From contig SUWC01000010.1 in the NCBI GenBank assembly GCA_015061665.1, forward strand, positions 1 through 58,284: DNA of 58,284 nucleotides, in the 5' to 3' direction. This document shows positions 1-58,284 of this stretch, piece after piece. Position numbers and translations under genes: made by a program. Source of the DNA: Lentisphaerota bacterium. GTDB taxonomy: Bacteria; Verrucomicrobiota; Kiritimatiellia; RFP12; UBA1067. How positions within the stretch are numbered: the first letter of the stretch is position 1; each line of letters starts with the position of its first letter. The notes beneath the pieces are model-generated. The model worked only from the letters and a program-made list of their open reading frames with translations. It ran no database searches and was not told the origin of the DNA.

Positions 1-114
1 ATCGCGGACGGCCTCCGCTGGCTCTTCGTGCGCCACGGGAAGTGGCGCGGATGGAAGTGCCCGCGAGAGGAATGCGGCGACTTGCAGATGGAGTTCGAGC
101 TGCTGACGGGATGA
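1..114 (+). CDS. C-terminal fragment of a hypothetical protein (truncated by window start)
   Basis: Frame 1 is open from base 1 (IADGLRWLFVRHGKWRGWKCPREECGDLQMEFELLTG*), ending in TGA at 112-114. Confidence 0.5.
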   Translation: MADGLRWLFVRHGKWRGWKCPREECGDLQMEFELLTG

Positions 115-342
115 CGGCACTCGCATTTGCGGCAAAACATACTCCAAAAACCCTCCGAAGCCCGCAAAAACGCGCAAGGCCCTCCGAGGGCTCGGTAGCG
201 TTTCCCAAAGGTTGGGATATTCCAGGCATTGGCATTATTTCTTCGATGAACCTTTTTTGATATAATTTAACTGTTCCGTCGGTGTAGAAGAATCGGCGGA
301 GAAGGCAAAACCTAAAATAGGAGCGCTTGAAGCGGCTACGAT

Positions 343-915
343 ATGTTTCATGATATGTCTGAGTTATGTCCGATACCGCCGGATGTGCGGAAGAGAATAG
401 AAAAGTGGCTCAAGGAGCATGTAGACGAGACCTCTTCCTCGGACGATGTTCCATGTGTCGTGGTAAACGAAGGGGCCGGCTTCACCGCCTCACTTCTTGA
501 CAAACTCATTCCTCGCCGCCTTTCGCCGACGGCATCTGCCACCCTCGCAGCGAAGATGGAGTCGATGCGCGAGGAGCCTTTTGCGAACGAGCTCAATCGC
601 TGGCTCGAGCGCAAAGGGCTTGATCCGGTGGCGGTCTACAAGGGCGCGGGAGTGGCGAAGCAGGTGTGGGCGAAGCTCCGCAGCGGATCGGGCGGGCGTA
701 GGCCCAGCAAGGATACCGCTCTTGCGCTCGCGGTCGGGTTCAGAATGACGCCGGAGGAGGCCGACGAGTTCCTTTCGAGCGCGGGCTACGCCTTTTCGCC
801 GTCCTCCCGCCGCGACGCGATCGTGCGATTCTATCTTGCGAACGCGGACTGGGACATCCTCGGCGTGAACTCCGCGCTCTTCGAGTTCGGCGAAAAGCCT
901 CTTGGCGAACGCTGA
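343..915 (+). CDS. Helix-turn-helix type protein; C-terminal region resembles the 'VYKxAxxxKxxxxKLRS...PSKDTALALAVGF...EFLSSAGYAFSPSSRRDAIVRFYL' family found beside macro-domain/TerD-type genes
   Basis: ORF of 190 aa with HTH-like C-terminal motif; TGATATAAT promoter at 258-266. Confidence 0.6.
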   Translation: MFHDMSELCPIPPDVRKRIEKWLKEHVDETSSSDDVPCVVVNEGAGFTASLLDKLIPRRLSPTASATLAAKMESMREEPFANELNRWLERKGLDPVAVYKGAGVAKQVWAKLRSGSGGRRPSKDTALALAVGFRMTPEEADEFLSSAGYAFSPSSRRDAIVRFYLANADWDILGVNSALFEFGEKPLGER

Positions 916-1008
916 GAAGTCGCCTCGACGGCTACCTTTCGCGAGACCGCACGTGCTATACTCTGCATCATCGGAATCCAATATGCATTCCGGCCGTCCA
1001 TAGGAGAC

Positions 1009-1320
1009 ATGAGCATGATGCAATATATGCGGATGAAGCAGGGCGTTCAACGCTGTGGAAAGCCGTTCCACGAATGGCTTCTCAACCTCTGCGGCTACGA
1101 GATCTGGCCGTCGACGCACAACGACCCGCGCATCAAGGGACCTCAGCCGCGCATCATCACGCGCCGCCAGCGCGAGGCTATGGAGAAGCTGCGGCGCGGG
1201 AACGGACGACCCATGGAAGTCTCGTTGAGCGAGTTCGTTAACGGACAGCCAGGAGCCGAGGGCAACATGGAGACATTCCCAATGGCCGAATTCTTTGCGC
1301 CGAAAGCGACTGGAATTTGA
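1009..1320 (+). CDS. Hypothetical protein (103 aa)
   Basis: ORF preceded by TAGGAGAC ribosome-binding site and TGCTATACT promoter at 954-962. Confidence 0.5.
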   Translation: MSMMQYMRMKQGVQRCGKPFHEWLLNLCGYEIWPSTHNDPRIKGPQPRIITRRQREAMEKLRRGNGRPMEVSLSEFVNGQPGAEGNMETFPMAEFFAPKATGI

Positions 1321-1397
1321 TATAATATGCTTAGACGCAAGGCAGTTGCACTAGCTGGATGATACGGCTTGGGAATAATAATGAAAGCGAGGACATC

Positions 1398-1823
1398 ATG
1401 GCAGAAGAGCATAAGACCGGCATAAGCGAAGAAGAGGCCGCAGAGGAGGCGAAGAAGTACTCGCGCAAGGTGAGCGAGGACGATGTCGCCGACATGGTCG
1501 GCAAGGAAGACAAGATGAAGGGTTTCTTCAAGAACGTCGAGGTCCTGAAGCAATACTGGGATGACGTATGTGACATCTTCGAACTGCTCAGGAATCGTGT
1601 CACTGGCAGGTATACCGAAACCCCGTGGAGCACGATTGCCGCGCTGACAGGAGCGCTGCTGTATGTGCTGACTCCCCTTGACGTGATACCGGATTTCATT
1701 CCGATTGCAGGATTTATCGATGACGCTGCCGTTATTGCGGTAGTGCTGAAGCTTTCCGGAGGGGATCTCGCCCGCTATCGCGCATGGCGCAAGGAACAGG
1801 AGAACACGACCGACGTAGGGTGA
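1398..1823 (+). CDS. YkvA/DUF1232 family membrane protein
   Basis: Motif 'PWSTIAALTGALLYVLTPLDVIPDFIPIAGFIDDAAVIAVVLK'; ATG at 1398 preceded by GCGAGGA. Confidence 0.8.
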   Translation: MAEEHKTGISEEEAAEEAKKYSRKVSEDDVADMVGKEDKMKGFFKNVEVLKQYWDDVCDIFELLRNRVTGRYTETPWSTIAALTGALLYVLTPLDVIPDFIPIAGFIDDAAVIAVVLKLSGGDLARYRAWRKEQENTTDVG

Positions 1824-1860
1824 GCGCGCCAACTGAGTCCAGCAAAGGGAGAGTCTTGAA

Positions 1861-2112
1861 ATGAGGCAGGTTGGAAGGGCTGAATACAAAAACGGGTATG
1901 CCGACGTGTACGACGCACGCGGCGTATTGCTCGTACACATGAACTGCGACAGACTCGTCGGATATGGTCCGGAGGGCTTTGTCGTGATGCGCGGCAACTG
2001 CTACTGGGCGCACCGCGCCAACGGCACGAACGTGCCTCCGCCGATGACGTCGTACAACTTCGAGCAGAAGAAATGGGAAATGCACGACACCTTTCTGAGG
2101 GTGATGTGCTGA
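1861..2112 (+). CDS. Hypothetical protein (83 aa)
   Basis: Complete ORF preceded by GGGAGAG. Confidence 0.45.
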   Translation: MRQVGRAEYKNGYADVYDARGVLLVHMNCDRLVGYGPEGFVVMRGNCYWAHRANGTNVPPPMTSYNFEQKKWEMHDTFLRVMC

Positions 2113-2221
2113 TCGATAGTGCGCTAATCAACGCACACACCTCGCGGATGGTTTTGTTGGCAGATTTTCGCAGAAAAACCTATAAGCCTGGACATAAACC
2201 ACAAAGGAAAAGGAACAAAGC

Positions 2222-2485
2222 ATGACAGATACATCAAAAGATGCAGTTGCTGACATGATTGCAACAACTGTCAAGAAATTCATAGACAAGCCTGACAGCA
2301 TGTGTGATGAAGACTGGGCTACGCAGGAGCTTGGCGATAATGACGAGGCAAAAGCGGATGCCAGGGACATTTGTGCTGCCATTAAGGATTACGCACAGAT
2401 GAAGTCTGACTACAAGGCGGCGAGAGCAAAGGGTAAAAGCAGCGCGGCGTTTATTGCGCATAAGAAAGCGGAGGTGGCACAATGA
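2222..2485 (+). CDS. Hypothetical small helical protein, first gene of AAA+ operon
   Basis: 87-aa ORF with AAAGGAAAAGGAAC upstream; its TGA overlaps the next ATG (ATGA). Confidence 0.6.
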   Translation: MTDTSKDAVADMIATTVKKFIDKPDSMCDEDWATQELGDNDEAKADARDICAAIKDYAQMKSDYKAARAKGKSSAAFIAHKKAEVAQ

Positions 2486-3105
2486 CTATCCAGGAAGCAA
2501 CGAAGGCTGTCCAGGAAAGAGGCTTGGACGAAACAGTTAAGTTTGCAGAGAGTGTTCATGAGGGGGCGGTGGAGGCTGAATCCAATGGTCTCCACTTTGA
2601 TAAAGAACTTTCGGCTTATGTAGATAGGCAACTTGACGAACAAGTCGGTGATGAAAAAGGTCTTGCTGTTCCAATCGCGGTTGGAGCAGTAAAGGCCGCG
2701 CGAGCGGGGTGCTTTGGCAAGGAAGCGAAGTCCGTTTCTGCATACGAAGTGGCGGTCAAGGCCTGTGAATATGTGGATAGGCTCAAGACACTCAAGCGAC
2801 TCGGGGAAAATAAGATAACGGAAGAGGAAGCTGCAGAAGAGGCGTCGGAATCGGCATGTGTGGCGGTATGTACCATGCTTGGCAAACACACTGGAGGTGC
2901 AATTGGTTCTCTGTTCGGAGAAAAAGGAGAGAAACTTGGCGAGGAGATTGGGAAGAAAGTTGGCAAATTCGTTGGCTGCGCTGTTGGCAAAGTCGTCCGC
3001 AATGTCATTGTTGAAGGCTCCAAGGCAATTGCCAACTATGTTAAGAACACTGTAGTAGGTTTGGTTCAAGCCGCAGGAAGAGTGTTTGCAAGTATTTTCG
3101 GATGA
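2482..3105 (+). CDS. Hypothetical protein with glycine-zipper C-terminus
   Basis: 207-aa ORF; 'GGAIGSLFGEKGEKLGEEIGKKVGKFVGCAVGKVV' GxxxG periodicity; overlaps upstream stop by 4 nt. Confidence 0.65.
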   Translation: MTIQEATKAVQERGLDETVKFAESVHEGAVEAESNGLHFDKELSAYVDRQLDEQVGDEKGLAVPIAVGAVKAARAGCFGKEAKSVSAYEVAVKACEYVDRLKTLKRLGENKITEEEAAEEASESACVAVCTMLGKHTGGAIGSLFGEKGEKLGEEIGKKVGKFVGCAVGKVVRNVIVEGSKAIANYVKNTVVGLVQAAGRVFASIFG

Positions 3106-3133
3106 TTGACGACAATATCTTAAAGGTGACGAT

Positions 3134-4144
3134 ATGGAACTTAAACGCATGAGATTTAATCTCCGTTTCCCCGATCCAAGGGGAGGCGACAATTTTGTCA
3201 CTGTTCATTCCGTCAAAGAACTTCGGGATTGTCTTATGGACCGCAAGATCGCATTTGATGATTTGATAGGCTATTTCAGGAATGGCACGTTGCATCGGTG
3301 GTTGGAATGTCAGGATGAGGTGGAAGCGAATCGGGCCGAAAAAATGAAAAAGCTCTTTGAGGACGGCCACGGGAAGGCCGTGGCGGATATTGCCACACCG
3401 CTCCTTGATGCATTTGACATGGAGATTGACAATGATGTGGTGGATGCCTTTGTTCGTGATTGCGTTATAAGTCCAGAAAAAATGCTGCAGGATAAGATGT
3501 GTGCGCGTAAGTGGATTGACGCATATAAAATTAAAGCCTCTGGATTGGTTGATGAATTCAAAAAGGACAAGTCGAGGCTGCTTGAAATGAGAGAAAACCT
3601 GAAGGCTCTTCGAAAGTACGTAGCGCAAATGCTTCAATTATATGGTGGTCTATCAAGGCTTGACGAGTTTCATTTTATTGGATTCTTGAAAAAGAAATGT
3701 CCATTGGGGGCACTAGCGTTGCTGACATTGCCGGAAGGGCAGAAATACAAGGATGATTTACCTGACATATTCAAGGGATTTGTTGTTCTTAAATCTCAAA
3801 ACTGTGAGCCGACGTTATTGCTTAATTGGTACACTGATTTAGAGAAAGAACATCCTTATCTAGTATCTGGTGACAATGCCCCCATTAAAGTTTACAGAAA
3901 AGAGACGAAGCGCAGGTCTTGGGAGTCGATTGTGCAAGCCGGAACGAAAGTTCTTCTGCTTTGGGATGTTAACTATGTTGTTAGTGACTTTGGTGCTGAT
4001 AAAGAGAAAGATCAATTCGAGGGCGATAAGTTGAACGGCAACTATCATGTTTTCAATGGGTTGGATGTCAGGTCGAAAGACAAAATATCTGCTTTTTCGG
4101 AGCTATTTCTTGCCTACATAGAGGTGCCGAACGATGGCGAATAG
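3134..4144 (+). CDS. Hypothetical protein with N-terminal 'YFRNGTLHRWLE' type small domain
   Basis: 336-aa ORF; 'IAFDDLIGYFRNGTLHRWLECQ' motif; 3' end overlaps the ATPase start. Confidence 0.6.
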   Translation: MELKRMRFNLRFPDPRGGDNFVTVHSVKELRDCLMDRKIAFDDLIGYFRNGTLHRWLECQDEVEANRAEKMKKLFEDGHGKAVADIATPLLDAFDMEIDNDVVDAFVRDCVISPEKMLQDKMCARKWIDAYKIKASGLVDEFKKDKSRLLEMRENLKALRKYVAQMLQLYGGLSRLDEFHFIGFLKKKCPLGALALLTLPEGQKYKDDLPDIFKGFVVLKSQNCEPTLLLNWYTDLEKEHPYLVSGDNAPIKVYRKETKRRSWESIVQAGTKVLLLWDVNYVVSDFGADKEKDQFEGDKLNGNYHVFNGLDVRSKDKISAFSELFLAYIEVPNDGE

Positions 4145-5696
4145 AAAATCACAGGAGTTGCGGGACTTGCTCGACTCGTTTCGCCCAGTTCTTTATATCA
4201 ATGACTTTGACTTCCATGCCGTTGATGCGCTTATTCGTGAGGCGGTCAACGACGAGAATTGCGTTGTCGAGTACAATAACGGCAAGGGCGCGGTGCATTT
4301 TAAGACAAAAATGCCACGCCATGAACGTGTACCTGAACAGCCTTGTTCGGCAAGGTTGGCTAAATTTCTTGATGAGTATATAAGCGACCTGCCGAAGCGA
4401 AAAGTTCTTGTCCTGAAAGATGTCCATGGCGAAATCGGATTGCCGGAAATCGTCGCGCGGTTAAAGCTCATTGCAGAGAGGACCATGCATGCACCAGACT
4501 ACTGGGTCCCTGTCATCATTGTGTCCACTGTATTGACGATTCCGCCGGAGTTGGACAAACTAATCACAGTCTTTGACATGGAATATCCGTCGCGTGAGAA
4601 GATAGAGGACACAATAAAAGATTATGCGAATAGCTATAAATTCCTGATTGATGAGAGGACTCTCAAAGAACTTTCTCTTGCGTTCAACGGATTGAGCGAC
4701 TTTGAAATTTGCCAGATACTGAATTTGGCCTATCAAAATGGCGGCTCTGTAACGAAAGAAGACATACCTCTCATTCTTAAAGAAAAAGAGCAAGCAATCC
4801 GAAAGGGAGGACTCCTTGAGGCAGTTGTCACGGAACTCAAGGTGGAGTCTATCGGCGGACTCAAGATGCTGAAGGAGTATTTGAACAGAAAGGCAATCAT
4901 CTTCAAGAATCTTGCATCGGCCTTGGAGGCTGGTGTGGACATGCCCAAGGGCGTCCTCATAGTGGGGTTGCCGGGGTGCGGGAAGAGTCTTGCCGCAAAG
5001 GTGTCCGCAAAAATGTTCAATGTGCCTCTTTTCCGTTTGGATATTGGACGCTTGATGGGGAAGTATGTCGGCGAGAGCGAGGAGAATCTTCGACGGGCCA
5101 TCCGCCAGGCCGAGGCGGCGGCACCATGCGTATTGTGGATAGACGAGATTGAAAAGGCGTTCGCAGGTCTGGGAAGGTCAGGGGGCGATGGCGGCATTAC
5201 GACGCGTCTTTTTGGTCATTTTCTTACATGGTTGCAGGAGAAGAGTTCAACCGTCTATGTTGTTGCGACGGCAAATGACATAACGGGTCTGCCTCCGGAA
5301 TTTCTGCGCAAGGGACGGTTTGACGAAATCTTCTCGGTAAAGCTCCCGTCGGATGTAGAGAGACGCCAAATTTTCGAAATACAACTCAAGAAGCGCAAGC
5401 AGAATCCCAAAAAGCAAGGGCTTGACATCGATGAGCTTGTTCACAAGACGGCAGGTGAAAAGGGCATCGCCGAGTATTCTGGGGCGGATATAGAATCAAT
5501 TGTCAAGATGGCTGTAGAGAGCGCATTTATTCGGGGAGATCGAGAAGGCAAGGAATGTCAATCGAAAGTCACGCAGCAAGACCTCTTGGATGCCATTGAG
5601 GAAACTACGCCGATTCGTCGGACGATGAAGGAGAAGATTGAGCTTCAGGAAAAGAGCATCGGAAGATTTCAGATTGTCGACGCTTCAAAAGCATGA
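4134..5696 (+). CDS. AAA+ family ATPase, Ycf46-like
   Basis: Walker A 'VGLPGCGKSLAAK', Walker B 'CVLWIDEIEKAF', 'LFRLDIGRLMGKYVGESEENLRRAIRQAEAAAPC', 'LRKGRFDEIFSVKLP'. Confidence 0.85.
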   Translation: MANRKSQELRDLLDSFRPVLYINDFDFHAVDALIREAVNDENCVVEYNNGKGAVHFKTKMPRHERVPEQPCSARLAKFLDEYISDLPKRKVLVLKDVHGEIGLPEIVARLKLIAERTMHAPDYWVPVIIVSTVLTIPPELDKLITVFDMEYPSREKIEDTIKDYANSYKFLIDERTLKELSLAFNGLSDFEICQILNLAYQNGGSVTKEDIPLILKEKEQAIRKGGLLEAVVTELKVESIGGLKMLKEYLNRKAIIFKNLASALEAGVDMPKGVLIVGLPGCGKSLAAKVSAKMFNVPLFRLDIGRLMGKYVGESEENLRRAIRQAEAAAPCVLWIDEIEKAFAGLGRSGGDGGITTRLFGHFLTWLQEKSSTVYVVATANDITGLPPEFLRKGRFDEIFSVKLPSDVERRQIFEIQLKKRKQNPKKQGLDIDELVHKTAGEKGIAEYSGADIESIVKMAVESAFIRGDREGKECQSKVTQQDLLDAIEETTPIRRTMKEKIELQEKSIGRFQIVDASKA

Positions 5697-5706
5697 GTAT
5701 GTTGTC

Positions 5707-5768
5707 AGACAGGGTGCGGGCCGCCCGGTGGTCGGCCCCTACCATTGCCCGGTGGTAAGACCCTATCT
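5707..5768 (+). terminator. Two-level hairpin region downstream of the AAA+ operon (terminator or structured RNA)
   Basis: Outer arms AGACAGGGT (5707-5715) / ACCCTATCT (5760-5768), one mismatch; inner arms GGGCCG (5718-5723) / CGGCCC (5733-5738); no strong T-run. Confidence 0.35.
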
Positions 5769-5837
5769 GAGAAGCGGACGGGAAGATACTGAATGGTGGA
5801 AAGTCGCATTGGCGGATACCTTTTGAGAGGGCGATGG

Positions 5838-5846
5838 TGCTATAAT
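5838..5846 (+). promoter_or_regulatory. Extended -10 promoter TGCTATAAT
   Basis: Consensus match upstream of 5885 gene. Confidence 0.6.
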
Positions 5847-5884
5847 CGGCGACATCGTAAACCCTCTAAAAAGGAAATGGCAAG

Positions 5885-6337
5885 GTGAATAAGAAGTATT
5901 TCGTTCCGGTTGTGCTGATGCTCACGGCGGTTGCGGGGCTCGCGGCGATGGGGCTTGTGTTCTGCTGGTGCTGCCCAGATAGACTGCATGATGTCGGCGG
6001 CGTTGCCTCGCGCTGGTGGTTCAAACGTCAGGTTGTATGGAACATTGCTGGCGTTTGTGCAGCGTTGCTGGCTGTGGCTGCGGGATGGAAACGATTGCTG
6101 AAGGCGGCGCCGTTCCTATTCTCTGGATGGGTAGCGCTCTGGATTATTGCGTGCTCGCAGCCTGCGGTCGAGGGGTCGTGCGCCTTTGTGCGTATCGGAC
6201 CGATCGCGCTTAGTGTCTGGTCTCTATTCCCTGTCGCGCTTGCCCTGCTCGCGGCATGGCTTCGCAAGCGATATCTTGTCGGCGCGAAGGATTTCCTGTG
6301 CGGTGTCTGCGCAGGCACCATTCTGGTTTGTAATTGA
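5885..6337 (+). CDS. Hypothetical multi-pass membrane protein (GTG start)
   Basis: Hydrophobic 150-aa ORF; AAAAGGAAAT upstream; promoter at 5838. Confidence 0.6.
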   Translation: MNKKYFVPVVLMLTAVAGLAAMGLVFCWCCPDRLHDVGGVASRWWFKRQVVWNIAGVCAALLAVAAGWKRLLKAAPFLFSGWVALWIIACSQPAVEGSCAFVRIGPIALSVWSLFPVALALLAAWLRKRYLVGAKDFLCGVCAGTILVCN

Positions 6338-6360
6338 ACTCCGAGCGTTTGGGCTCTCGC

Positions 6361-6372
6361 GGGGGGGGGGGG
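6361..6372. repeat. Homopolymeric G12 tract
   Basis: Read directly from sequence: gggggggggggg. Confidence 0.9.
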
Positions 6373-6538
6373 CGCAAAGGTTCGGCAGCCCAAAGTAAAA
6401 TTGTGGAACCTCCAAATTGTTGGGGGCTTGCCTTTTGCTGCTTCGGTTTGGTATAATCCTTGACGTAAAGGCGGTTCATGCGGGGCAGAGATCCTTACAT
6501 GATGCCGCTGATCAACAACATCAAAGAGGAACCATAAC

Positions 6539-6895
6539 ATGAACATGATGATAAAAGTAGCTGCAGTGGCCTCACTGTTTGCAGCCTGCGGCTGTGCGAC
6601 CTCTCCTGTGGCATTCAAGCCGTCCTCCGTGCCTGTGCCACCTCAAGGCTACACTGTGTCGGGCAGCGACGTTACAGGGTCAAGTGACCAGATATGGGTG
6701 CTGGGACTTGGCGGCAGCCTCGGAATCCAGCAGCACAGGGCGTACAAATCGGCCATGGGGATGGCGAGCGGCGCGGACGCCCTTGTAGGCATGAGCATCG
6801 AAAGCCACGGGTTTATGCTTCCCCCGTTCTTTATGATAAGGACGATAACCGTTACAGGGACTCCGGTCAAGTTCAATCCTCCGCCGTCCAAATGA
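6539..6895 (+). CDS. Putative lipoprotein
   Basis: Signal 'MNMMIKVAAVASLFAACGCATS' with lipobox-like FAAC; TGGTATAAT promoter at 6449-6457. Confidence 0.6.
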   Translation: MNMMIKVAAVASLFAACGCATSPVAFKPSSVPVPPQGYTVSGSDVTGSSDQIWVLGLGGSLGIQQHRAYKSAMGMASGADALVGMSIESHGFMLPPFFMIRTITVTGTPVKFNPPPSK

Positions 6896-6920
6896 CGGAC
6901 CATAAAAGGTAAAACTGGCC

Positions 6921-9884
6921 ATGAAAAAAGTTTTCTTCCTTGCGTTTTCGGCACTATTCGCCGTAAGGTTCGCTTTGGCGGCTTCGGCGACCGTTGGGGG
7001 CGTCACGTACAACTATGTCGTGAGTTCCTACTGGTACGACGAAGAGACCGAGGAAGAGTACAATGGCCAGTTTGCCGTAATCACCGGGGCAAAGGGCGCG
7101 AAGGGAAAGCTTTCCATCCCGAAGAAGCTCGGCAAGTACCCCGTTTTGAAAATCGGGGACTACGCCTTCGAGGAAAACAACGCCATCACCTCGGTCGTCA
7201 TCCCCGCTGGCGTGAGGGAAATTGGAAGCTACGCGTTTGAGGAGTGCGGCAAGCTGACATCCGTCTCCCTTCCCGAAGGGCTGGCAATCATCGGGTACGA
7301 TGCGTTCTGCGGCTGCAGGAAGCTCGGCGACATCACCATTCCGTCGACGCTTCATCCTGCGTACGGATACGATGGCGTAGCATTCTGCTTCTGCTACGGG
7401 ATGAAAAGCATAGCTGTTGCCGATGGCAACGCATACTACAAATCCGTCGGCGGAGTAGCGTACTCGGCCGACGGCTCGACGCTCGTGTCCTATCCGGCCG
7501 GAAGGACAGGCGCATTCGAAATTCCAGAAGACGTGACGTCCGTCTCAGGCGAGGCTTTCGCAGGGGCGCGCGTTTCGTCCGTCTTCGTCCACTCCGGCGT
7601 CGAATGGATCGGCGACGGGGCGTTCCTCGAATGCCATAGCCTGACGAATATAACGGTCGATCCCGACAACGAATACTACAAGGACGTCAACGGCGCTCTG
7701 TTCTCCAAGGACGGCACGAGATTCATTTCCTATCCTGCGGGGAAAAGCACCGCCACGATCTACACTCTTCCCCAGTCGGTGACTCAAATCGGCGACGATG
7801 CGTTTGCCGGGTGCAAGTTCAAGGGCATAATCCTTCCCTCGACGCTTTCGGAACTTTCATACGAGGCGTTCGAGGGCTGCGAGAAGTTGACGCAGGTCAT
7901 TCTCGGCACCGGGCTTTCGACAATCAACGACCAGTCGTTTTACTATGTCCCGAAACTCTCGACCGTTACGCTTCCGCAAAGCGTCGAGTATATCGAAAGC
8001 TGTGCGTTTGAAGAATGCGGGATGAAGACCTCGACGATTTACTATCCAAGGAGCGCCGGTCGGCATCGTCATGCGTTCGAGGATTGCCCTGCGAAGAAGA
8101 TCGCGTATTCCTCGGCCTGCACCGTCGCCTTCGACTTGAACTACGACGGCGCGGGCGATTACCTCTACGACCGCAATGTCGTGGCAAAGCAGCCAGTCGG
8201 CATTCTTCCGACTCCAAGGCGTCAGGGCTATGGCTTCGCGGGCTGGTGGACTGCGCCAAACGGCGGCACGAAGATTTCCTCCGCTACGAAGATATCCAGG
8301 GACACGACTTTCTACGCGAGGTGGGCGCGGGCAGTCGCGATAACGAAGAAAGGCAGCGGCACCGTTGCTGGCGGAGGGAACAAGACTGTCGGCAGCAAGG
8401 TGACGCTTGCCGCCAAGCCTGCCAAAAACTGGACGTTCGTTGGCTGGGAGGCCTGGTGGGACATTGACGAAGGAGGCGACTATTCGAAAGGCGCATTCTC
8501 TCGCAAGCCGACGTTTTCGTTCACGATGCCTGACGACGCGGTAGATGCCTTAGCTTATTTTGTGAGGAAGCCAGAGGACTATGCTCCAATAATCGACGCC
8601 GAGTATTCCACCTGGTATGTGGCGGATGGCCAAGACGACTACATATATATCGACTCCTTGTCGTATTCGACTCTGAAGGCATCCAATCTACCGAAGGGCA
8701 TTTCCCTGAAGGGTGAAAGCTACGTGAAGGACGGAGACAATGTTTTCGCGCTCGTGAAGACCGGCGCGACAAAGCCGGGTGTGTATTCCGTCAAGCTCAC
8801 CGCGACGAACCGTTCCGGCAAGTCGTCCACGAAGACAATCAAGGTGGTCACCCCCAACATCGTCGATGAAGGCATAATCACGATAGACGCGGCGAAACGT
8901 TATGAGGTAAGCGCCGGCTTCACCTTCGATGCCTCCGCATGGGAGGAGCTGGGGATCAGTGCGCTTGGCGGCTGGAAGATAACGGCGGCTAGCGGCATTG
9001 CCGGCCTTTCGTGGAAGAACGGCCGCCTTGCGGGTGTTCCGACAGCCCCTGGCGTTCACTGCGTGACGTTCACGTTGACGAAAGGCAAGCAGACGAAAAC
9101 GGCTACTGCGACGTTCTTCGTGAACCCGCTTCCGTCTGGAGTCTCCGGCACGTACTACGGCCATACCGGCGTTCCGGATACGGAGGGCGAATGGGACGAA
9201 GAGAAGGAAGAATACGTCTACGCCGATCCGCCCATGGGGCGCAAGTCGAAGAGGATAACGCTGACGATCGGCTCCGGCGGAAAGATTTCCGCGAAAGTCG
9301 GTTCACTGTCTCTTACGGGCACAGGAGTCTCGTACTCCGAATATGACGGGACGTACTATGTCCGTGCGCAGCTGAGGAAGAAGTCCGGCAAGACGACGTA
9401 CGACTACATCCTCGACGGCGCAGTTGATCCGTCCACCGGTTCGTTCGACGGCTCGTACTACGAATTCTCGTGCAGCGGCAGCACATGCATCTCGGGATGG
9501 AGGAATGCTGACTGCGGCGCGGTTGCGCGCAAGCGCCTGACCGATCCCGATGCGCTCGCAACCGCCAGGGGTGCGGGAAAGCGGGGCATGATTGTAAGAA
9601 AGAGCGGGTCAACGTACTGGCTTGACTGTCCCGAGTGCATTGCTGGCCCGGAGAAGTTCACCAAGACGCTTTTCGCCAAGGCCGACGAGAAGGGGCTTGT
9701 GACGCTTTCCGGCAAAATCGACGGCAAGGCCGTGAGCGGCACTGCGTATCTCCTGCCCACAGACGGCGACGACGGACTATACGTCGCGTATTTCTTCACA
9801 GGCGGCTTTGTAGTCGAGATCAATTATTGGCTTGACGGCTATGGGGAATACCAAAACGTCTATGGCACCGCCTGGAAGCAGTGA
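6921..9884 (+). CDS. BspA-type leucine-rich repeat surface protein with InlB B-repeat-like and Ig-like regions
   Basis: Signal peptide; LRR_5 pattern 'IGDYAFEENNAITSVVIPAGVREIGSYAFEECGKLTSVSLPEGLAIIGYDAF'; 'FDLNYDGAGDYLYDRNVVAKQPVGILPTPRRQGYGFAGWWTAPNGGTKISSATKISRDTTFYARW'. Confidence 0.85.
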   Translation: MKKVFFLAFSALFAVRFALAASATVGGVTYNYVVSSYWYDEETEEEYNGQFAVITGAKGAKGKLSIPKKLGKYPVLKIGDYAFEENNAITSVVIPAGVREIGSYAFEECGKLTSVSLPEGLAIIGYDAFCGCRKLGDITIPSTLHPAYGYDGVAFCFCYGMKSIAVADGNAYYKSVGGVAYSADGSTLVSYPAGRTGAFEIPEDVTSVSGEAFAGARVSSVFVHSGVEWIGDGAFLECHSLTNITVDPDNEYYKDVNGALFSKDGTRFISYPAGKSTATIYTLPQSVTQIGDDAFAGCKFKGIILPSTLSELSYEAFEGCEKLTQVILGTGLSTINDQSFYYVPKLSTVTLPQSVEYIESCAFEECGMKTSTIYYPRSAGRHRHAFEDCPAKKIAYSSACTVAFDLNYDGAGDYLYDRNVVAKQPVGILPTPRRQGYGFAGWWTAPNGGTKISSATKISRDTTFYARWARAVAITKKGSGTVAGGGNKTVGSKVTLAAKPAKNWTFVGWEAWWDIDEGGDYSKGAFSRKPTFSFTMPDDAVDALAYFVRKPEDYAPIIDAEYSTWYVADGQDDYIYIDSLSYSTLKASNLPKGISLKGESYVKDGDNVFALVKTGATKPGVYSVKLTATNRSGKSSTKTIKVVTPNIVDEGIITIDAAKRYEVSAGFTFDASAWEELGISALGGWKITAASGIAGLSWKNGRLAGVPTAPGVHCVTFTLTKGKQTKTATATFFVNPLPSGVSGTYYGHTGVPDTEGEWDEEKEEYVYADPPMGRKSKRITLTIGSGGKISAKVGSLSLTGTGVSYSEYDGTYYVRAQLRKKSGKTTYDYILDGAVDPSTGSFDGSYYEFSCSGSTCISGWRNADCGAVARKRLTDPDALATARGAGKRGMIVRKSGSTYWLDCPECIAGPEKFTKTLFAKADEKGLVTLSGKIDGKAVSGTAYLLPTDGDDGLYVAYFFTGGFVVEINYWLDGYGEYQNVYGTAWKQ

Positions 9885-9951
9885 CACCCATTTGGGTAAT
9901 GACAGATTCGGCATTATTTTGGTAAAATTATCCCCAACAAGGAGATAATAG

Positions 9952-11361
9952 ATGTACACACTAGGCATAGACTCGTCCACGCAGAGCGTCAAGGCTCTCG
10001 TCTGGGATGCCGCGGCAGGCAAGGTCGCGGCGTCCGTATCCGTCAATTTCGGCAAGGAACTGCCCGAGTTCAAATGCAAGGATGGTTTTCTGCCCAACGA
10101 CGATGCGCTTGTGAAGGAGGCGGATCCGCGTCTTTGGCTGGCCGCGCTGGACAAGGTGCTTCTCAAACTGAAGGATGCCTTCGACACGTCGAAGATCGAC
10201 GCCATAGGCGGCGACGGGCAGCAGCACGGAAGCGTCTACCTCAATTCCGCATGGCCCTCGGCGCTTTCGTCCCTTTCCGCGGCGCAGAGTCCCTCCTGCC
10301 TCGTGGACGCGTTTGCGGGCGTGTTCGCGCGCGAAAGGGCGCCGATATGGATGGACTCCTCCACAACCGCTGAATGTCGCGACCTTGACGCCAGGTTCGG
10401 CAAGTCCCTTCAGGAGCGCACTGGCTCGCCAGCGATCGAGCGCTTCACCGGTCCGCAGATCATGAAGTTCGCGCGCAGGAACCCGGAGCTCTGGGCAAAG
10501 ACGGAGAAAGTACATCTCGTCAGCTCCTTCCTCTGCTCGGTCCTCGCCGGAGCGGATGCCCCGATCGACACGGGCGACGGCGCGGGCATGAACCTCCTCA
10601 ACCTCGCCGAGATGAAGTGGGACGCCGAGATCTGCGACTTCACGGCTCCAGGCCTTCTTGCCAAGCTTCCTGCCGTCGCTCTGCCTGGTGGCAAGACCTC
10701 GCTTGCGCTCGCGCCTTATTTCGCGAAGTACGGTCTGCGCGCCGGCATCCCCGTCGTGCCGTTTACGGGCGACAACCCCGCTTCGCTCGTCGGCACTGGT
10801 GCGGACAAGCCCGGGATCGCCGTCGTGTCGCTTGGCACGAGCGATACGTTCTTCGCCGCGATGCCGCAGTTCAAGACCGATCCCAACGGTTACGGGCACG
10901 TCTTCGGCAATCCTTCGGGTGGCTGCATGAGCCTTGCGTGCTTCAAGAACGGCTCGCTAGCGCGCGAGAAGGTGCGCTCGCTCGTCGGGTGCGACTACAA
11001 GTTCTTCGACGAGACGTCCTTCGAGAAGGTCCCGATGGACGACCGCCGCGCGTTTCCGTACTTTGAAAGCGAAATCACCCCGATACACCCTGCCACCGGA
11101 ATCGAGGCGAACTTCGACTGGAATGCTGCGGACGACGCCGTGAAGGTGGTGTCCGTGATCCGCGGCCAGATCGGCAACATGTTCGAGCGCACGCGCTGGA
11201 TCGGCAAGTTCGACACGATCCGCGTAACGGGCGGCGCGAGCCGTTCCAAGGGAATCCGCGACACGATTGCCGCTGTGTTCGGCGCGAAGGTCGAGACGCT
11301 TGACGTGCCCGATTCCGCCGCGGTCGGAGGTGCGATCCTCGCCGCACGTGCGCTGGCCTAG
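9952..11361 (+). CDS. xylB: Xylulokinase-like FGGY carbohydrate kinase
   Basis: 'YTLGIDSSTQSVKALVWD', 'GGDGQQHGSVYL', 'VVSLGTSDTFFAA', 'RVTGGASRSKGIRDTIAAVFG'; SD AAGGAG; promoter TGGTAAAAT 9920-9928. Confidence 0.85.
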   Translation: MYTLGIDSSTQSVKALVWDAAAGKVAASVSVNFGKELPEFKCKDGFLPNDDALVKEADPRLWLAALDKVLLKLKDAFDTSKIDAIGGDGQQHGSVYLNSAWPSALSSLSAAQSPSCLVDAFAGVFARERAPIWMDSSTTAECRDLDARFGKSLQERTGSPAIERFTGPQIMKFARRNPELWAKTEKVHLVSSFLCSVLAGADAPIDTGDGAGMNLLNLAEMKWDAEICDFTAPGLLAKLPAVALPGGKTSLALAPYFAKYGLRAGIPVVPFTGDNPASLVGTGADKPGIAVVSLGTSDTFFAAMPQFKTDPNGYGHVFGNPSGGCMSLACFKNGSLAREKVRSLVGCDYKFFDETSFEKVPMDDRRAFPYFESEITPIHPATGIEANFDWNAADDAVKVVSVIRGQIGNMFERTRWIGKFDTIRVTGGASRSKGIRDTIAAVFGAKVETLDVPDSAAVGGAILAARALA

Positions 11362-11364
11362 TGG

Positions 11365-12465
11365 CTAGCGCGCGCGGCGGAAGGCGATGACGCCCAGGGT
11401 CAGGAAAATGGCTGCTGGCGCCATCGCCGCAGGGATGTGGTGCAGCCAGCCCTTGTACGCAAGGACCATGCACGTGATCTCGATGCCGTAGTAGGCGAAG
11501 AACATGCAGAGCGCGCCGAGGATTCCCTTGAATACGCTCTGGCGCCCTGAAATAACTCCGGCAGGGATGGCGAAGAGGGTTATCACGATGCATGCAAGCG
11601 GCGAGAGCGCCTGCGACCAGGCGTCGTACAGCCATTCGCGGCGCGCGTCTTCGGAGAGGTCGTGGTTTGTCCTGAGGTAGCGGAACTTGTCCCTTACGGA
11701 ATTGTACTTCCTTTCCTTGTTCTGCATAAGCAGGTCGGAGGGACGTTCCCTGAAGGTCGGAAAGACGCGAAGCTTCATCGCGTCAAGGTCGGGCGTCGGC
11801 GTGGCGACCTCGGTCCCCGCCGCGTCGTAGTGGTGGACCGTGGGGTTCTCAAACCACCACTCGCCGTCGAGGTAGTCCGCCCGGTCCGCTATGACGCTCA
11901 TCATCGGCCCGCCGGAATTCTCGTAGTCCTGCACGACCTTTACGCCGAAGAGGTGCCTGGCGTCGGGCGTCGCAAGCGCGTCGATGGTCCAGGTTCGGTC
12001 GGACTTCGCGTTCCTGTAGACGATTCCGTTCACGCGCTCGAGCTTTTCGACGTCGAACCTTTCGTTTCGAAGCCGCTTGGCCCACTGTCCGTACCTCGGG
12101 ACGTACCACTCGTTCACAAATGCGACGAAGCCCGCCATGAGCAGCGCCACGAGGAGGATCGGGCGCGCTATCGCGAGGAACGAGACGCCGCTTGCGCGCA
12201 TCGCCACCAGCTCCGAGTGGCGGCAGAAGTTCCACATCGTGTAGAGCGCGGCAAGCATCAGCGCGGCGGGCGCGAGGTAGCGGAAGAAGGGCGAGACGTA
12301 CGCGCAGAAGTACTGCACTATCGTCGCCATCGGAAGCTTCGCCTCGAGCATGCGCGAGAGCGAGCCGAACAGCTCGAAGAGAACGTATATCGCTATGAAC
12401 CCGAAGAGGCAGTAGCTCAGCGGAACGAGGTATTCCCTCAGGATGTATCGGCCGAGCGTTTTCAT
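11365..12465 (-). CDS. LptF/LptG family permease (YjgP/YjgQ)
   Basis: 'LGRYILREYLVPLSYCLFGFIAIYVLFELFGSL', 'FFRYLAPAALMLAALYTMWNFCRHSELVAMRASGVS'. Confidence 0.85.
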   Translation of the reverse strand: MKTLGRYILREYLVPLSYCLFGFIAIYVLFELFGSLSRMLEAKLPMATIVQYFCAYVSPFFRYLAPAALMLAALYTMWNFCRHSELVAMRASGVSFLAIARPILLVALLMAGFVAFVNEWYVPRYGQWAKRLRNERFDVEKLERVNGIVYRNAKSDRTWTIDALATPDARHLFGVKVVQDYENSGGPMMSVIADRADYLDGEWWFENPTVHHYDAAGTEVATPTPDLDAMKLRVFPTFRERPSDLLMQNKERKYNSVRDKFRYLRTNHDLSEDARREWLYDAWSQALSPLACIVITLFAIPAGVISGRQSVFKGILGALCMFFAYYGIEITCMVLAYKGWLHHIPAAMAPAAIFLTLGVIAFRRAR

Positions 12466-13373
12466 GACTCGAGCGCGCCCGTGATTTCGCGTACGGACTT
12501 GAACCCATGCCGCTCGCCGTAGGCGGCGATTCCGTCGTAGACTTCGGATACGACGTTCGGGTTGGAGAACGTCGCCGTTCCGACGGCTACCGCAGCAGCG
12601 CCTGCAAGCAGGAACTCTATTGCGTCCTTCGGCTCGTAGATTCCGCCCATCGCGAGGATGGGAAGCGATGTCGCCTTCGCGGCGTCGTAGACGAGCTTGA
12701 CGGCGGCGGGGTGCACGCAGCGTCCGGAGAGTCCGCCCGTCTTGTTGGCGATGACGGGCCTGCGCTTTTCGATGTCGATCACCATTGCGGGGATCGTGTT
12801 GATCATCGAAAGTGCGTTCGCGCCGGCGTTTTCGCAGGCATGGACGTAATGCGCGATGGAGGGGACGTTCGGCGCGAGCTTGACGATGAGCGGAAGCGTC
12901 GTCGCCTCGCGTACCGCCGCAACGACGGTTCCGAGTATCTTCGGGTCCTGCCCGAACGTATGTCCTCCCGACTTGACGTTCGGGCAGCTCACGTTCATCT
13001 CGATGGCGTCTGCAGCGTTTCCGATCTTGGCTGCGACTTCGGCGTATTCCGCGATGCTGCCGCCCCAGATGTTGGCGATCAGCGGGACGTTCGGCACCTG
13101 CTTGCGGTACCAGGGGATCGTCATCTTGAGGAAGTGCTCAATTCCGGCGCCCTGGAGGCCGATTGCGTTGACGAGCCCTCCCTTGACCTCCGCGTGGCGC
13201 GGCATCGGGTTGCCAGGCCAGGGCTCTATGCGGATTCCCTTCGCCGTTACGGCGCCTAGCTTGGAGTAGTCTACTGCGCCAATGTACTCCGTTCCGTATC
13301 CAAATGTTCCGCTGGCCGTCGCGACGGGCGACTTCATCTCAAGCCCGCCGAGGTTCACGCTCATGTCTATCAT
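12462..13373 (-). CDS. pyrD: Dihydroorotate dehydrogenase, catalytic subunit
   Basis: 'MIDMSVNLGGLEMKSPVATASGTFGYGTEY', 'EMNVSCPNVKSGG', 'MGGIYEPKDAIEFLLAGAAAVAVGTATF'; start set at 13373 behind GGAAGGAG, not the 376-aa ORF start. Confidence 0.88.
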   Translation of the reverse strand: MIDMSVNLGGLEMKSPVATASGTFGYGTEYIGAVDYSKLGAVTAKGIRIEPWPGNPMPRHAEVKGGLVNAIGLQGAGIEHFLKMTIPWYRKQVPNVPLIANIWGGSIAEYAEVAAKIGNAADAIEMNVSCPNVKSGGHTFGQDPKILGTVVAAVREATTLPLIVKLAPNVPSIAHYVHACENAGANALSMINTIPAMVIDIEKRRPVIANKTGGLSGRCVHPAAVKLVYDAAKATSLPILAMGGIYEPKDAIEFLLAGAAAVAVGTATFSNPNVVSEVYDGIAAYGERHGFKSVREITGALES

Positions 13374-13393
13374 TTTGCGACTCCTTCCGAGTT

Positions 13394-14164
13394 TCAGTCC
13401 CAGACAAGGTCGACGGCCCTGAAGACAGGACCCTCGATGCAGCAGCGCGAGTTGCCGCGCACCGTCTTCTGGATGCATGCGTAGCACGCCCCCACGCCGC
13501 AGATCATGTGGCGGTCCATCGATATCCAGCCGGGGACGCCAAGCTCGACGGCGCGGTCCGACACGGCCTTGAGCAGCCCGTCGGGACCGCACGTGAAGAG
13601 CTCGAACGGCTCTCCCTTTTCGCGTAGCTCGCGTATCGTCTCGTCAAGCGGGAGGGTCACGAAGCCCTTCGCGCCGCGCGAGCCGTCGTTGGTCGCCAGG
13701 CGCATCTCGACGCCGGGGATCCTCTCGAAGCGGTCCAGCGCGAGAAGGTCGCCTTCGGTCCGTCCGCCCGCGAACAGGATCTTGCGCCCCTCCAGCCTGC
13801 GGGCAAGGAAATGAAGCGGAGCGACGCCGTATCCTCCGCCGACGAGCAGCGCGGTTCCGCTGCACTTGACGGGGAAGCCGTGCCCCAGCGGGCCCATGAC
13901 CTCGATCGTGTCGCCGACCTTTGCGAGGTTGAGCGCGGACGTGCCGCGGCCGACCGTCTTGTAAAGGACGGTGACGAGCCCGTTCGCTGCGTCGAAGACG
14001 GAGAACGGGCGCCGCAGCGCGCTTTCCTCAAGCGCGGGGACGCGGATGTGGACGAACTGCCCGGGCACGAGTCCGGCGGAGATCGCGGGCGCCTCGAGGA
14101 CGAGGTACCTGTATCCGCCGCCTATTTCGTCGTGCGCAACGACTTTTGTCTTTTCGTTTGTCAT
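13394..14164 (-). CDS. pyrK: Dihydroorotate dehydrogenase electron transfer subunit
   Basis: FAD/NAD-binding reductase motifs plus 'HMICGVGACYACIQKT' FeS cysteine motif; adjacent pyrD. Confidence 0.85.
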   Translation of the reverse strand: MTNEKTKVVAHDEIGGGYRYLVLEAPAISAGLVPGQFVHIRVPALEESALRRPFSVFDAANGLVTVLYKTVGRGTSALNLAKVGDTIEVMGPLGHGFPVKCSGTALLVGGGYGVAPLHFLARRLEGRKILFAGGRTEGDLLALDRFERIPGVEMRLATNDGSRGAKGFVTLPLDETIRELREKGEPFELFTCGPDGLLKAVSDRAVELGVPGWISMDRHMICGVGACYACIQKTVRGNSRCCIEGPVFRAVDLVWD

Positions 14165-14171
14165 TGCCAAT

Positions 14172-14180
14172 ATTATACCA
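14172..14180 (-). promoter_or_regulatory. TGGTATAAT promoter, 7 nt from pyrK ATG
   Basis: Reverse complement of 14165-14190 reads ..ATGGTATAATATTGGCA|ATG. Confidence 0.65.
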
Positions 14181-14284
14181 TAATGGGACGATGCAGCGCG
14201 TACATAAGAAATGCGCCCATTGTCATGCCTGTCCATTTATGGTAGAATTGGACGCAAATAACCAAGAAAGGAATCTCACAAGCA

Positions 14285-15508
14285 ATGAAACGGCTTATGT
14301 TCGGCCTGATGGCCGCCGCAGTGATGTCCGTCTGCTTCGCAGGAGCAGAAGTCAAGGAGTCCGCAACCACCCTTGTGAAGGATGCGCTTGCGTCCTGGGT
14401 CGAGAAGGGCGAGCTTCCAGGCGCCATATCGGTCCTCTACAACAACGGAGTTCAGGAAATCGCGTGCGTCGGCTATGCCAACGTCGAGCAGAAGCGTCCG
14501 ATCACCATGGACGACGCGTTCATGCAGTGCTCGCAGACGAAGGGCTTCTGCGGAGTCACCGTCGCGAAGCTCGTTGAGGAGGGCAAGCTGAATCTCGACG
14601 ATCCCGTTTCGAAGTACCTCCCCGAGTTCAAGACGCTGTGGGTGAAAGGCCCCGAGGTGAACGGCGTGCGGACTCTTGTCAAGGCGAACAACGTCCTTAC
14701 GATACGCATGTGCCTCAACCACACCGGCGGTTTCCCGTTCGAGACCAGCGCCAAGCAGCCCGGCGTCAAGGGCGGCGGATGGTCCGGCGGCGCGCCCCTG
14801 CGCCCGAATGCCGCCGTCGCAGCTGCCTCGCCGCTCCTTTTCGAGCCTGGCACGAAGGTGCAGTACTCCAACACCGGCATCGACATTGCGGCGACGGTCG
14901 TCGAGGTCGTAACGGGCAAGAAGTGGGAGGATTATCTCAAGGAGACGGTGCTTGATCCGCTAGGCATGAAGAGCACATGGTTCTGGCCTACCGACGAGCA
15001 GCTGAAGACGCAGATCGAGATGTACGACTGCCGCAAGGACCAGCCCGCGAAGTGGCGCCTCCAGAACGACCAGCAGCAGCGTCCGTACAACGACGGCCAT
15101 GTGTTTGCATCCGCCGGTGCAGGCCTCTGGACGACGGCGAGCGACCAGCTTAAGTTCTACAAGATGCTCATGAACCTGGGCGAGGGGGAGAACGGAGTGC
15201 GCATCCTCAAGGAGGAGACGGTCAAGTCGATTCTCGCCGTCTCCACGCGTCCCAAGGGGCTTGGCGGCTACTCCCTTGGCCTTTCCGCCCCCGAGGTCGA
15301 CAATGAGGACCAGTGGTTCGGCCATGGCGGTGCATGGGGCACGAACTGCCTCGTCAACTGGCACAGGAAGCAGCTCAAGCTCTGGGTCGTCCAGCTCTGC
15401 GGCGGTCCGCGTCCGTGGGAGAAGGCCAGGGACGAAGCGGCCAACGAATTCTTCAAGGCTGCGATCGACAATTCCGCCGTCGAGGCCTACACGGGCCGCG
15501 TCAAGTAG
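14285..15508 (+). CDS. Serine hydrolase, beta-lactamase class C/esterase-like, secreted
   Basis: Signal peptide; 'MQCSQTKGFCGVTVAKLVEEGKLNLDDPVSKYLPEF', 'YSNTGIDIAATVVEVVTGK', 'FGHGGAWGTN'. Confidence 0.85.
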   Translation: MKRLMFGLMAAAVMSVCFAGAEVKESATTLVKDALASWVEKGELPGAISVLYNNGVQEIACVGYANVEQKRPITMDDAFMQCSQTKGFCGVTVAKLVEEGKLNLDDPVSKYLPEFKTLWVKGPEVNGVRTLVKANNVLTIRMCLNHTGGFPFETSAKQPGVKGGGWSGGAPLRPNAAVAAASPLLFEPGTKVQYSNTGIDIAATVVEVVTGKKWEDYLKETVLDPLGMKSTWFWPTDEQLKTQIEMYDCRKDQPAKWRLQNDQQQRPYNDGHVFASAGAGLWTTASDQLKFYKMLMNLGEGENGVRILKEETVKSILAVSTRPKGLGGYSLGLSAPEVDNEDQWFGHGGAWGTNCLVNWHRKQLKLWVVQLCGGPRPWEKARDEAANEFFKAAIDNSAVEAYTGRVK

Positions 15509-15514
15509 CACCTG

Positions 15515-16048
15515 ATGGAAGTCTGGGAACAGGTTTCCGAAGACAGGGAGCGCGGCGCGCGCGCACTGATCTCCGAATACGGAGGCCGTCTGTACGCCGC
15601 CGCGTTCCACATCTGCCAGAACGAGCACGACGCGGAGGATCTCGTCCAGCGCACGCTTGTCCGCGTCGTGGAGCGCATCTCGACCTTCAAGGGGGACGGG
15701 AACTTCTTCACGTGGATGTTCTCGATCCTCGTCAATTTCTACAGGATGGACATGCGGCGCAAGGCCGCTAACGCGCTCGTCTTCGGCGAAAACGAGGTCG
15801 AAACCGAGGACGAACGCCCGACTCCAGGCGAGGGCATGTCCAGGAAAGAGGACGCGGCGGCTGTCCGTCGCGCGGTCGCGCAGCTTCCAGACGGCATGCG
15901 GCTCGTGGTCGTAATGCACTACTTCAGCGGACTGTCCGTGCCCGAGATCGCGCGGTCGCTGGAGATTCCCGAAGGCACAGTATATTTCCGCCTTCACGGC
16001 GCCCGCAGGAAAATCCGCGAAATTCTTTCAAAGGTTTTTAATGAATAA
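15515..16048 (+). CDS. ECF-type RNA polymerase sigma factor
   Basis: 'CQNEHDAEDLVQRTLVRVVERISTFKGDGNFFTWMFSILVNFYRMDMRRK', 'YFSGLSVPEIARSLEIPEGTVYFRLHGARRKIRE'. Confidence 0.9.
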   Translation: MEVWEQVSEDRERGARALISEYGGRLYAAAFHICQNEHDAEDLVQRTLVRVVERISTFKGDGNFFTWMFSILVNFYRMDMRRKAANALVFGENEVETEDERPTPGEGMSRKEDAAAVRRAVAQLPDGMRLVVVMHYFSGLSVPEIARSLEIPEGTVYFRLHGARRKIREILSKVFNE

Positions 16049-16060
16049 GGCATCTAACCT
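16019..16060 (+). promoter_or_regulatory. Bipartite motif copy A (candidate ECF-sigma promoter)
   Basis: GAAATT-N6-AAGGTTTTT-N9-GGCATCTAACCT; identical elements and spacing to copy B. Confidence 0.65.
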
Positions 16061-16078
16061 CATGGAAGGGACAAGAAA

Positions 16079-17074
16079 GTGACTAGACGGCAGTTCCAGA
16101 ATCTAGACGCCGACGCGGAGGCGAAAGCCCTCGAGGCGGCGCTTCGCGACCCCGAGGGCTGGCCAACGCCTCCCCCGGGTTTCGCCGACCGTTGCCTGGA
16201 CGCCGTGCTCAAGGCGCATCCCGCGCCGAGGCAGTCGCTGTTCCGCCGCTGGTCGCGTCCGCTCAAGGTCGCCGCTTCGATCGCCGCAATGCTGGCGTTC
16301 ACGGGACTTGCCGCGTGGTTCGCAGTGGAACGCCTTGAGCCCTTCGCCCCATCGCCGTCCGTCCCCGAGCCAGCCGTGGCCGTGGACGCAGAGACGGAGA
16401 TGATTTCGAAAGAAAGCGAGGTAAAGATGATAGCACGCAAGATGGCAGGCATTGTCGGTGCCGCCATGACCACACTGGCAGTCGGCGCGACCGAAATGAC
16501 GAGCGAGCCGACGTTCGTGTTCCTCAAGCCCGAAACGAGTTCGTTCTGGCACACTGCCACGAACAACACGATGACCGTGCCTGTCGATTTCCCGACTGGC
16601 GCGACTTCCGCCAGGCTTTACGTCAGCGGCGTGAAGTACAACCACATCTACGAGAACATCACTGCCTCAGAATACACATTCGAGCTTCCCCCCGCCGAAA
16701 GCCCCGAGACGGAGAACGTCTACGACATCGCGCTTGTGTTCAACGACGCCGCCGAAACGAGGCGGACCGCGAAGCTGGGGCTCATCCAGGGGCTGTGCCC
16801 CGACTCCGAGGGCATTACGCGCTGCATTGCCCCGTCGAACGGACGCCTTTGGAAGAAGGCCAAGGGCCGCGCGGTTCTGCCCATACCGTACGGCACGGAA
16901 GAGCTGCTCGTCGACGGAGAGCTCGTCGACACGGGGCTCAACGGCGCGCAGGGCTGGTACGCGCTGCCCATCAAGGGCGGAAAGACGGTCTCGCTTTCGC
17001 TCATAGCGGGCGAGCTGAAGTACACGGCGTCCATCCTGGGCGGTGGAGCAGGGTTTATGCTCATTTTAAAGTGA
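16079..17074 (+). CDS. Anti-sigma-like single-pass membrane protein with secreted C-terminal domain (GTG start)
   Basis: Follows the ECF sigma gene; N-terminal Arg/Pro-rich cytosolic region plus TM 'VAASIAAMLAFTGLAAWFAV'; C-terminal beta-rich domain. Confidence 0.6.
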   Translation: MTRRQFQNLDADAEAKALEAALRDPEGWPTPPPGFADRCLDAVLKAHPAPRQSLFRRWSRPLKVAASIAAMLAFTGLAAWFAVERLEPFAPSPSVPEPAVAVDAETEMISKESEVKMIARKMAGIVGAAMTTLAVGATEMTSEPTFVFLKPETSSFWHTATNNTMTVPVDFPTGATSARLYVSGVKYNHIYENITASEYTFELPPAESPETENVYDIALVFNDAAETRRTAKLGLIQGLCPDSEGITRCIAPSNGRLWKKAKGRAVLPIPYGTEELLVDGELVDTGLNGAQGWYALPIKGGKTVSLSLIAGELKYTASILGGGAGFMLILK

Positions 17075-17097
17075 TCATGACCGAAAGGAACTTGAAA

Positions 17098-18372
17098 ATG
17101 AACAAGTACGTCTACTTTTGCCTCTCGCTTCTTGCGACTGCTTCGCTGTATGCTGATCCGGCGATCACACAGGTCATAGTCCGCCAGCAGTGGCCGTGGT
17201 CCACCGACATAAAGGTCGAATATGTCCTAGACGGCGTCGAAGCCCAGCATCCAGTCAACCTTCTTGTCAGGGCTTTCAACGGCAACGTCGAGCTCCCCGC
17301 AAACAAGCTCGAGGAATCAATAACTGGCGTGCGCTACGGGATAGCGGAGCCCGGCGTCGGCTCGTTCCTCATCAATCCGATCAAGGCCTTCGGACAGGAG
17401 AAGGTCGCGCTCGCCAACTTCAAGGTGAAGCTCTCGCTTGAGACCTCGGACGCGAACGCGTCCGAGGTGATATACAAGATATTCGACCTCACCGCTGAAA
17501 CCGGAACCTTTGCATGCACGGACGTCACGCGCGCCGACCTGAAGAACGGACTCTACGGAGACTTCGAGACGTCGTACTCGAACATCGACAGCACCTTCTC
17601 GACGGGACTTTCCGACGTCCTCGTCTGGACGGGCGTGACGAACTATCCTGGCGCGAAGACGACGAAGCTCGTCATGCGCAAGATTCCGGCGGGCACTTTC
17701 TCGATGGGGCAGACCGGCGGCACGTTCGGCACGACGGGGAACGCCGAGCCGGTACACAACGTGACGCTGACGAAGGATTTCTACATCGGTGTATTTGAAA
17801 TGACGCAGGAGCAGTATCGTCGCCTTGGCCGTAGCCAGTACAGCGGCAGCTATAACAAGGGCGATGACAATCCTATTGAAAACGCCAAGTTCGCAGACTA
17901 CCGCAGTCAGATCACAAGCGTGTTCAAGACAAACTTGGGAGTGGATTCGCTCGACTTCCCGACAGAGGCGCAGTGGGAGTATGCCTGCCGTGCAGGGACG
18001 ACGTCAGAATTGTACAACGGCAAGGATCTGAGCGTCAGCGGTTCGACGAAGCATGAGAACATCGCTCCGATAGCGTGGTATTCCGAATCTGGAACGCAGG
18101 CAGTCGGGAAGAAGCTGCCCAATGCGTTCGGCCTTTATGATATGATTGGCAATGTGTACGAAGCCTGCCAGGACAACTGGGCAGTTGGATATCCGGCCGG
18201 CGATGCGGTCGATCCTACTGGCCCCGCGGCAGCTGACCCAGACGGAAAGCTGGTGGCGCGTGGAGGCTACTACGGAGTCTGGAATTATCTCATTACCAGC
18301 GCGGGGCGCAATGCCAGCGCAGGTGAAGACAGGACTTGCGGCTTCCGCCTCGCCTTTACCGTGAACGAGTAG
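17098..18372 (+). CDS. SUMF1/formylglycine-generating enzyme-fold secreted protein
   Basis: 'FSMGQTGGTFGTTGNAEPVHNVTLTKDFYIGVFEMTQEQY', 'LDFPTEAQWEYACRAGTTSELYNG', 'LPNAFGLYDMIGNVYEACQDNW', 'CGFRLAFTV'. Confidence 0.85.
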   Translation: MNKYVYFCLSLLATASLYADPAITQVIVRQQWPWSTDIKVEYVLDGVEAQHPVNLLVRAFNGNVELPANKLEESITGVRYGIAEPGVGSFLINPIKAFGQEKVALANFKVKLSLETSDANASEVIYKIFDLTAETGTFACTDVTRADLKNGLYGDFETSYSNIDSTFSTGLSDVLVWTGVTNYPGAKTTKLVMRKIPAGTFSMGQTGGTFGTTGNAEPVHNVTLTKDFYIGVFEMTQEQYRRLGRSQYSGSYNKGDDNPIENAKFADYRSQITSVFKTNLGVDSLDFPTEAQWEYACRAGTTSELYNGKDLSVSGSTKHENIAPIAWYSESGTQAVGKKLPNAFGLYDMIGNVYEACQDNWAVGYPAGDAVDPTGPAAADPDGKLVARGGYYGVWNYLITSAGRNASAGEDRTCGFRLAFTVNE

Positions 18373-18425
18373 AGACGATGCAGGTCCATAGGTGCTGGTC
18401 TTTGGATGACCCGCCTCGCAGAAAT

Positions 18426-18472
18426 ATTTGATGCGCCTCATTTGTTTGTCTGAGGCGCATCAAATGTTTTTT
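18426..18472 (+). terminator. Intrinsic terminator, 15-bp perfect stem
   Basis: ATTTGATGCGCCTCA (18426-18440) - 10 nt loop - TGAGGCGCATCAAAT (18451-18465) followed by GTTTTTTT. Confidence 0.85.
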
Positions 18473-18523
18473 TGACGCGCACCAAATAACGCGTTTTGCC
18501 CCTCAGCAAAAATCTGATTCAGT

Positions 18524-18565
18524 GAAATTTTAGCCAAGGTTTTTCCATTGTCAGGCATCTAACCT
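18524..18565 (+). promoter_or_regulatory. Bipartite motif copy B (candidate ECF-sigma promoter)
   Basis: GAAATT-N6-AAGGTTTTT-N9-GGCATCTAACCT directly upstream of the second SUMF1-like gene. Confidence 0.65.
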
Positions 18566-18583
18566 AGTGAAAGGATGCCTATA

Positions 18584-19888
18584 ATGAAAAAATTGATTTG
18601 CTCGTTTGTCGCAATTCTCTCTTCTGCGATGCTCCGCGCGGACACCGCCGCAGTAGAACAGGTGATCGTTCGCCAGCAGTGGCCGTGGTCGACGGACATC
18701 AAGGTCGAATACAAGCTCTCGGGCGTGGACGCCGAACACCCGGTCAACCTGGGCGTCAGGGCTTTCAACGGCGAGACGGAGATCGACCCCGCGCTCCTTG
18801 CCGGCGCAGTCAGGGGCAATGTCTACGGCCTCAGCGAATCCGGCGTCGGGGAGCTTCTGATCGACCCCGTGGCGATTTTCGGCGAGCAGAGCGTCAAACT
18901 CAACAATTTCAAGGTCAAGCTTTCGCTCTCCGACTCGGACTCCAACGCGAACGAGGTCGTCTATAAGATTTTCGACCTTACGGCGGAAACCGGCACCTTC
19001 CCATGCAAGGACGTTACGCGCGCCGATATCATCAACGGACGCTACGGCACCTTCGAAAGGGACTTCTCCAGCCTCGGCGAAGGCTTCGCTACCTCGCTCT
19101 CCGACGTGCTGATCTGGACCGGCGTCACGAACGACGTCGCCTATTCGACGACTCATCTCGTCATGCGGAAGATCCCCGCCGGCTCGTTTACCATGGGGCA
19201 GACAGGCATCGCGGAAAAGCCCCATGAAGTCACGCTCACAAAGGATTTCTGGATCGGCGTCTTCCCGCTTACGCAGATGCAGTACAAGAAGCTCACGCGC
19301 GGAGTCTGGGACGGAAGCGGGGCGAAGGGGGACAGCCGTCCGGTCGAGAGCGCATTGTATTCCGTGTTCCGCTCCGTTGTCACGAATTCGATCTCCGCCA
19401 ATTTGCTCGGCGCCGTTGAGAAGGTGGACTATCCGACCGAAGCTCAGTGGGAGTGCGCCTGCCGCGCCGGGACGACGAGCGAGCTATATACCGGAAAGAG
19501 CCTGACCAGCGAGACCAGCGAGAACCTGAACGCCATCGCGTGGCATAGCGGCAACTCCGGCTCCACGACGCATCCCGTCGGCGAGAAACTCCCCAATGCG
19601 TACGGGCTCTACGACATGATCGGCAACGTCTACGAGGCCTGCTCGGACTATTGGGCTGCTTCGTCCAACGTTCCAGGGTATTCGGACGGAGCCGCAGTCA
19701 CGGATCCGTGCGTCGATACCGTCCAGTCGGACACTCCCAAGACGGAGGGAAGCAACACCTACAACCGCAACGTAATCCGCGGCGGATACTTCTCGTTGAA
19801 CAACACGGATTGCACATCCGCCGGCCGCAACGGACACCAGGGCAACTGGACCGCATACGGCTTCCGCCTCGCGTTTACCGTCGAGTGA
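18584..19888 (+). CDS. SUMF1/formylglycine-generating enzyme-fold secreted protein, paralog of 17098-18372
   Basis: Shared 'EQVIVRQQWPWSTDIKVEYKLSGVDAEHPVNLGVRAFNGE' N-terminus; 'FTMGQTGIAEKPHEVTLTKDFWIGVFPLTQMQYKKL', 'WECACRAGTTSELYTG'. Confidence 0.85.
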   Translation: MKKLICSFVAILSSAMLRADTAAVEQVIVRQQWPWSTDIKVEYKLSGVDAEHPVNLGVRAFNGETEIDPALLAGAVRGNVYGLSESGVGELLIDPVAIFGEQSVKLNNFKVKLSLSDSDSNANEVVYKIFDLTAETGTFPCKDVTRADIINGRYGTFERDFSSLGEGFATSLSDVLIWTGVTNDVAYSTTHLVMRKIPAGSFTMGQTGIAEKPHEVTLTKDFWIGVFPLTQMQYKKLTRGVWDGSGAKGDSRPVESALYSVFRSVVTNSISANLLGAVEKVDYPTEAQWECACRAGTTSELYTGKSLTSETSENLNAIAWHSGNSGSTTHPVGEKLPNAYGLYDMIGNVYEACSDYWAASSNVPGYSDGAAVTDPCVDTVQSDTPKTEGSNTYNRNVIRGGYFSLNNTDCTSAGRNGHQGNWTAYGFRLAFTVE

Positions 19889-19912
19889 CAGAACGGAAAG
19901 GAGAGAGATGTT

Positions 19913-22900
19913 ATGCTGCCTGGTCTTCTTTGCGCAATCGCGCTGTCCGCGACTCCTTCGGGTACCGTCCCCGCGTTCGAGTGCCCAGACGAAGCGATAA
20001 ACAGCACATACGAGTTTCGCTGGCGTGCGTTCGGACGCCACTGCGAAAAGACGCCTGAAGGCTGGGTCATCACGGAGTTTCTGCCGCCAGTAGGCTGGGC
20101 AGGCAAATACAACACAATCGTCTGCGCGGCGGGGCACCATTTGCGCGAGGCGCGCTGGATGCACGATACGTCCGTCGCGGCGGACTATGCGCGATTCTGG
20201 TTCAGCACAAACGCGCCGCACCGCACCAAATACTCGACTTGGCTTGGCTCGTCTCTCCTCGACGTCGTCCGCGTCACGGGTGACATGGCACTCGCGACGA
20301 ACCTCCTTGACGGTGTCGTCGCAGCGTACGACTCGTGGGAGACGCAGCCGATCGTCTTCAAGTCGTTCGACGAGAAGTCCACATTCCCCATGGGCGGCGA
20401 CGGGAAGAGCATGTTCACCTCCACGGACAACCGCGAGGGTAGCGAGCTTTCCCTGAGCGGCGACGGGTACCGTCCGCTCTTCAACAGCGCGATGTACGGC
20501 GAGGCGAAGGCCATCGTCGAAATCGCCCGCATGGCGAAGCGCCCGGACCTCGTTGCCCGCTTTTCGCGCAAGGCAGAGGTGCTGGAGAAGGGCATCCGCG
20601 AAAAGCTCTGGAATCCGCAGGTCGGCTTCTTCACGACAATGACGACGAACGGCGTCCGCGGGACGGTGCGCGAGCTGCACGGCTACGCGCCGTGGTACTT
20701 CGGCATGTCCCTGCCCGACAAGGCGGATGTATGGAACCAGCTTATGGACGAGAATGGATTTGCAGCGCCGTACGGACTCTGCTTCCCCGAGCGGCGCGCA
20801 CCCGGTTTCGTGATTTCCTACGAGGGACATCCCTGCCAGTGGAACGGACCGAGCTGGCCGTTCGCGACGTCGATCGCGCTTACGGGTCTTGCCCATGCGC
20901 TTGCGGACAATACAGCTGGACTGCTCGGGAAGGCCGCCTACGTGAAGCTCCTTCACCAGTATGCCGCGCAGCAGGTGCGCAAGACCGACGACGGCAAGGT
21001 GATTCCGTGGATCGACGAAAATCTCGATCCTTTCACGGGTGAATGGATTGCCCGCAAGATGCTCAAGGCCGCAGGCGCGGAGGGCGAACGCGGCGAAGAC
21101 TACAACCATTCGACGTTCGCCGACCTCGTGATCGCCGGACTTTGCGGCGTGCACCCGAACCTAGACGGCTCAATAGATTTTCGTCCGCTGATCCCTTTGG
21201 ACTGGGAATACATGAAACTGGAGAACGTTTTGGTTGGCGGACGACTTATTTCAATGTACTGGGATCCAATGGGCGTGTGCTATGGAAAGGGCCCTGGCTT
21301 CACAATCTGGGCTGACGGCAAGTGCGTCCACCACGCTGGCGCTCCGACGCGCTGCCGCATCTTCTCATCACGCCCGATGACTGCGGGGTGGGAGGACAAA
21401 TACCCGAAGCGCATGGAATTCAAAGAGCCGGATGTACTCTGGGCTGCGAAGGAATGCGATGGCAGATCCTTCGTCCTGAAGAAGTTCTTTGGCGCGGAGG
21501 GCGAGCTGGAGGCTTCCGGCGGAGTCTTCCGCATAGTGAAGACCAACGACAAAGGGTATTTAATCGTCGAGGGGCCGGCGTTTGGCGTCGATTCGGGACG
21601 CGAAGTGCGGCTTTCCGCAGACGTGGAGGTCTCCTGTTCCAACGGCGAAATCTCCCACGGATTCCTTCGCGCACATGGACGCAAAAGTGCGTACGGCGTT
21701 TCGCCGCTGTTCGAGTCCGATTTCGCCGCAGGCGGCATACCGCGTATGCTCGGGCTGCCGGATTCGCCGAAAGGGGGTACATACCGCAAGTATGGAAACT
21801 ATGTGGCGAAGGACGATGTAATTACGCCCGTGATTGTCGTCGACGGCGCGCCGTCCGTCAGCATATGGTCCGGCTGGACTGTTTCCGACCTCAAGGCCGA
21901 GCGTGCTGCTTGGCACGACGCTACCCGCAGCCGCTGGCCAAAGACAAGGGACGCGGAGCGACAGGACCTAAAGGAGTTTTCCGCCGCGCTGGAGAAAGAC
22001 CGCGTCCATACTGCCGAGGTGGTCCGCACGAACGGCGTCCCGCGGCTTCTCGTCGACGGCAGTTTCGTTGCGCCGGTCGCATACAAGGGGCCGCACGCTG
22101 GCGGTGATGAAACGCCCCCGCCGGAACGATTCTCGGGCGGACCGTTCGACGGTTCTCGCGTGCCGTTCATGGTAAAGGACATCCGCCTTGGCAAGGTGCC
22201 TGGGTCGCGCGGCTACTGGACGAAGGACGGCTTCGACGCAAAGGGTGCCGTCAGGGAGATATGCAATTCGATGCGCCTTGCGCCGAACACTCCGTTTGTG
22301 CTTGCGATCGGATGCAACGCCTATCCCGAATTCGCGCGCGAAGAGCATCCCGGGGAGGCGATGATACGCGAGGACGGATCTGTGGTTATGGGCAATGCGG
22401 GGAGCTGCCTTCCGACATACAGCATGCCGGACCCGACAAAGGTCTGGCCGTGGCCCTCCTACTCCTCGCGGATCTGGCGCGACGGAGTGAAGAAATGCCT
22501 TGGAGAGCTTGTCGCCGAGCTTAAGCGCTACGGACTCGACAAGCGCATCGTCGGCATCCACACGTTCGGCTACCAGGACGGACAGTTCACGACGACATGT
22601 CTCGACCAGTCGCCGTGCGCAAAGGCGGAGTACGCGGAGTTTCTGAAGGAGGGCGGACACGCCGCGACAAACTACAACTTCTTCGTCCAGCAGACCGGTT
22701 TCCGCGCGCAGGAGGAGTTCGCGCGAGAGTTCAAGCGGCTGCTCGGAAAGAAGTCGATCGCGATCATGTGGTGCGAATCCCCGCTGCGCGGCAAACGCGC
22801 CGCATCGTGGAACATCGGCGAGTTCCTGAAGTCGGACGCGATGGACATCCTTGTCGCGCAGCCGTGCTACGTTCATCGGCTGCCTGGTCTCCCTGGCGGA

Positions 22901-24085
22901 AACCGCCTTCCGACATCTTCATTCAGACTGCACGGCAAGCTCTATTTCGAGGAGCTGGACTTCCGCACGTACGCCGCGCTTGAACCGAGCTGGCATTCTC
23001 CGGCGTCGCTCAAGGGAGTCGGGGAGTCGCAGGATTTCGCGATGTGGCAGACGGTCTTCCGCAAGCACGCGGGAACGATGGTCGCGCAGCGGATGGGCTG
23101 GTGGTTCTACGACATGATCGGCGGATGGTTCGGAACTCCGGAGATAGTCACTGACATCGATACGGCTCTCGCAGTCTACGGCGAGAAAGTCTGGAACGGT
23201 GTGCCTTCCCCGTGGAAGCCCGGAGTCGCCGTTGTCGTTGACGAGGCGGGTGCTTTCGGATGGGAGGGCGGAGAGAAGTTTCTGCAGCGTCCCCTTGATT
23301 TCAGCTACGGCGAACAGCTGTTCCTTCTTGCGCGCTCGGGCGTTCCGTTCGACGTATATCTTTACTTGGACGTCGCGGCGAATCCTGAGCTGATGAAACC
23401 ATACAAGCTCGTGGCGCTTGGGCTCATGCGAAAGTACGATTCCGAGCGCCAGCAGCTGGTCAAGTCGTGGACGGCAAGCGGAAAGACGGTTCTGCACATG
23501 CCTCGCTGCGGCGAGCTTGGAGGGCTCCGCGAAGCGACGGGAATCGAACTGAGCGTGAACGAGAAGGCCGACCATTATGTCGTCGCAGAGCCAGACTTCG
23601 ACTGCGAGGTGAACGGACTCCAGTACCACGACATGCTACGCAACTGTGGAAGCCTCGCCTTCCCGCCGCCCCAGCTCGCTGACTGGCCTCGCAACTCGCT
23701 TGTCGAAGCGCCTGGCGTCAAGGTTCTCGCGCGCTATGCGAAGGACGGCGCACCTGCGATTGCGGTGCGGGGAACGGGGAATGGGGAATGGGGAACGGGG
23801 AAGAACGTTGTGTTTACCGAAGCGGGAGGGATCTCGGCAGGCGCGTTCAACAAGTTCGCCCGCGAAGCTGGCGCGTATGTTGCGCTTCCTCCGGACGTTG
23901 CCCAGATAGACATGAACGGTGATTTCATTTCGGTGCATGCGCTCGCAGACATCGAGACGGATCTTGCGCTTCCATATCCATGTACAGTCGTGAATCTCAA
24001 GAACGGCAAGGAAGAGCCGACATGTGACGGCGTGTTGCCGCTTGCCATGTCGACTGGCGAGACATGCCATTTTGTCCTCAAGTAA
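19913..24085 (+). CDS. Two-domain glycoside hydrolase: N-terminal MGH1/trehalase-like (alpha/alpha)6 region and C-terminal GH42-like TIM-barrel region
   Basis: 1390-aa ORF; 'AYGEAK..GLCFPERRAPGFVISYEGHPCQWNGPSWPFATSIAL', 'EDYNHSTFADLVIAGLCGV'; C-terminal 'SFRLHGKLYFEELDFRTY', 'GWWFYDMIGGWF'. Confidence 0.65.
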   Translation: MLPGLLCAIALSATPSGTVPAFECPDEAINSTYEFRWRAFGRHCEKTPEGWVITEFLPPVGWAGKYNTIVCAAGHHLREARWMHDTSVAADYARFWFSTNAPHRTKYSTWLGSSLLDVVRVTGDMALATNLLDGVVAAYDSWETQPIVFKSFDEKSTFPMGGDGKSMFTSTDNREGSELSLSGDGYRPLFNSAMYGEAKAIVEIARMAKRPDLVARFSRKAEVLEKGIREKLWNPQVGFFTTMTTNGVRGTVRELHGYAPWYFGMSLPDKADVWNQLMDENGFAAPYGLCFPERRAPGFVISYEGHPCQWNGPSWPFATSIALTGLAHALADNTAGLLGKAAYVKLLHQYAAQQVRKTDDGKVIPWIDENLDPFTGEWIARKMLKAAGAEGERGEDYNHSTFADLVIAGLCGVHPNLDGSIDFRPLIPLDWEYMKLENVLVGGRLISMYWDPMGVCYGKGPGFTIWADGKCVHHAGAPTRCRIFSSRPMTAGWEDKYPKRMEFKEPDVLWAAKECDGRSFVLKKFFGAEGELEASGGVFRIVKTNDKGYLIVEGPAFGVDSGREVRLSADVEVSCSNGEISHGFLRAHGRKSAYGVSPLFESDFAAGGIPRMLGLPDSPKGGTYRKYGNYVAKDDVITPVIVVDGAPSVSIWSGWTVSDLKAERAAWHDATRSRWPKTRDAERQDLKEFSAALEKDRVHTAEVVRTNGVPRLLVDGSFVAPVAYKGPHAGGDETPPPERFSGGPFDGSRVPFMVKDIRLGKVPGSRGYWTKDGFDAKGAVREICNSMRLAPNTPFVLAIGCNAYPEFAREEHPGEAMIREDGSVVMGNAGSCLPTYSMPDPTKVWPWPSYSSRIWRDGVKKCLGELVAELKRYGLDKRIVGIHTFGYQDGQFTTTCLDQSPCAKAEYAEFLKEGGHAATNYNFFVQQTGFRAQEEFAREFKRLLGKKSIAIMWCESPLRGKRAASWNIGEFLKSDAMDILVAQPCYVHRLPGLPGGNRLPTSSFRLHGKLYFEELDFRTYAALEPSWHSPASLKGVGESQDFAMWQTVFRKHAGTMVAQRMGWWFYDMIGGWFGTPEIVTDIDTALAVYGEKVWNGVPSPWKPGVAVVVDEAGAFGWEGGEKFLQRPLDFSYGEQLFLLARSGVPFDVYLYLDVAANPELMKPYKLVALGLMRKYDSERQQLVKSWTASGKTVLHMPRCGELGGLREATGIELSVNEKADHYVVAEPDFDCEVNGLQYHDMLRNCGSLAFPPPQLADWPRNSLVEAPGVKVLARYAKDGAPAIAVRGTGNGEWGTGKNVVFTEAGGISAGAFNKFAREAGAYVALPPDVAQIDMNGDFISVHALADIETDLALPYPCTVVNLKNGKEEPTCDGVLPLAMSTGETCHFVLK
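23769..23803 (+). repeat. Heptanucleotide array (GGGGAAN)5 within CDS
   Basis: GGGGAAC GGGGAAT GGGGAAT GGGGAAC GGGGAAG. Confidence 0.9.
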
Positions 24086-24216
24086 GGGATGATTGGCAAA
24101 AGGGTCAGCGTTAGCGAAGCCCTGTCTGCGGAAGTCTGCGGTTAAGATACTCCCGGCTATGACGCGGAAAAGGAAAAGGCGACGCACGGTGTTTGACCGC
24201 GTTCGGGCGGTTGTTG

Positions 24217-24222
24217 TATAAT
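24217..24222 (+). promoter_or_regulatory. TATAAT -10, 7 nt from ATG
   Basis: ttgTATAATattgggcATG. Confidence 0.6.
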
Positions 24223-24229
24223 ATTGGGC

Positions 24230-25987
24230 ATGGAGACGAAACGCAAGATACCGTATGGCGTGATGAACTGGGCCAAGCTTGTCCGCGAGTGCTTTCTCGT
24301 GGACAACACGGCGTACATCCGTACGCTGGAGAACGTGGATACCCCCGTGTTCCTGCGTCCAAAGCGCTTCGGCAAGTCCGTAGTATGCTCTATGCTCGCG
24401 CACTACTACGACGTCAATCTCAAGGACCGATTCGACGAGCTCTTCGGGAAGACCGACATCGGGCGGAATCCGACGCCTCTCGCCAACTCGTTCCTCGTCC
24501 TCCAGTTCGACTTCTCCACGGTGCAGGTCGGCTCGCTCGCGGAAATAGAACGGAACTTCTGGGAGAATGTCAAGGGCGCTGTCGGCTACTTGACCGTCAA
24601 ATACAAGGACCTTGCCGACTGGAGCGACGTCAAGACGGCCACTGCGCCGGCGCAATGCATCGACAAGGTCCGTGATGTGATACGGGCGAATCACCTCCCC
24701 CCGCTCTACGTGATCATCGACGAATACGACAACTTCACGAACGAACTGGTAGTCTCGGGGCGTGACCTTGAGTACAACGCTGTTTGCGGACACGACGCGA
24801 GTGGTGATGTGTCGCGCGAGTCGTTCTTCAAGGCATTCTTCAAGTCGTTCAAGGCGGGGCTTACGGACGGAACCGTGGGCCGCACGTACTTTACGGGCGT
24901 CCTCCCGATCACGCTCGACGACCTCTCCAGCGGATTCAACGTGGGGACGGTCGTGAACCTCAACGAGGACCTGCTGGGGCTCGCGGGATTCACGCAGGCC
25001 CAGGTCGAGAAGTATGTCGACGAAATCTATGCGGAGTACGGGTTCGACCGCTCCAACATCGCGGACGTGCTGGCCGACCTCAAGGCGTTCTACGACGGAT
25101 ACCGCTTCCTTCCGGACGCCGAGCCGCTGTATAATTCGACGATCTGCAACTGGTATCTGTTCAATCTCGTGTCCTGCAAAGGCAGACAGCCGGCGGACGT
25201 CATCGACTCGAACGTGCGCACCGACATCGGATGGTTCCGCCGTCTTGCGCAGACGCCGCAGAACGCGCTTTCGAAGGTTCGCGGTTACGTCGAGCGCGGC
25301 GAAGGGGAGAAAGCGTTCAGAAACGAGCTCTCCTCGAAGTTCGGACGCGCGAAGTTCTTTACTGAGGAGTTCTTCCCTTACGCGCTGTACTATCTCGGAC
25401 TCCTTACGTTCGAGAGTCCGTTCAGGCTCAACGTCCCGAACCTGACGATCAAGAACATGTTTGTCGACTACTACGACGAGCTTTCGGAGTTCACCAATGT
25501 GAGCGAGGCGCGCAATGCCTTCGTTGGCGCAGCGGAATCTCTCGCGATAGGCGACGGAACGTGGAAGGCGCTCTTCGACGCCTACTGGCAGCACTACGTG
25601 AAGGCGCGCATTCCCGCCCAGGCGTTCGACAAGATGAACGAGAACTTCTTCCGCACGACTTTCACCTCGCGCTGTCTCGACGCGCTTACCGCCTTCTACT
25701 CCTTCGAGACCGAGTACAATTCGTCCGAGGGGCGCTGCGACTTCCTCGCAATCCCGAAGCCGGGCTCTCCGAAGCCCGCGATGCTCGTGGAGTTCAAGTA
25801 CTTCACGAACACGGCGGCGGAGAAGGGGAATGTGCTCGGACGCGGCGAGCCCGACGCGGAGACGGTCACGCAGGCGCTCGACTACAGGAAGGCGCTTGCC
25901 CGCCGCCCCGACTGGAGCCACGAGATACGCGTTGCCGTCGTCGAAGTCTGCGGCAACACCGGCTGCAACTGGTTCGACATAGCCTGA
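24230..25987 (+). CDS. AAA-ATPase-like / PD-(D/E)XK nuclease-domain protein
   Basis: 'IPYGVMNWAKLVRECFLVDNTAYIRTLE..TPVFLRPKRFGKSVVCSMLAHYYD', 'YVIIDEYDNF', C-terminal 'EGRCDFLAIPKPGSPKPAMLVEFKY'. Confidence 0.85.
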   Translation: METKRKIPYGVMNWAKLVRECFLVDNTAYIRTLENVDTPVFLRPKRFGKSVVCSMLAHYYDVNLKDRFDELFGKTDIGRNPTPLANSFLVLQFDFSTVQVGSLAEIERNFWENVKGAVGYLTVKYKDLADWSDVKTATAPAQCIDKVRDVIRANHLPPLYVIIDEYDNFTNELVVSGRDLEYNAVCGHDASGDVSRESFFKAFFKSFKAGLTDGTVGRTYFTGVLPITLDDLSSGFNVGTVVNLNEDLLGLAGFTQAQVEKYVDEIYAEYGFDRSNIADVLADLKAFYDGYRFLPDAEPLYNSTICNWYLFNLVSCKGRQPADVIDSNVRTDIGWFRRLAQTPQNALSKVRGYVERGEGEKAFRNELSSKFGRAKFFTEEFFPYALYYLGLLTFESPFRLNVPNLTIKNMFVDYYDELSEFTNVSEARNAFVGAAESLAIGDGTWKALFDAYWQHYVKARIPAQAFDKMNENFFRTTFTSRCLDALTAFYSFETEYNSSEGRCDFLAIPKPGSPKPAMLVEFKYFTNTAAEKGNVLGRGEPDAETVTQALDYRKALARRPDWSHEIRVAVVEVCGNTGCNWFDIA

Positions 25988-26055
25988 TTCGTGACGCGGT
26001 GCGGCTGTTGCGCCTGAAGCCGAGCGAGGGCAAGATGATCCGCTTCAAAATAGTT

Positions 26056-26093
26056 TTTGAGGCGCATCCCAGCTCCCTCCGATGCGCCTCAAA
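26056..26093. repeat. Inverted repeat (REP-like)
   Basis: TTTGAGGCGCATC (26056-26068) - 12 nt - GATGCGCCTCAAA (26081-26093); same 11-mer as the 18426 terminator, reversed arm order. Confidence 0.8.
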
Positions 26094-26332
26094 TCTCCCT
26101 GTGACCCTATTCGCTCATCGCGCCATCCCAGTCGACTCCCATTGTCCTTTCTCAGTATCTCACCAATATTCCGCCTAAATCACACCCTTTGCCAGGTTTC
26201 GCTGCAGCCAGTTCCTTGCCCTAATATACGCCCTAGTACGCAAACGGACACATTTTTAGTCTACTTTTTTGCATCCCCAAATGCCCCTTTTTATGCTATA
26301 ATGGAGTCATAATTCAAAAGGGAGCAACCTCT

Positions 26333-28303
26333 ATGAAAAAAGCCTTAATCGCTGCCTTTGCAGCCATAGTAACAGCAACCGTATCATTCGCAGACACCAT
26401 CACGTGGACGGGTGGAGGTGATGGTGTATCTTGGGGTGATAATGATAACTGGAGTTCGGGTACAAGCCCGCTCAATAACTTTGCGTATGATGTAGTTGTT
26501 GACGGCGATAGTGGAGTGTTCAAGGACGAGGGGAAAACGGTCACTTACACATCTGGCGATTTGACGTTTACAGGTACTTTGACAATAAAGAATGGAGCGC
26601 GATTCTATCAGAATGCGGATTCGTGGCCGAACTTTGCAAATGGTACACTTATTGTTGAAAATGGCACATTTGATCTATCGCATGCAACAGGGTCTAACGG
26701 ATTCGGCACATTAATTGTTCGTGAAGGGGGGAGCGTCATTGTCCCTTCGGGTATGAACAGCAACAAAGTGACCTTGGACAATGGCGCGACGCTTGTTCTG
26801 AAGGCAGGAGATTTTGAGATACCTTCAGATAGAACATTTGGGGCGATAAATCTGACTGTCTACACGATAACGACACCTGCAAATGATAACGTTCGTGCGA
26901 AAATTTCGCTTAGCGGCACTAAACTGACGGCGACCCGTACTGGTGCAGTATGCGGAATATGGGATGCCAGGTATGCAGGTGAGGTAAACTTCCTCTCAGG
27001 TGCCAATTCTTCGTTCACATTCCCTTCTTCTGTAGATGGAAACAATGTTCATGACAAGGCTACCGCATATCAGTATTTGTTTCAGACCGGTTATTTCTAC
27101 TATGAAGGAAATCCTGTCTCTGATGAATCTGATGTTTGGCGTAATCACTTTGAGGTCTTTTCAGATGCAGGAATGACGACAGTAGCCTATGTAGATGTAA
27201 TTTCAGATAACAGCATCAGCTCGGTAAGTGCAGAGTCGATTACTTCCACTTCTGCGACGTTGTCAGCGCTAATCGCGTCTCAGGAGGAGGGCTCGCTAGT
27301 CAAGTTTGCTTACGGGGAATCTGAATTGACGGAATCCGATGTCCTGTCAGGGGAGACGATATCTGTCGAGGCCGGAGTTGCTTCAAAACAGATTACGGGT
27401 TTGAATGAGTTTGCACTATATCATTATGCGTTTGCAATTGCAGATTCCACTGGTTCAGAGGTGCTTAGTATGAGGAGTGGCACGTTTATCGCGAGTGATT
27501 TTGAATACATTTGGAAGGATGGTGCGTGGGTGGGAGGTAGGATTCCCGCCAATTATGGAAACTCGCTGGACAGTGTGCTCTTTGCAAGTGATTTCACTAC
27601 AACAGGCGAACTTCGTCTTGACAACAAGAAAGTTAAGAATTCTGTCCTGACCTCAGGAACCATGCTTTACGGGACTCTTCAAGTCGTCAATTCATCCGTG
27701 ATTAACATACGCAACGAAAAGATGAATGAGTCTCCGTATGGTTTCTATGGTGACAATGCAACTCCCTTGAATTTTGTATCTGAAAGTGGCAATGGCACAA
27801 TCTTTCGTGCGGCATCCTATACATGCCGTTGCGACGACGCCCAGCTTGCGGCGTTCGACAATTTCTTCACATGCCAGACAGCTAAGAAGATTCTCCACAA
27901 TGGTGTCCAGATTGATGCGACGGATTATGCTGCAAATTTCGCTCGCACAACTGCGGCCGAAAAAGAATCTGGAACGTTTGACTATGGCGAAGGTGTGGTC
28001 GCGGTTGATTTGAATGTCGTAACTCTGACTCTTTGGGACACCTTCCCCGAAGATGCGTCCGGTGCGTGGACAGTGAAGAATGGGGCAAGGGTTAAGTTGA
28101 CGAAGAACGCCAAGCTGTCTGGACTGGTCGTTGAGTCTGGTGCGGTAATCGATCTCAATGGTTACACGCTTACGACGAGTGCGCTCACGATTGATGGCGT
28201 GAATGTAGGAAAGGGAACATACTCGTCCAGTTACTCAGAAGTCTTGGTCGGTGAAGGTTCTCTCACCGTCGCAGGCAAGGGTCTTGTGATCGTAATCCGC
28301 TGA
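26333..28303 (+). CDS. Secreted surface protein, autotransporter/beta-helix-like with a fibronectin III-like region
   Basis: Signal peptide; 'ITWTGGGDGVSWGDNDNWSSG'; TGCTATAAT promoter 26294-26302 and GGGAG SD. Confidence 0.6.
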   Translation: MKKALIAAFAAIVTATVSFADTITWTGGGDGVSWGDNDNWSSGTSPLNNFAYDVVVDGDSGVFKDEGKTVTYTSGDLTFTGTLTIKNGARFYQNADSWPNFANGTLIVENGTFDLSHATGSNGFGTLIVREGGSVIVPSGMNSNKVTLDNGATLVLKAGDFEIPSDRTFGAINLTVYTITTPANDNVRAKISLSGTKLTATRTGAVCGIWDARYAGEVNFLSGANSSFTFPSSVDGNNVHDKATAYQYLFQTGYFYYEGNPVSDESDVWRNHFEVFSDAGMTTVAYVDVISDNSISSVSAESITSTSATLSALIASQEEGSLVKFAYGESELTESDVLSGETISVEAGVASKQITGLNEFALYHYAFAIADSTGSEVLSMRSGTFIASDFEYIWKDGAWVGGRIPANYGNSLDSVLFASDFTTTGELRLDNKKVKNSVLTSGTMLYGTLQVVNSSVINIRNEKMNESPYGFYGDNATPLNFVSESGNGTIFRAASYTCRCDDAQLAAFDNFFTCQTAKKILHNGVQIDATDYAANFARTTAAEKESGTFDYGEGVVAVDLNVVTLTLWDTFPEDASGAWTVKNGARVKLTKNAKLSGLVVESGAVIDLNGYTLTTSALTIDGVNVGKGTYSSSYSEVLVGEGSLTVAGKGLVIVIR

Positions 28304-28329
28304 TATGACGAAATAGTATTCGTGAAAGC

Positions 28330-28355
28330 CGGGTCCGGTGTAAATGCCGGACCCG
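28330..28355 (+). terminator. Hairpin after surface protein gene, likely terminator
   Basis: CGGGTCCGG (28330-28338) / CCGGACCCG (28347-28355) followed by CTTTGT. Confidence 0.6.
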
Positions 28356-28387
28356 CTTTGTAAAGAAATACCCTAGGAACACGCAAA

Positions 28388-30292
28388 ATGAAGAAAGCAT
28401 TTACCTCCATCGCCGCCGCATCGCTCGCGATGTTCGCCGTCGCGGCGCATGACGAGCTGCTCGGACCGAACGTCTACATCTTCTCGCCAGAGGATTCGCC
28501 GGAAGAAATCGCCGCGACCGTTGAGAAGGTGTTCAAGCGCCAGCACCACCAGCAGTTCGGAAAGGGGCGCTATGCGTTTCTTTTCAAAAGCGGCGACTAC
28601 ACGAAAGCCGGAACGTTCAACGTCGGCTACTACACCCAGCTCCTCGGCCTCGGAAAGACGCCTCGCGACGTCCGCATCGCAAATGTCAAGACCCCCGCCG
28701 CTCTTCCGTCCAACAACGCGACGTGCAACTTCTGGGTCGGCATCGAGAACATGTCCATCGCCGATCTCGACAACAACGCCGATCCCTACTTCAACTTCCA
28801 GTGGGCCGTTTCGCAGGCAGCCCCCGCACGTCGTCTCTACGTCGAGCGCAAGACCGTCTTCGACTGGTTCTTCGGATGGGCTTCCGGCGGATACGCCGCG
28901 GACTGCATGTTCCTTAAGCCCGCCGGCTCCTACGCCCAGCAGCAGTACTACTACCGCAACAACGAGTTCGCACAGGGCGTGTACGGAATCAACTGGAACC
29001 AGGTCATCCAGGGCTGCGTCGGCAACCTCGGAGAAAACGCAGTTGACGGACCCAAGAAGCCCGTCGCCTCCGGCTCGCCGCTCGCCGGCGCGAAGGGAAC
29101 CTCGAACTGGAAGGACGGCGGATGCACGAGCTTCGTCGAGGAGACGGACCGCATTCGCGAAAAGCCTTTCCTCTTCCTCGAAGGCGACACGTTCAAGGTG
29201 TTCGTCCCCGCCATCCGCCGCAACGCGAAGGGCATAAGCTGGGGCGCAGGCAAGGCGAACGACGGAATGGGCGAAGGACAGATTCTCGACCTCAGGCGCG
29301 ACTTCTACATCGCGAAGGAAGGCAAGGACTCCGCGAAGACGCTCAACGCCGCTCTCGCGTCCGGCAAGAACATCCTCTTCACCCCCGGCATATACCATGT
29401 CGAAGAGCCGATAAAGGTCGTAAAGCCGAACACGATAGTCCTCGGAATAGGCGAGGCCACTATCGTCCCGGAGAACGCCGATGCCGCGCTGCGCTGCGCA
29501 GATGTTGACGGACTCGTCATCGCCGGGCTCATCTTCGACGCGGAGCGCGCGTCCAAGAGGTTCGTCGTCGCGGGCGCGAAGAAGTCCGTCGTCCGCCATG
29601 AAAAGAACCCCGCGTTTCTCATCGACCTCATCTACCGCGTCGGCGGAACAGGCAAGCCCGGCAAGACGGACGTCTGCCTTGAGATTAACTCCAACGACGC
29701 CGTTGTAGACCATACGTGGATATGGCGCGCCGACCACGGCGATCACACGGGCTGGATGGCCAACACCTCCAAGAACGGAATCGTCGTAAACGGCGAAGGA
29801 GTGACGTGCTACGGACTCTTCGTCGAGCACTTCCAGGAGCACGACGTCCTCTGGAACGGCGAAAACGGACGCATGTACTTCCTCCAGAACGAGAAGTGCT
29901 ACGATCCGCCGGGCAACGCGACCTGGATGTCCCACGGCGGCAAGAAGAAGGGCTATGCGGCGTACAAGGTTGCGGACGGCGTGAAGCGCCACTACGCTGT
30001 CGGACTCGGCGTGTACGATGTGTTCATCAACACGGACGGCAACAGCGTCTTCCTTGACGACGCAATCGAAGTGCCCGACACGCCAGGCGTCACGATCGAA
30101 AACGCCTGCATCGTCGAAATCGCGAACGGGGACGGTCCGCTCGTCGGAATCAACCACATCGTCAACGGACGCGGCTACGGAATCCGCACCGGCAAGGACA
30201 GCGGCGGCGGGTATGCCGTGCAGCGCGTGACGAAGTACTGCAACGGCAAGGCCGAGGAACGTCCTGACTCATACGTCAAGAAAGGCAACTGA
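28388..30292 (+). CDS. Secreted right-handed beta-helix protein (family often mislabelled 'adenylyl cyclase' in actinobacteria)
   Basis: 'LGPNVYIFSPEDSPEEIAATVEKVFKRQHHQQFGKGRYAFLFKSGDY..FNVGYYTQLLGLG', 'FQWAVSQAAPARRLYV', repeated Asn/Gly-rich strands. Confidence 0.65.
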   Translation: MKKAFTSIAAASLAMFAVAAHDELLGPNVYIFSPEDSPEEIAATVEKVFKRQHHQQFGKGRYAFLFKSGDYTKAGTFNVGYYTQLLGLGKTPRDVRIANVKTPAALPSNNATCNFWVGIENMSIADLDNNADPYFNFQWAVSQAAPARRLYVERKTVFDWFFGWASGGYAADCMFLKPAGSYAQQQYYYRNNEFAQGVYGINWNQVIQGCVGNLGENAVDGPKKPVASGSPLAGAKGTSNWKDGGCTSFVEETDRIREKPFLFLEGDTFKVFVPAIRRNAKGISWGAGKANDGMGEGQILDLRRDFYIAKEGKDSAKTLNAALASGKNILFTPGIYHVEEPIKVVKPNTIVLGIGEATIVPENADAALRCADVDGLVIAGLIFDAERASKRFVVAGAKKSVVRHEKNPAFLIDLIYRVGGTGKPGKTDVCLEINSNDAVVDHTWIWRADHGDHTGWMANTSKNGIVVNGEGVTCYGLFVEHFQEHDVLWNGENGRMYFLQNEKCYDPPGNATWMSHGGKKKGYAAYKVADGVKRHYAVGLGVYDVFINTDGNSVFLDDAIEVPDTPGVTIENACIVEIANGDGPLVGINHIVNGRGYGIRTGKDSGGGYAVQRVTKYCNGKAEERPDSYVKKGN

Positions 30293-33200
30293 TGAACGGA
30301 AAGACCCTTGCGCTGGCAGTGTGCACGGCCGCTTCTGCGGCCTGCGCGCAGGAGATCGTGAAGTGCGGAGAAGGCACCTACGCCTCGTACGCGCCATGGC
30401 GCGTCGCGCGCTCGACGCGGCACTGGGGCGACCAGAGCCGCATAATGCAGACGCGTCCGATCTACATGACGGAACGGCGCAAGGGCGATCCTATCCCGAC
30501 GAACGACTGGTGGACTGACGCGCTCGTCTCGCGCTGGACGGGCAATCTCTGGAGCTATCCGGCGAAAGTCCGCATAGGCGCCGACGGTGTGCGCGTCGAG
30601 AATCCGTCCTACTGGATCGACAACGGAACGGAGATGAAGTCCCGCTCCGCAATCGTCGTTTCCGCAGTCGGCGATTTCGCGCCCGAGGCGACGCTCGTCG
30701 ACGACTGGCACGACTGGGACGTCGAGATGGTGTTGAGGGAAGAGGGAAGTGGGACTAGGGAGATTAAGACGACGCTGGTGCATGGATCTCCCTTTACCTG
30801 GATTGAGTCGAAGGGCGTCGGACTCAAGATTTCGATTGAGAAAGAAGGCGATGCGGAGCCGCGCCGCCGCGCCAAGGGCAATGCCGAGATAATTGCCGTA
30901 GGAGACGAGCTGTACGGAATTTGGCGCGGGAAGCGCGAGGGCGGTGAATGGATCGCCATCGGACTTCTGCCTGACGAGTCCGCGTTTGAAAAGCTCGCGC
31001 CGTATGCGACGTCCGTCATCCGCTCGACGCGCGTCGACTGGAAGTACGACGAGAAGAAGTCCGCGCTGACGACTACATGGCGCGTGAAGACGGAGGATAT
31101 TAGGGGAACGGGGAACGGGGAACGGGGAATGGATCCCGTTGCGCTTCAGGGATTCCAGCCCCACCATCTCAAGAAGACCGTCCCTGATTTCAAGACGATT
31201 GACGGACTCGTCTGGCAGACTCCTCGCGGGAAGCAGCGCGTAGCCGCGGGCAATTCGCTTTCGATAACGTATACGTTCCCTGGCATGCTTCCTTACTGGG
31301 CCGCGCCCGTCGCGGCCGCGAAGGGGCGGTATGACGAGTCTCTCTTCAGGGATCTGATTTCTGACTACGCTGCACGCGGTGGATTCGGCGGTGATACCTA
31401 CTGGGGCGGGAAGGGCCTTCTGCAGATGGCGTTCGCGATGATGGCGGCGCGCGAAATAGGCGACGCAAAGACGTTTCGCGATGCGCACGCGAAGATGAGG
31501 GCAAAGTTCGAGGACTGGTTGACGTGGGATCCGTCCGAGCAGCGTTTCTTCTTCTCGTACGTTCCGAAATGGGGCGGACTTGTCGGCGAAGGGACGAGCT
31601 ACGACTCGGATGCTTTCAACGACCATCACTTCCACTACGGATATTTCACGTATTCTGGCGCGCTCCTCTGCATGGTCGACGACGATTTCAGGACGAAGTT
31701 CGGTCCGATGCTGCGCCTTATAGCGAAGGACTACGCCAACTGGGAGCGGGAGGGCGCAGATGCTTCGGGAAGCGGCGTCAACGCTGCGAAGCCGCGTTTT
31801 CCGTTCTTCAGGACGTTCGATCCGTGGGCCGGTCACTCCTTCGCCGGAGGTGTCGGCGACGGAGGCGGCAACGGACAGGAGTCGACGAGCGAGGCTATGC
31901 AGGGCTGGGGCGGACTCTACCTGCTCGGACTTGCGCTTGGAGACGACGCGATGCGCGACGCGGGCATTTTCGGGTACGTGAGCGAAGCGCGAGGCGTTGC
32001 GGAATACTGGTTCGACCGCGACCGCGAGAACATCGACTACACGAAGTACAAGCATCCGTACAACTCGAACCTGACGTGCCACGGAGTTGGCTGGTGGACG
32101 TATTTCAGCGGCGATCCCGTGTGGATGCACTCGATCCAGTGGCTTCCCAACACCCCCGCTCTCGACTATCTCAGCGAAGACCTCAAGTTCGCGAAGTGGG
32201 ACTGGGAGACTATGTGGAAAACAAAGGAGATCGGCGGGTGGTTCGAGAAGGGCAAGACGCGTGACGGACACGAGACGAACCCCGTCGGCAACGAGTCGCT
32301 CGGCAACGTTCTGCTCTCGTATCTCCAGCGTCACGATCCAGCGCAGGCGGCGGAGATCTTCGACAAGCTCCGCGCGAAGAAGATGGGCGCGGCGATGAAC
32401 GCCGACACGGGACACATGACCTACTGGGCGACGCACAGCCACCTGACGTGGGGCGAGCTAGATTTTACCGTTCGTGCAGACTATCCGTGCGCCAGGGCGT
32501 TCGTGAAGAACGGCAAGCGCACGCTCATGGTCTACAACTGCGGCGACGAGCCGCGCAAGGTAAGGTTCTTCGGGACGGATGGGAAGGCCGTTGGCGAAAT
32601 CGACGCCCAGCCTCGCTGTCTTACGGTTCAGAACCGCAAGCCGGCGGGGCTGCCGAAGATTGATTTCTCGAGTGCGGCGTCCGTCATCCCCAAGGGCGTC
32701 GTGATGCGCGATCTGGCGTCCGGCGCGTCCGTCAAGGCTACGTCTCAGGAGTCAGGCGGACTTTCCGCGGCGAACGCGACAGACGGCGACGACAAGACGC
32801 GCTGGTCTTCCGCCCATGACGACGCCGAGGCGACGCTTACAATTGACCTTGGCGGAGCGGTCGAGCTCTACGGTTCGGAAATCCTCTGGGAGGCGTCGTA
32901 CGCGGCGAAGTATTTCATAGAGTATTCGGCGGACGGCGCAAAGTGGTCCGCGATAGGCGGCGAGCGGAACGGATTCGCCGGGCTTCAGAGGCTCGAGTTC
33001 GGCGGCGAGAAGGGACGCTACGTCAGGATGCGCGCGAAAGAGAAGGCGACGCAGTACGGCGTGTCGCTGTTCTCGTGGCGCGTGTTCGGAAAGCCGGCAG
33101 GCGCGAAGGGTGCGCTCGGCGCGGCGATAGATGCGGAGAAGCCCGTCCTCAAGGAGAACGTTCCGTGCAGGCTTTCTGCGCGCGCATGGCTGGGCGGAGA

Positions 33201-34014
33201 GAAGTTCGGTCCGTGCAAGGTCGAATGGTCAAGCTCCGACGGAGAGTTCGAGGGCGACATGTTCACTCCGCGCACCAACGGATTCGCGACGGTCGAGGCG
33301 AAGATGGACGGGCTTGCGGTGTCCCGCCGCTTCCCCGTCGAGGAGGCGCTTGCGGCTTCCACGCTACTGTTCACGCCGTCCAACGTCGTAGCGGTCGTTG
33401 GCGAGGAGATAAGGGCTGTTCCATCTGCGTCCGACCAGTTCGGCGGCGCGATGTCCCTCAAGGGCGCGAAGCTCGAGCTGCTGGGGCCGGACGGACGCAA
33501 GGCGGGCGCGAAGCAGTTCTCCGCGAAGAAGGGCGGATACTTCACGTTCAACGTGCCTGGGGTGTATACGCTCCGCGCGAAGCTCGGCGGACTTGTCTCA
33601 GAATGCCGCATAGAGGCGATGTCGCTCAAGAGCGCGAACCTTGCGCGTCTCGCGGCGATCTCGGCGAGCGGCGAGGAGAACGGCGGACTGGCGGCGCGCT
33701 TTGCCGCGGACGGCGATCCGAAGACGCGCTGGTCGTCGCGCCACAAGGACGGCGAGTGGATCGTGTTCGACTTCGGGCGCGAGCGCACGGTTTCGAGCTG
33801 CGCCGTGACGTGGGAGAACGCGCGCGCCTCGGAGTATGTGGTCGAGACGTCGACCGACGGCGCGAAGTGGGCTGAAGCTGTCCGTGTCTCCGACAATCCA
33901 GGCGGACGCCAGGAGCATACGTTCAAGGCGGTGAAGGCGACAAAGCTGCGCATCACGGGCCTGAAGCGCAACACGCAGTACGGCATTTCCATATTCGAGA
34001 CCGAAATCCGCTGA
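30292..34014 (+). CDS. GH81-like endo-beta-1,3-glucanase with F5/8 type C (discoidin) domains
   Basis: 'PIPTNDWWTDALVSRW..LWSYPAKVRIGADGVRVENP', 'SYDSDAFNDHHFHYGYFTYSGAL', 'GGNGQESTSEAMQGWGGLYLLG'; two 'DGDxKTRWSS' discoidin motifs. Confidence 0.85.
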   Translation: MNGKTLALAVCTAASAACAQEIVKCGEGTYASYAPWRVARSTRHWGDQSRIMQTRPIYMTERRKGDPIPTNDWWTDALVSRWTGNLWSYPAKVRIGADGVRVENPSYWIDNGTEMKSRSAIVVSAVGDFAPEATLVDDWHDWDVEMVLREEGSGTREIKTTLVHGSPFTWIESKGVGLKISIEKEGDAEPRRRAKGNAEIIAVGDELYGIWRGKREGGEWIAIGLLPDESAFEKLAPYATSVIRSTRVDWKYDEKKSALTTTWRVKTEDIRGTGNGERGMDPVALQGFQPHHLKKTVPDFKTIDGLVWQTPRGKQRVAAGNSLSITYTFPGMLPYWAAPVAAAKGRYDESLFRDLISDYAARGGFGGDTYWGGKGLLQMAFAMMAAREIGDAKTFRDAHAKMRAKFEDWLTWDPSEQRFFFSYVPKWGGLVGEGTSYDSDAFNDHHFHYGYFTYSGALLCMVDDDFRTKFGPMLRLIAKDYANWEREGADASGSGVNAAKPRFPFFRTFDPWAGHSFAGGVGDGGGNGQESTSEAMQGWGGLYLLGLALGDDAMRDAGIFGYVSEARGVAEYWFDRDRENIDYTKYKHPYNSNLTCHGVGWWTYFSGDPVWMHSIQWLPNTPALDYLSEDLKFAKWDWETMWKTKEIGGWFEKGKTRDGHETNPVGNESLGNVLLSYLQRHDPAQAAEIFDKLRAKKMGAAMNADTGHMTYWATHSHLTWGELDFTVRADYPCARAFVKNGKRTLMVYNCGDEPRKVRFFGTDGKAVGEIDAQPRCLTVQNRKPAGLPKIDFSSAASVIPKGVVMRDLASGASVKATSQESGGLSAANATDGDDKTRWSSAHDDAEATLTIDLGGAVELYGSEILWEASYAAKYFIEYSADGAKWSAIGGERNGFAGLQRLEFGGEKGRYVRMRAKEKATQYGVSLFSWRVFGKPAGAKGALGAAIDAEKPVLKENVPCRLSARAWLGGEKFGPCKVEWSSSDGEFEGDMFTPRTNGFATVEAKMDGLAVSRRFPVEEALAASTLLFTPSNVVAVVGEEIRAVPSASDQFGGAMSLKGAKLELLGPDGRKAGAKQFSAKKGGYFTFNVPGVYTLRAKLGGLVSECRIEAMSLKSANLARLAAISASGEENGGLAARFAADGDPKTRWSSRHKDGEWIVFDFGRERTVSSCAVTWENARASEYVVETSTDGAKWAEAVRVSDNPGGRQEHTFKAVKATKLRITGLKRNTQYGISIFETEIR
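30735..30762 (+). repeat. Heptanucleotide array within GH81 CDS
   Basis: GAGGGAA GAGGGAA GTGGGAC TAGGGAG. Confidence 0.75.
31103..31130 (+). repeat. Heptanucleotide array (GGGGAAN)4 within GH81 CDS
   Basis: GGGGAAC x3, GGGGAAT. Confidence 0.9.
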
Positions 34015-34057
34015 CCGTATTTTTTGTCTTTAGACTGTGGAAATCCGCGCCAGATAA

Positions 34058-34066
34058 TGATATAAT
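34058..34066 (+). promoter_or_regulatory. TGATATAAT promoter of intergenic unit
   Basis: ataaTGATATAATacttg. Confidence 0.6.
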
Positions 34067-34072
34067 ACTTGT

Positions 34073-34154
34073 CAAAATTTTCGAAAGAAAGTTTTTCCCT
34101 GCTGCCCGGCGACTGCTTGCCCAGGAGGTTTTCCTCTTACCCCTCCTGTTTTTT
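34073..34154 (+). ncRNA. Candidate small RNA (promoter and terminator bounded)
   Basis: Promoter at 34058-34066; terminator CAGGAGG (34122-34128)/CCTCCTG (34142-34148) followed by TTTTTT; no convincing ORF. Confidence 0.4.
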
Positions 34155-34188
34155 GGAACTTTCGCCGGTGCGCAGGAGTTTAAGTTTA

Positions 34189-34197
34189 TGGTATAAT
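34189..34197 (+). promoter_or_regulatory. TGGTATAAT promoter, 7 nt from subtilase ATG
   Basis: atggTATAATattgctaATG. Confidence 0.65.
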
Positions 34198-34204
34198 ATT
34201 GCTA

Positions 34205-37018
34205 ATGAAGAAAGAGGCAGCCTCCTGGAAACTACTTAGGATCTTGACGGCGTCGGCGCTTTTGTGCGTCGTTGTCGGCTTGGCCGTGTGGCTTTCCCAG
34301 TGCGCCGCAAAGCCAGATTCGCCCTCGCGCCGTATGCGCAACGTGCATCCGGTAAGCCTTGCCAACCGAACTATCCAGCCCCCCGCCAAAGGCGTTGCGA
34401 CCGAGCCCAACGCGCTCTCCCCCAGGGGAACCGCCGCGTACGCCGTCCTTTGCGCTACCCCCGTCTCGCAGAAGGTGCGCGACCGCGCTGCCTCGCTCGG
34501 CGCAAAGGTCATCGGCTATCTCCCGCGCAGCGCGCTGCTCGTCGAGGCGACGCCAGGCGTCGTTTCCTCAATGCTGGGGGACGATTTCTTCGACTCCGCA
34601 GTCGCCTATCTGCCGACGGACAAGGTTCGTCAAGGCGTCAAGGCGGGCGACATCACGATTTTCCCCATTTCGGAGATTGACCGCGGGGCAATTGCGGATT
34701 TCATAGAGAGCTGCGGCGACACAGTCGTCAGGACTGGCCCAAGCACCCGGGGCTCGGTCCATGCGACGGTATGCGCAAACACACTAGAAAAGCTTGCCCA
34801 ACGGGGCGACGTGCTTTGGATTGAGCCTACGCCAAAACTCCGCGTGTGCAACGACTACGCGGTGCGCGATACAGGCGTCACCAACGTGTGGTCGAACCTC
34901 GGCTTGACGGGGAGGGGTCAGGTCATTGCGACGGCAGACACGGGGATCGACACAGGGGACTTCGAGACGCTTCATCAGGACTTCGCCAACAGGATTGTGG
35001 CGATAGAGAACATCGGCGGATATACGACGGCGGATTACTGCGGACACGGAACGCATACCGCAGGCACGATAGCAGGCGACGGGGCGATGTCTGACGGACA
35101 GTACAAGGGCGTAGCATACGAGGCCAATCTCTACGTGCAGTCCTGCGGCACGAATGCCGTCAACGACAAAGGGTATATTTTCTTCGAAAACCTGCAGACG
35201 TTTGGAGAGCTGTTTACGAAGGGAATCGCATACGATGCATACATCAACTCCGAAAGCTGGGGCGGAGATTCTGACGCGTGCTACGAAGAGTTTTCCCAGG
35301 AAGTAGACTTGGCGATGTGGTCACATCCGGAGGTGCTGGTCGTAGTCGCTGCAGGAAATGCCGGTTCGGGGCGCGGCTCGATACAGACTCCGGCGCTTGC
35401 AAAGAATGCCATTGCCGTAGGAAACGGATATTCGTCTCGGCAGGGGCGTGGCATTAACCTGCTGGTCACGTCTTCGTCCCGAGGACCGTGTGCAGACGGA
35501 CGAATCAAGCCGGACGTTGTTGCGCCAGGCAACGGGATCATCTCCACCAAGTCATCAATGCGCTCGGCTTCAGAGTACTACACCTCGATGTCCGGTACAT
35601 CCATGGCAACCCCCCACGTGGCAGGCTGCGCCGCGCTTGTCAGGCAGTGGCTTATGGACAAGCCAGAGTTCAAGGACAGGCTTCCGACGGGCGCGCTGAT
35701 CAAGGCCATACTGACGGGCGGAGCAGAGGATATGGCGGGGAACGGTTATACGGAGAACGACCAGGGGTTTGGACGCGTTGTCCTGGACGAAACGCTTGCT
35801 CCGTCGAACAGGTGCGTTAAGGTGTTTGACAGAATTGATTACTACACTGGTTCTCAGTCGCTTTACTATTTCGAGCTGACGAACTCCGCTCCGTTCGACG
35901 TGCAGCTTGCGTGGACGGATTATCCCGCTACTCTTTCGGCGAAGCAGACAATCGTGAACGACCTTGACCTTGTTGTCGAGAACAGGACGACTGGCGAATA
36001 CTGGTACGGCAACGACGTATACGGTGGCGACATGACCAACACAGTCGAGCGCGTCAGGCTCCCCGCTGCCGAGCCGGGCGAGTATTACGTCTATGTCATC
36101 GGTCAGAACGTGCCTTATGATTCCACCAGGGGCGGCTCCGCCGCTCTATACGTCCGCGGCGCTTTTGCCGACGACCAGGAGGCGGAGACGGTTCCTCTGC
36201 GCTTCTACGCATTAGTAGAGACTAAGTATTCCCGCAACGGCAAGAATGCCAGCATAAACTACCAGGGTTCGTCGCCTATTAATTGGGTGCTTCTTGATGA
36301 ATATCATATCGGCAAGGGAGCGTCGGCATCTATGGAAGTGCCCGATGCGATAGACATGCCGGAAGAATTCACCGTTGACACCATGTATTATAAGCGTAGT
36401 AGCTTTTCGCGCACGATCAGTTCATACAAAGAGAACCACACATTGCGCCTTGGCGCGGTCGCGATTACAGAAAACGACGTGGACGTGGTTGAGTCGGATT
36501 ATCTTTTCGATTCACGCGGGCTTATGGTAGATTCCATTTCCATTGATCTTTCAACTGGCAAGGACGTTGTTGGAATATACTACGACATCGAGGAACTAGC
36601 CGGGGGCTCGTCGCTTCCGCGGTGGTGGTACATGCGCAATCTGCGGGCGGCTGAAATCTCAGCGCAGGGAACACAGCCTGCATCCTCTTCCAGTCAGTAC
36701 GCCAGCGACGACGGAGATCCCGACGGCGACGGATTTTCCAATCTTGACGAGTATCGGGAAGGAACGGTTCCGGTCGACGCGATGAACTGTCCGTTCAAGG
36801 TTCTTTCCGTGTCGTCTACGAACATCGTATGGATCGGATCAAAGGCAGCCGATTTCACCGTGGAGTCGACGAGCAAGCTTGGCGCTGACGCGAACTGGAC
36901 GGCTTTGGGTGCGGAGGTCTCGTCCGACGGAGGCGTAACGAACTCCGCCTCGCTGACGCCGGGTCAAGGGGAGTCGTCAGCCCGGTTCTTCCGCGTAAAG
37001 GCCTCCCCGGCGAACTGA
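34205..37018 (+). CDS. Subtilisin-like (S8) serine protease, secreted
   Basis: Asp 'IATADTGIDTGD', His 'YCGHGTHTAGTIAG', Ser 'MSGTSMATPHVAGCAALV'; C-terminal 'DGDPDGDGFSNLDEYREGT'. Confidence 0.9.
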   Translation: MKKEAASWKLLRILTASALLCVVVGLAVWLSQCAAKPDSPSRRMRNVHPVSLANRTIQPPAKGVATEPNALSPRGTAAYAVLCATPVSQKVRDRAASLGAKVIGYLPRSALLVEATPGVVSSMLGDDFFDSAVAYLPTDKVRQGVKAGDITIFPISEIDRGAIADFIESCGDTVVRTGPSTRGSVHATVCANTLEKLAQRGDVLWIEPTPKLRVCNDYAVRDTGVTNVWSNLGLTGRGQVIATADTGIDTGDFETLHQDFANRIVAIENIGGYTTADYCGHGTHTAGTIAGDGAMSDGQYKGVAYEANLYVQSCGTNAVNDKGYIFFENLQTFGELFTKGIAYDAYINSESWGGDSDACYEEFSQEVDLAMWSHPEVLVVVAAGNAGSGRGSIQTPALAKNAIAVGNGYSSRQGRGINLLVTSSSRGPCADGRIKPDVVAPGNGIISTKSSMRSASEYYTSMSGTSMATPHVAGCAALVRQWLMDKPEFKDRLPTGALIKAILTGGAEDMAGNGYTENDQGFGRVVLDETLAPSNRCVKVFDRIDYYTGSQSLYYFELTNSAPFDVQLAWTDYPATLSAKQTIVNDLDLVVENRTTGEYWYGNDVYGGDMTNTVERVRLPAAEPGEYYVYVIGQNVPYDSTRGGSAALYVRGAFADDQEAETVPLRFYALVETKYSRNGKNASINYQGSSPINWVLLDEYHIGKGASASMEVPDAIDMPEEFTVDTMYYKRSSFSRTISSYKENHTLRLGAVAITENDVDVVESDYLFDSRGLMVDSISIDLSTGKDVVGIYYDIEELAGGSSLPRWWYMRNLRAAEISAQGTQPASSSSQYASDDGDPDGDGFSNLDEYREGTVPVDAMNCPFKVLSVSSTNIVWIGSKAADFTVESTSKLGADANWTALGAEVSSDGGVTNSASLTPGQGESSARFFRVKASPAN

Positions 37019-37025
37019 CGTGGCG

Positions 37026-37448
37026 CTAGAACGTGATTCTGCGCGATTCCTCTCCGTCGTCCGCGTGGTGGAAGGAGATTCGCTTTGCATCGGACGGAAT
37101 GAGTGCGCCCGCGCGCTCCGGCCATTCGACTACGAGCATCGCGCCGCGCGCAAGGTAGTCCTCCCAGCCGATCGCAAGGACATCGTCTTCGTTGTGAAGG
37201 CGGTAGAGGTCCATGTGAACGAGAAGCCGTCCGTCGTCCGAGCCGTGCTCCTGGACAATGCAGAACGTCGGCGAGGTGACGCGCCCCCTGAACCCAAGCG
37301 CTGCGGCGAGCCCCTGCGTAAACGTCGTCTTCCCGGCGCCTAGGTCCCCCTCGAGGCACACGACGTCGCCCGGTTTCATCTCCTTCGCGAATTCACGCGC
37401 GAGGGACCACGTCTCCTCTACGGACTTTACATCATAAGAACCCTTCAT
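37026..37448 (-). CDS. tsaE: tRNA threonylcarbamoyladenosine biosynthesis ATPase TsaE
   Basis: 'LEGDLGAGKTTFTQGLAAALG', 'VTSPTFCIVQEH', 'LVHMDLYRL', 'VVEWPERAG'. Confidence 0.9.
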   Translation of the reverse strand: MKGSYDVKSVEETWSLAREFAKEMKPGDVVCLEGDLGAGKTTFTQGLAAALGFRGRVTSPTFCIVQEHGSDDGRLLVHMDLYRLHNEDDVLAIGWEDYLARGAMLVVEWPERAGALIPSDAKRISFHHADDGEESRRITF

Positions 37449-38370
37449 CGTATAGCTCCTTGAAGCTGCGCTTTATGTAGTCGTTCGTGAACGCCGTTGA
37501 ATGCGGCATCGCGATTATGTTTTTGTTCCTCGCGTCCCACAGCGGAGATAGTCCTTCGCCGTCTCCAGCGCGTGGATTCAGCACGGTCGGCTCGTTTTTG
37601 AAGACGTCGAGATATGCGCCTGATAGCTTCCCCGCCAAGATCGCCTTCGCGAGCGCATGTTCGTCAACCGCGTTGCCGCGTCCGATATTGATGACGACGG
37701 CCCCGATGGGGAGTTTTGAGAGCAGGCGCTGGCAGAGGAAATCGTCCGTTCCCGTGTCGCTCGGAAGTGCCATTATGAACCACTTGGCGCTCTTCATTTC
37801 ACTTGGCATTTCCTTGATGTTCGATCGGCTGAAGCCATGGACGTCTACGCCGAGCGCGGTCAGCTTGTCTCCGATGGCGCGGCCGATTTTGCCGTATCCG
37901 GCGATGACGGCCTTCGTTCCCGCGATGGTGAACATCCCCTCGCCGAATCTCTCCCTCGGCCAGATGCCGCGTCCTGCGAGACGCTCGGACTGCACGCGGA
38001 AGAAGCCGCGCGCCCAGGCGAGCATGAAGCCTGCGACGGACTCCGCTATGACCGGACCGTGGAACCCGCCGAAGTGCACCTTCACGCCCTCGGGCGCGTC
38101 CCTCCATGCGACGAGTTCGCGTCCCGCGCCTGGGGTTGCCAGCACCTTCAGCTTGGGCGCGAGCGCAAACCATTCCTTCTTGAAAGACCAGACTATTGCG
38201 TGCGTTGCCCTGGGAAGGCTGCGCAGGAACGAAGCCTCGGTCTTGACGCGCTGCACCCTGCTACCCTCGGGGACAAGCTCTTCCAGAAACTTGATGTCGC
38301 TGTCGTTGGCGCGGAAGCATCTTTCCGGCCACTCGAGCCATACGAGGCAGTTGATTGGTTCTCTTGTCAT
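37432..38370 (-). CDS. D-2-hydroxyacid dehydrogenase family protein
   Basis: 'AVIAGYGKIGRAIGDKLTALGVDVHGFSR', 'INIGRGNAVDEHAL', 'AYLDVFKNEP'. Confidence 0.8.
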   Translation of the reverse strand: MTREPINCLVWLEWPERCFRANDSDIKFLEELVPEGSRVQRVKTEASFLRSLPRATHAIVWSFKKEWFALAPKLKVLATPGAGRELVAWRDAPEGVKVHFGGFHGPVIAESVAGFMLAWARGFFRVQSERLAGRGIWPRERFGEGMFTIAGTKAVIAGYGKIGRAIGDKLTALGVDVHGFSRSNIKEMPSEMKSAKWFIMALPSDTGTDDFLCQRLLSKLPIGAVVINIGRGNAVDEHALAKAILAGKLSGAYLDVFKNEPTVLNPRAGDGEGLSPLWDARNKNIIAMPHSTAFTNDYIKRSFKELYDEGFL

Positions 38371-39641
38371 TATTCGGCCTTCTGCTCCTGGTAGATGGCG
38401 AACGCGGGGAGTCCCATGACGTCTTCAAAGCCTGGGAGCTTGCGGAGCTCGCGCATGTCCTCCGCCTGGAGCTTGATTACGGTGAAGTCCTTGAGCGCGT
38501 CCTTTACGCTCGCGTCGGTGAAGACGAACTTTTCCATCGCCGTGCAGTTCTTGCACCAGGTCGCCCAGCAGTCGACGAGAACCGGACGCTTCGCCGAGGC
38601 GAGCGCGTCGGCGAACGTCGAAGGCGTGGCGGCGATAACCCCGTTCGCGTTTTCGCTTTGCGCGGACTTGGTTCCCGCGAAGCCGCGGTATGCGAGAAAT
38701 CCGTACCATGCGGCAAGTCCGAGGACGACAAGTCCGAATATCTTGTTTACCGTCTTCATCCATGCGCCGGGCTTGGGCAGAACCTGCATTCCCGCGCCTG
38801 CGAACGGCCATGGAAGCGCCATGCCGAGCCCAAGGACGAACGGAAGGGCGAGCGCGATGTGGTTGCCCTGGGCGGAGAGGTCTGCGGTAAGAAGCAGCAC
38901 TGCGATTAGAATCGGCGCGACGCACGCTCCGGCAAGTATCGCGCTTACCGCGCCCATGACGAAGGCGAAGAGCCCTGGAAGCATCGTCGCGCGCTTCGCG
39001 GCAAAAGTGCCGCGCCCGCGCGAGAGGTCGATTGCGAATACCTCCATCAGCGCCAGCGCGAGGAGGACGAAAAGAACGGCGACTGCGGAGTTGAACCACG
39101 GGTTGGACTGTATCTCGCCGAACGCCATGCCGCCTGCGGCGGCGAGGATCCCGAGCGTTCCGTATGCGAGCGCGATGCCGAGCCCGTAGAGCGCGCCGCG
39201 TGTCGCGGACTTCCCGATGACCATCAGGTTGATCGGCACCATCGGCAGAACGCACGGCGTCAGGTTCATCGCGAGTCCGCCGAAGAACGCGAGGATGACG
39301 ACGATCCACCACGACTTCCCAGCCAGAGGAGACTCCTTGCCGCCGCCTGCTGATGCCTCGCCATTTATGAATGCGAGAAACTCGGGGACTTTCATGTATC
39401 CTTGCGCAATCCTTCCCTCTTCCCTCATCCCTCTTCCCTCATCCCCTATCCCTCTTCCCTCTTCCCCCTCCACCTTCACTGCGTCTGGCGGGAGCATCAT
39501 GCACACTTGGTCAGTGCATATCGTCTTCACTCCGCCGATTTCGTGTACTTCGCCTTCGATGCGCTGTCCGTCGATTATGTAGACGTCGGCGCAGAGTGCG
39601 GACGCGAGGAGCATGGCGGCTGTTGCGATGATATGCTTCAT
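38370..39641 (-). CDS. DsbD-like thiol:disulfide interchange protein (CcdA-like TM domain + thioredoxin domain)
   Basis: 'GGLAMNLTPCVLPMVPINLMVIG', multiple TM helices, 'PVLVDCWATWCKNCTAMEKFVF'. Confidence 0.88.
   Translation of the reverse strand: MKHIIATAAMLLASALCADVYIIDGQRIEGEVHEIGGVKTICTDQVCMMLPPDAVKVEGEEGRGIGDEGRGMREEGRIAQGYMKVPEFLAFINGEASAGGGKESPLAGKSWWIVVILAFFGGLAMNLTPCVLPMVPINLMVIGKSATRGALYGLGIALAYGTLGILAAAGGMAFGEIQSNPWFNSAVAVLFVLLALALMEVFAIDLSRGRGTFAAKRATMLPGLFAFVMGAVSAILAGACVAPILIAVLLLTADLSAQGNHIALALPFVLGLGMALPWPFAGAGMQVLPKPGAWMKTVNKIFGLVVLGLAAWYGFLAYRGFAGTKSAQSENANGVIAATPSTFADALASAKRPVLVDCWATWCKNCTAMEKFVFTDASVKDALKDFTVIKLQAEDMRELRKLPGFEDVMGLPAFAIYQEQKAE
39413..39468 (-). repeat. 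Heptanucleotide array (8 units) within dsbD-like CDS
   Basis: + strand TTCCCTC TTCCCTC ATCCCTC TTCCCTC ATCCCCT ATCCCTC TTCCCTC TTCCCCC; G-rich on coding strand. Confidence 0.9.
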
Positions 39642-40465
39642 GACATCTTCTCCAGTTCTCGTATTACTTCGTTGAAAAAGTCTTCGGGCGTCGAAGCGCC
39701 GCTTGTGACGCCGAGCCTGTCTATGGCCGACAGGTCCAGCGCGCGCACTTCGTCAAGCGTCCCCGCCCTGAACGTGCGGCAGCGTGCGACTTCGCAGAGG
39801 CGGCGGGTATTGGATGAATTTGCGCTGCCAAGGACAAGCACTGCGTCGCCGTCGAACGACTTGACGGCGTCCTGGCGCTCCTTCGTGGCGTTGCATACTT
39901 CGGCCATCGTCTCGACGTCGTATCGCATCCTCAGCTTTTCTACCGAAAAAGCGACGTCGTCCGCGTTCATCGTCGTCTGCGATACGACCCCGATCTTAGC
40001 GCCGTCGGGAAAGGATACGGACTGTGCGTCTGCGGTGCACTGGCACATTCCGCCAAGCGACTCGATCTCCCCGACGATTCCCCTGGCCTCGGCGTGGCCG
40101 GAATGCCCGAGGACTACGACAGGGAGGCCTCTTTGCACGAAGTCGCGTGCGGCTTTGTGGACGCGGGTGACAAACGGACACGTCGCGTCGACTATTTCAA
40201 GGCCGTGCTGTACGGCGAGTTCCCTGACCTTGGGGCTTACGCCGTGGGCGGAGAAAAGGACAGTCGCGCCAGGGGGGATTTCCGCAATGTCCTCGACGAA
40301 GACGAAGCCCTTGGCGCGGAGTCCCTCGACGACTATCTGGTTGTGGACGAGTTCATGGAGGCAGTAGACCGCGCCGTTCGAGCGACCGGCCAGCGAGAGA
40401 GCTTTCTTCAGCGCGGCGGTAACGCCTGCGCAGAATCCGTGAGGATGAAGCACCTCGACAGTCAT
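39638..40465 (-). CDS. ispH: 4-hydroxy-3-methylbut-2-enyl diphosphate reductase
   Basis: 'HPHGFCAGVTAALKKAL', 'HELVHNQIVVEGLRAKG', 'DATCPFVTRVHKAA', 'VTSGASTPEDFFNEVI'. Confidence 0.92.
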   Translation of the reverse strand: MTVEVLHPHGFCAGVTAALKKALSLAGRSNGAVYCLHELVHNQIVVEGLRAKGFVFVEDIAEIPPGATVLFSAHGVSPKVRELAVQHGLEIVDATCPFVTRVHKAARDFVQRGLPVVVLGHSGHAEARGIVGEIESLGGMCQCTADAQSVSFPDGAKIGVVSQTTMNADDVAFSVEKLRMRYDVETMAEVCNATKERQDAVKSFDGDAVLVLGSANSSNTRRLCEVARCRTFRAGTLDEVRALDLSAIDRLGVTSGASTPEDFFNEVIRELEKMS

Positions 40466-40469
40466 TCCG

Positions 40470-41279
40470 TCATTCCTTGGCCTTGGCCTCGTCCCATAGC
40501 TCGTCCATCTCGGCGAGCGTCATGTCCTTGAGGTTGCGCCCTGCGGACTTGGCGGACTCCTCGACGTGCCTGAAGCGACGTGCGAATCGGGAGGTCGTCA
40601 GCTCGGCGGCGCTTTCAGCGTCCACGCCGAGGTGCCTTGCGAGGTTGCAGACCGCGAAGACAAGGTCGCCGAGCTCCTCCTTGACTCGCGTCGCGTCGGC
40701 TGGCGCTATCTTCGAGCCGTCGCCGCCGACTTTGTCGATCTCGGCGCGAAGCTCGGCGATCTCCTCGTTGATCTTCTCCCAGGGGCCTTCGGCGTCCTTC
40801 CAGTCGAATCCGACGCGTGCGGCCTTTTCCTGCGTGCGCTGGGCCTTTAGAAGGGCGGGAAGGGTGCTTGGCACGCCGTCGAGCGCGCTGTGGCGCTTTT
40901 CCTTCTTGTGCTCGAGCTGCTTGATCTGCTCCCAGTTGCGCAGCACAGTCGCCGGGTCGTCGGCCTTGACGTCGCCGAAGACGTGCGGATGGCGGTGGAC
41001 GAGCTTGTCTGAAATGGCGTTCGCCACGTCGTCGAAGGAGAAGCGTCCCTCCTGCTCCGCCATGACGCTCTGGAACATGATCTGGAGAAGCACGTCGCCA
41101 AGCTCCTCGACGTAGTTCGCCTTCTCCTCCGGATGGTCCATGGCGGAGAGAAGCTCGTACGTTTCCTCGAGGAGGCATGGCTTGAGCGACTCGAGCGTCT
41201 GGACGCGATCCCACGGGCAGCCCCGCTCGGGATCGCGCAGACGCGTCATGATCGAATGCAGTCTTTCGATTCCTGTCAT
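40470..41279 (-). CDS. mazG: Nucleoside triphosphate pyrophosphohydrolase MazG
   Basis: 'LRDPERGCPWDRVQTLESLKPCLLEETYELLSAMD', 'EELGDVLLQIMFQSVMAEQEGRF'. Confidence 0.92.
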   Translation of the reverse strand: MTGIERLHSIMTRLRDPERGCPWDRVQTLESLKPCLLEETYELLSAMDHPEEKANYVEELGDVLLQIMFQSVMAEQEGRFSFDDVANAISDKLVHRHPHVFGDVKADDPATVLRNWEQIKQLEHKKEKRHSALDGVPSTLPALLKAQRTQEKAARVGFDWKDAEGPWEKINEEIAELRAEIDKVGGDGSKIAPADATRVKEELGDLVFAVCNLARHLGVDAESAAELTTSRFARRFRHVEESAKSAGRNLKDMTLAEMDELWDEAKAKE

Positions 41280-41280
41280 C

Positions 41281-42513
41281 TTACTTGGAGCTCGCGCGCT
41301 TCTTGCGGGGGAAGGGCTGTCCGATCTCGGCCAGCATGCTCTTGAACCCGGCCTTGTGGATGTTGAAGGGCTTGCCTCCTTTGATGCGCGGGAACTCGCA
41401 CGCGCGCAGCTCGCCGCGCTTGTTCTCGTCCTGTCCGATCACGCCCGAGACGCCCGAGAGGGCGCACTCGACGGCCTTCTTCGCGCAGCTCTCGATGAGC
41501 TTGAGATCCTTGCGGTTGGGCGCGGCCGCGCGGGCGAAGTAGCCCGACTTGAATACCTGCACCTTTTCCGCGCCGAGCAGCTCGCCGAAGCGCTTGCCGA
41601 TGTACTGTCCGACGTTGACCTTGTCGAGCCTGGGGTGGCCGAACGCGTCGACGGGAACTTCCTCGCCCCTGGCCTTCATCTCCTTGATGATGTCCGAGAC
41701 GCCGGCGCCTTCGGAGACGAAGATGTTGACGGAGTCGTTCTTGTCCATGACGGCGCGCAGGCGCTTGGCCTCTTCCTCGAAATCGACGACCGCCTCTGGC
41801 ACGTAGACCGCGTGGACCTCCTGGCGTTCGCGCGTGAGCTTGAACTCGGGGAGGAACTGGGTGCGCGAGAGCATCTTGCGGTAGCACTCGGCGGTCATGT
41901 AGGTTAGCCAGCCGCAGTTGCGCCCCATGACCTCGTGGATCGTGAGCGCGCGCGGGTTGGCGCTGTTTTCCTTTACGACGTTCATGAAGAACTTGGCGCC
42001 TTCCTCGGCCGCGGTCCATGCGCCGAGCGACTGCTTGATGGGATAGACGTCGTTGTCGATCGTCTTGGGGAGCCCGACGACGATGAGGGGGTAGTTGTTC
42101 TTGGCGAGGTACTCGGCGAGGTCGGCGGCAGTCGTGTTCGTGTCGTCTCCGCCGATGGTGTGAAGGACATCTACGCCGTCCTTGACGAGCTGGTCGGCTG
42201 CGACCTTGAGGGGGTCTTCGCCTTCCTTGACGAGCCCGCGCTTGACGCAGTCCTTGACGTTCGTGAGCTTGACGCGGCTGTTTCCGATCGGGGAGCCGCC
42301 GTGCTTCGTGAGGACGAGGGCGTTCTTGCGGACTTCAGGCGTGACCTTGATCGAGTCGCCCTTGAGGAGTCCCATATAGCCGTTGATGTAGCCGATCATC
42401 TCGACTTTCGGAGCGACGCGGTTGTATTCGTCGATGAGGAAGCCGATGGAGCTTGAGAGGCATGGTGCGAGACCGCCTGCCGTGAGGAACGCGACTTTTT
42501 TGACCTGTTTCAT
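41281..42513 (-). CDS. pfp: Pyrophosphate-dependent 6-phosphofructokinase
   Basis: 'TAGGLAPCLSSSIGFLIDEY', 'TIGGDDTNTTAADLAEYL', 'GLPKTIDNDVYPIKQSLG', 'VMGRNCGWLTYMTAE'. Confidence 0.85.
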   Translation of the reverse strand: MKQVKKVAFLTAGGLAPCLSSSIGFLIDEYNRVAPKVEMIGYINGYMGLLKGDSIKVTPEVRKNALVLTKHGGSPIGNSRVKLTNVKDCVKRGLVKEGEDPLKVAADQLVKDGVDVLHTIGGDDTNTTAADLAEYLAKNNYPLIVVGLPKTIDNDVYPIKQSLGAWTAAEEGAKFFMNVVKENSANPRALTIHEVMGRNCGWLTYMTAECYRKMLSRTQFLPEFKLTRERQEVHAVYVPEAVVDFEEEAKRLRAVMDKNDSVNIFVSEGAGVSDIIKEMKARGEEVPVDAFGHPRLDKVNVGQYIGKRFGELLGAEKVQVFKSGYFARAAAPNRKDLKLIESCAKKAVECALSGVSGVIGQDENKRGELRACEFPRIKGGKPFNIHKAGFKSMLAEIGQPFPRKKRASSK

Positions 42514-42556
42514 TTTTAGTTGTATTGTGTTTGGGGTGTGTTCGAAAACTGCCGTG

Positions 42557-43027
42557 TCACATTGCGTTGATTGCGCTGAGGACGTTTGCCGTCTCGATGG
42601 CGGCCTGCATGGCGGCGAAGCCCTTGTTGCCCTGCTTGGTCCCGCAGCGCTCGACCGCCTGCTCGAGGTTTTCGGCCGTCACGACGCCGTCCGTCACGGG
42701 GATCCCGGAGGCGAGCGAGATTTCGGAGAACGCGCGCGCGGTCGTCTGGTTGATGAGGTCCGCGTGGGCGGTCGCGCCCTGCACGACCGCGCCGAGGCAG
42801 ACGATGGCGTCGACTTCGCCCCTGCTGGCGAGCTTCTTCGCGACGACGGGAAGCTCGTATGCCCCCGGGACGCGCACGAGCAGAAGGTCGTCGGAACTTC
42901 CGCCCAGGCGCGTGAAGGCGTCCGCAGCGCCCTTGACGAGCTGCTCGGTAAGGAAGCTGTTGAATCTGCTGACGACGATGGCCGCCCTAAGACCTTTCGC
43001 AAGAAGATCGCCATTGATTTCATTCAT
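42557..43027 (-). CDS. ribH: 6,7-dimethyl-8-ribityllumazine synthase
   Basis: 'VVSRFNSFLTEQLVKGA', 'RVPGAYELPVVAKKLA', 'DAIVCLGAVVQGATAH', 'GIPVTDGVVTAENLEQA'; promoter TGATACAAT (minus, 43074-43082). Confidence 0.92.
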   Translation of the reverse strand: MNEINGDLLAKGLRAAIVVSRFNSFLTEQLVKGAADAFTRLGGSSDDLLLVRVPGAYELPVVAKKLASRGEVDAIVCLGAVVQGATAHADLINQTTARAFSEISLASGIPVTDGVVTAENLEQAVERCGTKQGNKGFAAMQAAIETANVLSAINAM

Positions 43028-43109
43028 CTTGATTCTCTCCGTTCTAGCCTTTTTCAGGCCAATTTTGCCGTAAATTGTATCATAAATAGGCCGTTTCGGT
43101 CAAATTTTG

Positions 43110-45485
43110 CTATTCAAATTCAATGGTCGCGCATTCAAGCCCTGCGGCTGACGCCGTAATGCGCCCTTTGCCCTTGCTTCGTATGACAAGCCCGGCTCGG
43201 CCCATGTGAAGCGGATATGACGACGTGTGCGAGAAGCCGCGCTTTTCCGTCGGGTTCCCGTTTGCCGCCGCGACAATCTCAATGTCGCCCTCTGCGGTAA
43301 AATTGATCTCGCGGCAGTCTTTCGGCACCCTTGCGCCGTTTGCGTCGGCAAGCGTCACCATAACGACGCAGGTCTTTCCGCATTTCTCCGGCGAAAGGAC
43401 GATTCTCTTCGCATCCCCGGCGGTGCGGAGCGTTTCGCGTCCGATCTCCTTGCCGTCCGCCCCGTATGCGACCGCAACGATCTCGCCCGGCGCGTAGGGC
43501 ACGGATTCCCAGATGAAACGGTAGCGCTTCATCACTTCGTAGTAGCCCTGCTTGAACGAAGCGGAATGGTCCTTGCGGCGGCGTCCCTGCGAGACGCCGT
43601 TCACGAACAGCTCGACCTCCGCGCCGTTGGAGTATACGTATACAGGCAGCTCGCGCCTCTCGAAGTTCCAGTGGTCGGGAACGATGTGGACCGTCGTCTT
43701 TTCGGGAGACCAGACGGACCTGTAGAGCCAGTATCGGTCTTTGGGGAATCCGATCAGGTCGCAAATCCCGAAGTAGGAGCTGCGCGCGGTCTTGTCCTCG
43801 TATGGCGAGGGTTCGCCGATGTAGTCGATCCCTGTCCAGACGAATTCGCCGGCGACGAATCGGTCACGCTCCATGCGCTCGAACTCGAGGTCGGGTATGT
43901 CGCTCCACCACGCGCTGTTGCGGTCGTACGAATCGATCATCCCGTGGTCGCCTACAAAATCCTTCTTGTCCTTCGCCAGGGTGTCCGCGTAGTATCCGTA
44001 GACCGAGAACGTTGACGCAGACTCGGAGTATATGATTGGCTTGCCGGGGAAGCGCCTCCGCATGGGCATGTAGCGCTCGCCGTAGTTCCACCCCGTGAAA
44101 TCGAGTTCGGCGAAGTCGTCCTTGCTGGCCGTGCCGGTGTGGCAGCAGCCGATGCCGACCGGGCGCGTCGGGTCGACGGACTTCATCGCCGCGCGGAAGC
44201 GCGTGCAGCGCTCGCGCGACGTTCCGACGGCTGCGGACATCTTCCACTTGTCTTGGCCAGGCGCGAACCCCTCCTCCGACGGAATCTCGTTGCCCATCGA
44301 CCAGACGATTACCGACGGATGGTTGCGGTCGCGCCTGACCATCTTGACGAGCTTGTCCGCCACGAACTTCTCCAGCGGCTCGTTTTCGCGGCCCGCCGTC
44401 TTGTTCCACTTGTCGAAGCACTCGTCCCAGACGAAAAGCCCCATTTCGTCGCAGAGGTCCAGCACTTCCGGCGCAGGCGGGTTGTGGGACGTGCGCAGCG
44501 CGTTTGCGCCCATCTCCATCATGATCTCGAGCTGCCGCTTCATGAGGTCGCGGCTGAACGCCATGCCTACCGGACCGAGGTCTGAGTGAAGGTCGACGCC
44601 CTTGAGCTGGACGCGCCTGCCGTTCAGGAAGAAACCCTCGTCCGCGTCTAGCCTGAACGAGCGCAAGCCGACGCGCTGCGAAACGACGTCGTGCGCGCTT
44701 TTGGAGTCCCATGCGACCTCCAGCGTGTAAAGCGCCGCGCCAGGCTTCATGTCCCAGAGCCGGGGCGAGGCGACGTCGAACGCCATTTCGAACGGAGTGT
44801 CCTCGAACACGCCTGCGCTGACGCGCGACTTTCTCGACGCGGCCTCGCTGCCGTCGGGCGCGATGAGCCGAACAGTCACCTCGCCGTCTGCAGTCTTGCC
44901 TGTTCTGTTCGCGACGATGCCCGAGACTACGCACGACGCCCTCTCGGCCGAGAGGGCGGGGGTGCGGAAGAATATCTCGTCCTTAGGCAGGTACTCGCGG
45001 TCTGTCGTTACGAGGCGAACGTTGCGGTACATGCCCGCGCCTGGATACCAGCGGGACGCTAGCTTCGTGGTGTCGGCCTTGACGAGGACCGTGTTGGTCG
45101 TGGCGGTTATTGCGGACGTTATGTCGCAGCGGAGCGGCAGATAGCCGTATTCCTCGTGGCCCACGCACTCGCCGTTGACGTAGACCGTGCCGTCGCACAT
45201 GATGCCGTCGAATTCGAGGAACATCCTTCCGGGGACGGTCTTGCCGGGGACGACGAGGTTCTTGCGGTAGTATCCTACGCCTTTCCAGGGAAGCATTCCC
45301 GAGCCCGAGTCGAGCTTTGGGTCGAAGTCCGCGCCTATCGCCCAGTCGTGCGGGACGACCACGGGAGCCCAGTTCTTTCGGTCGCGCGAGAATTCCCAGC
45401 CGTCGTTGAAGTCTGTAGTGGTCCGAGCCGCAAGCGCTGCAAACGGGAGCACTGCCATTGCAAGTATGGAGCGTTTGAGTTTCAT
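43110..45485 (-). CDS. GH2 family beta-galactosidase-like enzyme, secreted
   Basis: 'RTTTDFNDGWEFSRD', 'LKGVDLHSDLGPVG', 'ALRTSHNPPAPEVLDLCDEMGLFVWDECFDKW', 'VIVWSMGNEIP'. Confidence 0.9.
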   Translation of the reverse strand: MKLKRSILAMAVLPFAALAARTTTDFNDGWEFSRDRKNWAPVVVPHDWAIGADFDPKLDSGSGMLPWKGVGYYRKNLVVPGKTVPGRMFLEFDGIMCDGTVYVNGECVGHEEYGYLPLRCDITSAITATTNTVLVKADTTKLASRWYPGAGMYRNVRLVTTDREYLPKDEIFFRTPALSAERASCVVSGIVANRTGKTADGEVTVRLIAPDGSEAASRKSRVSAGVFEDTPFEMAFDVASPRLWDMKPGAALYTLEVAWDSKSAHDVVSQRVGLRSFRLDADEGFFLNGRRVQLKGVDLHSDLGPVGMAFSRDLMKRQLEIMMEMGANALRTSHNPPAPEVLDLCDEMGLFVWDECFDKWNKTAGRENEPLEKFVADKLVKMVRRDRNHPSVIVWSMGNEIPSEEGFAPGQDKWKMSAAVGTSRERCTRFRAAMKSVDPTRPVGIGCCHTGTASKDDFAELDFTGWNYGERYMPMRRRFPGKPIIYSESASTFSVYGYYADTLAKDKKDFVGDHGMIDSYDRNSAWWSDIPDLEFERMERDRFVAGEFVWTGIDYIGEPSPYEDKTARSSYFGICDLIGFPKDRYWLYRSVWSPEKTTVHIVPDHWNFERRELPVYVYSNGAEVELFVNGVSQGRRRKDHSASFKQGYYEVMKRYRFIWESVPYAPGEIVAVAYGADGKEIGRETLRTAGDAKRIVLSPEKCGKTCVVMVTLADANGARVPKDCREINFTAEGDIEIVAAANGNPTEKRGFSHTSSYPLHMGRAGLVIRSKGKGRITASAAGLECATIEFE

Positions 45486-45491
45486 GTAAAG

Positions 45492-45500
45492 ATTATAGCA
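45492..45500 (-). promoter_or_regulatory. TGCTATAAT promoter, 6 nt from GH2 ATG
   Basis: Minus strand ttgcTATAATctttacATG. Confidence 0.65.
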
Positions 45501-45573
45501 AAATACCGATTCTCCGCGCTAGCCCCGAATACTGATGAAGACCGCGTAATTTGAGCAGAAGGGGGCCTGGTTG

Positions 45574-45582
45574 TGCTATAAT
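45574..45582 (+). promoter_or_regulatory. TGCTATAAT promoter, 6 nt from ATG
   Basis: gtgcTATAATatctacATG. Confidence 0.65.
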
Positions 45583-45588
45583 ATCTAC

Positions 45589-46095
45589 ATGAAAACTAAA
45601 CTCAACAGGGAATTTCTCGCAAGGCACCTCTTTGTGGCGGTGCTGATGCTCGCTCTCGGCGCGTGGTTCGGATACGATGGATTCGTCCGCTACCCGTCGA
45701 CGCCCGCGCACGACCTCTACGTTTCGATCGAGAAGTCGGAGCCGCCGGTCGGTGCGGACCTCGAGGCGTTCAAGGCGCAGAAGACAAAGACCCAGCACGG
45801 TCTTATGGCGCTCGCAATTCTCGCTGGAATAGCGGTAGGCGCGCATCTCTTCGCCGTGTCGCGCTTCTCGCTGTCATTCGACGACGACGGGTTCGAGATT
45901 GGCGGACGCCGCTTCGCGTACGCAGACGTCAAGTCGATCGACGATTCCGCGTGGAAGAAGAAGGGCATATCCGTAATCGCCTGCGGCGGGGGCAAGGTCA
46001 AGCTTGACTCATGGCACCACACGGGCGTCAAGGAGTTCCACGAACGGCTCTTGAAGTCCGCGGCTTGCGCGCAGAACGGGGCTGTGCTACAATAA
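45589..46095 (+). CDS. Hypothetical two-TM membrane protein with PH-like C-terminal region
   Basis: 168-aa ORF from internal ATG; two hydrophobic helices, then 'FSLSFDDDGFEIGGRRFAYADVKSID'. Confidence 0.6.
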   Translation: MKTKLNREFLARHLFVAVLMLALGAWFGYDGFVRYPSTPAHDLYVSIEKSEPPVGADLEAFKAQKTKTQHGLMALAILAGIAVGAHLFAVSRFSLSFDDDGFEIGGRRFAYADVKSIDDSAWKKKGISVIACGGGKVKLDSWHHTGVKEFHERLLKSAACAQNGAVLQ

Positions 46096-46126
46096 TGGGA
46101 AACAATCATTCAAGGAGTGGCAGATA

Positions 46127-47812
46127 ATGCAGAATGCAGCAGAAGGGATGGACAACATAGTTTCGGTTCTTGAGCGCAATGCGCGCGAGTGGCCGGACGA
46201 TGTCGCGCTTGTCGAGATCAACCCGAAGAACCTGGAGCAGCACCACACGACGTGGCGCGAGTACTCGCTGATCGTCAGCTCCCCGATCGAGAAGTTCCGC
46301 AGCGAGATCACATGGCGCGAGTTCGACGAGCGCGCCAACCGCTTCGCCAATTTCCTCCTGAGCCGAGGCTTCAAGAAGGGCGACAAGGTCGCGATCCTCC
46401 TGATGAACTGCCTGGAGTGGCTGCCCATCTACTTCGGCGCGCTCAAGGCGGGCTGCCTGGCCGTTCCGCTGAACTTCCGCTACACGGCCGACGAGATACG
46501 CTACTGCCTGAACCTGGCGGACGCCGATGCGCTGGTCTTCGGCCCGGAGTTCACCGGGCGAATCGAGCAGATCGCGGACCGCCTGCCGCGCGTAAAGATG
46601 ACGCTCTACGTCGGCGACGACTGTCCGACCTTCGCCGAGAGCTACCAGAGGCTCGTGAAGTACGCTTCCTCCGAGGCGCCCGGCTTCAGCCACAGGCCTG
46701 AGGACGAGGCGGCGATATACTTTTCCTCCGGCACGACAGGCTTCCCGAAGGCGATTGTCCTTCTCCACCGCTGCCTGATGCACGCGTGCCGCGTCGAACA
46801 GAACCACCACGGGCAGACGAAGGACGACACTTTCCTCTGCATACCGCCGCTCTACCACACGGGCGCCAAGATGCACTGGTTCGGCAGCTTCCTCGTCGGC
46901 GGCAAGGCGGTTCTCCTAAAGGGCGTCAAGCCCGAGTGGATCATCCGCTGCGTCAGCGAGGAGCACTGCACGATAGTCTGGCTGCTTGTTCCGTGGGCGC
47001 AGGACATCCTTGACGCGATAGACCGCGGCGACGTGCTTCTCGACGAGTACAAGCTCGACCAGTGGCGCCTCATGCACATCGGCGCCCAGCCCGTTCCGCC
47101 TTCGCTCATCAAGCGCTGGAAGTCCGTCTTTCCCCACCACCAGTACGACACGAACTACGGGCTCTCCGAGTCCACCGGCCCTGGCGCGGTCCATCTTGGC
47201 GTGGAGAACATCGACCATGTCGGCGCGATCGGCGTTGCGGGATATGGGTGGGAGACGAAGATCGTCGGGCCAGACGGCGAGACTCCTGTCGCGAAGGGCG
47301 AAGTCGGGGAACTCGCGATACGCGGCCCGGGCGTGATGAAGGAGTACTACCACAACAAGGCCGCGACCGAGGAGATACTCAAGCCCGACGGCTGGCTCCT
47401 TACCGGCGACATGGCGGAGGAGCGCGATGGATTCATCTACCTCGTCGACCGCGCGAAGGACGTCATCATCTCCGGCGGCGAGAACCTGTACCCTGTCCAG
47501 ATCGAGGACTTCCTCCGCGCGAATCCGGCGGTAAAGGATGTCGCGGTAATCGGACTGCCTGACCCGCGCCTCGGCGAAATCGCGGCGGCGATCATTTCCG
47601 TCAAGGAGGGGCAGACCCTCGACGAGGCAGCGGTCAACGACTTCTGCATGGATCTGCCGCGCTACAAGCGTCCGCGCAAGATCATCTTCGCCGAAGTCCC
47701 CCGCAACCCGACGGGTAAGATCGAGAAGCCGAAGCTTCGCGCGATGTACGGCGCCGCAGGGCTCGTGGCCCAGCAGAACGGAATCGCAGAGCCTACGTTG
47801 CCGCAGAAATGA
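46127..47812 (+). CDS. AMP-dependent synthetase/acyl-CoA ligase
   Basis: 'AAIYFSSGTTGFPKAIVLLH', 'YGLSESTGPGAVHLG', 'DGWLLTGDMAEERDGFIYLVDRAKDVIISGGENLYPVQIED'. Confidence 0.9.
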   Translation: MQNAAEGMDNIVSVLERNAREWPDDVALVEINPKNLEQHHTTWREYSLIVSSPIEKFRSEITWREFDERANRFANFLLSRGFKKGDKVAILLMNCLEWLPIYFGALKAGCLAVPLNFRYTADEIRYCLNLADADALVFGPEFTGRIEQIADRLPRVKMTLYVGDDCPTFAESYQRLVKYASSEAPGFSHRPEDEAAIYFSSGTTGFPKAIVLLHRCLMHACRVEQNHHGQTKDDTFLCIPPLYHTGAKMHWFGSFLVGGKAVLLKGVKPEWIIRCVSEEHCTIVWLLVPWAQDILDAIDRGDVLLDEYKLDQWRLMHIGAQPVPPSLIKRWKSVFPHHQYDTNYGLSESTGPGAVHLGVENIDHVGAIGVAGYGWETKIVGPDGETPVAKGEVGELAIRGPGVMKEYYHNKAATEEILKPDGWLLTGDMAEERDGFIYLVDRAKDVIISGGENLYPVQIEDFLRANPAVKDVAVIGLPDPRLGEIAAAIISVKEGQTLDEAAVNDFCMDLPRYKRPRKIIFAEVPRNPTGKIEKPKLRAMYGAAGLVAQQNGIAEPTLPQK

Positions 47813-48438
47813 AGAGAGGAAAGTTCATTTCGTTCGAGGGCGGCGAAGGGTGCGGCAAGACGACCCAGATTGCGCGCCTCAAGGCGGAGCTGGAGGCGAG
47901 GGGCGAGAGCGTTGTCGTTGTCCGCGAACCGGGCGGCACGCGCCTTTCCGAGCTCATCCGCACTCTTCTGAAGGACGAGGAAGATGATCCGCCGTGCGAC
48001 CGCGCGGAGCTTCTGCTCTTCCTCGCCGCGCGCGCCCAGCTCGTCAGGAACGTGATCAGTCCCGCGCTTGACGACGGCAGGTGGGTGCTTTCGGACCGCT
48101 TCAGCGACTCGACTTTCGCCTACCAGGGGTATGGGCGCGGACTTCCGCTCGATTTTCTGCGCGAGGCGAATTCCTTTGCGTGCGAGGGGCTTTCCCCCGA
48201 CCTTACGCTGCTGCTGGAGGTGCCGCCCGGGGTGTCCGCGAGCCGTATGCGCAGTCGCGAGGCGCGCACCGCCTCGTCGGCAGACCGCATTGAGCGTGCA
48301 GGCGACGGATTCCACTCCAGGGTGAGAGAGGGGTTCGCGTCGCTTGCGAAAGCCGAGCCGGGGCGAATCGTCCGCGTCGATGCCTCGGGCACGCCGGACG
48401 AGGTGGCTTCGCTGATTCGCGCCCTCGTGTTCGCATGA
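47809..48438 (+). CDS. tmk: Thymidylate kinase
   Basis: 'GKFISFEGGEGCGKTTQIARLKAELEARGESVVVVREPGGTRLSELIRTLL', 'DRFSDSTFAYQGYGRGL'. Confidence 0.93.
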   Translation: MKRGKFISFEGGEGCGKTTQIARLKAELEARGESVVVVREPGGTRLSELIRTLLKDEEDDPPCDRAELLLFLAARAQLVRNVISPALDDGRWVLSDRFSDSTFAYQGYGRGLPLDFLREANSFACEGLSPDLTLLLEVPPGVSASRMRSREARTASSADRIERAGDGFHSRVREGFASLAKAEPGRIVRVDASGTPDEVASLIRALVFA

Positions 48439-48461
48439 TTTCCCCGCTCACCCGCCAAATT

Positions 48462-48470
48462 TGTTATAAT
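48462..48470 (+). promoter_or_regulatory. TGTTATAAT promoter, 8 nt from lysS ATG
   Basis: ttgtTATAATattcacctATG. Confidence 0.65.
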
Positions 48471-48478
48471 ATTCACCT

Positions 48479-49927
48479 ATGGAAACGAATGAATACCGCG
48501 AGCAGCGCCTTGCGAGCATGAAGGCGCTCAAGGATATGGGCTACGAGCCCTATGGCTGCAAGTACGACCACGAGGACCTGAAGTCCGTCAGAGCCGGCTT
48601 CCAGGAGGGCGCGACCGCCCGTGTCGCCGGTCGTCTTCTGATGATCCGCCGCATGGGCAAGATGAACTTCTGCACGATGAACGACGGAACGGACAAGTTC
48701 CAGCTCATCTTCAAGCGCGACGAGCTTTCCGAGACGGCCTTCGCCGCGTTCAAGCAGCTCAACCTTGGCGACATCATCGGCGCGGAGGGAACGCTTTTCA
48801 CCACCCAGAAGGGCGAGAAGTCGCTTGTCGTCAAGGAATGGACGATGCTGGCCAAGGCGCTCGAGCAGCCGCCGGAGAAGTTCCACGGGCTTGCCGACCA
48901 GGAGGAGTGCTACCGCCGCCGCTACGTCGACCTGATGACGAACGACGAGTCGCGCGAGCGCTTCTTCACGCGCTCAAAGCTCCTGATGGAGATCCGCAAG
49001 TACCTGTGGTCGAAGGGCTTCGTCGAGGTCGAGACGCCCATTCTCCAGGACCAGGCTGGCGGCGCGGCCGCGAAGCCGTTCTTCTCCCACTTCAACGCAC
49101 TCGACAAGGACTGCGTGATGCGCATTGCGCCTGAGCTCTATCTGAAGCGACTCCTTGTCGGCGGAATGAACAAGGTCTTCGAGCTCGGCAAGGACTTCCG
49201 CAACGAGGGAATCGACCGCACGCACAACCCCGAGTTCACGGTCTGCGAGATCTACGAGGCATACGGCGACCGCACTTCGATGGAGGCGATCATGGAGGGG
49301 CTCCTCCCGCACCTCTGCGACACCGTCATCGGGAGCCGCGTCATCGAGTACGGGGAGAAGAAGGTCCCGATCGACTTCAACCCGCCCTACCGCCGCGTCG
49401 CGTACAAGGACCTCGTCAAGGAGCTTATGGGCGACGACTGGTTCGAGCTCGACTTCGCCACTCAGCTCGAGAAGGCCAAGGCCAAGGGACGCGAGACCGA
49501 CACCAACCTCGAGCTCGACGGCGTCACGACCGAGCTCATGCTCACGCACGAGGTCTACGACAAGCTCATCGAGCGCAACCTCATGCAGCCCACCTTCGTC
49601 ACGCGCATCCCGCACGAGTTCGTCCCGCTCGCCAAGGCGTGCAAGGACGATCCGTCCCTCGTCGACGTCTTCGAGTTCGTCGTCGCCGGACGCGAGCTCT
49701 GCCCTGGCTACACCGAGCAGAACGATCCGATCGCCCAGCGCGAGGCGCTTGAGCACCAGGCTGGCGAGGATACCGAGAAGATCGACGAGGACTTCATCTC
49801 CGCGCTAGAGTGCGGCATGCCCCCGACGGGCGGACTCGGCTTCGGCGTGGACCGTCTCGTCATGTTCCTCACCGGGTGCGACTCGATCCGCGACGTCGTG
49901 CTTTTCCCGCAGATGAAAAGAGCGTAG
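48479..49927 (+). CDS. lysS: Lysyl-tRNA synthetase (class II)
   Basis: 'RRRYVDLMTN', 'FVEVETPILQDQAGGAAAKPF', 'FELGKDFRNEGIDRTHNPEFTVCEIYEAY', 'GGLGFGVDRLVMFLT'. Confidence 0.95.
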   Translation: METNEYREQRLASMKALKDMGYEPYGCKYDHEDLKSVRAGFQEGATARVAGRLLMIRRMGKMNFCTMNDGTDKFQLIFKRDELSETAFAAFKQLNLGDIIGAEGTLFTTQKGEKSLVVKEWTMLAKALEQPPEKFHGLADQEECYRRRYVDLMTNDESRERFFTRSKLLMEIRKYLWSKGFVEVETPILQDQAGGAAAKPFFSHFNALDKDCVMRIAPELYLKRLLVGGMNKVFELGKDFRNEGIDRTHNPEFTVCEIYEAYGDRTSMEAIMEGLLPHLCDTVIGSRVIEYGEKKVPIDFNPPYRRVAYKDLVKELMGDDWFELDFATQLEKAKAKGRETDTNLELDGVTTELMLTHEVYDKLIERNLMQPTFVTRIPHEFVPLAKACKDDPSLVDVFEFVVAGRELCPGYTEQNDPIAQREALEHQAGEDTEKIDEDFISALECGMPPTGGLGFGVDRLVMFLTGCDSIRDVVLFPQMKRA

Positions 49928-49943
49928 CCTTTGGCAGAAAGGA

Positions 49944-50705
49944 ATGAATATGTTGACTGTCGGAATCATCGGATGCGGCTTTGTCGGCGGTGCGCTGAAG
50001 GCCTGGCTCAAGGAAAACAACAAGGACGTCAAGGTCGTCGTAAGCGACCCGCCGAAGGGGATGAACGACGACATATCTGGCGCCGACGTCTACTTCCTTC
50101 AGATTCACGTTCCCACGGAGGAAGACGGCACGCAGGACCTCACGCTCATGAAGAAGCTCATCAGCGCACTCCCCGACAAGCCCGTGTTCGTCCGCACGAC
50201 GATACTCCCCGGCACGAGCGAGCTCCTGACGCGCGAGACGGGTCACCGCGTCTACTTCATGCCCGAGTTCCTCACCGAGCGCACGTACATCGAGGACTTC
50301 AAGAAGCATCCGATGGTCTTCACGGGCGAGATCGAGCTTCTGTGCAAGATATTCAAGGGCAAGACGTTCACGACGATGACGCCCCTCGAGGCCGAGATCA
50401 CCAAGTACGCCCACAACGTCTTCGGCGCGTACAAGGTTACGTACTTCAACGCGGTCTACGACTACTGCCGCCGCATGGGCGCCGACTGGGCGCGCGTCCA
50501 CGCCGGAATGCTGCTTTCGGGCTACATCAACGACACGCATACGTTCGTTCCTGGTCCCGACGGCAAGTTCGGATACGGCGGAAAGTGCTTCCCGAAGGAC
50601 GTCAACGCCTTCGCGAAGATGACGTCCGGCACGCCGCTTGGCACGCTTCTCGCGCCGCTGCACGAACTGAACGTCGGCTTCCGCGGGTACGAGGAGCATG
50701 TCTGA
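49944..50705 (+). CDS. UDP-glucose/GDP-mannose dehydrogenase-like protein, short (253 aa)
   Basis: 'TVGIIGCGFVGGALKAWL', 'TEEDGTQDLTLMKKLIS', 'TPLEAEITKYAHNVFGAYKVTYFNAVYD', 'GYGGKCFPKDVNAF'. Confidence 0.8.
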   Translation: MNMLTVGIIGCGFVGGALKAWLKENNKDVKVVVSDPPKGMNDDISGADVYFLQIHVPTEEDGTQDLTLMKKLISALPDKPVFVRTTILPGTSELLTRETGHRVYFMPEFLTERTYIEDFKKHPMVFTGEIELLCKIFKGKTFTTMTPLEAEITKYAHNVFGAYKVTYFNAVYDYCRRMGADWARVHAGMLLSGYINDTHTFVPGPDGKFGYGGKCFPKDVNAFAKMTSGTPLGTLLAPLHELNVGFRGYEEHV

Positions 50706-50738
50706 TTTTCGTCTTTTCAACAAAAAGTCCCGAAAATT

Positions 50739-50747
50739 TGATATAAT
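50739..50747 (+). promoter_or_regulatory. TGATATAAT promoter
   Basis: aaatttgaTATAATcatt upstream of 50773 gene with AAAGGAG SD. Confidence 0.6.
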
Positions 50748-50772
50748 CATTTTGTCAAAAAGGAGTATAACG

Positions 50773-51384
50773 ATGAGAGACCTCTTCATAGTGGGCGCAG
50801 GCGGCTTCGGCCGCGAGGCTATATGGACCGTCGAGCGTATCAATTCGCTGTCTCAGCGGCCCGTTTGGCGCATTCTTGGCTATGCGGACGACAATCCGAA
50901 ATGGTCCAAGGGGCAGAACTTCGAGGGTTATCCGATTCTCGGCACCGTCGAAGAGGCTTCGCGCGACTATCCGGGCGCGTCCGTCTTCATCGCGCTGGGC
51001 AACAACCAGAAGCGCGCCGAGATGTACAAGCGCCTTCGCGGACACGACTTCCCGGCTCTCATAGACCCGAAGGCCCAGATTTCCCCCACTACCGAGTTCA
51101 AGCACGGCAACTTCATCGGCGCGGGTGCGGTCATCCAGGTCGGCAGCGAGCTCGGCAAGTTCGACATAATCGGCTCGAACGCCGTTGTCTGCCATGACGC
51201 GGTCGTTGGAGATTTCGTCAACCTCGGTCCGTGTTCCGCGATCGCGGGCGGCGCTAAGGTCGGCTCGTTCGTCTCCTTCTACGCCAATTCCGCGACAATG
51301 CCGCGCATCACGATCGGCGACGGAGCTTCCATCAGCGCCGGCACGGGCGTGAAGGAAGACCTTCCGGCGGGCGCCGAAATCTGA
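50773..51384 (+). CDS. NeuD-like sugar O-acyltransferase (hexapeptide repeat)
   Basis: 'LFIVGAGGFGREAIWTVERIN', 'NFIGAGAVIQVGSELGKFDIIGSNAVVCHDAVVGDFVNLGPCSAIAGG'. Confidence 0.8.
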   Translation: MRDLFIVGAGGFGREAIWTVERINSLSQRPVWRILGYADDNPKWSKGQNFEGYPILGTVEEASRDYPGASVFIALGNNQKRAEMYKRLRGHDFPALIDPKAQISPTTEFKHGNFIGAGAVIQVGSELGKFDIIGSNAVVCHDAVVGDFVNLGPCSAIAGGAKVGSFVSFYANSATMPRITIGDGASISAGTGVKEDLPAGAEI

Positions 51385-51407
51385 CAAAAGGCTGGTTTCC
51401 CCGTATC

Positions 51408-52709
51408 GTGAAGTGGCTCTTTTACAACCTCGCCTTTGCGGCGGTGTTTCCGTTCCTATTGCCTGGCTTCCTCCTCAGGATGTGCAGGCGCGGCGGCTAC
51501 TCCAAGCGCATGGGCGATAGATTCGCAGTCTACCCCCCGGATGTCATCAACCGCTTCCGCGCCATGCGGAAGCGTCCCGTGTGGGTGCATGCCGTGTCCG
51601 TTGGGGAAGTCCAGGTCGCGGGACAGCTCATGCGCGAATGGCGCAGGGTGGAGCCTGACGTATCCTTCTGCTTTTCGACGACAAGCTCGACCGGATGGAA
51701 GATCGCAGAGCCGCTCGTGACGGACGCCGACGTGCTCATCTACAATCCGCTCGACTTCCCCAATTTCGTAAAGTCCGCGCTCGCGACGGTGCGTCCCCGC
51801 GCAGTCGTCCTGACGGAGAGCGAGATATGGCCGGTTTTCGTGCGCAGGGCGCGCAGGCTCGGCATCCCGCTTTTTCTCATCAATGCCCGCGTCAGCGACC
51901 GAAGCGCGCCTCGCTATGCGAAGGCGAAATTCCTGTTCCGCGATGTTTTCGGATGCTTCACGCGCATGTTCGCGCAGTCAGACCTTGATGCGAGCCGCCT
52001 TGTCGCGGCAGGCGCGCCGGAATCGCGCGTGAAGGTGACGGGGAGCTTCAAGTTCGACGTCGCCCGCAGGAACCCAGACAAGGAGCGCGAGATGCGGGAG
52101 TGGACCGGAGGCGCGCGCAACGTCCTGCTCGGCGGCTCGACATGGCCAGGCGAGGACGAGGCGATGCTGCGCATTGCGGAGCGCGTCCCGAACGCGACGC
52201 TTGTCATCGCGCCGCGCCACTTCGAGAAGGCCGATGCCGTCGAGGCGAACATCAGGAAGCACGGCTTCGACTGCGTGCGCCGTTCGCGCGGCGAATCTGC
52301 CGCGTCCGCAGCGCCGTCAGGAAGACGGACCGTTTTCCTTGCGGACACGACGGGCGAGCTGATGGGGCTATACGGCATCGCGGACGCCGTGTTCGTCGGC
52401 AAGTCGCTCTGCGAGCACGGCTCGCAGAACATGATCGAACCGTGCCTTTGCGGGAAGCCGACGGTCGTCGGTCCGTTTACCGAGAATTTCCGTCCTGTAA
52501 TGAGCGACCTGCTTTCCTCGGACGCAATCGTCCAGGTCAAGGACGAGGATGAACTGTCCGACACGATCGCGGGCTGGTTCGCGAATCCCTCCGAGGCCTC
52601 CGCCCTTGGCGCTCGCGCTGCTTCCGCCGTGGCTTCTCGCGTCGGCGTGGTGCCGTCGTGCGTCGGAAGAATCAGGTCGCTTATCGACGGAATGCAAGGA
52701 CCGGTGTGA
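51408..52709 (+). CDS. waaA: 3-deoxy-D-manno-octulosonic acid transferase
   Basis: 'RPVWVHAVSVGEVQVAGQLMREW', 'TLVIAPRHFEKADAVEANIRKHGF', 'DTTGELMGLYGIADAVFVGKSLCEHGSQNMIEP'; GTG start. Confidence 0.9.
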   Translation: MKWLFYNLAFAAVFPFLLPGFLLRMCRRGGYSKRMGDRFAVYPPDVINRFRAMRKRPVWVHAVSVGEVQVAGQLMREWRRVEPDVSFCFSTTSSTGWKIAEPLVTDADVLIYNPLDFPNFVKSALATVRPRAVVLTESEIWPVFVRRARRLGIPLFLINARVSDRSAPRYAKAKFLFRDVFGCFTRMFAQSDLDASRLVAAGAPESRVKVTGSFKFDVARRNPDKEREMREWTGGARNVLLGGSTWPGEDEAMLRIAERVPNATLVIAPRHFEKADAVEANIRKHGFDCVRRSRGESAASAAPSGRRTVFLADTTGELMGLYGIADAVFVGKSLCEHGSQNMIEPCLCGKPTVVGPFTENFRPVMSDLLSSDAIVQVKDEDELSDTIAGWFANPSEASALGARAASAVASRVGVVPSCVGRIRSLIDGMQGPV

Positions 52710-52711
52710 TT

Positions 52712-53020
52712 ATGGATGTATCAATTGCAGAAGTGATGGAGTTCGCCATGCTGTTCGCGTTCGGCTTTTCGTGGCCGTTCGCGATTCTCAAGACGTGGCG
52801 CGCGAAGCGCGTGGACGGAAAGTCCCCGATGTTCATGACGATTGTGCTCGTCGGATACATGTGCGGAATCGCCGCGCGCCTACTCGACGGCGCGTCGTCC
52901 AACGACTGGCTCTGCATCGTCTATCTCGTCGACATGGCTCTCGTCTCGACGGATCTCGCGCTTTATTTCCGCTACTCGCGCAGAAACCGTAATGACAGTC
53001 TGGATCGTAAACCCGTTTGA
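52712..53020 (+). CDS. Small PQ-loop/SemiSWEET-like membrane protein
   Basis: 'MEFAMLFAFGFSWPFAILKTWRAKRVDGKSPMFMTIVLVGYMCGIAARLL'; 102 aa. Confidence 0.6.
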   Translation: MDVSIAEVMEFAMLFAFGFSWPFAILKTWRAKRVDGKSPMFMTIVLVGYMCGIAARLLDGASSNDWLCIVYLVDMALVSTDLALYFRYSRRNRNDSLDRKPV

Positions 53021-54125
53021 CAACCTGCCGACCGAGGGCAATCGCCCCCAGCGGTACTGGCTGATGGCGAGGGCGTTCGCTCGCTCTGGACACAGGGTTG
53101 TCCTGTGGACGAGCGATTTCTCCCATGCCACAAAGGCGAAGCGCAGGAAGGTCCGCGAGTGCGATGACGGCTTTGACGTGCGCATGGTCGCCACAAGACC
53201 GTATCCGAGGAACATCTGCCTGGCGCGAGTCCTGAGCCACAGGAAGCTTGCAAAGGGCTGGCTGCGTCAAGCGCAAGCGGAGGAGGCGCGGCCGGACGTT
53301 GTCGTCGCCAGCACTCCGCCCCTTGGGCTGTGCGATGCGGCGCGGCGATATGCGCGCGAAGCCAAGGCGGTTTTCGTCTGCGACATAATGGACGCCTGGC
53401 CGGAGACGTTCTGCCGCATTGCGCCGCGATGGGCGCTCTTCCCCCTGAGGCGCGTGGCCCGCAGGCTCTACACCGGTGCCGATGCTATCAGCGCAGTCTC
53501 CAGGCGGTACGTCGGCATGGCGGCAGCCTATGGCGCAAAGTCGCCGATGCACTGCTGCAATCATGGGATAGAGATTGGGGAATGGGGAGCGGGGAATGGG
53601 GAACGGGGAGCGGGGATTGTGTATGTCGGCTCTTTTGGCATGTCCTATGACTTGGAGACGGTTATTGACGCCGTGCGGCAGATGGATGATGCGACGCTTG
53701 ACATTGCGGGCGGTGGGCCGAAGGAGTCCGCATTGCGTCAGCGGGCCGCGGACTGCGGGAGGATACGTTTCCATGGATACCTCGGAGAGTCGGAGCTTCG
53801 GGACCTTCTTTCGAAAAGCAGAATCGGCGTGATCCCGATGTTCCCAGACAGCTGCGTCGGGATTCCCTACAAGCTTGCGGACTACGCGGCGGCGGGGCTG
53901 AAGGTCGTGGAGTCGCTCGGAGGCGAGACTGGCGAGCTCGTTGCCAGGTATCACGCGGGCTGCCATTACGAGGCGGGGAACGTCGAGTCGCTGCGCGAGG
54001 CCATCGCTTCGGCAGCCAAAATCAGTGGTCCAAACGATCCCGCCTTCGCAAGTCACTTCGATGCTTCGGCTATCATGTCGGACTATGTCGCCTGGGTCGA
54101 GAATCTCAGGACAGCACACGGTTGA
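52992..54125 (+). CDS. Glycosyltransferase (GT4-like)
   Basis: 'IVNPFDNLPTEGNRPQRYWLMARAFARSGHRVVLWTSDF', 'GIVYVGSFGMSYDLETVIDAV', 'IGVIPMFPDSCVGIPYKLADYAAAGLKVV'; start chosen at internal ATG. Confidence 0.8.
   Translation: MTVWIVNPFDNLPTEGNRPQRYWLMARAFARSGHRVVLWTSDFSHATKAKRRKVRECDDGFDVRMVATRPYPRNICLARVLSHRKLAKGWLRQAQAEEARPDVVVASTPPLGLCDAARRYAREAKAVFVCDIMDAWPETFCRIAPRWALFPLRRVARRLYTGADAISAVSRRYVGMAAAYGAKSPMHCCNHGIEIGEWGAGNGERGAGIVYVGSFGMSYDLETVIDAVRQMDDATLDIAGGGPKESALRQRAADCGRIRFHGYLGESELRDLLSKSRIGVIPMFPDSCVGIPYKLADYAAAGLKVVESLGGETGELVARYHAGCHYEAGNVESLREAIASAAKISGPNDPAFASHFDASAIMSDYVAWVENLRTAHG
53577..53618 (+). repeat. Heptanucleotide array (6 units) within glycosyltransferase CDS
   Basis: GGGGAAT GGGGAGC GGGGAAT GGGGAAC GGGGAGC GGGGATT. 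Confidence 0.9.
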
Positions 54126-54130
54126 GGAAT

Positions 54131-55540
54131 ATGCGCATAGCTTTGTTATCCAACGTTACAATCGATGCCTTGGCGCGGATGCTGCCAGGGCACGAGGTAT
54201 GGACAGCCCCGGGATATGGCGCCTGGGCCGAAGCAGCCTTGGCGTCAGAGGACCTTGCCGAGTTCAATCCCCAGGCTGTCTTTCTTCTGCTCGACAGGTC
54301 GCACTGCAGCGTAGACGTCGACTTGGTGCCGGTTGCCAAGGCGAAGCTTGAGGCACGTCTGCCGTTGGCGACGGTGGTCGTCGTTGATTTGGAAGACCTC
54401 TCCGCCGGTACATCCGGCTTCTACGACGAACGCATGTGGCAGTTGGCGTCGCAGCCATGGGGGCTTTCGGGGCTCAAGGCAATAGCAGGCGAAATTGGGC
54501 GCCTCATCGGTCTCATGCGTTCGGGCGCGAGGAAGGTCCTTGCCGTCGACTTTGACGGCGTCCTTTGGGATGGCCTCATCGGTGAGGATGGCGTAGACGG
54601 CATCACGCCAAGGACAGGGCTGCAGAAGTGGCTGCTCGGACTTAAGGCGCGCGGCGTCGTGCTCGTTGGACTAAGCAAGAACAATGCATCGGACGTCGAG
54701 CCGGTTTGGAAAGACGACCGCATGGTCTTGTCCAAGGACGACTTCGTCGCAATGCGCGTGGATTGGAACGAAAAGTCCGGCAACCTGACGGCGGTTGCGC
54801 AGGAGCTAAACCTGGGACAGGATGCGTTTGTGTTTCTGGACGACAATCCGGTAGAGCGCGCTGAGATGTCGTCGCGATTGCCGATGGTCGCTGTGCCGCA
54901 GTGGCCTGACGAAGACGATGCTTTGCCGGCGTTCCTTCGTCACGTCGAGCGACTCTACTTCCCCGAGCTTCGGGTTACAGGAGAGGACAGGGCGAAGACC
55001 GCACAGTATCAGGCCGAGGCGGCAAGGCGCGCGCTTGCCAAGGACGTGACGATTGACGACTATCTCGCAAGCCTGGCGATCTGGGTGGATGTGCATCCCG
55101 TCAGGGACGAAGAGGTTCCCCGCGTGGCGCAGCTCTCGCAGAAAACGAACCAGTTCAACGTGTCCACCAACCGCTACACAATGGAGGAAGTCGCGAAGTT
55201 GGCCTCCGACCCGAGCTGCATTGTCCTAGCCGTCCGCTCCGGCGATCGCTTCGGGGACCTTGGGCTTATCGCCTTTGTCGCGGTCCGGCTGCATGGCGAG
55301 AAGGCGGCGGTATTGGACTTCGTCATGAGCTGCCGCGCCATGAACAGGCGCATCGAGTTTTCGATTGAGGAAGATCTGGAGCGGCGGCTGGCGTCAATGG
55401 GAGTGCGCGAGGTCGAGGCTGTCTGGAAACGCACGCAAAAGAACGCGCCGGTGGAGCGCCTTTTCGAAGAGCTTGGCTACGAGGTCGTCGTCGGCGGACC
55501 AGACGAGAAGCACTACAGGCGGAGCTTGGCAAAATGGTAA
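54131..55540 (+). CDS. HAD-IIIC / FkbH-like protein
   Basis: 'KVLAVDFDGVLWDGLIGEDGVDGI', 'LGQDAFVFLDDNPVERAEMSSRLP', 'LSQKTNQFNVSTNRYT'. Confidence 0.82.
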   Translation: MRIALLSNVTIDALARMLPGHEVWTAPGYGAWAEAALASEDLAEFNPQAVFLLLDRSHCSVDVDLVPVAKAKLEARLPLATVVVVDLEDLSAGTSGFYDERMWQLASQPWGLSGLKAIAGEIGRLIGLMRSGARKVLAVDFDGVLWDGLIGEDGVDGITPRTGLQKWLLGLKARGVVLVGLSKNNASDVEPVWKDDRMVLSKDDFVAMRVDWNEKSGNLTAVAQELNLGQDAFVFLDDNPVERAEMSSRLPMVAVPQWPDEDDALPAFLRHVERLYFPELRVTGEDRAKTAQYQAEAARRALAKDVTIDDYLASLAIWVDVHPVRDEEVPRVAQLSQKTNQFNVSTNRYTMEEVAKLASDPSCIVLAVRSGDRFGDLGLIAFVAVRLHGEKAAVLDFVMSCRAMNRRIEFSIEEDLERRLASMGVREVEAVWKRTQKNAPVERLFEELGYEVVVGGPDEKHYRRSLAKW

Positions 55541-56193
55541 CCATCGAACATGAGAGGGCCCTGGGCGGCGCGTCCATCCTTGGCATCGACGAGGCGGGGA
55601 GAGGTCCGCTGGTCGGCGGCGTATATGCGGCCGCGGTGACTGTGCCGATTCCGCTTGCGGAGCGACTGCTGGAAGGGGAGTGGTCTGGCATCAATGATTC
55701 CAAGGCCCTCAGCGCGAAGAAGCGCGAGCGGCTTGCCGAAGTCATAAAGACGACGCCTGGCTGTCGTTGGGCCGTGGCAAGCGCGTCGCCGGCCGAGATA
55801 GACCAGCTGAACATCCTCAACGCCACCTACCTCGCAATGCGCAGGGCGGCGGAGGATGTCGGACGGCAGCTTGGACACGGCGACATCAAGATACTGGTGG
55901 ACGGCAATCCGGCGAAGAACCTGCCCTATCCATCGCAGAACCTGGTGAAGGGCGACGCCAAGTCGCTTTTCATCGCAGCGGCGTCGATCCTTGCCAAGAC
56001 TGCGCGCGACGCGGACTGCCAGCGGCTTGAGCGAGAGTATCCAGGCTATGGATTCGCGAAGCACAAGGGCTACCCGACAAAGGCGCACATGGCCGCATTG
56101 GCCAAGCTTGGTCCGTGTCCCGAGCATCGCCGTTCGTTCGGTCCCGTTGCCGCATACACGGGCGGGTACCTGTTCCCGCCAGGGGCATTATGA
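55534..56193 (+). CDS. rnhB: Ribonuclease HII
   Basis: 'ILGIDEAGRGPLVGGVYAAAV', 'INDSKALSAKKRERL', 'KGDAKSLFIAAASILAKTARD', 'GYGFAKHKGYPTKAH'. Confidence 0.92.
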   Translation: MVTIEHERALGGASILGIDEAGRGPLVGGVYAAAVTVPIPLAERLLEGEWSGINDSKALSAKKRERLAEVIKTTPGCRWAVASASPAEIDQLNILNATYLAMRRAAEDVGRQLGHGDIKILVDGNPAKNLPYPSQNLVKGDAKSLFIAAASILAKTARDADCQRLEREYPGYGFAKHKGYPTKAHMAALAKLGPCPEHRRSFGPVAAYTGGYLFPPGAL

Positions 56194-56199
56194 TAAAAT
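56191..56199 (+). promoter_or_regulatory. TGATAAAAT promoter overlapping rnhB stop codon
   Basis: attaTGATAAAATagtg upstream of 56245 gene. Confidence 0.5.
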
Positions 56200-56244
56200 A
56201 GTGCTGTACAGTATAGAAAGAACCCAACACCTAAAGGAGCCGTT

Positions 56245-58146
56245 ATGACAGCAATCGCCAGTAAAGCCATCGTCATTGCCGCAGGCCTTGCGGCAGCAGC
56301 ATTTGCCACTCCTGCCGGCGCGACGGACGCCGTTCCGCTCCGCGGAATCGTGGAGGGCTACTACGGACGTCCGTGGGGGACGGAAGGGCGTCTCTCGCTC
56401 ATCAAGTTCATGGGCGAGATGGACATGAACGTCTTCATATACGGACCGAAGGACGACCCATATCACCACGACAAATGGCGCGAGCCGTATCCTGAGTCCG
56501 AAATGGCAGACTTCCGCCGTCTGCTCGACTGCGCCAGGGAAAACAAGATTTCCATCTACTGGGCGATCCACCTCGGCGACGGCTTCCGGAAGGGCAGCGA
56601 AGAAGACTACGCCGCGCTCTTCGGGAAACTCGGGCTCATGTACGACGCGGGTTTCCGCGCTTTCGCCGTGTTCTTCGACGACTTCGGCGGGGCGGACGCC
56701 TCGTTCCACGCCGAAATCTGCAACCGCATAGTTCGGGACTTCCTTGGCGCGCGGTCGGACTGTGCGCCGCTTATCATGTGTCCCAACGTCTACTGGGGCT
56801 TCGGCCATCCATACCAGAAGACGCTCGGGCGAGAACTAGACAAGAGCGTCTTGATCATGTGGACTGGCAAGACCGTCTGCTCGGATATCCGGGCCGAGGA
56901 TGTCGCCAAGATAACCGAGGACTTCCAGCGTCCGCCGTTCATCTGGTGGAACTGGCCCGTGAACGACTACTGCCGCTCCAGCCTCCTCCTGGGCCGCACA
57001 TACGGACTCGACAAGTGCCGCCTGGCGGGTCTGGTCTCAAACCCCATGGAGAACTGCGAGGCAAGCAAGATCGCGCTCTACGGCATCGCGAAGTGGTGTT
57101 CCGATCCGGACGGCTTTGACTCGGGCAAGGCGTGGGATGAGGCGTTCTCCAAGATATATTCCGATCCCGAAGTCGCGAAGGCCATGCGCATTTTCGCCGA
57201 GCACAATTCCGACCCAGGCCCGACTGTCCACGGTTTCCGCCGCGAGGAAAGCGCCTCCGCCGCGCCGCTCTGCGCGAAGGCGACGGCCGAACTGGATGCG
57301 GGAGGCGCGCTTTCGGAAGAGACGCGCACAAAGGCCGAGTCGCTGTTCAAGGAAGTGCTTGAAGCGAGCATGGATCTCGAAGTGATTCTTCCCAAGGGAC
57401 GCTATGACCTTGGATGGGAGATGGAGGGCTGGCTGGAGGACGAAATCAGCCTGATGCACCAGGGGCTGAGCGCGCTCAAGATGCTGGCCTGCGAATCGCC
57501 TGAAGATGCTGATTCGGCGATTGCGGGAATGCGCGCTGCGCGCCGCGGAGCGGTGGAGTCCGCATCACGCCACCGGGAAAAGTTCCAGGCAGCGACGTTT
57601 GCTGCCGACAAGCGCTACGTAAAGCCGCCAGTCGCGTCGGCACGCGAGCTTCGTCCGCTCGTGGAGAAGCTGTCGCTCGCCGCGCTTAGGCGCCAGCTCG
57701 CCATGCGTGGACGCGCGAGTGCGGTCGAGGGCGAGGCAGCCAGGGCTTTTTCGACGGCAAAGTCGCTTTCGGGGCTTGTGGCCGCGAGGGACGGAAAGTA
57801 CGTTTCTCTTTCGCGCGTCATGGAGGTGCGCGATGTCGCGCCCGGAGAGACGTTCGGCATCTCCGTTCCGAAGTCTTGGGCCACGGACTACTTCCACGCG
57901 CGCCTTGGCGAGGCTGCGGCGAAGGCCGGCGTAATCGAGGTGTCGAAGGACGGCGCGGCCTGGGCGAAGCTTGCCACGCACAACGGCGGCGGCGAGATGC
58001 AGACGCGCCTGAACCCGGCCGACGGATGGCGCTTTGCGCGCTACCGCAACGCGTCTGCGGAGACGGTCGGCGTGAAGATAGAGCTCTTCAAGTTTGACGT
58101 GACTGGCAGCGTGAGCGCTGTCGACGACCTTCTTGGCGAACTGTAG
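56245..58146 (+). CDS. GH84-like beta-N-acetylglucosaminidase/O-GlcNAcase, secreted
   Basis: Signal peptide; 'RGIVEGYYGRPWGTEGRLSLIKFMGEMDMNVFIYGPKDDPYHHDKWREPYP', 'AFAVFFDDFGG', 'FIWWNWPVNDYCRS'. Confidence 0.9.
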   Translation: MTAIASKAIVIAAGLAAAAFATPAGATDAVPLRGIVEGYYGRPWGTEGRLSLIKFMGEMDMNVFIYGPKDDPYHHDKWREPYPESEMADFRRLLDCARENKISIYWAIHLGDGFRKGSEEDYAALFGKLGLMYDAGFRAFAVFFDDFGGADASFHAEICNRIVRDFLGARSDCAPLIMCPNVYWGFGHPYQKTLGRELDKSVLIMWTGKTVCSDIRAEDVAKITEDFQRPPFIWWNWPVNDYCRSSLLLGRTYGLDKCRLAGLVSNPMENCEASKIALYGIAKWCSDPDGFDSGKAWDEAFSKIYSDPEVAKAMRIFAEHNSDPGPTVHGFRREESASAAPLCAKATAELDAGGALSEETRTKAESLFKEVLEASMDLEVILPKGRYDLGWEMEGWLEDEISLMHQGLSALKMLACESPEDADSAIAGMRAARRGAVESASRHREKFQAATFAADKRYVKPPVASARELRPLVEKLSLAALRRQLAMRGRASAVEGEAARAFSTAKSLSGLVAARDGKYVSLSRVMEVRDVAPGETFGISVPKSWATDYFHARLGEAAAKAGVIEVSKDGAAWAKLATHNGGGEMQTRLNPADGWRFARYRNASAETVGVKIELFKFDVTGSVSAVDDLLGEL

Positions 58147-58164
58147 CTCCGGCTGCTCCTACGG

Positions 58165-58227
58165 CCAACGCATCAAAAATTCCTTCTCCCCGCTGACGCG
58201 GTGTAGAACGAATTTTTGATGCGTTGG
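58165..58227. repeat. 18-bp perfect inverted repeat
   Basis: CCAACGCATCAAAAATTC (58165-58182) / GAATTTTTGATGCGTTGG (58210-58227), 27-nt loop. Confidence 0.85.
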
Positions 58228-58284
58228 AAGTGTTTCAGCAGCCAACAACCAGCGATCAGCGCCCAATCCGGGCGGTCGTGGCGC

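Follow-up and report, generated by a model that had tools for sequence, protein, structure and literature searches.

Gene content, composition and borders of the cassette

Genes A–D (Table 1) constitute a tightly packed unit in the window, that is the entire 58-kb contig (58,284 nt), and the ATGA overlap between A and B, the 28-nt gap in front of C and the 11-nt overlap between C and D are all as given in a preliminary description of this DNA. The cassette lies 2.2 kb from the start of the contig, and the sequence further to the left is outside our data. It is AT-rich, as had also been remarked, the GC content being 0.472 in the cassette and 0.593 in the contig; in a scan of the contig every other non-overlapping stretch of 3475 bp was more than 0.02 away from the value of the cassette. 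The GC3 of A, B, C and D is 0.50, 0.44, 0.46 and 0.55 respectively, against a background of 0.787 (sd 0.075, 35 genes beyond 9 kb), low GC3 not being exclusive to A–D as one of the 35 other genes is also low (minimum 0.46). The flanking genes at 1861–2112 and 5885–6337 have GC3 values of 0.774 and 0.636, both nearer to the background, indicating that the AT-rich island coincides with A–D. As judged from the sequence, A–D are most likely a horizontally acquired cassette of foreign composition, and we read the acquisition as recent.

Table 1. Genes of the cassette and its neighbours in the window.
Feature	Position	Strand	Product
YkvA/DUF1232 gene	1398..1823	+	Upstream gene; Pfam DUF1232, E 1.1e-12
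Gene A	2222..2485	+	87 aa; separate copy of the B' N-terminal helical domain
Gene B	2482..3105	+	207 aa; B' C-terminal part, bearing the glycine zipper
Gene C	3134..4144	+	336 aa; adaptor/sensor candidate
Gene D	4134..5696	+	520 aa; AAA+ ATPase
FtsW/SEDS-like ORF, truncated	5885..6337	+	Membrane protein; 150 aa versus 339–341 aa in relatives

The cassette is taken as 2222–5696, based on the YkvA gene on the left and the truncated FtsW-like ORF on the right. A YkvA gene is located upstream of the locus also in L035/L094 and may be an associate of the cassette, but it is not supported as a core component, since a 97% identical gene is found in genome G008 beside other genes and without the cassette, and the DNA match of this region to G008 ends at position 1840 of the window. 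In related genomes the YkvA/DUF1232 genes adjoin varied genes possibly involved in stress or conflict, namely a macro-domain gene (L147:2622–3086, by eye), an AAA ATPase (L150), a GTPase-like gene (L154, by eye) and a second YkvA (L156).

The FtsW-like ORF is probably a remnant, as tblastn with its relatives stops near residue 146 of about 340. An FtsW/SEDS-like gene follows D in L036, but it is not regarded as a core component either, being truncated in the window and present without D in genome G004. The ORF is cut short at a dispersed repeat (6317–6416) into which the reading frame runs. The repeat has two ends of about 50 bp, 93–97% identical at about a dozen places in the genome and present also in G006 and G008; the ends are 130–270 bp apart in two other copies inspected and are joined by a G-run in the copy at 6317–6416. 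An empty site for the right flank was not found, because the relatives searched do not share the gene order. A trio consisting of an NtrC/PspF-like activator (by eye), a protein of 92–96 aa and an FtsW/SEDS-like protein is recurrent, and is located behind D at L057:9617–12079 and without D at L148:8423–10781.

The ATPase and gene order among its relatives

The inferred protein of gene D contains an active AAA domain at about residues 272–403 (Pfam AAA, E 1.5e-28), the sole Pfam domain above cut-off among the four products, in line with the preliminary description, which recognized a clear fold in this gene only. Walker A (GLPGCGKS, residues 278–285), Walker B (WIDEIEKAF, with the core at residues 333–338), an aromatic pore loop (KYVGESE, residues 310–316) and an R-x-G-R motif are conserved, and the N-terminal part is without a Walker A motif. 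Among solved structures p97/Cdc48 is closest (E 1e-51), residues 199–497 matching the D2 side, and this relation together with the conserved catalytic motifs and the pore-loop aromatic indicates that D is likely an ATPase that threads its substrate. PADLOC gives D general AAA matches only, and none to A, B or C.

D had been described as Ycf46-like, but this assignment was not upheld. The Ycf46-type AAA proteins, with DUF1257 and DUF2997 partners, have the same general AAA architecture and are 34–42% identical to D in the loci retrieved, but they belong to a separate clade (100/100) and have other neighbours, and the closest solved structures of D are those of p97. In a maximum-likelihood tree of 79 D-type ATPases, the D of the window is found in a clade of 26 members (support 100/100) that holds every D with a B and/or C gene as neighbour, and the remaining 53, including the Ycf46-type proteins, constitute the sister clade. 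B and/or C is located beside D in 24 of the 26, and in the two others, L053 and L056, D is at or near the end of the contig; neither B nor C was found beside D in any of the 53 members of the sister clade, or in the 71 loci from viral contigs that contain D relatives. The genes thus travel together, and the neighbourhood search which the preliminary description had named as its own refutation did not refute it.

Relatives of the module are present in at least seven bacterial phyla, and D relatives at 42–49% identity were retrieved from many phyla. The gene order A-B-C-D, identical to that of the window, is found in L054 from Bacteroidaceae, and the order A-B-D-C in L035/L094 and in L064, L077 and L090 from Bacteroidota, with a cut locus in L061. 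In Bacillota and Anaerobiospirillum the order is C-D-B', where B' is a single protein of about 500 residues that adjoins D in many relatives, and in L048 this unit is found twice in tandem. These layouts come from gene calling and family HMMs; the HMMs were derived in part from the loci surveyed, and their E-values therefore indicate family membership only, and independent support for the gene unit comes from leave-one-out tests and from synteny kept at low sequence identity. D-clade relatives are present in three of 144 related genomes (G027, G109 and G128), in which C of the window gave no match, and L094 carries the same locus as G109, a genome of the same order as the window.

Most members found are located on chromosomal contigs, but plasmid-borne members occur in Exiguobacterium (beside McrBC), in Microcystis and in Enterobacterales (beside a CARF-PDDEXK nuclease and a kinase). 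A phage origin was considered and rejected, since no B' was found in viral contigs and the 71 viral-contig relatives of D are without B or C. The viral contigs (L205–L275, e.g. L230–L234) do have D-like AAA genes, and L230 resembles the Ycf46-type set in having a DUF2997-like neighbour (by eye).

The partner proteins A, B and C

A and B had been presented as two proteins, one small and helical and the other with a glycine zipper. The zipper is conserved, and the GxxxG-rich tail is present as described, but the two products correspond to the ends of the one protein B' that is usual in the relatives. An HMM for the N-terminal domain of B', trained without the window, recovers A (E 3.8e-10 in a set of ten window proteins), and B is recovered by a leave-one-out HMM of the zipper end (E 1e-14 for a nominal 50 sequences), indicating that A and B are the two ends of B' encoded as coupled genes. 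They match the B' ends only, and the middle domain is not present in the window. The same split is found in L034, L035/L094 and L054, with A equivalents of 119 aa in L054 and 141 aa in L035/L094, and separate A and B genes are also present in Bacteroidota (L061, L064, L077 and L090), where the B proteins have Lys-rich helices and no clear zipper.

The tail of B consists of the glycine zipper and a short aromatic or hydrophobic end. B shows no clear classical transmembrane helix, the highest mean hydropathy over 19 residues being 1.36. No family for A was found in Pfam, NCBIfam, PHROGs or PADLOC, and B gives only weak matches there, of the glycine-zipper type or of unknown function. Matches of the B profile to a tape-measure protein and to alpha-synuclein among solved structures were discounted, being weak and such as repetitive helices would give. 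In TelE, an unrelated T7SS effector, a glycine zipper is reported to be needed for toxicity (PMC10434224).

In the middle domain of B' the residues E158, D194, Q211 and K213 are invariant in all 14 homologues, including the one from Klebsiella, and proteins with the invariant E-D-QxK motif are encoded by L044–L052, L055, L036, L057 and L126. The predicted order of helix-strand-strand-strand-helix-strand fits PD-(D/E)XK, and the domain looks like an intact nuclease site of this type, as far as can be modelled. It has no significant Foldseek or Pfam match, and the AF2 model of the L044 protein (mean pLDDT 62) gave no significant Foldseek match. The PD-(D/E)XK fold of the zipper protein in CoCoNuTs was judged to be inactivated (PMC11090510), whereas the motif is invariant here.

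The inferred protein of gene C starts, as earlier observed, with a conserved 'LHRWL' domain, which in the relatives is joined to variable modules. It has an N-terminal domain at about residues 1–70, a helical middle and a beta-rich C-terminal part, and was recovered by leave-one-out HMMs with E 3.1e-12 over the full length and 4.5e-8 for the N-terminal domain (nominal 50 sequences). An N-terminal stretch of about 60 residues with a core motif like 'EDxLxYxxxGxLxRWL' is common to all C proteins found. In the window and in most Bacillota the remainder is of a separate type, helical and beta-rich; by Pfam it contains Sel1 repeats in L034, a WD40-like end in L051 and a CobW GTPase in L125, and by eye it is FGE-sulfatase-like in L064 and L077 and FISUMP-like in L090. 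In the genomes that hold the domain, 19 of 21 matches are located at the D locus by comparison of coordinates. A conserved domain that is joined to exchangeable partners and located beside a single type of ATPase would fit a docking domain carried by varied sensors, and the sequences suggest that C is a sensor or adaptor. No C was found in L036, L057 and L126, where genes for a kinase, a vWA protein and a PP2C (by eye in L036 and L057) adjoin B' and D instead.

C belongs to no family in Pfam, NCBIfam, PHROGs or PADLOC, and the profile of its domain gave nothing meaningful against solved structures. A cupin or jelly-roll identity is not claimed for C (AF2 model with mean pLDDT 67), the resemblance being weak and Foldseek giving no significant match. 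Two tandem C genes at L077:9701–12523 and three further genes in L196–L200 have FGE-sulfatase-like ends of which the last 130 nt or so are variable. Diversification by a DGR was considered for L077 from these DGR-like ends and rejected, as no template repeat and no reverse transcriptase match could be found in the genome.

Relation to known systems and possible function

The closest known arrangement is found in some Type III-A CoCoNuTs (Bell 2024, eLife 13:RP94800, PMC11090510), where a CDC48/p97-type ATPase and a glycine-zipper protein sit between vWA genes (section 10) and the ATPase homologues have Walker motifs only in the C-terminal domain. L126, from a plasmid of Enterobacterales, fits this description with a vWA gene, a zipper protein, an ATPase with a biotin-carrier-like end, a CARF nuclease, a PP2C and a kinase; its ATPase is located in the same 26-member clade as D of the window, and the N-terminal and zipper regions of the zipper partner are shared. 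The window likewise has a p97/CDC48-like ATPase whose Walker motifs are confined to the C-terminal part, and an adjacent zipper protein. However, the PD-(D/E)XK-type fold is absent from A and B, D is 520 aa long and does not have the extra C-terminal domains found in L126, no vWA, PP2C, kinase, CARF, McrBC-like or CnuB/CnuC genes were recognized by gene calls and Pfam near the cassette (on the left side within only 2.2 kb), and the window has protein C, which section 10 of PMC11090510 does not mention. As these defining features of the CoCoNuT extension are lacking the cassette is not filed as a CoCoNuT, although it may work alike.

Other named systems show partial similarity. Genes of the TerY-P triad (vWA, PP2C, kinase) are combined with B' and D in L036, L057 and L126, but are absent near the cassette of the window, which has C instead. 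D matches the IetA AAA models of IetAS (E 9.5e-25), but scores 79.9 bits with the NCBIfam IteA model against a cut-off of 510, and the operon is without a protease gene. To TRIP13 (Cap6) of CBASS there is a weak partial match (E 4e-8), but none of the neighbours matches a HORMA protein or a cyclase. The MoxR-vWA and FtsH ternary conflict systems (Kaur et al. 2020, PMC7159879) also have an ATPase whose N-terminal AAA copy is inactive, helical partners and modular sensors that include FGE-sulfatase-type domains, but the window has no MoxR and no vWA and its ATPase is p97-like. The proposal of an undescribed system holds only in part, the pair of ATPase and zipper protein being already known as an extension of CoCoNuTs (PMC11090510). 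No account of a stand-alone system, of the C family or of the split A/B form was found in the open-access literature searched.

The core should consist of D, a partner with a glycine-zipper or amphipathic region at its end (A and B, or B') and C, or in some relatives the kinase-vWA-PP2C triad in place of C. We propose, giving it not quite an even chance, that the cassette belongs to a widespread family of stand-alone modules, was acquired horizontally and has a membrane-active effector controlled by the ATPase, itself under an adaptor, most likely for conflict. D would bind B and by threading or remodelling keep it soluble or inactive, and the N-terminal domain of C might couple D to a signal read by the variable remainder of C. 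Upon the signal D would release B or insert it into the inner membrane, leading to growth arrest or membrane damage, and in the variants with the middle domain B' might also bind or cut nucleic acid. The conflict would probably be with phages or other mobile elements, a role favoured by the accessory distribution, the foreign composition, the carriage on plasmids and the restriction or CARF neighbours of some members, defence-gene neighbours being known from a few loci. That the module is in full a multi-phylum immune system of its own, with a p97-like unfoldase as switch, modular C receptors and a zipper effector that hits the membrane or in variants cuts nucleic acid, we regard as unlikely on present evidence.

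The main rival is a role in envelope or protein quality control. Like Msp1 or p97, D would then extract or remodel proteins associated with the membrane, B would be its membrane anchor or a receptor, C would be an adaptor for substrates, and the module would serve survival of stress and not killing. Envelope stress is favoured by certain neighbours, which are NtrC/PspF-like (by eye), FtsW-like or of the YkvA family: YkvA is found in the window and in L035/L094, an FtsW/SEDS-like gene follows D in L036 and is left as a remnant in the window, and an NtrC-like gene follows D in L057. The p97-like nature of D and the Lys-rich B helices of Bacteroidota without a clear zipper also fit, but a patchy accessory distribution, foreign composition, plasmid and restriction-system contexts, the nuclease-like domain in many B' proteins and the strong variation of C speak against this role, and we consider it rather unlikely.

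Plasmid occurrences, the tandem unit of L048 and the small coupled gene A would also suit an addiction module similar to toxin-antitoxin systems, in which B is a membrane toxin checked by A, C or D and the benefit is maintenance of the element. Such a module is very unlikely here, being large, ATP-consuming and of many components, with most members on chromosomal contigs and a diversity of C that suggests sensing instead. The loss of the nuclease-like middle domain from A and B, beside a truncated FtsW-like ORF, might indicate that the window holds a decaying, functionless remnant of a CoCoNuT-type accessory, but all four frames are open and overlapping with conserved motifs, the split A-B form recurs in L034, L035/L094 and L054, and L061, L064, L077 and L090 encode A and B separately, which makes degeneration the most improbable of these explanations.

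With an ATPase-controlled membrane effector as the preferred reading, its function can be tested, since the smallest versions, in the window or L054, consist of four short genes of about 3.5 kb that can be cloned whole. What was a side remark on CoCoNuTs becomes a system that can be defined by a separate ATPase clade, a receptor-like family without a Pfam match, effectors in two layouts and control modules of two alternative kinds. Should D control a membrane effector, it would parallel p97 in a bacterium, acting in immunity or stress responses.
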